This document shows, one piece after another, positions 1 to 36,840 of a DNA stretch of 36,840 nt. Each line of letters opens with the position of its first letter. The stretch's first letter is position 1. Below the pieces are notes generated by a model, which did no database searches, was not told the origin of the DNA, and saw only the letters and a list, made by a program, of their open reading frames with translations. The DNA comes from Flavobacteriales bacterium. Lineage in GTDB: Bacteria; Bacteroidota; Bacteroidia; DT-38. Position numbers and translations under genes: made by a program. Location of the stretch: contig JABSPQ010000370.1 of NCBI GenBank assembly GCA_013214205.1, positions 1 through 36,840 on the forward strand. The letters run 5' to 3'.

Positions 1-222
1 AATCAGTCTGCTATGACCAAAAACCACGGGAGAATCGTATGGGTTCACATTTTTCAAAAGCTTATCAATACTATAATCAGCTCTTCGGATTTGGTATTGG
101 TTATCCTTCGTGTAAATCAACCCACTAGAATCTTGCCCTCTCGTCTTAGCGTTTTTAGCTAATAACTGTAGCTCTTTCTTGTTGATTTTAGTTGGAGAAA
201 TAATGCCAAAAATGCCGCACAT
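1..222 (-). CDS. Class II glutamine amidotransferase, partial (N-terminal 74 residues)
   Basis: The reading frame starts at an ATG on the minus strand (220-222) and runs off the left edge. The first residues are MCGIFGIIS, which puts the N-terminal nucleophile cysteine of Ntn-type glutamine amidotransferases at residue 2. RGQDSSG follows near residue 33 and GHSRLI at the edge; both are conserved in this fold. By family knowledge the domain releases ammonia from glutamine for a fused synthase domain, as in asparagine synthetase, GlmS or PurF. That second domain lies outside the window, so the substrate cannot be decided; relatives annotated as GlmS-like or asparagine-synthase-like occur in surface polysaccharide loci. 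It is separated from the dcw cluster by about 360 bases and a terminator, so it is probably a different transcript on the same strand. Confidence 0.85.
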   Translation of the reverse strand, partial: MCGIFGIISPTKINKKELQLLAKNAKTRGQDSSGLIYTKDNQYQIRRADYSIDKLLKNVNPYDSPVVFGHSRLI

Positions 223-350
223 ACTTTTTTTCACAAATTATAAGTTTTTCCATTAGAAAACACCATTCAAATGAAGTTTTATACGTAATCCTGGGCGTAT
301 GTTTTTTTGCATTGAGATTACTTATTCGTAATAATGTTTGGCATAGAGAT

Positions 351-472
351 CCCTGTGTAATTTACAAGGGCAAAACCACAATGATGACATGATGATATCG
401 TGATACTTAAGAGGTTTTCGCAACCCCTCAGCCACACCTTTGGCGCGTTAATATCCCCTTGTAAAAAGAGGA
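351..472. repeat. Tandem hairpin (REP-like) intergenic element
   Basis: Four inverted repeats follow one another in 122 bases. They are 351-354/367-370 continuing as 356-360/362-366 (TGTAA, TTACA), 410-416/422-428 (AGAGGTT with AACCCCT), 431-434/441-444 (GCCA with TGGC) and 454-460/466-472 (TCCCCTT with AAGAGGA). On the minus strand the single C-A mismatches of the second and fourth stems become G-U pairs, so the folded form would be RNA read on that strand or single-stranded DNA. The layout resembles the palindromic intergenic repeats common in Bacteroidota, but only one copy lies in this window, so its repeat nature is inference. A 70-codon open frame across it (318-530, minus) is judged spurious. 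The rest of the 223-583 gap holds only the terminator at 532-564. Confidence 0.5.
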
Positions 473-531
473 GCTGTATTACTCGCTTGTAATAATATAA
501 TTGTTTGTTTGGGCCGATTGAGAAATACAAA

Positions 532-564
532 AAAAGCCCTGTACAAAAAACGTACAGGGCTTTT
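532..564 (-). terminator. Rho-independent terminator closing the dcw cluster
   Basis: GCCCTGTAC (536-544) pairs perfectly with GTACAGGGC (552-560) around a seven-base loop. The stem is lengthened by AAAA/TTTT (532-535/561-564). Read on the minus strand, the hairpin is followed by a run of seven T. It lies 20 bases beyond the stop codon of the yqeY-type gene, the last gene of the division cluster, and is the only strong terminator I could find for that 16-kb gene train. Confidence 0.9.
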
Positions 565-583
565 ACTTCTAACTTTGTAAATG

Positions 584-1033
584 CTATTTAAGCAGCTCTT
601 TAACTACGGCAGCAATTCGCTGGCTTTCCGCTTTACTCCCAAAGGCTTTCATAGAAGCTCCCATGGCTTTTCCTATATCGGCGCTTGTGCTAGCACCAAT
701 GTCGGAGAGTAGTTTGGTAAGGCCATCTTTTAGTTCATCGTCGCCCATTTGAGCGGGAAGGTATACTTCTAGAATAGCAATCTGTTCTTTCTCAACTTCT
801 GCTAGGTCTTCCCTATTCTGCTCAACGAAAATGCCTAATGATTCCTTCCGCTGTTTCACCAACTTCTGAATGATTTTAATCGCATCTGCTTCGGCTAATT
901 CTCCCGAACTACCCTTCTCTGTTCCTGCTAATAAAAATGCCGATTTGACCGCTCGAAGGGCATCCAACTTACCCTTCTCCTTTGCCAACATAGCGGCTTT
1001 TATATCCGCATTTATTTGATCCGATAAATTCAT
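584..1033 (-). CDS. yqeY: GatB/YqeY domain-containing protein
   Basis: This 149-residue protein matches the YqeY family, which corresponds to the C-terminal tail domain of GatB/GatE in the tRNA-dependent amidotransferases. It opens with LSDQINADIKAAMLAKEK and carries the family's helical blocks, including LRAVKSAFL, KLVKQRKES, EVYLPAQM and IGKAMGASMKAF. Stand-alone YqeY proteins are presumed to bind tRNA, but their role is not settled. The open frame can be extended two codons to a TTG at 1039; the ATG at 1031-1033 is the better start. It lies only nine bases after the ftsZ stop and just before the terminator, so it is the last gene of the operon, a position it often holds in Bacteroidota. 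Confidence 0.9.
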   Translation of the reverse strand: MNLSDQINADIKAAMLAKEKGKLDALRAVKSAFLLAGTEKGSSGELAEADAIKIIQKLVKQRKESLGIFVEQNREDLAEVEKEQIAILEVYLPAQMGDDELKDGLTKLLSDIGASTSADIGKAMGASMKAFGSKAESQRIAAVVKELLK

Positions 1034-1042
1034 ATTCAAAAA

Positions 1043-2626
1043 TTAATCTACGTTATCGTGTAAAAATGAATTGTTATTTCTTAAGTCTGCGTTTGGTAAA
1101 CCATTTTCGTCGGTTTCACCAGAAAGCGTGTATCTAGAAACATTTGTTTCTGATGACGGAGTAACGTTTGTTAACTCCACGTTCTTTCTTTTGTACGCTG
1201 GCTCATTCTCCAAATCAGCTAATCCAGAAGGTGTTTTAAGTTTAGTACTCAATTGTCTAAGCTTATGCATTCTGTCGTTTGCCTTTTGTTGTTGCTGCTC
1301 AATAGTTGGCTCAACATGGTTAGACTCAGGTGCAGCTATTGGCTCAACTGGGTTTCTTTGTACCATATCTGGCTCTTGAACAACTTGACTAACTGGTTGT
1401 GCTCGTTCCTCTGGTGCCGACTCTTCTCTTCGCATATCAAATTTAAAGGTTGCTTGAGGTTCCGACATTGAAGATTCTTCTACATCATCCTCTAACGAAT
1501 GAATAATTTGAGGTCTGCTTGCTTGAGCAACTGGCTCTTCTACTTTTGGAGTTTCTTCAACAGTTGATTGATAAGCAGATGAGTCTGCTGTAGGAGTTTC
1601 AAGCACATCATCATCTAAGTTCATCACCTTTCTTTGAGTATTTGATTCCATATCGAAACCAGTATCTACAGCAGAAGTAAATCCTGTTGCTATTAAGGTA
1701 ACAGATAATTTATCTTCTAATGAATCATCAATTCCATGTCCCCAAATAACATCAGCAGTTAAACCAGCTTCTTCTTGAATGTAATCTGTGATTTCAGTAA
1801 TCTCATCCATTAAAACTTCGCTGTTTCCGTAAGTAATGTTAAGCAGCACATACTTGGCGCCCTTAATTACATTATCGTTCAATAGCGGTGATGATAACGC
1901 CTGCTCAACAGCTTTTATAGATCTGTTTTCACCTTCAGCTTGTGCAGAACCCATAATGGCAGCACCACTGTTTGTCATAACAGTTCTAACATCCTCAAAA
2001 TCCACGTTGATTGAACCAGTAACGGTTATAATCTCAGCAATACCTTTTGCGGCAGTTGTTAAAACATTATCAGCTTGTTCAAATGCGTTTGCAAGGGTTA
2101 AGTTGCCATACATCTCTCTCAACTTGTCGTTGCAAATTACTAGTAATGTATCAACGCTCTCACGCATTTTCTGGATGCCTTCCTCTGCTTGTAATCTTCT
2201 TTTCTTGCCTTCAAAGTTGAAAGGAACAGTAACAATCCCTACTGTTAAAATGCCTCTTTCTCTAGCAATTTGAGCAATTACAGGAGCCGCACCAGTTCCT
2301 GTTCCGCCGCCCATACCAGCAGTTACGAATAACATTTTAGTATTGTCATCAAGCACTTCGTTGATGGCCTCTATGCTTTCTACAGCTGAGTTCTTACCCA
2401 CATCTGGGATAGAACCTGCACCTCTACCTTCCGTTAAGCTTGCACCTAATTGTATTTTGGTTGGCACTGGGCTCATATCTAGCGACTGTTGATCTGTGTT
2501 GCAAACTATAAAGTCTACACCTTTGATTCCTTGTCTGTACATGTGGTTAACCGCATTACTGCCGCCTCCACCAACTCCGACCACTTTGATGATCGAAGAT
2601 TCTTCTTTTGGTAAATCGAATTTCAT
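1043..2626 (-). CDS. ftsZ: Cell division protein FtsZ
   Basis: Tubulin-like GTPase that polymerises into the cytokinetic ring. The GTP-binding fold starts with VVGVGGGGSNAVNHM near residues 15-29, and the tubulin signature GGGTGTG is at residues 106-112. The globular domain ends near residue 320. About 200 residues of acidic, glutamine- and proline-rich linker follow, making the protein 527 residues, longer than the roughly 380 of E. coli FtsZ, as is usual in Bacteroidota. The extreme C-terminus, NNSFLHDNVD, should be the conserved peptide that binds FtsA and other partners; it differs from the proteobacterial type. The ATG start is 25 bases after ftsA. Together with ftsA and ftsQ it forms the distal part of the dcw train. 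Confidence 0.98.
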   Translation of the reverse strand: MKFDLPKEESSIIKVVGVGGGGSNAVNHMYRQGIKGVDFIVCNTDQQSLDMSPVPTKIQLGASLTEGRGAGSIPDVGKNSAVESIEAINEVLDDNTKMLFVTAGMGGGTGTGAAPVIAQIARERGILTVGIVTVPFNFEGKKRRLQAEEGIQKMRESVDTLLVICNDKLREMYGNLTLANAFEQADNVLTTAAKGIAEIITVTGSINVDFEDVRTVMTNSGAAIMGSAQAEGENRSIKAVEQALSSPLLNDNVIKGAKYVLLNITYGNSEVLMDEITEITDYIQEEAGLTADVIWGHGIDDSLEDKLSVTLIATGFTSAVDTGFDMESNTQRKVMNLDDDVLETPTADSSAYQSTVEETPKVEEPVAQASRPQIIHSLEDDVEESSMSEPQATFKFDMRREESAPEERAQPVSQVVQEPDMVQRNPVEPIAAPESNHVEPTIEQQQQKANDRMHKLRQLSTKLKTPSGLADLENEPAYKRKNVELTNVTPSSETNVSRYTLSGETDENGLPNADLRNNNSFLHDNVD

Positions 2627-2651
2627 ATTTGTTGGATTTTAATTATTTGTA

Positions 2652-3923
2652 TTACTTGTTGTCGTTTTGGTCTTCTTCAAACCATTCTTTCCCTCTTGCG
2701 AAAATCGTATCGAAAAAGCTTCCTTTTCCCGACATTGGCATTTTCGCTCCCCCATTTCTTCTTTGTTGCTTTTCGTAAAAAGCAAAACCTTTTATTACTA
2801 GCCCAATACCAGTGGCAAACGCTGGGCTTGTTACCTCTACATTACCCTTTGCCAAATGCTCGGTTGGGTATCCAATTCTGGCGTCCATGCCAGTAATGAA
2901 TTCCACCAATTGGGGAATGTGTTTCATTTGAGATCCACCACCGGTAAGTACTATACCAGCGATTAACTTTTTCTCGAATCCCGAATTTCTTATCTCATAA
3001 TGAATGTGATCTATAATCTCTTCCATTCTAGCTTGAATGATGTGCGCTAAGTTTTTCAACGAAATTTCTTTTGGCTCACGTCCTCTTAATCCAGGAATCG
3101 AAACGATTTCATTCTCTTGATTTTCGCTTGCTAAAGCAGATCCAAATTTCACCTTCATCAGTTCAGCCTGATTTTTAATGATGGAACAGCCCTCTTTAAT
3201 GTCTTCAGAAATTATATTACCACCGAATGGAATAACAGCAGTATGACGTATAATTCCTTCTTGGAAAATGGCAACATCCGTTGTACCACCACCAATATCT
3301 ACAAGAACAACGCCTGCTTCTTTTTCTTCTTCGCTTAATACAGATTCGCTAGAAGCTAACGGCTCAAGGATCAATTCTGCCACTTCTAAGCCTGCTTTGT
3401 GCACGCATTTAATAATGTTTTTTGCCGCTGTAGTTTGCCCAGTAATGATGTGAAAGTTGGCTTCTAATCTAATTCCCGACATCCCGATAGGATCTATAAT
3501 ACCCTGCTCGTTATCCACAATATAATCTTGAGGGATCACGTCAATAATATCTTCACCTGGAAGCATTACCAATTTGTACATGTCGCTAATTAGGCGATCT
3601 ATATCGTCCTGACTGATTTCTGTATCTAAGCTATCTCTAACTCTTAAGCCACGGTGCTGCAAGCTTTTAATATGTTGCCCAGCAATCCCTACGTTTACAA
3701 CCTCCACACTTTCTCCAGCCATCGCCTCGGCCTCTTCCACTGCTATCTTGATTGAGTTAACTGTTTTCTCGATATTCGACACAACTCCACGTGTTACGCC
3801 GATAGATTCGGTTTTACCTATACCTAATATTTCTATTTTGCCATGCTCGTTTTTACGACCTATTATAATGGCGATTTTTGTTGTCCCGATATCGAGACTG
3901 GCGATTATTTCTGATGTTTCCAT
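2652..3923 (-). CDS. ftsA: Cell division protein FtsA
   Basis: Actin-like ATPase that tethers FtsZ to the inner membrane and recruits later division proteins. Visible actin-fold motifs are SLDIGTTKIAIIIG near the start (phosphate 1), VVLVDIGGGTTDVAIF in the middle (phosphate 2) and GIVLTGGGSQMKHI (adenosine motif). The C-terminal end contains GSFFDTIFARGKEWFEE, an amphipathic helix fitting the membrane-targeting sequence known from FtsA. At 423 residues it has the usual length. The ATG at 3921-3923 directly abuts the ftsQ stop, which suggests translational coupling. ftsZ follows after 25 bases. Confidence 0.97.
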   Translation of the reverse strand: METSEIIASLDIGTTKIAIIIGRKNEHGKIEILGIGKTESIGVTRGVVSNIEKTVNSIKIAVEEAEAMAGESVEVVNVGIAGQHIKSLQHRGLRVRDSLDTEISQDDIDRLISDMYKLVMLPGEDIIDVIPQDYIVDNEQGIIDPIGMSGIRLEANFHIITGQTTAAKNIIKCVHKAGLEVAELILEPLASSESVLSEEEKEAGVVLVDIGGGTTDVAIFQEGIIRHTAVIPFGGNIISEDIKEGCSIIKNQAELMKVKFGSALASENQENEIVSIPGLRGREPKEISLKNLAHIIQARMEEIIDHIHYEIRNSGFEKKLIAGIVLTGGGSQMKHIPQLVEFITGMDARIGYPTEHLAKGNVEVTSPAFATGIGLVIKGFAFYEKQQRRNGGAKMPMSGKGSFFDTIFARGKEWFEEDQNDNK

Positions 3924-4718
3924 TTATATGTACCTTTTAGTGCAAACTATTTGATCCTTGAATTTTAAATTAATAACTGAGTATTCGTTCCAACCCGTCT
4001 TACTCAATCCTTTATCATAAAACACTCTTAACTTTTCGAGTTTTTCATCTAAATATTCAATATTTCCTAATAAAATTCGGTGGTTTCCAACTCTAGGAAT
4101 CAGTTCAATATCCATATCGTCATTGATATAAATTTGAACGATTTGAGCTTTCCAGAATTCGTCTCTATCAATTCTTTTTGCCAATTCATAAATCTGATTT
4201 AGCATCTCAACCCCATCAGTTAAAACGGTATCCTCTCCCTCTGCTCTTTGAATAGAGTAACTTGTAATGTTGTTGTTGATGTTGCCATTGGCCACCAAAA
4301 CTCGTGACGTATATTTATCTGAAGTTGGCATTAACTTGCCATTGTCGTCGATGTAATAGCTGTTTTGCTTGTTATTAAAAATTCTGACTATAGGGCGGCG
4401 TTGAGAAACCTCTACCATTATAACTCCATCAATTGTTGAATATACTTCGGCACTAGCTATAGAAGAGTTGTTCTTTAAGATTCCTTCTATTCTGTTGAGG
4501 TCAACATCATTTAAAGGTTGATCATACGCATAACCAAGGTTATTAATTATTCTTTTAATGTCTTCTTTTTCAACAAAGAAATTGTTGTGCTGAGTATCAA
4601 TTTTGATCTTTAAATCACTGTATTTCAGTTGAGATGTTTCCATTTCAACAAAGCCCATTAGGATAAATATGGCAACTACACCACCTATCCACATTAATAT
4701 ATTAAATACCTGTCTCAC
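3924..4718 (-). CDS. ftsQ: Cell division protein FtsQ/DivIB
   Basis: Bitopic membrane protein that links the early Z ring to the septal synthase complex. There is a single membrane segment near residues 5-22 (FNILMWIGGVVAIFILMGF). A periplasmic POTRA-like part follows, with IDTQHNNFFVEKEDIKRII and a stretch fitting the family core around QRRPIVRIFN. It has 264 residues. The start codon is GTG (4716-4718) and overlaps the murC stop as GTGA, a classic coupling arrangement. Assignment rests mainly on position between murC and ftsA plus the single-span topology, because FtsQ sequences diverge strongly. Confidence 0.92.
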   Translation of the reverse strand: MRQVFNILMWIGGVVAIFILMGFVEMETSQLKYSDLKIKIDTQHNNFFVEKEDIKRIINNLGYAYDQPLNDVDLNRIEGILKNNSSIASAEVYSTIDGVIMVEVSQRRPIVRIFNNKQNSYYIDDNGKLMPTSDKYTSRVLVANGNINNNITSYSIQRAEGEDTVLTDGVEMLNQIYELAKRIDRDEFWKAQIVQIYINDDMDIELIPRVGNHRILLGNIEYLDEKLEKLRVFYDKGLSKTGWNEYSVINLKFKDQIVCTKRYI

Positions 4719-6109
4719 TTATTATTTATTTTATATTCTAATTCTAATCTTATTGGTTCTAACAATTGAGAAATATCTCCTGCCCCAATCGTCATTATCA
4801 CTTCAAAATCTCCTTTTTTAATCTCTTCTAATAAATCCTGTTTAGTTACCACAGTCTTTTTATTCACCATTACTTTATCTGCCAACACTTCCGAGGTAAC
4901 CCCTTCTATTGGTAGTTCTCTTGCAGGATAGATCTCAAGCAAAATCATTTCGTCTAACAAACTCAATGCTTCAGCAAACTCATCCATCAAATCGTTGGTT
5001 CTGGAATAAAGATGTGGCTGGAAAATTCCAGTAAGTTTCTTCCCTGGAAACAGCTCTCTAACCGAACTTATAAATGCTTTTAACTCGGCAGGGTGATGTG
5101 CATAGTCATCGATAAAAGAAAGTTGTGGTGAACTAATTAAAAATTCGAACCGTCTTTTAACACCTTTAAAGTTTGAGATGGCATCCTTAATCTCATCTTC
5201 ATTTAACTCCATCATCTGGCAAACTGTAATAGCTGCTACAGCATTTTCGATGTTGTGTTTTCCGCCGATGTTTATTTCAATATTTTCGATATCACCTTGG
5301 CTGCTTTTTAGATCAAAATGATACCCACCATTTTTACTTTTAATGTTGACAGCATTTACATCCCCAGTAGAATTAACACCATAGGAAAACTGAGGGATCC
5401 TTTCATCAACACTCATGGTAAGCCCTTCTTTCACAATCAATGTACCGTCGTTTTTAATTTGATTGGCAAACTGATTGAACGCGCTTTCAAGTTCTGTTCT
5501 GTTCTTATAGATGTCTACATGATCGTGATCCCAAGAGGTAACCACTGCAATACTTGGATTAATTGTAAGAAACGAGCGATCGTATTCATCGGCTTCAACA
5601 ACAATAATATTATCGCTTTTGCCCATCTGTAAATTACCTTCTCCGTTTTGCATTACTCCACCTAAAAACGCCGTACAATCTATGTTGGCAGATTTAAGCA
5701 TATGAGCAATCATAGATGAGGTAGTCGTTTTTCCGTGAGTGCCAGCAACCGCAATCGTTTTGTTGGCCTTGTTACAAACGGCCCCTAACACATCCGAACG
5801 TTTTACCAGCTGGTAACCGTTGTTAAGGAAATAATTATAGATCCTGTTGTTTTGTGGAATGGCAACTGTGTACACAATTAGCGTAGAATCTTTGTTTTCT
5901 TTATCTAAGAATTCACTCGGAATTGCATCTTCATCGTCGATGTACACAATGCTGATTTGATCTTGTTCCATAGCCAAAGTAATGCTGGAAGAGGTAAGGT
6001 CGTACCCAGCCACTTCAACACCCTTGGCGTTAAAGTATTTCGCCAGCGCACTCATTCCAATACCGCCTATTCCGATGTAATACATTCTTTCTATACTATC
6101 GAGGTTCAA
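4715..6109 (-). CDS. murC: UDP-N-acetylmuramate--L-alanine ligase MurC
   Basis: Cytoplasmic ATP-dependent ligase adding L-alanine to UDP-MurNAc, the first peptide step of peptidoglycan synthesis. The UDP-binding domain begins with YYIGIGGIGMSALAKYF (residues 10-26), the ATP-binding P-loop GTHGKTTT is at residues 123-130, and DDYAHHPAELKA marks domain 3. It has 464 residues. The start is probably the TTG at 6107-6109, one base after the murG stop, because that gives the usual N-terminus before the first strand. The ATG at 6083-6085 (residue 9) would leave almost nothing before it. The stop overlaps the ftsQ start. Confidence 0.97.
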   Translation of the reverse strand: MNLDSIERMYYIGIGGIGMSALAKYFNAKGVEVAGYDLTSSSITLAMEQDQISIVYIDDEDAIPSEFLDKENKDSTLIVYTVAIPQNNRIYNYFLNNGYQLVKRSDVLGAVCNKANKTIAVAGTHGKTTTSSMIAHMLKSANIDCTAFLGGVMQNGEGNLQMGKSDNIIVVEADEYDRSFLTINPSIAVVTSWDHDHVDIYKNRTELESAFNQFANQIKNDGTLIVKEGLTMSVDERIPQFSYGVNSTGDVNAVNIKSKNGGYHFDLKSSQGDIENIEINIGGKHNIENAVAAITVCQMMELNEDEIKDAISNFKGVKRRFEFLISSPQLSFIDDYAHHPAELKAFISSVRELFPGKKLTGIFQPHLYSRTNDLMDEFAEALSLLDEMILLEIYPARELPIEGVTSEVLADKVMVNKKTVVTKQDLLEEIKKGDFEVIMTIGAGDISQLLEPIRLELEYKINNK

Positions 6110-6110
6110 T

Positions 6111-7220
6111 TCAATTCTTTATTAAATTCAATAATTCTTCTACTATCTTTTCTGTGGAATTAAGCTTTGCCAATAACTTGATGTTTTCGCTCAGCGATTT
6201 CATTTTTGCGTTATCGGTTATTAATTCAATTGCTTTGGTTCCCAATTCTTTTATTGCGCCTTTATCTTTCACCATTATGGCAGCATCTTTTGCTACCAAG
6301 GCTTGTGCGTTTTTTGTTTGATGATCTTCCGACACATTCGGAGAAGGAATCAAAATGGTTGATTTGCCTACCGCACACAATTCCGAGATGGTAATTGCGC
6401 CTGCTCTACTCACCACAATATCGCAAGCTGCATATGCCAATTCCATGGTATCAATAAAGGCTTGTACCTTTATTTTATCTCTTTTCGATTTGTCCATAGC
6501 TGCATCGATGGCATCGAAATAACCACTACCCGTTTGCCAAATTACCTGCACATTGTTATCGTAAAGTAAATCGATATTGGCTTGTACTCCTTCGTTTATT
6601 GATCTTGCACCTAAACTTCCACCTAAGATTAACAGCGTTTTTAAATTGGGGTTTAATCCAAAGTGTTTTAATCCTTCTTCTCGCTTTCCTTCAATATTTG
6701 CAATTCCTTTTCTAATCGGATTGCCTGTGTTTACCATTTTATCGTCTGGAAAAAACCGACTCATGTTATCGTATGCTACACATATTCGGTCAACTTTATT
6801 CGCTAGCATTCGATTGGTGATTCCAGGAAAAGAATTCTGTTCTTGAATAAGGGTAGGAATTTTAAGTTTGGTTCCGTTGTATAAAACAGGCCCACTAGAA
6901 TATCCACCAACGCCAACAATGGCATCTGGTCGGAATTTCTTAATGAGTCTTTTCGATTTCATAATACTTGCAATCAACTTAAATGGAAAGGATAAGTTTT
7001 TCATATTGAGACTTCGCTGAAACCCACTGATCCAAAGTCCCTCAATGTTGTAACCAGCATTGGGCACCTTTTCCATTTCCATTCTATCTTGGGCTCCTAT
7101 AAACAAGATCTCCGTTTTATCATTTAATTCTTTCAGCCTATTGGCTATAGCAATCGCAGGAAAAATATGCCCGCCAGTGCCTCCACCGCTTATTATTATT
7201 CTAGGCGCTGACATATTCAT
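6111..7220 (-). CDS. murG: UDP-GlcNAc:undecaprenyl-PP-MurNAc-pentapeptide transferase MurG
   Basis: GT28 glycosyltransferase at the inner face of the membrane that converts lipid I to lipid II. The N-terminal glycine-rich loop GGGTGGHIFPA is at residues 12-22. IQEQNSFPGITNR and the second G-loop LGGSLGARSIN follow, and SRAGAITISELCAVG is the donor-binding signature. It has 369 residues, normal for MurG. The ATG at 7218-7220 lies inside the end of ftsW (20-base overlap); a second ATG two codons on is also possible. It sits between ftsW, probable user or partner in handling lipid II, and murC. Confidence 0.97.
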   Translation of the reverse strand: MNMSAPRIIISGGGTGGHIFPAIAIANRLKELNDKTEILFIGAQDRMEMEKVPNAGYNIEGLWISGFQRSLNMKNLSFPFKLIASIMKSKRLIKKFRPDAIVGVGGYSSGPVLYNGTKLKIPTLIQEQNSFPGITNRMLANKVDRICVAYDNMSRFFPDDKMVNTGNPIRKGIANIEGKREEGLKHFGLNPNLKTLLILGGSLGARSINEGVQANIDLLYDNNVQVIWQTGSGYFDAIDAAMDKSKRDKIKVQAFIDTMELAYAACDIVVSRAGAITISELCAVGKSTILIPSPNVSEDHQTKNAQALVAKDAAIMVKDKGAIKELGTKAIELITDNAKMKSLSENIKLLAKLNSTEKIVEELLNLIKN

Positions 7221-8364
7221 TAGTCTCTTCGTTCACTACTTCCCTACTCACACTTAATATTATTCCGATGGCGATACATGTAAACCAAATTGATGTACCA
7301 CCCTTACTTATTAATGGCAATGTTTGCCCGGTAACTGGAAATATGTTTACCGCTACTGCCATGTTTATTAATGCCTGAAATACTATTCCGTAGCAACAGC
7401 CAACTACTAAAAACGCCCCAAAGGAATTGGGTAACAGCGTGGCTACTTTTATTCCTCTAAAGAGGATAATTAGGTACAGCAACATGATACCGATACCTCC
7501 TATAAGTCCATATTCTTCTAATACAATTGCGTATATAAAATCTGAATACGGGTGAGGTAAAAAGTTTCGCTGAACGCTTTTACCTGGACCTTGCCCGGGA
7601 ATACCCCCTAAAGCAATTGCAATTTTTGCCTGCTCCGATTGCCAGTTTGCTTTCTCTTCGCCACTCGAGAAATTATCAATTCTGTGTTTCCATGTAAGTA
7701 TCCTTCCTTTATCTCTTAACGCGTCTTCGGGCATTGCCCAAATAACAGATACCAGAATTGTTACTGCAACTGCCATCATGCCTACCATAATTCCGATGTA
7801 CTTCATGTTGATTCTGCCGATGAACATAAGAATTACACATGTAGCAAATAAGATTGCTGCGGTAGAAAAATCTGCTGGCATAATCAATCCGCAGATTATA
7901 ATTACAGGAACGATGATCGGTAGAAAAGCGCCTTTAAAATCTTTAATTTGATCTTGCTTTCGCCCCAATACACGCGCCACATAAATTATCAGCACCAGCT
8001 TGGCAACCTCCGAAGGTTGAAAGGTTTTATTGATTATTGGAAGCGTTAACCATCTATCTGCCGAGTTTAAATTTGTTCCTTTAAACAGAGTATACAGAAG
8101 TAATGGCACTACTAAATAGAGTGCAATTTGAGAAATTCGAGAATAGTATCTATGCGGAATTAGATGTGTTAAATACATCAATCCCAATCCGAGGATTAGA
8201 ATTTTTCCGTGTTCAAATAAATAATACTCCGTGTCGCCTGCCCTATATTTATAGGCCAAGGTAACAATAGAACTATATACCGTCAGTACAGATGCAATGC
8301 ACAAAAATAGCACTGCAAACCAAATGACTTTGTCTCCTTTTATATATTTAGTTATCGCGTCCAA
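7201..8364 (-). CDS. ftsW: Septal peptidoglycan glycosyltransferase FtsW (SEDS family)
   Basis: Polytopic SEDS protein that polymerises lipid II at the septum together with FtsI. Hydrophobic stretches throughout its 387 residues fit about ten membrane spans. Family motifs include FQPSEVAKLVLIIYVA, HPYSDFIYAIVLEEYGLIGG in the extracellular loop region, and PLISKGGTS near the C-terminus. No ATG occurs before residue 79, and the frame is closed by a stop just upstream, so the start must be the TTG at 8362-8364. That start is 14 bases after the MurD-like gene, and no Shine-Dalgarno sequence is visible, suggesting weak or coupled initiation. Confidence 0.96.
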   Translation of the reverse strand: MDAITKYIKGDKVIWFAVLFLCIASVLTVYSSIVTLAYKYRAGDTEYYLFEHGKILILGLGLMYLTHLIPHRYYSRISQIALYLVVPLLLYTLFKGTNLNSADRWLTLPIINKTFQPSEVAKLVLIIYVARVLGRKQDQIKDFKGAFLPIIVPVIIICGLIMPADFSTAAILFATCVILMFIGRINMKYIGIMVGMMAVAVTILVSVIWAMPEDALRDKGRILTWKHRIDNFSSGEEKANWQSEQAKIAIALGGIPGQGPGKSVQRNFLPHPYSDFIYAIVLEEYGLIGGIGIMLLYLIILFRGIKVATLLPNSFGAFLVVGCCYGIVFQALINMAVAVNIFPVTGQTLPLISKGGTSIWFTCIAIGIILSVSREVVNEETNEYVSA

Positions 8365-8378
8365 TTTATCTTATCGTC

Positions 8379-8897
8379 TTATAAAAGCGTTACTGCCTCT
8401 CTAAATTTTACTCCTCTATCTTGGTAGTTTCTAAACATTTCGAAACTGTTACAGGCTGGAGAAAATAATACCACATCACCATCTTCAGACAGCTCGCTTG
8501 CCAATCTTACACATTCAGATACTGAAGAAGCCGCTGTAAAGCTGTCTACAGAATTATGAAATGCACTTCGCAAACTTTCGTCTCCAGCACCTAAACAAAT
8601 AATTGCTTTTACTTTACTTTCAACTTTATCTGCAAACAAATCGTAATCGATTTCGCTATCTGGCGTACCCACTATCCACACAACTGGCTTGTTCATAAAC
8701 TCCAATGAATACCATGTCGAATTTTCATCAGTAGCTTTAGAATCGTTGATATATTCAACACCATCCACATTCGAAACAAATTCTAATCTATGGTCTATAG
8801 AACCAAACGACTGCACACTACTTGCACGTGCTTTCAACAAATCGTTTGTCTCTTCTACTTTTGTGTTATGTATTTTAGTTTGATCGTTTTGTATCAT
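8379..8897 (-). CDS. Stand-alone MurD C-terminal domain paralogue (function unknown)
   Basis: This 172-residue protein aligns from residue 36 to its end with the last 137 residues of the murD product next door. Hand alignment gives about 67 identities, roughly half, without gaps. Shared blocks are HRLEFV, NDSKAT, IICLG, GDVV and SPAC.SF..F.NY.DRG. It lacks the UDP-binding domain and the ATP-binding domain with its P-loop, so it cannot be a MurD enzyme on its own. The VGGVDKGNDYD motif of MurD reads VGTPDSEIDYD here, losing the lysine that in E. coli MurD (Lys348, from memory) contacts D-glutamate. The first 35 residues include a piece matching the helix before domain 3 and a polar leader. It has a clean ATG, no internal stop and tight spacing (26 bases after murD, 14 before ftsW), so it looks maintained rather than decaying. 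A regulatory or substrate-binding partner of MurD is possible but unproven. Confidence 0.85.
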   Translation of the reverse strand: MIQNDQTKIHNTKVEETNDLLKARASSVQSFGSIDHRLEFVSNVDGVEYINDSKATDENSTWYSLEFMNKPVVWIVGTPDSEIDYDLFADKVESKVKAIICLGAGDESLRSAFHNSVDSFTAASSVSECVRLASELSEDGDVVLFSPACNSFEMFRNYQDRGVKFREAVTLL

Positions 8898-8923
8898 TAT
8901 TGATTTTTTAATGTTGGATAATA

Positions 8924-10258
8924 TTATAATGCTCTTACTGCTTGCTTAAATTGATGCCCTCTATCTTCGTAGTTTTCGAATAAGTCGAAACTTGCACATG
9001 CTGGCGAAAGAAGTACCACATCTCCTTTTGTACCCATTCTGTACGATTGACGCACTGCTTCTTGAGCAGACATTACATCAACAATTTCTTCTACTTTTCC
9101 CTCAAATGCAGCATGAATTTTTGCGGTGTCTTCGCCTAAGCAAATAATTCCTTTGACTCTTTTATCTACAATTTCCGACATAAAATCGTAGTCGTTACCT
9201 TTATCTACACCACCAACTATCCAGATAATTGGTTTAGCAATGCTTTCCAACGCGTACCATGACGAATTTATATTTGTTGCTTTCGAATCGTTTACGAATT
9301 CGATACCATGCACTTTAGCTACAAATTCTAACCTGTGCTCTGCGTTCTGAAAGTCTGATAATCCCTCTCGGATTTTCTCTTTTCTTATATCTAATACTTT
9401 AGCTACAATGCCTGCTGCCATCGAGTTGTAAGTATTGTGTTTGCCTTGTAAGGCGAGTTCCATTATTGACATGTTTAGTTGTTTGTGGTTTTTAATATTT
9501 ATTATTATTTCTTCTTTTTCTATATGCGCTCCTTCACTGTTATTCCCTTTTATTGTAAATGGAATGAGTTTTGCAGCTCCTTTATTCTTCTTTAAGACGT
9601 TGGTTATGTTTTCATCATCACTGTTGTAAATCAGTAAACACTCTTCATCTTGTTCTTTGCAAATCCTGAATTTTGATGCGATATAATTTTCCATTTTATA
9701 ATCGTATCTATCCAAGTGATCCGGTGTTATGTTTAGTAGAACAGCTATGTCGCACTTCATTTTATCAATGTCGTCTAACTGAAAACTGCTCAACTCCAAA
9801 ACACAATATTCCGGATCCTCCTCCGCAACTACACGGGCAAAACTTTTTCCAATATTCCCAGCTAATTCAACTTTCAATCCTGCTTTTTTCAGGATATGAA
9901 AGGTTAAAAGCGCTGTGGTTGTTTTGCCATTGCTCCCAGTTATGCCAATGATTTCCGCATTGGAATACCTGCTTGCAAACTCTATTTCAGAAATTATTGC
10001 GATTCCTTTAGACCTGATCTTTTTAATGATCTCAGCCGCTTCTGGAATCCCCGGACTCTTAATTATTTCGTCCGCGTTCAATATCTCTTTTTCAGAGTGT
10101 TGCTTCTCTTCCCATTTAATTTCAAACTTTGAAAGAACGTTCTTATACTCTTCTTGTATCTCTCCGCTGTCGGATACAAATACATCCAGCCCCTCTTTTT
10201 TCCCTAGGATAGCCGCTCCTACTCCACTTTCTCCAGCACCTAATATTGCTATCCTCAT
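8924..10258 (-). CDS. murD: UDP-N-acetylmuramoyl-L-alanine--D-glutamate ligase MurD
   Basis: Cytoplasmic Mur ligase adding D-glutamate to UDP-MurNAc-L-Ala. All three domains are present: an N-terminal nucleotide-fold with MRIAILGAGESGVGAA, the central ATPase with P-loop GSNGKTTT at residues 108-115, and the C-terminal domain from about residue 308 with HRLEFV, NDSKATN, VGGVDKGNDYD and SPACASFD. The catalytic set looks complete, so this is the working enzyme, in contrast to its truncated neighbour downstream. It has 444 residues and an ATG start eight bases after the mraY stop. Confidence 0.97.
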   Translation of the reverse strand: MRIAILGAGESGVGAAILGKKEGLDVFVSDSGEIQEEYKNVLSKFEIKWEEKQHSEKEILNADEIIKSPGIPEAAEIIKKIRSKGIAIISEIEFASRYSNAEIIGITGSNGKTTTALLTFHILKKAGLKVELAGNIGKSFARVVAEEDPEYCVLELSSFQLDDIDKMKCDIAVLLNITPDHLDRYDYKMENYIASKFRICKEQDEECLLIYNSDDENITNVLKKNKGAAKLIPFTIKGNNSEGAHIEKEEIIINIKNHKQLNMSIMELALQGKHNTYNSMAAGIVAKVLDIRKEKIREGLSDFQNAEHRLEFVAKVHGIEFVNDSKATNINSSWYALESIAKPIIWIVGGVDKGNDYDFMSEIVDKRVKGIICLGEDTAKIHAAFEGKVEEIVDVMSAQEAVRQSYRMGTKGDVVLLSPACASFDLFENYEDRGHQFKQAVRAL

Positions 10259-10266
10259 CTTCTCTG

Positions 10267-11520
10267 CTACCTAAGTTTCAGAGTAACTATGCTTGCTAAG
10301 GCAAGCATGATTCCTATGATCCAAAACCTCGATACTATTTTTGATTCATGAATCCCCTTCTTCTGAAAATGGTGATGAAGGGGAGCCATTAAAAATACTC
10401 TTCGGCCTTCGCCGTATTTCTTTTTGGTGTATTTAAACCAGCCTACTTGCAGCATTACACTCATGTTTTCTACCACAAAAACACCGCATAAAACTGGGAT
10501 CAATAATTCTTTTCGAACAACAATGGCTAGTGCAGCTATAATTCCGCCTATGGCCAAACTACCCGTATCGCCCATAAACACTTGAGCAGGGTATGCGTTG
10601 TACCATAAAAACCCGATGCACGCACCCATAAATGCTCCAACAAATACGGTGAGTTCGCCAATGTTGGGGATGTACATTACATTGAGATAGTCGGAGAAAA
10701 CGAGGTTACCTGAGATATAAATAAATAACCCCAGCGTAAACACAATTATCGTAGAGGTACCTGTTGCTAATCCATCCAATCCATCGGTGATGTTGGCACC
10801 ATTAGAAACAGCTGTAATGATTATAATTACTACAAACAAGTATAAGATCCATGTGAGCGACCTTAGGCTAGGACTGATCCATGCCAATACAGATGAATAA
10901 TTCAACTCGTTATCCTTAACAAACGGAATGGTTGTATTGGGCATTTTTCTTTTCAGCATAAAGTGTGTTTCACCTTCGCTGTCTATTAATTCTGTTACAT
11001 CGCCGGCGTCAACACTAGCAACAATGCTTTGAGGAATTTCCACTTTAGTAACAATGTCGCCATGGAAATAAACAGTGAGCCCTACAATGATTCCAACGAA
11101 AACTTGGCCCAAAATCTTAAACCTTCCAGCAAGCCCTTTTTTGTCTTTTTTAAATACTTTAATGTAGTCGTCTAAGAAACCAATAAGCCCCAGCAGAATG
11201 GTTACCACAAGTAGTAGCACCACATAAATATTGCGGAGATCGGCGAATAGTAATGTCGGTATAATAATGGCAGCCAAAATTATTAAGCCACCCATTGTTG
11301 GTGTACCTTGTTTTTCGAGCTGACCTTTAAGACCTAAGTCTCTAACTGTTTCGCCCACTTGCAAAGAGTGTAAAAGCTTGATGATTTTCCCACCAAAAAT
11401 CCACGATATGGCCAACGAACCAAAGATGGCTAATGCAGTTCGAAACGTAATGTAATCGAACAAACCAGCCCCTGGCATGTTAAAGTTTTCTTGAAGAAAT
11501 CGGAATAAATAATAAATCAT
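10267..11520 (-). CDS. mraY: Phospho-MurNAc-pentapeptide transferase MraY
   Basis: Integral membrane enzyme that joins phospho-MurNAc-pentapeptide to undecaprenyl phosphate, forming lipid I. Diagnostic pieces are [31 protein letters not shown] with the aspartate pair, [12 protein letters not shown] and [11 protein letters not shown]. It has 417 residues, about 55 more than E. coli MraY. The extra length is a polar insert near residues 155-205 (around [14 protein letters not shown]), normal for Bacteroidota. The ATG overlaps the murE stop by one base (TGATG), pointing to coupled translation. Confidence 0.97.
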
Positions 11521-12983
11521 CAGCCTTCCATCATTTTAAGTGTGTCTTCCAAAACTTGCACGTCGTTAAATGGTAATTTCTCACCATTAATTTCTTGGTA
11601 TTTCTCATGTCCTTTTCCTGCCACCAGAATAATATCTCCGTGGTCGGCTAAGGAACAAGCTGTTTTTATTGCTTCTTTCCGATCAACAATCGAAAGTGTT
11701 TTCCGCTGACTCATAGCGTTTACCCCTTTCTCCATTTGCTTAATGATATCCGATGCGTTTTCGTTTCTCGGATTATCTGAAGTAAGAATCACTTTGTCGC
11801 TAAATTCGCACGCCACCTTCGCCATCAATGGTCGTTTTTCGTTATCTCTATTGCCTCCGCAACCAATCACCGTAATTATTTTCCCATTGCCAGTTCTAAC
11901 ATCCTGTATGGCTTCCAAAACATTTTTCAATGCATCAGGCGTGTGCGCGTAATCGACAATTGCCTTAATTGATTCAATCGATTCAACTCTTTGAAACCGA
12001 CCTTCTACAGGAGATAGGCTACTAATGACTGTTAATAATTCTAGTTTGTCTTCACCCAAAAGAATACCGACAGCGTAGACAACCAATAAATTGTATGCGT
12101 TAAACTCTCCTATTAATCTTGCCCAAATTTCGTTGTCGTCTATAATAAGATGTAAGCCCGAAATATCGTTCTCAATCACCTTGGCCTTATAATCGGCCAT
12201 TGATTTTAGCGCAAATGACAATACTCTGGCGCTGGTATTTTGAACCATTACCTCACCATTTTTGTCGTCGATATTAATAAGTGCAAAAGCCGACCTTGGT
12301 AATTCGTCAAAAAATTTCTTTTTGGCTTTGATGTATTCTTTAAATGTGCCGTGATAGTCTAAATGATCGTGGCTGATGTTTGTAAAAACTCCACCTTTAA
12401 ACGTTAAACCGCCAACACGCTCCTGAATTAATGCATGAGAGCTTACTTCCATAAAGCAATGAGAACAATTCTCTTCCACCATTCTAAAAAGCAACTCGTT
12501 CAACTGAATTGGATCTGGTGTTGTATGAGTAGAAGGAATTTCTTCACCGTCAATCATATTTACCACCGTGGAAAGCAAACCAACTTTGTAGCCCAATTCT
12601 TTAAAGAGCATCTGAAGCAAGGTTACGGTAGTGGTCTTTCCGTTTGTTCCAGTAATTCCTATTAGCGATAGTTTTTCTGATGGGCTATCGTAAAAGTTAG
12701 ACGCCATTACCGGCAAGCTTACCGTAGTGCTTTCTACTTTAACATAGGTAACACCTTTAATAATGTTTTCGGGTAATTCTTCGCAAACAATGGCAATGAC
12801 ACCACTCTCGATAGTTTGAGCAATGTATTTATGTGCATCAACTTGAATTCCTTTAATTGCAATAAATAGAGATTCCCCACCAACCGCTCTCGAATCAGAA
12901 TGAATTGACCGCACGGCAATATCGGTAGAGCCAACTACCTCTACAATTCGTACTTTATATAATATGTCTTTTAAAACTTTCAC
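11520..12983 (-). CDS. murE: UDP-MurNAc-tripeptide ligase MurE (meso-diaminopimelate type)
   Basis: Cytoplasmic Mur ligase adding the third amino acid of the stem peptide. The P-loop GTNGKTTT is at residues 112-119, with HTTPDP, SSHAL and DYAHTPDAL following in order. The motif DNPR at residues 403-406 is the signature of meso-diaminopimelate-specific MurE, so a DAP-type wall is predicted. It has 487 residues. The start codon is GTG (12981-12983), one base after the ftsI stop; no ATG is available near the start of the conserved domain. Its stop overlaps the mraY ATG. Confidence 0.97.
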
Positions 12984-12984
12984 T

Positions 12985-15093
12985 TTAAGATAGCTTCAAA
13001 TAAATTTTCTGATTTTTACCACTCTCCACTCCTGGCTTAATTGATTGCTGTTTTATCACACCTCTACCCTCAGACACTATTATTAGTCCTGAGTTTTCTA
13101 ATAAATACACTGCATCCATAAGCCCCATACCAATTACATTTGGCACTAGGTTGTTTATTATTTTTCTGTTTTCGAGTGTTACATCCTCTTCACTTGTGCT
13201 CGTAATCACCCAATCATTTGCCGACAAGTCCACCTTTGGTTCAACCCCAATATTTTCAAAAACAGTTAGCAAGTCTTTTTTGTAGCCATTTTTCGAATAT
13301 GGAATTCTAGAGTTTGCTTTAATATCCTGTTCAGCTAGTTCTTGGTAGAAAGCCATGTTGCTTGCAAAAATTTTATTGGCTATTTCTTTAAAAATGGGCC
13401 CAGCTACAGACGCCCCGTAATAATCGTAGCCCACAGGATCGCTCACAACAACTATGCACGAATACTTAGGATTGTCGGCAGGGAAATAACCGGCAAAGGA
13501 TGCCCTGTACTTTCCTTTAAGAAATTTTCCATTCTTAGAAATCCATGCAGTACCAGTTTTTCCGGCAATTTTAAACTCGGCACTTTGTAATATTTTAGCA
13601 GTACCATTTTCATCTGCAACAACGTCTTCTAGCATCTTCTGAACCTTTTCGATGGTAGTGCTAGAACAAATCTGTTTTTTGAGCACCGTTGTTTCGAAAC
13701 GCTCAACTAGTTTGGTTTTTTCCCTAATCTCCTTAACTAACATTGGTTGCACCATTTTCCCTCCGTTGGCTACTGCATTATATAGAGTAAGGATTTGGAT
13801 TGGAGAAAACATCGTAGAATAACCAATTGCCATATTAGGCAATGTTGTACCAGACCAATCATCGCTGTTCACATCTATTATCACAGGAGTTTCTTCGCCC
13901 AATATTTCGATGCCCGTTTTTTGATGAAGATTCATGTTATGCAATTGCTCAATAAACTTCTCAGGATGTTTTCCGTAATGCTCCTCTACCAATTTTGCGA
14001 TTCCAATGTTTGAAGAGTACACAAGTGCCTGATGAAGCGAGATAACGCCGTGCCCTCCTTTATGAGAATCTCTCATGGGCTTATCGTAAAACATATGGTA
14101 GCCATTTCCTGCATCCACACTGTCCTCAGGCTCAACATATCCATCCTCTAACAAAGCAATTACCGAAGCCAGCTTAAATGTAGAACCAGGATCGGTTCTT
14201 TCGCCGATGGCGTAATTGTACTTTTCGTAATACTTGCCTGTTTCACCTCTCGATAAATTAGCTATTGCTTTTATTTCGCCCGTTGCAACTTCCATCACCA
14301 CCACAGTACCATGATCTGCTTCTCTTCTTTCCAAGTTTCTGAGCAGTGCCTCGTAAGCTACATCTTGAATATTAATGTCGATGGTGGTTAAAATATCGTA
14401 TCCATCTTGAGGCTGTATTTCATTGTCGTCATTAATCGGTTTCCAAACACCACCAGCAATTTTCTGCATTAACCTACTTCCCGAAACACCTTTTAGCTCT
14501 TTATTATATGCACCCTCTATTCCAACACTCACAACATCCTCTCTGTCGTAGCCAATTGTTCTGTGCGCCAACATATTAAATGGCTTTTCTCTTTTATTTC
14601 TCCGAATTGTAATGAACCCACCTTTATATTGTCCTTTTCTAAATAATGGGAAAGTTTTTAAAATCTGTAAATCGTTGTAGCGAACATTCCTTTTAATAAG
14701 GTGATACCTCGCTCCATTTTCGCGCGCACTTACCAACTCTACTTTATAGTCTAATGCAGATTTATTGGGATAAAATTCGGCCAACCGCATACAGAGCGAA
14801 TCAATGTGCTCATCAAATACCTCATTAGTAAGTGCGTCGGTATTCAAATCCATCCTTACTTCATATATAGGTAAGGAGGTTGCAAGCAGACTTCCTTTAC
14901 AATCGTAAATATTGCCTCGAGTTGCCTTAATATCTATTATTTTGGTGGTGACACTTCTCCCTTTCGTTCGCAGTTCCTCGCCTTCCACGAATTGAATGAT
15001 AGTAATTTTACCTATAATTACGAGACAAAAAAGACATGTAAGGATGTAAACCAGGTATATTCGCCAGAGAACGTCTTTCTTATTCGTTGTCAT
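12985..15093 (-). CDS. ftsI: Septal peptidoglycan transpeptidase FtsI/PBP3 with C-terminal PASTA domain
   Basis: Class B penicillin-binding protein that crosslinks septal peptidoglycan with FtsW. One membrane anchor lies near residues 10-30. A PBP dimerisation domain follows with RGNIYDCKGSLLA. The transpeptidase motifs are STFK (serine about residue 304), SSN (about 360) and KTG (about 512). The last roughly 55 residues (VPNVIGMGLMDAVYLLENSG onward) form one PASTA domain, as often seen in Bacteroidota FtsI. The open frame extends three codons further to a TTG at 15102; I prefer the ATG at 15091-15093, giving 702 residues. It overlaps the FtsL-like gene by 14 bases. Confidence 0.96.
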   Translation of the reverse strand: MTTNKKDVLWRIYLVYILTCLFCLVIIGKITIIQFVEGEELRTKGRSVTTKIIDIKATRGNIYDCKGSLLATSLPIYEVRMDLNTDALTNEVFDEHIDSLCMRLAEFYPNKSALDYKVELVSARENGARYHLIKRNVRYNDLQILKTFPLFRKGQYKGGFITIRRNKREKPFNMLAHRTIGYDREDVVSVGIEGAYNKELKGVSGSRLMQKIAGGVWKPINDDNEIQPQDGYDILTTIDINIQDVAYEALLRNLERREADHGTVVVMEVATGEIKAIANLSRGETGKYYEKYNYAIGERTDPGSTFKLASVIALLEDGYVEPEDSVDAGNGYHMFYDKPMRDSHKGGHGVISLHQALVYSSNIGIAKLVEEHYGKHPEKFIEQLHNMNLHQKTGIEILGEETPVIIDVNSDDWSGTTLPNMAIGYSTMFSPIQILTLYNAVANGGKMVQPMLVKEIREKTKLVERFETTVLKKQICSSTTIEKVQKMLEDVVADENGTAKILQSAEFKIAGKTGTAWISKNGKFLKGKYRASFAGYFPADNPKYSCIVVVSDPVGYDYYGASVAGPIFKEIANKIFASNMAFYQELAEQDIKANSRIPYSKNGYKKDLLTVFENIGVEPKVDLSANDWVITSTSEEDVTLENRKIINNLVPNVIGMGLMDAVYLLENSGLIIVSEGRGVIKQQSIKPGVESGKNQKIYLKLS

Positions 15094-15439
15094 TAATAAC
15101 AATTTTTTTAGGCGGTGTAACTGATTCTTTTAGGTCTAATTTCTCAACAGAGCAGGCAACTTCTGATTGTTTACTCTTCACCATAAAATCGGAACTAATG
15201 GTGATGTATTCTGAATTGAGCTCTCTTAGGTCGCCTTCGATGTTGTCGATTAGACGAACAGACTTTTCGGCATAGTATCCGTTACCAATGTAAACGATTA
15301 CTAAGAAGGTTAAGAAAAACAAAAATGGCAATGTTTGTACAACATTGTCTTTTCCCAAGAAGTTGCCATTAACAACATCAAGGATAGTCTGTACGACTAC
15401 ATTTGGTTTTTCCCTCTGTTTTTTCTTGTCTTTAGGCAT
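15080..15439 (-). CDS. FtsL-like bitopic cell division protein
   Basis: Small protein of 119 residues with a basic N-terminus (MPKDKKKQREK). One membrane span lies near residues 38-57 (TLPFLFFLTFLVIVYIGNGYY), and a helical stretch follows (DNIEGDLRELNSEYITISSDF). This is the topology of FtsL, which bridges FtsQ and the FtsW-FtsI synthase. Sequence conservation in the family is low, so the call rests on position between rsmH and ftsI, size and topology. No separate FtsB is seen in the window. The ATG start is clear, and the end overlaps ftsI. Confidence 0.85.
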   Translation of the reverse strand: MPKDKKKQREKPNVVVQTILDVVNGNFLGKDNVVQTLPFLFFLTFLVIVYIGNGYYAEKSVRLIDNIEGDLRELNSEYITISSDFMVKSKQSEVACSVEKLDLKESVTPPKKIVINDNE

Positions 15440-15456
15440 TCTATTCTTATTATACT

Positions 15457-16353
15457 CTATATCTTTTCTGCTATTCGTAGTTTTGCACTCCTCGCTCTAG
15501 GATTGCTTTCAATTTCTTCGCTTGTTGGCGCAATGGCCTTTCTGCTTATCATCTTTAATCCAGAATTTGTATTTCCATATAAATCCTGTTCAATGTTTCC
15601 TTCTATATTTCCCGATCGGATAAAATTCTTAACCAGTCTATCTTCTAAAGAATGATAAGAAATCACAACCAACCGACCTTCTTTATTTAATAAAGCCTTG
15701 CTTTGAGTAAGCAGTTCTTTTAAAGCGTTCATCTCGTCGTTCACTTCTATTCTTAGCGCTTGAAAAAGTTTGGCTAAAAACTTATTCTCTTTTCCTTTTG
15801 GCAAAGCCGATCCCAAAGCTTCTTTAAGATCATCCAGTTTTTTCAACTCATTGTGTTTGCGGTACGCAATAATGTTTCTTGCAATGTTTCTCGAATTTCG
15901 GAGATCACCGTACTTCCAAAACACATCTGCAAGTTCGTCTTGAGAATAAGCAGACAAGATGTCGAGTGCCGTTTTATCGGATAGATTATTCATCCGCATA
16001 TCCAGCTCTTCATTAAATCGAATTGAAAAACCTCTTTCTGGTGTATCAAACTGATAAGAAGACACACCTAAGTCGGCTAGGATCCCGTCGATTCCAGTTA
16101 CCTTAAGTTGTCGTAAATTATTTTTTAGATGTTTAAAGTTTTGCCTGATTAGCAAAAACCTTTCGTCGTCGATTGTATTATTGGCAGCGTCTCCATCCTG
16201 ATCAAAAGCGTATAAGCGGCCGTTTTTCATTTGTTTCAATATCTCTTTTGAGTGGCCTCCCCCTCCGAATGTAACGTCGACATAAATTCCATTTTCTTTA
16301 ATATTTAATCCTTCAATGCTTTGGTTCAGTAATACTGGGTTATGGTAGTTCAT
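15457..16353 (-). CDS. rsmH: 16S rRNA (cytosine(1402)-N(4))-methyltransferase RsmH (MraW)
   Basis: SAM-dependent methyltransferase modifying C1402 in the decoding centre of 16S rRNA. It begins with NYHNPVLLNQSIEGL, and VDVTFGGGGHSKEIL is the SAM-binding motif. DGILADLGVSSYQFD, RIEVNDEMNALKELL and VISYHSLEDRLVKNFI are family signatures in the expected order. It has 298 residues from the ATG at 16351-16353; the open frame includes one extra upstream TTG codon that is unlikely to be used. The ATG overlaps the mraZ stop as TGATG, so translation is probably coupled. Confidence 0.97.
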   Translation of the reverse strand: MNYHNPVLLNQSIEGLNIKENGIYVDVTFGGGGHSKEILKQMKNGRLYAFDQDGDAANNTIDDERFLLIRQNFKHLKNNLRQLKVTGIDGILADLGVSSYQFDTPERGFSIRFNEELDMRMNNLSDKTALDILSAYSQDELADVFWKYGDLRNSRNIARNIIAYRKHNELKKLDDLKEALGSALPKGKENKFLAKLFQALRIEVNDEMNALKELLTQSKALLNKEGRLVVISYHSLEDRLVKNFIRSGNIEGNIEQDLYGNTNSGLKMISRKAIAPTSEEIESNPRARSAKLRIAEKI

Positions 16354-16814
16354 CAATCTTCGTCTTCTTCTATTTCCCCCATTACTTCTTCTGCCAAATC
16401 AGCAAAGTCAATATCCTCGTTATTCATTAGTTCATCGTGGGCAGCTTTATCCCAAATCTCAATTTTGTTAATAAACGACTTCAAAACAATTTCTTTCGTC
16501 ATCGTAGCATAACCCATTAACCGCTTTGGAAGTAACAACCTTCCATTTCCGTCAATAATCAATTGAGTTGCTCCATTGTTAAATCTTCTTACAAATTCTC
16601 TGTTCTTCTTTTTGTACAAGTTCAATTTGTTCAACTTTTTGGTTTCTTGCTCCCACACGTTAATTGGCCAAAGCACAAGGTGTTTTTCAAAACCTCTGTT
16701 TACAACAAAGATCTCCTGAGAGCTAGGGTCAAGTTGCTTCTTGAGCCCAGACGGAAAGAGGAAACGCCCCTTTGCATCTATTTTACAATCAAATTCTCCT
16801 ATAAAATTTCCCAT
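16353..16814 (-). CDS. mraZ: Transcriptional regulator MraZ
   Basis: DNA-binding protein with two SpoVT/AbrB-like half repeats that autoregulates the dcw cluster in E. coli and other bacteria. The first half carries GEFDCKIDAKGRFLFPSGLKK (residues 5-25). The second, near residues 75-95, carries DGNGRLLLPKRLMGYA; both hold the DxKGR or DxNGR core expected for this fold. It has 153 residues and an acidic tail (EEVMGEIEEDED). It is the first gene of the minus-strand cluster, with candidate operator repeats about 40 bases upstream of its ATG. Confidence 0.96.
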   Translation of the reverse strand: MGNFIGEFDCKIDAKGRFLFPSGLKKQLDPSSQEIFVVNRGFEKHLVLWPINVWEQETKKLNKLNLYKKKNREFVRRFNNGATQLIIDGNGRLLLPKRLMGYATMTKEIVLKSFINKIEIWDKAAHDELMNNEDIDFADLAEEVMGEIEEDED

Positions 16815-16831
16815 GCCTAATTAATCGCGTG

Positions 16832-16841
16832 CATAAATATA
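16832..16841 (-). promoter_or_regulatory. Candidate -7 element of the mraZ promoter
   Basis: Read on the minus strand this is TATATTTATG, close to but not matching the Bacteroidota -7 consensus TAnnTTTG. It ends 17 bases before the mraZ ATG and lies just downstream of the three operator repeats, so a bound MraZ would cover the expected -33 region. No clear -33 TTTG is visible. This is position-based inference. Confidence 0.35.
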
Positions 16842-16851
16842 GCCATATTCC

Positions 16852-16877
16852 TCCCACATTTTACCACTTTCTCCCAC
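16852..16877 (-). promoter_or_regulatory. Probable MraZ operator: three direct repeats with 10-bp period
   Basis: On the minus strand the sequence reads GTGGGA (16872-16877), GTGGTA (16862-16867) and GTGGGA (16852-16857), with exactly ten bases from one repeat to the next. This matches the published organisation of MraZ sites: tandem TGGG-type repeats one helical turn apart upstream of mraZ. The regulator gene begins 38 bases downstream. Repression or activation of the whole division cluster through this site is inference from other bacteria. Confidence 0.85.
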
Positions 16878-17049
16878 TTTTGTTAATAACTAGCATGATT
16901 ATGAACATGTTTTGAACGATTTTTGGGGTCCAGGTCTCATTTGGTCAAAATATTTTTTTGAATTTTCAGAACAGAGCGACGAAATCGCAGCACTCTATAT
17001 AGCTGATTTAATGAACCTTACATTATCCTGTTTTCTGGCGTATTTATTC

Positions 17050-17057
17050 TACTTTTG
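17050..17057 (+). promoter_or_regulatory. Candidate -7 box for the hydrolase-engB transcript
   Basis: TACTTTTG is an exact match to the Bacteroidota sigma-A -7 consensus TAnnTTTG and lies 16 bases before the ATG of the alpha/beta hydrolase. A T-rich stretch (TTTTCTGG, 17031-17038) precedes it, but the -33 match is poor. It is the plus-strand half of the divergent region shared with mraZ. Confidence 0.6.
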
Positions 17058-17073
17058 CAGCTAACAATAGATC

Positions 17074-17844
17074 ATGGAATATCAGATTCATTCAGACGGA
17101 GATTTCGAGTACATCGAAGAGGGCGAAGGCCAAGTTATCCTTGTGTTACACGGGCTTTTTGGAGCGTTGAGCAACTTTGCAGACGTGATTAATGACTTTA
17201 AAGAAAACTATAAAGTTATTGTCCCACTTTTACCCATTTACACCTCTCCACTTCTCTCCACAAATGTTGGCAGTTTGGCCAAATTTGTAAGAAGTTTTGT
17301 GGAGCACAAAAAATTAGGGAAAGTGACACTTTTAGGCAATTCTTTAGGTGGCCACATAGCACTTGTGTATACAAAACGACACATGGAAGATGTTGAGGCT
17401 TTGGTTTTAACAGGCAGTTCGGGTCTTTATGAAGACGCTATGGGTGGTACTTTTCCAAGAAGAGAAAACTATGAGTTTGTTAAGGAAAAAGTAAAACAAA
17501 CTTTTTACGATCCGGAAGTAGGTACAAAAGAATTAGTTGACGAGTGTTACGAAATCGTAAACAACAGAACCAAGGTATTAAGGGTTATTGCTTTAGCTAA
17601 GTCGGCAATTGGACATAATATGGCGAAGGATTTACCTAGCTTCAACATTCCTTCTTGCTTAATTTGGGGCAAGCACGATACTATTACTCCACCTAAAGTA
17701 GCTGAGGAGTTTCACAAATTACTTCCTGATTCTAACTTAATTTGGATCGACAAATGTGGTCATGCACCTATGATGGAGCATCCGAAGGAGTTCAATTCAA
17801 AGTTGATTACTTGGTTAGAAGAGCGATTTCCTAAATCTGTTTAA
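17074..17844 (+). CDS. Alpha/beta-fold hydrolase
   Basis: Cytoplasmic serine hydrolase of the alpha/beta superfamily, 256 residues, no signal peptide. The oxyanion-hole motif LHGLFGALSNF is at residues 25-35. The nucleophile elbow GNSLGGH has serine at residue 90, the acid is Asp202 in GKHDTITPP, and the histidine is His230 in CGHAPMMEHP. The triad is therefore complete. The substrate cannot be read from the sequence. It starts at an ATG just after a good -7 box, and its stop codon directly abuts the ATG of engB, so the two are almost certainly co-transcribed. Confidence 0.93.
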   Translation: MEYQIHSDGDFEYIEEGEGQVILVLHGLFGALSNFADVINDFKENYKVIVPLLPIYTSPLLSTNVGSLAKFVRSFVEHKKLGKVTLLGNSLGGHIALVYTKRHMEDVEALVLTGSSGLYEDAMGGTFPRRENYEFVKEKVKQTFYDPEVGTKELVDECYEIVNNRTKVLRVIALAKSAIGHNMAKDLPSFNIPSCLIWGKHDTITPPKVAEEFHKLLPDSNLIWIDKCGHAPMMEHPKEFNSKLITWLEERFPKSV

Positions 17845-18447
17845 ATGGAAATAAAGTCTGCACAATTTTTAATAAGTAATTCAGAGGCATCAAAATGCCC
17901 TGATACAGAAATGTTCGAATATGCCTTTATTGGCAGGTCTAACGTTGGCAAATCATCTTTAATCAACGCTTTAACCAACAGAAACAAATTAGCTAAAACA
18001 TCTGGTACACCTGGAAAAACTTTGCTGATCAACCACTTTATAATTAATAAAGAATGGCATCTGGTTGATTTACCTGGGTATGGATATGCAAAGCGATCTA
18101 AGGACGATAGAGCAGGATTGGAGAAGCTTATTCAACAATATGTTTTGACTCGAAAGCAATTAATCTCGATGTTTGTGTTGATTGACGCAAGGCACACACC
18201 ACAACAAATTGACCTTGAGTTTATGGAATGGTTGGGCAAAAAGGGAATTCCCTTTGTAATCGTTTTCACTAAGATGGATAAGCTCAAAAAAAATCAGCAA
18301 GTGTCTAATATTGCTGCTTATAAAGAAGAGATGCTAAAAACTTGGGGCGAATTGCCGCATAGTATAGCAACGTCTGCCACTAAAAAAACTGGCTGCAAAG
18401 AATTACTTGACTATATAGAGAAAACTAATTTGGAGGTTTCTAAATAG
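17845..18447 (+). CDS. engB: Ribosome biogenesis GTP-binding protein EngB (YihA/YsxC)
   Basis: Small TRAFAC GTPase needed for maturation of the large ribosomal subunit. G1 is GRSNVGKSS (residues 30-38). The switch region is TSGTPGKT, G3 is [14 protein letters not shown] with the family-specific extension, G4 is TKMDK and G5 is SATKKTG. At 200 residues it has the expected length. It starts at the base after the stop of the alpha/beta hydrolase gene. An essential housekeeping gene, it supports reading this transcript as constitutive. Confidence 0.97.
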
Positions 18448-18482
18448 CTTATTTTCAAGTAATATCTAGCCAATGCAAAGGA

Positions 18483-18788
18483 GTGACCAACTATTTAAGT
18501 TCTGACCTTCAGAAGTTAGTAACTCTAGTAACATTTTTACACAAAAATTATAAAGGAGAGGTAAAAATTGTAGAGCACGATGAATTCAAACGTTTGGTTG
18601 AAGACAGAAATAAAGACTACATCGCAATGATTTCTGCAAGAGTATCCCTCAAAATATTCTTTATGTTTGATTTAGAATCAAGTAAAACATTGTACATAGG
18701 AGGCAAGCTTAAGATCACATCACTTCACGAACACCATCCTGAGCAATTCGAAGATCTATATTGGTACATCCGTAAGAGGGACAGGTAG
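18483..18788 (+). CDS. Hypothetical protein downstream of engB
   Basis: I do not recognise this 101-residue protein. It is lysine- and acid-rich, with no signal peptide or membrane span. The middle alternates hydrophobic and polar residues (AMISARVSLKIFFMFDLES, then KTLYIGGKLKITSL), suggesting a small beta-rich domain, and it ends in LYWYIRKRDR. The assumed start is the GTG at 18483-18485, 35 bases after engB; AAGGAG at 18478-18483 overlaps it, so it cannot serve as its binding site. Later in-frame ATGs near residue 48 would halve the protein. Same strand and short spacing suggest the tail of the engB transcript. Confidence 0.6.
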   Translation: MTNYLSSDLQKLVTLVTFLHKNYKGEVKIVEHDEFKRLVEDRNKDYIAMISARVSLKIFFMFDLESSKTLYIGGKLKITSLHEHHPEQFEDLYWYIRKRDR

Positions 18789-18833
18789 TTTCACATTTCA
18801 ATCCTACCTTCCGTCTTTTAGATATATAATAGG

Positions 18834-19175
18834 TTAACTCTCCCTTATCAAATTCATTTTATCGGCGAAGTGAGCGCAGAAATCTTGCATGTCGGCAACC
18901 ATTTTATCCTCTCCAGTTGCTCTTAAAAAGCTTTCGGACATAGATAATAAGGTTTGATGAAAAAATTGCTTCATCTCGTCAACCTTCATCTCTTTTGTCC
19001 AAAGATCAATGCCCATAGTATTTTGCTGATCTTTATCCCACACAGAAACTAAAATAGCTTTGCATTCGCTATTCTGATTTTCATCTGCTGCCTCCCAATT
19101 AATTTTCTCAGGAATTTTATTCTCATCAAGAATTACATTAAACTTTATTTCCATGTCATTATTGATATCTGCCAT
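18834..19175 (-). CDS. gldC: Gliding motility protein GldC
   Basis: Small soluble protein of 113 residues matching GldC. The recognised pieces are MEIKFNVILDENKIPEKINW near the start, AILVSVWDKDQQNTMGIDLWTKEMKVDEMKQFF in the middle (residues about 41-73) and MQDFCAHFADKMNL at the end. In Flavobacterium johnsoniae GldC accompanies the lipoprotein GldB, and its loss reduces gliding; the biochemical role is unclear. It starts with ATG three bases after the gldB stop, so both are one transcript. It meets the engB-side transcript head-on, with 45 bases between stop codons. Confidence 0.93.
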   Translation of the reverse strand: MADINNDMEIKFNVILDENKIPEKINWEAADENQNSECKAILVSVWDKDQQNTMGIDLWTKEMKVDEMKQFFHQTLLSMSESFLRATGEDKMVADMQDFCAHFADKMNLIRES

Positions 19176-19178
19176 AAT

Positions 19179-20222
19179 CTAGATTTTAGGTTTGTATCTA
19201 GACTTGTTCAATATTTTTTGAGCGTCGTCTAGTTCCATTAGTTCTGTAAATGTTGTTTCAGGAAATTGGTCCATGTATTTTCTTACTATTCGTAAGCCAA
19301 CCCAATTGCCTATTTTCCCCGGAGAATTGTTTCTTTCCTGCGTATCATCACTCATACCATAAGTAAAAGGCCCTTCCCCAAGATATCGTTTAGTTACATC
19401 ATAATCCGACGAGAACAATACTTCCTGTTCTATAAAGGTAGCCCAAACTCTTACCTCGTTATTTTCGCACCAATCCATTTGAACAGGTGTATAGCCCAAT
19501 CGAATAGAATCTTCTTCATTTATTACCAACCCATCTAAAATGTATGCCAGCTTCCCTCTATGAATCATTTGCTCTAAGAAATTAGTTTCTAACTCATCAA
19601 TAGGATATTCTGTTTTTAGCCAACTCGAAACCAAATCAATTTCAATAAATTTCTTTTTTTTCTTTCGAGCCACATAACTAGGATATTGCAGTCGTGTGTA
19701 ATCTAGTGTGTCTATATATAAGTCAAGACCGACGCCAATAGCACTGTCCGTTCTTATTATAGAAAAATTGAATCCAGAGACATAAGTGTACACAGCTGGA
19801 ATCATCTTTTCTGGAAAATGATATTTATACCTTTTAAAATCATCGATTAATTTTGCTTCTAGCTCCGATAAATCTTTAAAATTACCATCTACATCATCAA
19901 ACAGTTCGGAAAAACTAGGATGACTAATGAATCTATCTAATCCAATTTCATGCGCTGGAGTACCAGGAGGATCTATTCGGAGTGCTTGACCGCAGAAGTA
20001 ATCGTAAAAACTACCGTACTTTTCTTGCAGAAACTCAGTTCTTTCCTTTGTTGAGCCATAACCTTTCGATATCAAATCCTTTTCAAACCGATCGAACTTT
20101 ATATCTATCTGAATATCAGAAATATCAACATCAAATTTGTTAGTTCCACAAGAGGACAAGAAAAAGCAAAAAAATATTACTTTTACAGAGGTTCGTAGAT
20201 AACCGAGAGAGTATTTACACAT
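19179..20222 (-). CDS. gldB: Gliding motility lipoprotein GldB
   Basis: Protein of 347 residues with a lipoprotein signal: a hydrophobic stretch VKVIFFCFFLSSC whose final cysteine (residue 25) fits a Bacteroidota lipobox. The mature part begins GTNKFDVDIS, and FDRFEKDLIS follows, typical of GldB. GldB is required for gliding in F. johnsoniae and is anchored in the cell envelope; homologues also occur in non-gliding species. A helical C-terminal zone carries GLRIVRKYMDQFPETTFTEL. The ATG at 20220-20222 is 30 bases from the divergent outer-membrane protein gene. Direct linkage to gldC supports the name. Confidence 0.93.
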   Translation of the reverse strand: MCKYSLGYLRTSVKVIFFCFFLSSCGTNKFDVDISDIQIDIKFDRFEKDLISKGYGSTKERTEFLQEKYGSFYDYFCGQALRIDPPGTPAHEIGLDRFISHPSFSELFDDVDGNFKDLSELEAKLIDDFKRYKYHFPEKMIPAVYTYVSGFNFSIIRTDSAIGVGLDLYIDTLDYTRLQYPSYVARKKKKKFIEIDLVSSWLKTEYPIDELETNFLEQMIHRGKLAYILDGLVINEEDSIRLGYTPVQMDWCENNEVRVWATFIEQEVLFSSDYDVTKRYLGEGPFTYGMSDDTQERNNSPGKIGNWVGLRIVRKYMDQFPETTFTELMELDDAQKILNKSRYKPKI

Positions 20223-20252
20223 TTATGCCAAACATTATTTAAAAGCAAATTT

Positions 20253-20972
20253 ATGAAAAAGTTATCTCTGATAGTTTTAATGCTTGCAATTACCACAACA
20301 ACCTTTGCAGGAAATTTTAGAATAGGTCTTCAAGCTGACCCTGTTTTCGCCTGGATTAAGCCAGATGGTGATGAACCTTTAAAGCAAGATGGAATCAAAA
20401 TAGGGTTTACTTATGGCCTTATTACGGAATATAAGTTTGGAGAGAATTACTCTTTAGTAACAGGGGTTAACGTTGAAAGCTTAGGAGGAAAACTCGTTTT
20501 TAACGATAGCATTACACTATTAGAAAGCGATACAAATTTTGTTCAAGTTTCTACACAACGATTGTATAAACTGAAATACCTTACTATTCCTATTGCAATT
20601 AAAATGACCACAAAAGAAATTGGTCCGTTTAAATATTATGGACAATTTGGCTTGGATATAGGCTTGAGAATTAACCCAAGAGCTAATGATAAATATACTG
20701 GGATTGGTGATGATGCTATAAAAGTACAAACCGAGAATAATAACCAAGAAATAGATGGTGAAATTACGTTGTTTAGAACAGCCTTGGTTGTTGGTTTGGG
20801 CATCGAATACACCATTAGCGGCAATACTGCATTGGTTGGTGGAGTAAAATTCAGCAATGGTTTTTCTAACTTATTCCCAAATAAAATTGATGGAGTAGAG
20901 TATTTAATTGACGGAAAGAAACCAAAGGCATACTCCAAAGCAATGATAATAACATTAGGTGTGATGTTTTAA
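20253..20972 (+). CDS. Outer membrane beta-barrel protein (PorT/OMP_b-brl-like)
   Basis: Exported protein of 239 residues with a clear signal peptide (MKKLSLIVLMLAITTTTFA, cleavage after AFA or TFA near residue 19). The rest is made of alternating-residue strands separated by polar turns, for example YGLITEYKFGENYSLVTGVN, YLTIPIAIKMTT and FKYYGQFGLDIGLR, ending in AMIITLGVMF with a terminal phenylalanine, as in eight-stranded barrels. Such proteins are abundant in Bacteroidota, and one member, PorT, acts in type IX secretion. Membership of that exact group cannot be claimed from sequence alone. It is divergent from gldB and 37 bases before nadE. Confidence 0.85.
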   Translation: MKKLSLIVLMLAITTTTFAGNFRIGLQADPVFAWIKPDGDEPLKQDGIKIGFTYGLITEYKFGENYSLVTGVNVESLGGKLVFNDSITLLESDTNFVQVSTQRLYKLKYLTIPIAIKMTTKEIGPFKYYGQFGLDIGLRINPRANDKYTGIGDDAIKVQTENNNQEIDGEITLFRTALVVGLGIEYTISGNTALVGGVKFSNGFSNLFPNKIDGVEYLIDGKKPKAYSKAMIITLGVMF

Positions 20973-21009
20973 TAACTGGTTCAGTTCCACTTGAATCAAA
21001 TTATTTTAA

Positions 21010-22632
21010 ATGAAAGTTGCAATTGCTCAAATCAATTACACAATTGGTGATATTGAAGGCAATACTTCACTAATTCTTTCTTCCATAGAACAAGCTAAGC
21101 ATGACCACGCAGATTTGGTTGTTTTTGCCGAATTAGCTGTCTGTGGCTACCCTGCCAGAGATTTATTAGAGTTTACTTCTTTTGTAAAACAATGCAATGA
21201 TGCGATTTCTACAATTGCCAAAGCCTGCACAGGAATTACAGTTATTGTTGGCAGTCCTTCGTTTAACGAAGACAAAGCTGGCAAACCACTGAGAAACTCA
21301 GCCTATATTTTATCGGAAGGTGAAATTGAATTTATTCAGCACAAAACATTAATTCCTAACTACGATATTTTTGACGAGTATCGGTATTTCGAACCCAATA
21401 CTGTTGCCTCTACATTTCGTTTTAAAGGACAAACAATTGCGTTGGTTATCTGCGAAGACATTTGGTACAACGATAATGATCCGCTTTACCAACATTGCCC
21501 TTTAGAGCAAATGAAATCGGATGATCCTGATTTAATAATTCATATCGCTGCTTCTCCTTTTGCGCACGAATTTGCTCAGAAAAGAATTGATACTATAAGT
21601 AACAAAGCAAAAAAATATAGCTGTCCTATCATTTCTGTAAATCATGTGGGCGCACAAACCGATATTCTTTTTGATGGTGCATCGTTGATGGTTGATGCTA
21701 ACGGTAATCAGCTTTTCCAATGCAATAGGTTTGCTAGCGATTTTAGAATTATTGATTTAGACGAGATTAATTCTGAAGAAATAACGGAGATCGACAAATA
21801 CGATATGATTTACGCCGGCTTGGTAATGGGCATTAAAGATTATTTCGGAAAATTGAATTTCAAATCTGCTATTTTAGGTTTATCTGGCGGTGTAGATTCT
21901 GCCTTGGTAGCGGTTTTATTGGTGGATGCTCTGGGCAAAGAAAACGTAACATCGGTAATGCTGCCTTCTATTTACTCTTCGGAAGGATCTGTAGTGGATG
22001 CAGAAGAGTTAATTAACAATATTGACTGCAAGTCCGAATCCATTTCTATTAAAGCAGTAGTTGATGCGGTTGGCAACACGCTAAAAGGCCAATTTGAAGG
22101 AACAGAAAGCGGTATAGCAGAAGAAAACATTCAGGCGCGTAGCAGGGCTTTATTGTTAATGGCCATGTCGAATAAATTTGGTCATGTATTGGTAAATACC
22201 TCCAATAAAAGCGAGAGTGCTGTGGGTTATGGCACTTTATACGGCGATATGAGCGGTGGCCTTTCGGCAATTGGAGATTTGTACAAAACAGAAGTTTTTG
22301 AATTGTGTGAGTATATTAATAGAGACAAAGAAATTATTCCCAGAAACATTATTAACAAACCTCCTTCTGCAGAATTACGACCCGATCAACAGGATTCTGA
22401 TTCTTTACCAGGATATGATGTATTGGACAAAATCCTTTACAATTATATTGAAAAGCAAAAAGGCCCCGCGGAAATATCTGCATTGGGAATTGATGCAAAA
22501 CTGGTTGCCGAAATATTATCGTTGGTAAACAGAAACGAACACAAAAGATACCAGTCTCCACCTGTATTGCGGGTTTCTAATAGAGCATTTGGCTTGGGCC
22601 GAAGAATGCCCATTGCAGGTAAGTTTTTATGA
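21010..22632 (+). CDS. nadE: Glutamine-dependent NAD+ synthetase
   Basis: Two-domain enzyme converting deamido-NAD to NAD with ammonia from glutamine. The N-terminal nitrilase-like glutaminase carries the triad Glu41 (VVFAELAVCGYP), Lys112 (HKTLIPNYDIFDE) and Cys148 (VICEDIW). The C-terminal synthetase has the ATP-pyrophosphatase loop SGGVDS at residues 292-297, followed by NTSNKSESAVGYGT. It has 540 residues, the usual length for the short bacterial two-domain type. The ATG start is immediately preceded by TTTTAA without a ribosome-binding site. It follows the barrel protein gene closely and may share its transcript. Confidence 0.97.
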   Translation: MKVAIAQINYTIGDIEGNTSLILSSIEQAKHDHADLVVFAELAVCGYPARDLLEFTSFVKQCNDAISTIAKACTGITVIVGSPSFNEDKAGKPLRNSAYILSEGEIEFIQHKTLIPNYDIFDEYRYFEPNTVASTFRFKGQTIALVICEDIWYNDNDPLYQHCPLEQMKSDDPDLIIHIAASPFAHEFAQKRIDTISNKAKKYSCPIISVNHVGAQTDILFDGASLMVDANGNQLFQCNRFASDFRIIDLDEINSEEITEIDKYDMIYAGLVMGIKDYFGKLNFKSAILGLSGGVDSALVAVLLVDALGKENVTSVMLPSIYSSEGSVVDAEELINNIDCKSESISIKAVVDAVGNTLKGQFEGTESGIAEENIQARSRALLLMAMSNKFGHVLVNTSNKSESAVGYGTLYGDMSGGLSAIGDLYKTEVFELCEYINRDKEIIPRNIINKPPSAELRPDQQDSDSLPGYDVLDKILYNYIEKQKGPAEISALGIDAKLVAEILSLVNRNEHKRYQSPPVLRVSNRAFGLGRRMPIAGKFL

Positions 22633-22821
22633 AATAATTAACAATTTACTTGCTTTTCCTTCCACAAATTCGTTGAATTAATCCTTATTTAAACTTCCTA
22701 TTAGATTCAAATTAAACCAGTTACCACCGAGCCAGTTTACCTACTGATACCAAGGTATTACAATGATAAAATTTGTTAATAGTTCATTTACACAACTGCC
22801 CTTCACACCTCGATAATTACA

Positions 22822-22829
22822 TAAATTTG
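22822..22829 (+). promoter_or_regulatory. Candidate -7 box upstream of the small exported protein
   Basis: TAAATTTG matches the TAnnTTTG consensus and lies 19 bases before the ATG at 22849. No TTTG at the proper -33 distance is visible. The preceding 200 bases after nadE contain no other feature I can support. Confidence 0.5.
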
Positions 22830-22848
22830 TAGTCTAAATATTTCTAAG

Positions 22849-23286
22849 ATGAATGTAAGAGGTTTGAAGATTGGTGTTGTTGCAATTGCAATTATTTGCA
22901 TGTCGGTAGCACAATCGTTCGCAGGAAAAAATAGTGCCGATTTCGAATCAGCAAAGTTCGATTTAATTGAGAATTTATTTTCATGTCAGTCAATAGTTCA
23001 AACAACATCTACTTTAGATGAAGGGTTACAGCGTTTGAAGTTTATTTATTTAGGCCTCGGAACAGAGTGCAGCGAAAAAGCTTCAGATGCCTTGGATAGA
23101 ATGCAAGCAGCAGACTCTGAATTCAGTAAAAAGTTAGTTAAGAGCATTTCGACGCTGATAAAAAGCTACAATGATTTTTACACTAAGGCAAACGATTTAA
23201 CCAAGGCCGAAATGTCTGACGGTTCTGTTTTGGAAAGAGATGCCCTTGAAAAAATTGTAACGGAACTTTTTAAGCCGAGCAAGTAA
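22849..23286 (+). CDS. Small exported helical protein, function unknown
   Basis: Protein of 145 residues with an N-terminal signal peptide (MNVRGLKIGVVAIAIICMSVAQSFA, cleavage probably after SFA near residue 25). The mature part is short, predicted helical and has two cysteines, in LFSCQS and GTECSE, that could form a disulfide in the periplasm. Heptad-like spacing is seen in ALDRMQAADSEFSKKLVKSISTLIKSY. I recognise no family. It has its own candidate promoter and is followed by a purine-rich repeat, so it is probably a single-gene transcript. Confidence 0.75.
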   Translation: MNVRGLKIGVVAIAIICMSVAQSFAGKNSADFESAKFDLIENLFSCQSIVQTTSTLDEGLQRLKFIYLGLGTECSEKASDALDRMQAADSEFSKKLVKSISTLIKSYNDFYTKANDLTKAEMSDGSVLERDALEKIVTELFKPSK

Positions 23287-23379
23287 GAGTAGAGAGGTAG
23301 AGAGGAAGGAAGGAAGGAAGGAAGGAAGAAGAGAGAGAGAGCACAAGTGAGGAGCAAGAGTAGAGAGGAAGAAAGAGAT
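23287..23379. repeat. Purine-rich microsatellite with GGAA tract
   Basis: For 93 bases the plus strand is almost purely purine. At about 23304-23328 the unit GGAA is repeated some six times, followed by (GA)n at 23330-23340. AGAGTAGAGAGG occurs at the left end and again near 23357-23368, so a longer unit may also have duplicated. The tract lies between the convergent stops of the small exported protein and the CotH-like gene. Confidence 0.9.
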
Positions 23380-23384
23380 ATCCT

Positions 23385-25016
23385 CTATTGAGCCTTAATA
23401 TTCGCTCTAATTAGTTTTGCTTTATCAATTATAAAGTTTCTATTGTATTTATATTCAGGAAACTCTATTTTCAATTCCTGCTCTATAAAATCAATTTCTA
23501 TTTCTGATAGGAATACTTTCACATAAGTTTCTCGAGTGAATTCGATTAAGTATTGGTCGTATAATTTTCGGAACTCAGTATTATCAAACACGCTAAATAT
23601 TATAGTTTTAGGCTCATGACCTGTGTAATCCTTATTAATAACACTGTGTCCTAAAAATGGATTGCCCCATATTAAATGGTCCACTTCAGCATAACCATCG
23701 TAGCCAATAGGTTCCATTTTGTTTGTTTTAGGATTAAAATAAAATCGAATATTAATCCATCCCATAGAATGATAAGCAGTGAGCACATCGCATAAGGCAT
23801 AGTACTTTGCCATTTTCACTAGGTCGAAATTCCCGTAAACAGACCAATCTTTTTCTTGATATTGTTTCAGAATTTTCAGCGCAGTATTTTGAAGATTGGT
23901 ATCGCAACTTTTTTTATTTAATACTTTAATAAACGATGCCGCTAGTACGTCTTTTATTTTAAGTGAATCTGGCTGTTTAGAGTTTTTCCAAAATACCTCG
24001 TCGTCAAATTTCAAAATTGGTCCACGCTCCCCTCCCTGCTGCTCAATCATTCGAGTTGTACTGCTCTCTTCTAACGCATAGATGCCCAGAGAACGATTAT
24101 TAATAGTTACTTGTACAAAGTTATACTCGGGACTATAAATGCCTTCCTTGTTGAGGAATTGATGAAACACATATTCGTCTAAATAGCCTCTTGTAAGTGG
24201 GGTCTGAATACTAAAAGATTTCAATCCGTCGTTCAGTTCATCTTTCAATTTAATTTTAAACGACCATTTATCGTTTTTTAAATGATCTAACTTATCCCCT
24301 TTTAATCTAATTTTCCCTTTAGACTCTTGTCCGTTATAATTGACTGACACTGGCACATAATCCCCTTTAGATCGGTATAAAATGCGGTCGTTAATGGCTT
24401 TAAATCTCAGTTTCTCCAACTTAGCATAATCCTCAGCTTTAATTGAAATATTTAATTGGTCTAACTTTTCAGATACTGGGTAACTGAAGTATTTAACCCG
24501 CTCAATTTTAAAATCGTCTATGTAAATTGAATCTGATTCAGAATTCCATAAATGAAATTTGACCTTACTATTCGTAGTGTTTCGAGGTATTTCAACCTTC
24601 ATTTTTATATGCTGCCAACCAGCCTTTTCTTCTACAATCTCACCACTTTTATAATAAAGTTTCTTTCCTTGTTCGTTAGCAACAATCCAGCATTTATCGC
24701 TCCCAGTTACGTTTTTTTGCCACACGCTTATCTCAAATCTATCTCCTGTAACTAGGCTATCAATAGTAATGGATAAACCGTATGGATTACCTTTATGAAG
24801 CAGTATACTGTGGTTGCCAGAAAAAGCATATTGAGTTGAAACGCCAACTTTTGAAAAAGCACAATCTTTATGGGCAGGAGAAGAATTTGTGGAATTAACC
24901 ACACATTCCACATCGCAAAAAAATGTTTCTAGTGCTTCGTTTTCATCCTCAACTGCAGGTGAAGCACATTGAACAAACGTGAATAAGAAAAAACAAATTA
25001 ATAAGTGCTTGCTCAT
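23385..25016 (-). CDS. CotH kinase family lipoprotein
   Basis: Envelope protein of about 543 residues. A lipoprotein signal MSKHLLICFFLFTFVQC ends in cysteine 17, which decides the start at the ATG 25014-25016; the frame is open 16 codons further to a GTG at 25064. An N-terminal beta-sandwich-like region (about residues 30-175) resembles a carbohydrate-binding module, with WQHIKMKVEIP and YIDDFKIERV. The CotH fold follows, with GKIRLKGDKLDHLKNDKWSF, SFSIQTPLTRGYLDEY and SLGIYALEESS. Bacillus CotH is a spore-coat protein kinase, but this organism gives no sign of sporulation; CotH-like proteins are common in Bacteroidota. The region expected to carry the WDxD-like acidic motif reads PIGYDGYAEVD, so catalysis is uncertain. 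It sits 101 bases after odhB and need not be functionally linked. Confidence 0.82.
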   Translation of the reverse strand: MSKHLLICFFLFTFVQCASPAVEDENEALETFFCDVECVVNSTNSSPAHKDCAFSKVGVSTQYAFSGNHSILLHKGNPYGLSITIDSLVTGDRFEISVWQKNVTGSDKCWIVANEQGKKLYYKSGEIVEEKAGWQHIKMKVEIPRNTTNSKVKFHLWNSESDSIYIDDFKIERVKYFSYPVSEKLDQLNISIKAEDYAKLEKLRFKAINDRILYRSKGDYVPVSVNYNGQESKGKIRLKGDKLDHLKNDKWSFKIKLKDELNDGLKSFSIQTPLTRGYLDEYVFHQFLNKEGIYSPEYNFVQVTINNRSLGIYALEESSTTRMIEQQGGERGPILKFDDEVFWKNSKQPDSLKIKDVLAASFIKVLNKKSCDTNLQNTALKILKQYQEKDWSVYGNFDLVKMAKYYALCDVLTAYHSMGWINIRFYFNPKTNKMEPIGYDGYAEVDHLIWGNPFLGHSVINKDYTGHEPKTIIFSVFDNTEFRKLYDQYLIEFTRETYVKVFLSEIEIDFIEQELKIEFPEYKYNRNFIIDKAKLIRANIKAQ

Positions 25017-25117
25017 TTTAAAGTAATGGGCAATACTTAAATTCAGCATATAATTTGAACCCACCTTACAAAACTAGCAAACTATTTACGACGAGAATTT
25101 GAAAATGATTGATTTAA

Positions 25118-26380
25118 CTATAATCCTAAGAGAATCTCTTTAGAGTCTTTTCCTCCAAAAATCATTTTAGCAGGATCTTCTAGCATGTTTTTAATAGCAA
25201 CGAGGAAACCAACCGAATCTTTTCCATCAATTACACGATGATCGTATGAAAGCGCAATGTACATCATTGGCCTAATCACCACTTCGCCATCAACGGCAAT
25301 TGGACGCTGTATAATGTTGTGCATTCCTAAAATCCCACTCTGAGGAGGATTAATGATTGGTGTGCTCATCATGGAGCCAAATACACCGCCATTGGTAATG
25401 GTGAATGTACCACCAACCATTTCGTCTACACTAATTTTACCCTCTCTAACCTTGATGGCTAATCTTTTAATATCCGATTCAATTTCCGCTAAGCTCATCG
25501 ATTCTGCGTTTCTTACAATTGGCACCATCAATCCTTTAGGCCCACTTACAGCTATAGCTACATCAGCGTAATCGTGTAAAATTACCTCGTCGCCATCCAA
25601 AATGGCATTTACGTTAGGAAACTGTTTAAGGGCTTCGGTGACTGCCTTTGTAAAAAACGACATGAAACCCAATTTAACTCCATGTACTTCTTGAAATTTG
25701 GCTTTGTATTTATTTCTTAAATCCATCACCGGCTTCATATCTACTTCGTTAAACGTAGTAAGCATGGCAGTTTCGTTTTTAACGGCTACTAATCTAGATG
25801 CTAATTTTCTTCTCAACATCGACATTTTTACTCGCTTCACTTCACGACTTCCTCCCCAACCAGAAAGACTTTCGGTAGCAATTCCGCCAGCCAATTGAGC
25901 AACAACATCTTGTTTCGTAATTCTTCCGTTTTTCCCAGACCCTGAAATTTGAGAGGCGCTTACATTCGCTTCTGTCAATATCTTTTTCGCAGCAACTGAT
26001 GGATGCCCCGTTGCATGACTTACTGCAACAGGTGTACTTTCTTTTGGAGCAGCAGCTTTGGGTGCCTCCTCTTTCGCTGGGGCTTCCTCCTTCGCTGAAG
26101 CTTCTGAAGACACGTCCTTTTTCGACTTACTAGATGTTCCCTCTACCGATGTATCTATGGTGCAAATAATGTCGCCAACAGCAACTACCTCACCTTCTTC
26201 AACTTTAATAGATACTGCACCAGATTCTTCCGCATTGATAGTAAGTGTTGCTTTATCGGAATCTATTTCGCAAAGTTCTTCGTCTTTTTCAACGTATTCG
26301 CCTTCAGATTTAAGCCAAGTAGCTATTTCAACTTCTGTGATTGACTCTCCTGGACTCGGTACTTTTATTTCGATAATCAT
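25118..26380 (-). CDS. odhB: Dihydrolipoyllysine succinyltransferase, E2 of 2-oxoglutarate dehydrogenase
   Basis: E2 core enzyme of the TCA-cycle 2-oxoglutarate dehydrogenase complex, transferring succinyl groups to CoA. One lipoyl domain is at residues 1-76, with the lipoylated lysine at residue 43 in [12 protein letters not shown] flexible Ala-Glu-Lys-Pro linker ([18 protein letters not shown]) follows. The peripheral-subunit-binding domain is near residues 123-160 ([20 protein letters not shown]). The catalytic domain ends with [10 protein letters not shown], holding His381 and Asp385. It has 420 residues. It lies 24 bases downstream of sucA, which identifies the complex as 2-oxoglutarate rather than pyruvate dehydrogenase. 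Confidence 0.97.
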
Positions 26381-26404
26381 TTTAAATTATTTATCGTTGT
26401 TAGG

Positions 26405-29119
26405 TTATTTCATTGCGCCGTCTATCACTTTGGCTTGTCGTCTCTTAAACCTTTCGTGAGAACCCGATGCTGGCGCAGAGCTCAATGTTCTGGCCGACAA
26501 TGTAAAGTTGACTTTTCGATATGTTCTTAAAACAAATCCCCATGCGCCCATATTTTCAGGTTCTTCTTGCACCCACATGTGCTCTTTTGCATTGGAATAC
26601 TTAGCTATCACCTTGTCAAATTTCACTTCGGGGAAAGGATACATTTGCTCTAATCGAACAATCGCGATGTCATCTTTCTTTTCTTCTTTTCTACGCTCCA
26701 TCAATTCGTAATAAATTTTCCCAGAGCAGAAAACTACTTTTCTAACCTTATCGGCCTTAACAGTTTCGTCGTCTATCAATTCTTGAAAACAACCTGATGC
26801 TAATTCACCCACACTTGAAACACAATCTGGATGTCTCAACAAGCTTTTAGGAGTAAAAACAATTAGCGGTTTTCTGATTTTTCTATGCAGCTGTCTTCTC
26901 ATTACATGGAAAAAATTAGCTGGTGTAGTACAATTTACCACTTGCATATTATCTTCCGCACAAAGGTTTAAGAAGCGTTCTATTCTTGCGCTAGAATGCT
27001 CTGCACCCATGCCCTCGTATCCGTGAGGCAACAACATCACCAAACCAGTCATTCGCTTCCATTTGTCTTCGGAAGCCGCGATAAACTGATCTATGATAAT
27101 TTGAGCACCGTTTGCAAAGTCTCCAAATTGAGCCTCCCAAATAGTAAGCACTCTAGGCGAAGCCATGGCATAACCAAACTCAAAACCAAGCACTGCATAT
27201 TCCGATAAAATGGAATTGTAAATATTTAATTTCGCTTGCTGACCTTCTTTGATGTTGTTTAATGCAACGTATTCTTCTTCCGAATCTTCCAGTTTTACAA
27301 CTGCATGCCTGTGGCTAAAAGTACCACGCTCCACATCCTGACCTGTAAACCGAACAGTATAGTCTTCTAAAATCAAACTACCATAAGCAAGCAATTCGCA
27401 CATGCCCCAGTCCAGCTTGTCTGTTTTTAACACCATTTTTTCTCGATCGCCAAAAACCTTCTCCATTTTTCGGAAAAACTTTTTGCCTTTCGGAACCGTG
27501 TAAAGCGCCTTAGCAACCAAAAGCAAATTGGCTTTAGGCACTCCTGTTTCTGGAGATTTTAGGAAATCATCCGCTAAAGATTCTCGCATACCTCTCCACT
27601 TACCTTCCATAAATGAAGTTACCTTGGCTTCTTTTTCTTCCTTGGCATCGCTTAATCTACTCTCAAGCAATCTCTTGAACCTCACCTCCATTTCATTCGC
27701 CAGTTCTTCACCAACAATTCCCTCTTTCATGAGTTTCTTCACGTAAATTTCACGTGGATTTGGGTGTTTGCTAATAGCCTTGTATAAAAGGGGCTGAGTA
27801 AATCGAGGCTCATCACCTTCGTTGTGTCCATACTTTCTGTAACACAATAAATCAATAAAAACATCCTTGTGGAAAGCCTGTCTAAATTCAACTGCCATTC
27901 TGGTAGCATAAACTACAGCTTCAACATCATCGCCGTTTACATGAAACACGGGCGATAAGGTTACTTTGGCCACATCGGTACAATAGGTGCTTGATCTGCC
28001 ATCGTAATAATTGGTAGTAAAACCAATTTGGTTGTTTACCACAATATGTATGGTTCCACCTGTTCCATAAGCCTCAACTTGGGCCATCTGAATTAATTCG
28101 TAAACAATACCTTGTCCAGAAATAGATGCATCGCCATGAATTAAAATCGGCGCTACCTTATTGTAATCATTGTTGTGGTCTCTATCTAATTTTGCTTTTG
28201 CAACCCCTAACACTACAGGATCAACCGCCTCTAAATGCGAAGGGTTAGGCGCTAAACTTAAATGAACATGTTTACCAGAATCTGTGACGATATTAGAGCT
28301 ATAACCTTGGTGGTACTTAACATCGCCATTAAAAAGCGCATCGCCATATTCTTTGTTTTCGAACTCGGCAAAAATTTCTTCGTAGGTTTTGTTAAGGATG
28401 TTCGCCAAAACATTTAATCGGCCACGGTGAGCCATTCCAATAACATACTGCTCTATTCCTAAGTTAGCACCTGATTCTATTGCTGATCCGATGGCCGGAA
28501 TTAACGACTCGGCACCTTCGAGAGAAAATCTTTTTTGACCTACGTACTTGGTATGCAAAAAGTTTTCGAAGACAACTGCATGGTTAAGTTTTGTAAAAAT
28601 ATAACGTCTAAGCTTATCACTAAACTTTGGTGTGTTAAAATTCTTATCGAGTCTTTGCCTAATCCACGCCAATCGATCGGGACTTCGAATGTACATGTAC
28701 TCAACACCGATAGACTGGCAGTAAGTCTTTTCTAACATATTAATAATTTCCCTAAGCGTACATGGCTTCTGTAAAATCTCAGACGCTGCTTGAAAAACTG
28801 TATCTAAATCAGATTGCTCTAAACCGTAATTTTCGATGGCAAGTGTAGGCGAATACTTTCTTCTTTCTCTAACCGGATTGGTTTTAGTGAACAGGTGGCC
28901 CCTACTTCGATATTGGTTGATTAAATTAACCACTTTAAATTCTTTGCTAACTGCCTGAGGAATCTTTCCATTCGACTCAAAATCCTTGCGCGCAAACTCA
29001 AATCCTTCGAAGAATTTCTGCCAACTTACGTCAACGGACTCTTCTTCTTTCAAATAACTTTGATAGAGTTCGTCTATTGACCCTAATTCGGCATTGCTTA
29101 TATAAGAATACTTGTCCAT
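26405..29119 (-). CDS. sucA: 2-oxoglutarate dehydrogenase E1 component
   Basis: Thiamine-diphosphate-dependent decarboxylase of the TCA cycle. The N-terminal segment SYISNAELGSIDELYQSYL is the typical E1o start that binds the E2 partner. IGMAHRGRLNVLANIL is near residue 227. The ThDP-metal motif begins HGDASISGQG near 328 and continues to VVNNQIGFTT. The C-terminal half has GQDVERGTFSHRHAV and PHGYEGMGAEHSSARIERFL. It has 904 residues, the normal single-function length without the fused E2-like domain of actinobacterial enzymes. odhB follows directly. The 226 bases upstream must carry its promoter. Confidence 0.97.
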   Translation of the reverse strand: MDKYSYISNAELGSIDELYQSYLKEEESVDVSWQKFFEGFEFARKDFESNGKIPQAVSKEFKVVNLINQYRSRGHLFTKTNPVRERRKYSPTLAIENYGLEQSDLDTVFQAASEILQKPCTLREIINMLEKTYCQSIGVEYMYIRSPDRLAWIRQRLDKNFNTPKFSDKLRRYIFTKLNHAVVFENFLHTKYVGQKRFSLEGAESLIPAIGSAIESGANLGIEQYVIGMAHRGRLNVLANILNKTYEEIFAEFENKEYGDALFNGDVKYHQGYSSNIVTDSGKHVHLSLAPNPSHLEAVDPVVLGVAKAKLDRDHNNDYNKVAPILIHGDASISGQGIVYELIQMAQVEAYGTGGTIHIVVNNQIGFTTNYYDGRSSTYCTDVAKVTLSPVFHVNGDDVEAVVYATRMAVEFRQAFHKDVFIDLLCYRKYGHNEGDEPRFTQPLLYKAISKHPNPREIYVKKLMKEGIVGEELANEMEVRFKRLLESRLSDAKEEKEAKVTSFMEGKWRGMRESLADDFLKSPETGVPKANLLLVAKALYTVPKGKKFFRKMEKVFGDREKMVLKTDKLDWGMCELLAYGSLILEDYTVRFTGQDVERGTFSHRHAVVKLEDSEEEYVALNNIKEGQQAKLNIYNSILSEYAVLGFEFGYAMASPRVLTIWEAQFGDFANGAQIIIDQFIAASEDKWKRMTGLVMLLPHGYEGMGAEHSSARIERFLNLCAEDNMQVVNCTTPANFFHVMRRQLHRKIRKPLIVFTPKSLLRHPDCVSSVGELASGCFQELIDDETVKADKVRKVVFCSGKIYYELMERRKEEKKDDIAIVRLEQMYPFPEVKFDKVIAKYSNAKEHMWVQEEPENMGAWGFVLRTYRKVNFTLSARTLSSAPASGSHERFKRRQAKVIDGAMK

Positions 29120-29345
29120 TTTGAATATTGTTCTCCTCGTTTGAATTTAAACTTTCAAAGGATAGATAATGTTACAACAATAGATTCATTATTTCAAAAA
29201 TTTGTTTGCTGTGAAACTCGTGTTTCTTAGATTATTTATGGGCATTTTCTAACATCTAAAAAATGTTTGCCTGAAAATCAATGCAATTGACTTGCAGTTG
29301 TTTCGAATTAATTATGAATCTTTTTTTGTAGAAAAGTTGCTTGTG

Positions 29346-30314
29346 CTAGAACTTTCTGTTCATTAATTCGCAAACAAACTCTCTGAATGGGATTTTCTGA
29401 TCGGGAGAAAAGTCAAGTTCATCAACGCTTTTAGAAGCTTTGGAGTAATATGCTTCAACTTCGCTTTTTACAATTTCGGGGATGCCTAGTTCTTTATAAA
29501 TTTTCTTGATCTGATCTATTTTATTTGCGTCGTCGAACTCTTTTGAAGTAAAAATACTTTGAAGTTCGTTGCGGTTCTCGCACAATTCCAAGGCCTTTAG
29601 GTACAAAATTGTTTTTTTCTGGGTAATGACATCTCCACCCACTTGTTTGCCAAATTTAGAATCGTCGGAAAAAAGATCGAGTAAATCGTCTTGTAATTGA
29701 AAAGCGATGCCCAAACTTTCTCCAATTTTATAAGCTCGTTCGCAATCTTCTTTAGAAGCTCCCCCTAAAGTGGCGCCAATTTTCATGCAAGTTGCCAAAA
29801 GCACGGCTGTTTTAAGCCTAATCATGTTAATGTACTCTTTTACACTAACACGCTCCATGGTCTCGTAATTCATGTCGAATTGCTGCCCTTCGCACACTTC
29901 CGAAGCCATCTTGCTGAAAGCATCAATAACTTTCTGTTGATCTGCAGCATCGCATTTAAACAATGCCTTGTACGACTCAATTAGCATGGCATCGCCAGAT
30001 AAAATAGCCGTGTTTACATTCCATTTAAGATGCACGGCTTCTTTGCCTCTTCGAATAGGAGCGCTGTCCATAATGTCGTCGTGCATCAACGTAAAGTTGT
30101 GAAAGATCTCGATGGCAATGGCTTGATTAATCGCTTTGGCATAATCGCCGCCCACCATTTCACAAAATAACAATGTAAAGAGCGGTCTGATTCTTTTGCC
30201 GCCTAAATTTAATATGTAATCAATTGGCTGATAAAGCTCTTTTGGCTCTTTAGAAAAACTAACCTGAGCTAGTTCTTTTTGAAAAATAATATGTAGCTCC
30301 TCAACGGATTTCAT
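29346..30314 (-). CDS. Polyprenyl diphosphate synthase (short-chain trans-isoprenyl transferase)
   Basis: Soluble helical enzyme condensing isopentenyl diphosphate with allylic diphosphates. The first aspartate-rich motif DDIMD is at residues 79-83, followed by RRG. The second, DDLLD, is at residues 209-213, and GGKRIRP near residue 38 binds isopentenyl diphosphate. It has 322 residues. A phenylalanine five residues before the first motif fits a short chain, possibly geranylgeranyl diphosphate; that is inference. It starts four bases after rfbA ends, so it is probably translated from the same messenger as rfbA and the RND exporter. Confidence 0.93.
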   Translation of the reverse strand: MKSVEELHIIFQKELAQVSFSKEPKELYQPIDYILNLGGKRIRPLFTLLFCEMVGGDYAKAINQAIAIEIFHNFTLMHDDIMDSAPIRRGKEAVHLKWNVNTAILSGDAMLIESYKALFKCDAADQQKVIDAFSKMASEVCEGQQFDMNYETMERVSVKEYINMIRLKTAVLLATCMKIGATLGGASKEDCERAYKIGESLGIAFQLQDDLLDLFSDDSKFGKQVGGDVITQKKTILYLKALELCENRNELQSIFTSKEFDDANKIDQIKKIYKELGIPEIVKSEVEAYYSKASKSVDELDFSPDQKIPFREFVCELMNRKF

Positions 30315-30317
30315 CCA

Positions 30318-31181
30318 TTAATCTTTGATGATCGATAACAAATAATCGCCATACCCACTTTTCAATAATGGTTCTGCCAACTTTCTCATCTGATCGCTAT
30401 CTATAAATCCACGAGTGTATGCAACGGCTTCGATGCAGCCAATCATCATACCTTGTCGTTCTTGAACAACTTTAACGAATTGACTCGACTCCATTAAAGA
30501 GCTAAACGTACCAGCATCCAACCAAGCAGTTCCACGTCGTATTTCCACCACTTTCAAGTTTCCACGTTCCAAATAAACCTTATTTACATCGGTAATTTCA
30601 TATTCACCACGCGCACTGGGTTCAATCGATTTTGCAATCTCAATAACACTGTTGTCGTAAAAATACAACCCAGGCACAGCAAAATTAGATTTCGGGTTTT
30701 TGGGTTTTTCCTCTAGCGAAATAGCATTTTTATTCTCGTCGAATTCTACCACGCCATATCTTTCTGGATCGGCAACATGGTATGCAAAGATAATTCCGCC
30801 ATCAGGATCGGTATTCGTTTTAAGGGCAGTACCCAAACCTGTTCCATAAAAGATATTATCACCAAGAATCAAGGCAACGTTATCGTCTCCAATAAATTCT
30901 TCTCCAATAACAAACGCTTGAGCCAATCCGTTGGGCACTTCTTGAATAGCGTATGTAAAATCGCAACCTAAACTTGATCCGTCTCCTAATAGCTTTTTAA
31001 AGTGAGGTTGATCTTGAGGCGTTGAAATTATGAGAATTTCGTTGATGCCAGCCAACATTAGTACCGATAACGGGTAATATATCATCGGCTTATCGTACAC
31101 TGGCAACAATTGCTTACTAACGGCAATCGTTAAAGGATGTAACCTAGTACCAGACCCTCCAGCTAAAATAATTCCTTTCAT
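30318..31181 (-). CDS. rfbA: Glucose-1-phosphate thymidylyltransferase
   Basis: Nucleotidyltransferase making dTDP-glucose, the first step toward dTDP-L-rhamnose and other deoxysugars of surface polysaccharides. The nucleotide-binding signature [11 protein letters not shown] is at residues 8-18, followed by [36 protein letters not shown] and [11 protein letters not shown] follow as in RfbA/RmlA. It has 287 residues, the family norm. The other rml genes are not in the window, so this copy is outside a complete rhamnose cluster. It lies one base after the RND gene and four before the prenyl synthase gene. Confidence 0.95.
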
Positions 31182-31182
31182 T

Positions 31183-33582
31183 CTACTGTGTTTTATCGTC
31201 TTTCCGCTCTATCTCCAATGCATCTAACTCGATGTCTTCGTCCTCGTCTAAAATTTCTAAAAATGGTTCTCCAAAAGTTTCTACCATAGCAGCCTTACCA
31301 AATGTAAGCAACAAGGCTGGTAGTAGTGTTAAGTTCGCCACCATTGCAATCATAAGTGCTATAGAAACCAAAAGACCTAAAGCAACGTTTCCGCCGAAAT
31401 CGGAAGCAACAAAAATTCCAAATCCGAAGAACAAAACAATCGAAGTGTATATCATACTTACACATGTTTCTCGTAGTGCATTTATTACTGCATTAAACGT
31501 AGATTTTGTAGCAGACGATTTTAACTCTTGTCGGTATTTGGCTAAGAAATGAATGGTATCATCTACAGAAATACCAAAGGCAATACTAAACACCAATATG
31601 GTAGACGGTTTTATTGAAATACCATAGAAACCCATAATAGCAGCGGTAAGCAGCAAGGGGATAAGGTTAGGGACTAGAGAAACCAATACAATTCGAATGG
31701 AAGAGAATAGCAAGGCCATTAAGCACGAAATAATGATGATTGCCAAGAGTAAGCTAAATAATAGATTTTCTACTAAATAGTCGGTTCCTTTCAAAAACAC
31801 AATGGTAGCACCGGTAAGCTGTACATCATATTTCTCAGGATTATATATTGAATCTATTCTAGGCTTTAATTCAGCCAATAATTTATTCATATGATCCGTT
31901 CCAATATCGGCCATTCGCGCACTTATCCTCGCTATTTGTTCTGTACTATCTCTATATGCGTTAAGTAATTCTGTTCTGGTATCCGAATTGTTTATGTATT
32001 TGAAAATGAAACTCATTTCCTGCTTACTTGGCAAAGCATATTTTTCGGGATTCCCTTTATGGTAGGCTTGTCGCAACATTTTAATTGCATCAACCATAGA
32101 AACAGGTCTAGAAAATTCGTCATACTCGCCAAGCAAATCATGCAACTTATCCATTTTACGGAGGTTGCTAAATGTCATAGCGCCTTTTTTCTTTTTGGTA
32201 TCTATCAAAATCTCCAAAGGAATAACACCGTTGTAATTGTCTTCAAAGTAATTTAAATCAATAATTACTTGATCCGTTTCCATAAGGTCGCCAGCTAAAT
32301 TCCCTGTCTTTTCAATGCGGCTCATGCCCCAAATGCCAATTCCAATTAACACAACGGTAATAGCGTAAATCGTCTTGCGACGATTGATTACCCAATCCTC
32401 CAAAACATCTGCTATTCGGGCCATTGTTTTACTATCGAGGTGCTTTGTATGCCTCGCCTTAGGTGGCTTAGAAAAACTAAAGATAATTGGTAACATGGTG
32501 ATTGACATAAAGAATACCACCATGATGTTGATAGAAGCAATTACGCCAAAAGCACTCAATAAATCGCTTTCGATAAAAATAAACGGAATAAAACCAGATG
32601 CTGTGGTAACATTAGTCATTAAGGTTGCATTACCAATTTTTTGAACTGCCACCGACAATGCCTTTACTTGATTACCATGCTCTTTGTATTCCCTGTGGTA
32701 TTTGTTCATTAAGAATATGCAATTGGGAATTCCGATTACAATTATAATCGGAGGCACTAATGCTAGTAAAGCGGTTATCTGAAATTGGAATATAGAAACG
32801 GTACCGAAACACCATACAACGCTTATGGCAACAACGAGTAAGGAGATCAAGGTCGACTTTAACGACCTAACAAAGAAGTACAGTAATAAAGCAGTAATAA
32901 GCCCAGCCAATATGATAAAAAGTGCCATTTCATCTCTAATCTTTTCGAGCATTACATTTCGAATTTGGGGCAACCCGGATCGCCTAATTTGAATACCTGT
33001 TCTCTGTTCAAACCCTTCCGACAATGCGTCAACCTGCTCTAATACAGCTACCCTATCCTGAGAATCGAAAATCTTTTTGTTAATGAGGACAAACATAATT
33101 GTGTTGTCTGCATCCTCTTTGTAGAGCATATCTTCAAACACTGGCAGATTCCGAATTACATTAAGTAAAGAATCAAGTTGCTTTTGAGATGTTGGTTTTT
33201 CGGGAAAAAACATCCCCTCTTTAAAAAGTTTTAACTCCTTATTTTTATAAATATTGAAAGCAGAACAAATTGAGCCAACCGTATCTACCCCATCAATTTT
33301 TCTTAAAGCTTGTTCTAAATCGTACCATTGATTAAAAGTTTCCAGCTCGAATAATTTAGAATCATCAACACCAAACAGCATCGTTACAGACTCTCCTTGA
33401 AATTGATCTTTAAAATTTTGATAAACAATATTTGCCTCGTGATCGGCTGGAAGGAGATTTAAAAACTGATAGGTTACTTGGTTTTGACTGGCCTTAAAGC
33501 CCATAAAACCAGTAATTAATGCTATGATAACGAGAATAGCTATTCTATTTCGTAGAATTACACCTGTAAGAAATAGCCACAT
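31183..33582 (-). CDS. RND/MMPL-family exporter
   Basis: Inner-membrane protein of 799 residues with the duplicated RND layout. It has one span near residues 5-24, a large periplasmic loop to about 210, then a bundle of five spans; the second half repeats this, with a span near 398-415, a loop to about 600 and a final bundle. The sequence [19 protein letters not shown] in the second half is the SSD/RND-4 signature of MMPL and hopanoid-type transporters. An acidic tail ([15 protein letters not shown]) ends the protein. The cargo is probably a lipid or hydrophobic molecule, by family analogy only. Linkage to a prenyl synthase and rfbA hints at an envelope lipid role, unproven. Confidence 0.92.
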
Positions 33583-33771
33583 TTATAGAAAAATCTTTAC
33601 ATTGTTATGCGTCGCAATACCTTATTGATCTAGTAATTTAATGCGTACACATTCATTGCAAAACTAAAACATTATAGAGTAAAAACAATATTCAAGCCAA
33701 GGTTTGAACGGTCTATTAAATTATCATTTGATTACCTTTAACTCAATTAGTTTCAACCGCAATTTTTAGTC

Positions 33772-34797
33772 GTGACAAAAAGCTACTTCTACGATCAATT
33801 AAATATCATCTCCAAACTCAACGTATGTAGGGTTTTCAATATCGTTATGGTGATGGTAAGCTATTATATCTCGAAGATTACGCAGCGGGCCATTCATTTA
33901 GGAATGCCTACCAGTGTTTCTATAGAACCTACTACATCGTGTAATTTACGTTGCCCCGAATGCCCAAGTGGCCTCAGGTCGTTTAGTCGAGATACTGGTA
34001 TGTTAGACAAAGGTTTCTTTTCTAAAATGGTTGACGAATTGCACAAAAAAACGATGTACCTCACTTTTTATTTTCAGGGTGAACCGTTTTTAAACAAGGA
34101 TTTTCTTCAAATGGTATCGGCCGCTTCCGAAAAGAATCTTTACACGGCAACTTCAACCAACGCACATTATTTTAACGATGAAGTGTCGGAAAAAACAATT
34201 AGATCGGGTTTAGATCGATTGATTATTTCTATTGATGGTACCACTCAGGAAACGTATGAATCGTACCGAATTGGAGGCAAGATAGAGAAGGTTTTAGAGG
34301 GAACTAAGAATATTATTAAATGGAAACGAAAATTGAATTCGAAGAAGCCTTATGTCATTTTTCAATATTTGGTAGTTAAACCAAATGAGCATCAGCTAGA
34401 TGAAGTGCAAGCAATTGCAGACGATCTAGGCGTAGATGAAGTTCGGTTTAAAACAGCACAGGTTTACGATTTTAAAAATGGGAATGAATTGATTCCGACG
34501 ATTGATAAATATTCGAGATACAAAAAGAACAAGGATGGCACTTACTCTATTAAAAACGAGTTGAACAACCATTGCTGGCGACTTTGGAATTCGAGTGTAA
34601 TTACATGGGATGGTCATGTAGTCCCTTGTTGTTTCGACAAGGACGCTACGCACAAAATGGGCGATTTAAAATCGAAAAATTTTAAGGAAATATGGCAAAG
34701 CGAGCCTTATAATAATTTCAGAAATTTGGTTTTAAAATCTAGAAGTTCGGTGGAGATTTGTACTAACTGCACGGAAGGGACTACTGTTTTTTCTTAA
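33772..34797 (+). CDS. Radical SAM protein with C-terminal SPASM domain
   Basis: Iron-sulfur enzyme of 341 residues. The radical SAM cluster motif CxxxCxxC is Cys57, Cys61 and Cys64 in TTSCNLRCPECPSG. LTFYFQGEPFLN supplies the GE-type motif, and LDRLIISIDGTTQETYESYR follows. C-terminal cysteines (NNHCWRLW, VVPCCFDKDA, ICTNCTEG) fit one auxiliary SPASM cluster. Such proteins modify peptides or sugars; no precursor peptide gene is visible nearby. A hydrophobic stretch precedes the core (VFNIVMVMVSYYISKI). The GTG at 33772 is the furthest start; an ATG near residue 26 or the one at residue 45 would also preserve the catalytic domain. It stands alone, upstream of a TPR gene. Confidence 0.9.
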   Translation: MTKSYFYDQLNIISKLNVCRVFNIVMVMVSYYISKITQRAIHLGMPTSVSIEPTTSCNLRCPECPSGLRSFSRDTGMLDKGFFSKMVDELHKKTMYLTFYFQGEPFLNKDFLQMVSAASEKNLYTATSTNAHYFNDEVSEKTIRSGLDRLIISIDGTTQETYESYRIGGKIEKVLEGTKNIIKWKRKLNSKKPYVIFQYLVVKPNEHQLDEVQAIADDLGVDEVRFKTAQVYDFKNGNELIPTIDKYSRYKKNKDGTYSIKNELNNHCWRLWNSSVITWDGHVVPCCFDKDATHKMGDLKSKNFKEIWQSEPYNNFRNLVLKSRSSVEICTNCTEGTTVFS

Positions 34798-34839
34798 GTT
34801 TCTTTCTATCTCCCATTCCAGTTTCTCTAAATTAGAAGG

Positions 34840-35658
34840 GTGAATAAAGTTACTTTATCTGTATTCTTAATCTGGCTACTTCTAATTTCCAGCATTACCC
34901 TAGCTCAAAACAACGAGGTTTTAAAAGAAACATATAACCTAATTGAAGAGACCGAGGATTGCGAAAAATCTTTGAAAATTCTTGACAATTTTATTAGCGA
35001 TACAACCACTTCCGCAGAAGTTTTCCGACAGAGATCGCATTGCCATAGAAAGAATGGTGATTATGATGCAGCTCTAAAAGACATTCAAAAATCCATTCAA
35101 TTAGATAGTACCATCGCAAGAAGCTATTCTGGTTTAGCCACCGTTTATGCCCTCACAAAAAAAATTGACTTGGCCATTATTAATTATTCTAAGGCAATTA
35201 GTTTAGACCCTAAACTTGCTAGGGCATATAACAACAGAGGATGTACTTATTATTATTTTGTAGAGGATAATGAAAAAGCATTGGCCGATTCAAACAAGTC
35301 TATTAAGTTGGATAATACCCGCAACCGAACATATTTTAACAGGGGATTGGTATTTCAAGATCTCGAAAAATACCAAAAGGCAATTAATGATTTTTCAACT
35401 TCGTTAAGCATGAAAAGCAAACAACATCGAGCACATTTCGATCGGGGAATCTGTTACTACTACATAGATGATTACAAGGCCTCCATTAAGGACTACAAGA
35501 AGGCATTGAAATACAACAGTAATTCAGATCCTTTTGAGAAAATGGATCTAGGAGAAGTTTATGATTGGATGCGGGCTTCTTACGAAGAACTTGGACTAGT
35601 TGGCAAAGCAAAAAAAGCAGGAGTAAAAGCCAAGAAGTTTGGGTATATCTCGGAATAA
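34840..35658 (+). CDS. Exported tetratricopeptide-repeat protein
   Basis: Protein of 272 residues with a signal peptide (VTLSVFLIWLLLISSITLAQ, cleavage near residue 22). The rest is a row of about five TPR units, recognisable as YDAALKDIQKSIQLDST, IDLAIINYSKAISLDPK, NEKALADSNKSIKLDNT, YQKAINDFSTSLSMKSK and YKASIKDYKKALKYNSN. TPR arrays are protein-interaction scaffolds, here outside the cytoplasm. The start is taken as the GTG that begins the signal peptide, 42 bases after the radical SAM gene. It could be co-transcribed with that gene, but no functional link can be shown. Confidence 0.87.
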   Translation: MNKVTLSVFLIWLLLISSITLAQNNEVLKETYNLIEETEDCEKSLKILDNFISDTTTSAEVFRQRSHCHRKNGDYDAALKDIQKSIQLDSTIARSYSGLATVYALTKKIDLAIINYSKAISLDPKLARAYNNRGCTYYYFVEDNEKALADSNKSIKLDNTRNRTYFNRGLVFQDLEKYQKAINDFSTSLSMKSKQHRAHFDRGICYYYIDDYKASIKDYKKALKYNSNSDPFEKMDLGEVYDWMRASYEELGLVGKAKKAGVKAKKFGYISE

Positions 35659-35683
35659 TTGAACCAAGTTAAACTAGCACAAC

Positions 35684-36067
35684 CTAAATCACAGGGGCTC
35701 CCCTCTTACAAAGCTGAATTGCCAAACCCCATGGGTCACGCATCATAAAAAGATGAGAACCATCATCGAACTTCTGCTCAATTACAACACTACATCCGGC
35801 CTCAACTAACCTATCCTTATCTTCAACTGGATTTATAGAAACAAATGCAATGTGAACCACCAATGGATCTTGCTCTGTATAATTGGGAACTGGAGCGGCA
35901 GAATTATTATAAAATTCTATCATAACAGTTCCAGATTCATCCTTTAAGAAATGCATAAATGGAGCTTCCTTGTTTTCTAGAGCGATGGTAAAACCAAGGT
36001 GCTCACAATACCATTTAGAAATGGCAATCGGATCGCTAACGTTCAGGGCAAAGTGTTCTATTTTCAT
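35684..36067 (-). CDS. VOC-family (glyoxalase/bleomycin-resistance fold) protein
   Basis: Single vicinal-oxygen-chelate module pair in 127 residues. It begins KIEHFALNVSDPIAISKWYCEHLGF, with the histidine of the first metal position at residue 5. VMIEFYNNS and VVHIAFVSIN follow, and the end, SHLFMMRDPWGLAIQLCKR, holds the typical DPxG turn. Such domains bind a metal and act as lyases, dioxygenases or resistance proteins; the substrate cannot be assigned. It starts with ATG and ends 26 bases from the convergent TPR gene. Its upstream neighbour on the same strand is a decayed fic gene. Confidence 0.88.
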   Translation of the reverse strand: MKIEHFALNVSDPIAISKWYCEHLGFTIALENKEAPFMHFLKDESGTVMIEFYNNSAAPVPNYTEQDPLVVHIAFVSINPVEDKDRLVEAGCSVVIEQKFDDGSHLFMMRDPWGLAIQLCKRGAPVI

Positions 36068-36152
36068 TATAGGTTCAAATAAATTTATGCGGCAAAACTA
36101 AGCAACTCCATTGACTATGATTAACCAAGTTTGAGCAAGAGCGAAGATATAT

Positions 36153-36840
36153 TCAAAACTTTACAAATAAATAAGATGTACTTCTTCCGCCAGAATCACT
36201 TTTTTCTAAGATCCTTTTTTTCAAAAGATCATTAAGGTCTCTTGTTGCTGTCATTCTAGTGCACTTTGTCATTCGCGTCCACTTAGAAGAGGTTATATTT
36301 CCCTGAAAACCTTCCAAAGTTTTTTCACCACTTTAAGCTGCCGATCGTTAAATTTTTCGCCAGAATACTTTTCCCAGAACCTTTTCTTAAAATCTACTTT
36401 ATTTAATACATGTTCCGAACCTTCAACAGAATGAACAATGACTTTTAAGAAACAAACTATCCATTTCGTTATGTCCAGGTCTCCTCTGCTAGCTTTGTTT
36501 AGCTCGTTGTAATATTCCTTTTTCTTTTTAAGGATGGTAGTCGAAAAGCTGTAATACCTGTATGCCGACTTATCTGCTTCACATAACATTTTATCAACCA
36601 AAGTTCTTCCTATTCGTCCATTACCATCGTCGAATGGATGAATTACTTCAAACCATAAATGGGCAATTGCTGCTTTTACAAATGGATGATGAACAGAACT
36701 GTTATACCAATTAGCAATCAAATCCGCCCACAAAAGCGTCAAAAAAAAGTTTATCATTTGTTATGCTTAAAATTTTCTCAGTGGTCAGGTTATTTTTAAT
36801 AAAATCATGTAACCATAGTTTTACATTTTCTAAATTTTCA
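36153..36840 (-). pseudogene. Frameshifted fic (Fic-domain AMP transferase) remnant
   Basis: The middle frame (36293-36757) encodes a Fic core with the catalytic motif HPFDDGNGRIGR and the family stretch FVKAAIAHLWFEVI before it. It stops early at 36293. The next 140 bases, in another frame, encode GFQGNITSSKWTRMTKC, TATRDLNDLLKKRIL and GGRSTSYLFVKF, ending at a TGA at 36153-36155. That is the C-terminal winged-helix tail normal for this type of Fic protein. The break lies at about 36312-36326, where one base seems lost. Upstream of 36757 the frame changes again at a run of eight A (36741-36748); the earlier frame encodes TTEKILSITNDKLF and runs off the window edge. The WR and HFEAP-like flap region expected before the Fic core is not seen, so an internal deletion is also likely. 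Sequencing error in homopolymers is the alternative. Confidence 0.75.

Follow-up and report, generated by a model that had tools for sequence, protein, structure and literature searches.

A stand-alone MurD third-domain gene beside ftsW in the dcw cluster of part of class Bacteroidia

The window, a stretch of 36,840 nucleotides from a Flavobacteriales bacterium (contig JABSPQ010000370.1), contains within its dcw cluster a 172 aa gene that encodes only the third domain of a Mur ligase; it is a member of a family that reaches far beyond the window. It is considered possible, at a probability of about 0.45, that the gene is an old paralogue of MurD domain 3 which has been neofunctionalized into a separate protein without catalytic activity, one that scaffolds or regulates cell-wall synthesis close to the MurD-FtsW step. 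This reading is drawn from the domain content and predicted fold of the product, the pattern of retained and lost ligand-site residues, the age and selection of the family, and its constant place before ftsW.

Domain content and predicted structure

The stand-alone gene begins with an ATG and runs for 172 codons with no internal stop; the gene order in the window is mraY - murD - stand-alone gene - ftsW - murG, where 26 nt lie between the end of murD and this gene, and 14 nt between this gene and the called ftsW start, which is a TTG and makes the latter spacing uncertain. The sole Pfam match of the product is PF02875 Mur_ligase_C over residues 35-148 (E 3e-12; 47.8 bits against a cut-off of 28.4), whereas the adjacent MurD carries MurD_N, Mur_ligase_M, and Mur_ligase_C. 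With PF02875 only, the product falls outside the three-domain MurD set with its P-loop central domain, and its score of 147 bits to the NCBIfam murD model TIGR01087 is below the 212-bit cut-off for a MurD ligase. Identity to domain 3 of the adjacent MurD is 46-48% over about 142 residues. The original prediction, which described an intact stand-alone domain-3 gene between murD and ftsW and estimated it to be about half identical to its neighbor, is borne out by the open reading frame, the Pfam match, and this identity. Ligation is excluded in principle because the P-loop and the ATP-binding central domain are absent; judged from its sequence, the stand-alone protein cannot be a ligase.

The structure of the product is predicted by AlphaFold2, from an alignment of 82 homologues, with a mean pLDDT of 83.7 and a pTM of 0.76; when the model is searched against the PDB with Foldseek, MurD crystal structures rank first (E 2.5e-12, TM about 0.7 on the query), and plastid polymerase structures containing PAP11 are also among the matches. 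The N-terminal segment aligns with the hinge and with the last part of the central domain of MurD; it is predicted to form a helix over residues 6-31 at low to moderate confidence, and displays an L..(A/L)R motif, with Arg24 at a family-weighted frequency of 0.82. No RNA element was matched by Rfam in the neighborhood of the gene, and a search bearing on a virus-borne origin returned a single BFVD structural match below 0.001, to an unnamed 276-residue protein. The genome of the window has another PF02875 match (G000:C344:643-1023, L002) within an 897-aa open frame, which is possibly cyanophycin-synthetase-like or another large Mur-ligase relative.

Table 1. Features of the stand-alone gene and its neighbors (positions in the window; E. 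coli MurD numbering for equivalents)
Feature	Position	Strand	Basis or remark
Stand-alone MurD domain-3 gene	8379..8897	-	ORF list and translation; PF02875 alone; class-wide homologues at the same place
Residues 1-33, N-terminal segment	8799..8897	-	Predicted long helix (AlphaFold2); conservation table; alignment with MurD
Residues 34-172, Rossmann-like Mur ligase domain 3	8382..8798	-	Pfam; AlphaFold2; Foldseek against the PDB
Residues 36-39 HRLE, equivalents of hinge His301/Arg302/Glu304	8781..8792	-	Conservation table; E. coli numbering
Residues 51-57 NDSKATD, the MurD NDSKATN motif with the Asn322 equivalent changed to Asp	8727..8747	-	
Ser81, in the position of the D-Glu-binding Lys348	8655..8657	-	
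Residues 146-155 SPACNSFEMF, Ser415/Phe422-equivalent stretch kept	8433..8462	-	Ser-Pro almost unchanged across the family
murD, full length, active-site residues intact	8924..10258	-	Directly upstream neighbor
ftsW	7201..8364	-	Directly downstream; stays beside the stand-alone gene in cluster copies read to their end

Retained and lost ligand-site residues

Ten ligand-site positions were compared (His301, Arg302, Asp317, Lys319, Thr321, Asn322, Lys348, Ser415, Leu/Phe416, and Phe422); the E. coli numbering was checked by alignment with 1e0d, and agrees with the hinge-loop residues His301, Arg302, and Glu304 given in PMC4816537. At these positions HRDKTNKSFF is found identically in 83 of the 87 neighboring MurDs from the same genomes. 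The window copy reads HRDKTDSSFF, and so differs from the MurD substrate-residue set at the Asn322 and Lys348 equivalents; the MurD sequence VDKGND is replaced by PDSEID, which places a serine at Lys348. The lysine of the DKG motif is therefore lost as originally noted (DSE), and the NDSKAT and SPAC.SF..F stretches that had been listed as kept are indeed present, though the Asn that follows NDSKAT is an Asp. Across the family, Lys348 is retained as K in only 12/87 free copies, Lys319 in 45/87, Arg302 in 49/87, and Thr321 as T in 60/87; family f12 is the exception, with all ten residues kept in 8/8 copies. The hinge is better preserved: in cluster copies the equivalents of His301 and Glu304 each have a family-weighted frequency of 0.99, compared to 0.62 for Arg302. 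Asn51, Asp52, Ser53, Ser-Pro 146-147, Arg161-Gly162, and Phe165 are also kept nearly everywhere in the cluster copies. In MurD, Lys348 binds a glutamate-mimicking carboxylate (PMC3527612), and Arg302 is a molecular handle for domain rotation (PMC4816537). The loss, in most copies, of residues that contact D-glutamate and nucleotide while fold, hinge, and position are kept fits a pseudo-enzyme domain that would act by protein contact.

The nucleotide site of MurD is built largely by the central domain; the absence of this domain, the loss of D-Glu contacts in most families, and the loss of Lys348 in the window copy make it very unlikely that the free domain is a ligand sensor, which would signal or buffer the supply of precursors by binding D-glutamate, a nucleotide, or the UDP-MurNAc-dipeptide product. 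The case for such a sensor comes from f12, which combines all ten ligand-site residues with extreme conservation and branches deepest in the rooted tree, so that binding may be ancestral; the window copy also keeps NDSKAT and the Ser415 equivalent. The D-glutamate binding put forward in the original prediction is accordingly improbable for the window copy and most others, which have lost Lys348, and is still possible in f12. Complementation in trans of a MurD with a defective domain 3 was also considered and was rejected, as the ligand-site residues are intact in 83/87 neighboring MurDs and conservation of MurD does not drop in domain 3 relative to domains 1-2.

Distribution, gene order, and age of the family

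A first query of 60 relatives gave many free copies beside murD, with 160-240 codons of open frame. The survey covered 396 genomes of the class Bacteroidia that are at least 90% complete, many of them metagenome-assembled, and start codons of the surveyed copies were inferred. Two or more matches were found in 81/396 genomes; one of these (G216) was rejected as a carrier because its two matches, frames of 107 aa and 350 aa on two contigs, look like a split murD, which leaves about 80 genomes (20%) in 19 families. No stand-alone copy was found in 224 genomes from other classes of the phylum, just two of which gave two matches, with weak best E-values of 1e-24 to 1e-30. The carriers with informative names are mostly Flavobacteriales metagenome-assembled genomes, including records labeled Crocinitomicaceae and Salibacteraceae; the labels of some other carriers look like unreliable bin names. 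The window’s own order is represented by only two genomes, both of which are carriers, and a genome of the same genus carries the gene at the equivalent position with 77% identity.

In the loci that were read, 78 copies, including that of the window, lie directly upstream of ftsW, nearly all of them between murD and ftsW, and the spacing to ftsW in these loci is mostly -24 to +20 nt, i.e., small or overlapping. The family is defined as a free domain (about 155-190 aa) encoded immediately before ftsW and usually after murD, a definition the window copy fits; in each of the 19 families the cluster copy adjoins ftsW. In six loci that lack the gene, the interval from murD to the ftsW frame is only -18 to +163 nt; because the two genes nearly abut there, the absences are considered clean. 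The gene is missing from 10/17 genomes of family f21 and 14/18 of family f41, and such clean absence from relatives indicates that some lineages can do without it. In the families with both carriers and non-carriers (f5, f21, and f41), no link was seen between the gene and either the presence of MreB or the number of FtsW/RodA paralogues; practically all genomes there have both.

Two rearrangements separate the gene from murD. In genome G042 murD follows mraY on one contig and the free domain directly precedes ftsW on another (L046:3211-3762 and L062:2574-3914), so that the break in the dcw cluster falls between these two genes; in G259 a cluster without murD runs mraY - free domain - ftsW - murG. 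The only MurD-like gene of G259 is an 885-aa fusion located elsewhere and 33-36% identical to the window MurD, and apparently G259 encodes no other MurD. Its frame (L155:2767-5421, G259:C12) has a divergent MurD in the C-terminal half and an uncharacterized N-terminal half. The free domain of G259 is the most divergent of the cluster copies, and a well-folded structure is nevertheless predicted for it (pLDDT 86.6), including a long helix at the N terminus; it could be a leftover after murD was displaced. From the arrangements in G042 and G259 it follows that the free domain keeps with ftsW more faithfully than with murD. In G287 (L138:1934-3038) two different free domain-3 genes stand in tandem between murD and ftsW.

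These loci bear on whether the free domain acts directly on MurD by binding domains 1-2, either replacing or sitting beside the enzyme’s own domain 3, and thereby inhibits or tunes the ligase as a dominant regulator. Derivation from MurD, a shared operon with tight spacing, and the kept His301 and Glu304 of the hinge would suit such a modulator, and a protein partner that binds MurD and lowers its activity has been described in Acinetobacter baumannii (MigC; PMC12208494), although MigC is a COG0523 GTPase unrelated to Mur ligases. Direct modulation is nonetheless unlikely, as Arg302 is gone in many copies and the gene remains by ftsW where murD has left the cluster, even in G259, which is without a native-type MurD.

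Second copies outside the dcw cluster are found in families f4, f42, and f46, and their motifs are further eroded; those of f4 and f46 (L060:3283-3819, L153:1620-2156, and L059:3198-3764) each lie beside an aldehyde dehydrogenase gene. G042 also encodes a very divergent free domain-3-like protein (L061:2874-3446, G042:C11) with 28% identity and no Pfam match. It is distinctly unlikely that the cluster gene has an unrelated new role, for instance as a small protein, structural or linked to the envelope, that has only inherited the fold and sits in the dcw operon incidentally, since the cluster copy is fixed beside ftsW in every family that has it. The eroded second copies do indicate that roles can drift, and Mur ligase relatives are reused elsewhere: the MurE-like paralogue PAP11 is reported to belong to the plastid-encoded RNA polymerase as one of its subunits, which shows that the fold can be reused, although PAP11 is a chloroplast protein resembling MurE rather than a free MurD domain 3 in a dcw cluster.

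A tree built from domain 3 alone has one branch (SH-aLRT 93) that divides 39 free copies from 40 MurDs. When 15 outgroup sequences from other classes are added (about 140 alignment columns), the majority of free copies diverge below the MurDs of Bacteroidia, with f12 deepest; the best outgroup tree places two f28 copies among the MurDs and f12 apart, and a single clade of free copies is not rejected (p-AU 0.40). In the trees, no free copy pairs with the MurD encoded by the genome it comes from, which excludes a recent origin, and by these phylogenies the free copies appear to be an old paralogous lineage, mostly separate from MurD domain 3. The dN/dS between the window gene and its same-genus homologue is about 0.04 with dS near saturation; pairs from most other families give 0.02-0.2, with dS saturated in many, and f9 reaches up to 0.4, where the MurDs are high too. 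By these ratios the stand-alone copies are under purifying selection.

The free domain usually evolves faster than MurD in families other than f12. In f12 its mean between-species identity is 87%, compared to 57% for MurD domains 1-2, 67% for MurD domain 3, and 63% for FtsW; at the f12 loci (L043, L044, and L101-L106) MurD and FtsW are 46-60% identical between distant members and the free domain about 80% or more, so its rate of change does not track either neighbor. A recent, functionless remnant of a murD duplication is thus extremely improbable: the gene is a partial copy of its neighbor and is absent from many relatives, but intact frames in all carrier families, dN/dS far below 1, long separation in the trees, fixed position, and an f12 domain conserved more strongly than MurD itself refute this explanation for the family as a whole. 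The selection argued for in the original prediction is supported by the low dN/dS and by the presence of the gene in the nearest relative and across 19 families; the two outcomes it had named as refuting selection, absence from close relatives and a dN/dS near 1, were both checked and neither overturned it.

Proposed role and relation to known systems

The scaffold function raised in the original prediction remains, on the sequence evidence, the most plausible of its proposals. In an ancestor of part of the class Bacteroidia, a paralogue of the third domain of MurD would have become a separate non-catalytic protein; the ancestral form may have bound a ligand, as f12 still could. The free domain would act by contacting other proteins, either as a small scaffold or as a regulatory subunit, on the cytoplasmic side of the cell-wall machinery, where it may hold or tune the MurD step near MraY, MurG, and FtsW; the likely docking surface would comprise the predicted N-terminal helix and the retained equivalents of His301 and Glu304. 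The constant place before ftsW suggests a function at the precursor-to-divisome step, and the presence of the gene beside ftsW without murD in two genomes points more towards FtsW or a Mur/divisome complex; operon position alone is no proof of a physical complex. It is rather doubtful that the gene encodes an undescribed dcw protein in which a dead MurD domain serves, in part of the class, as a dedicated adaptor from cytoplasmic precursor ligation to the FtsW/MurG membrane step and is needed even without a nearby murD.

The closest known relative is MurD, with which the stand-alone gene shares the fold, the NDSKAT and SPAC.S motifs, and the hinge His and Glu; it differs in having neither domains 1 and 2 nor the P-loop, in being a separate gene on a separate branch, and in the loss of Lys348 and, in many copies, of Arg302, Lys319, and Thr321. 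The lipid II amidotransferase MurT/GatD offers a parallel in that MurT is a Mur-ligase relative serving as a subunit of a two-protein complex; however, MurT retains the ATP-binding central domain, while the stand-alone gene consists of the C-terminal domain alone, has murD and ftsW as neighbors and no GatD, and is not a member of that system. Physical coupling of cytoplasmic Mur steps to membrane steps is seen in Bordetella pertussis, where a MurE-MurF fusion and MurG oligomers are involved, and MurG is described as a scaffold for Mur enzymes (PMC6420597); these are full enzymes rather than a non-catalytic domain. No description of a free MurD domain 3 was found in the open-license literature, and one may exist elsewhere. 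An earlier dcw study counted tandem copies as one duplicated gene (PMC8871954), a treatment under which such a gene could go unnoticed.

Few bacterial gene clusters have been studied as thoroughly as the dcw cluster, and its inventory of proteins is generally regarded as complete; an additional one, kept between murD and ftsW in 19 Bacteroidia families, would be a missing component of it, and in f12 the stand-alone protein is the most conserved of those compared. The finding bears directly on a possible physical coupling of the Mur ligases to the divisome, and provides a small soluble protein with which such coupling may be tested; if it is a true regulator of MurD, it would represent a natural way of controlling an antibiotic target.
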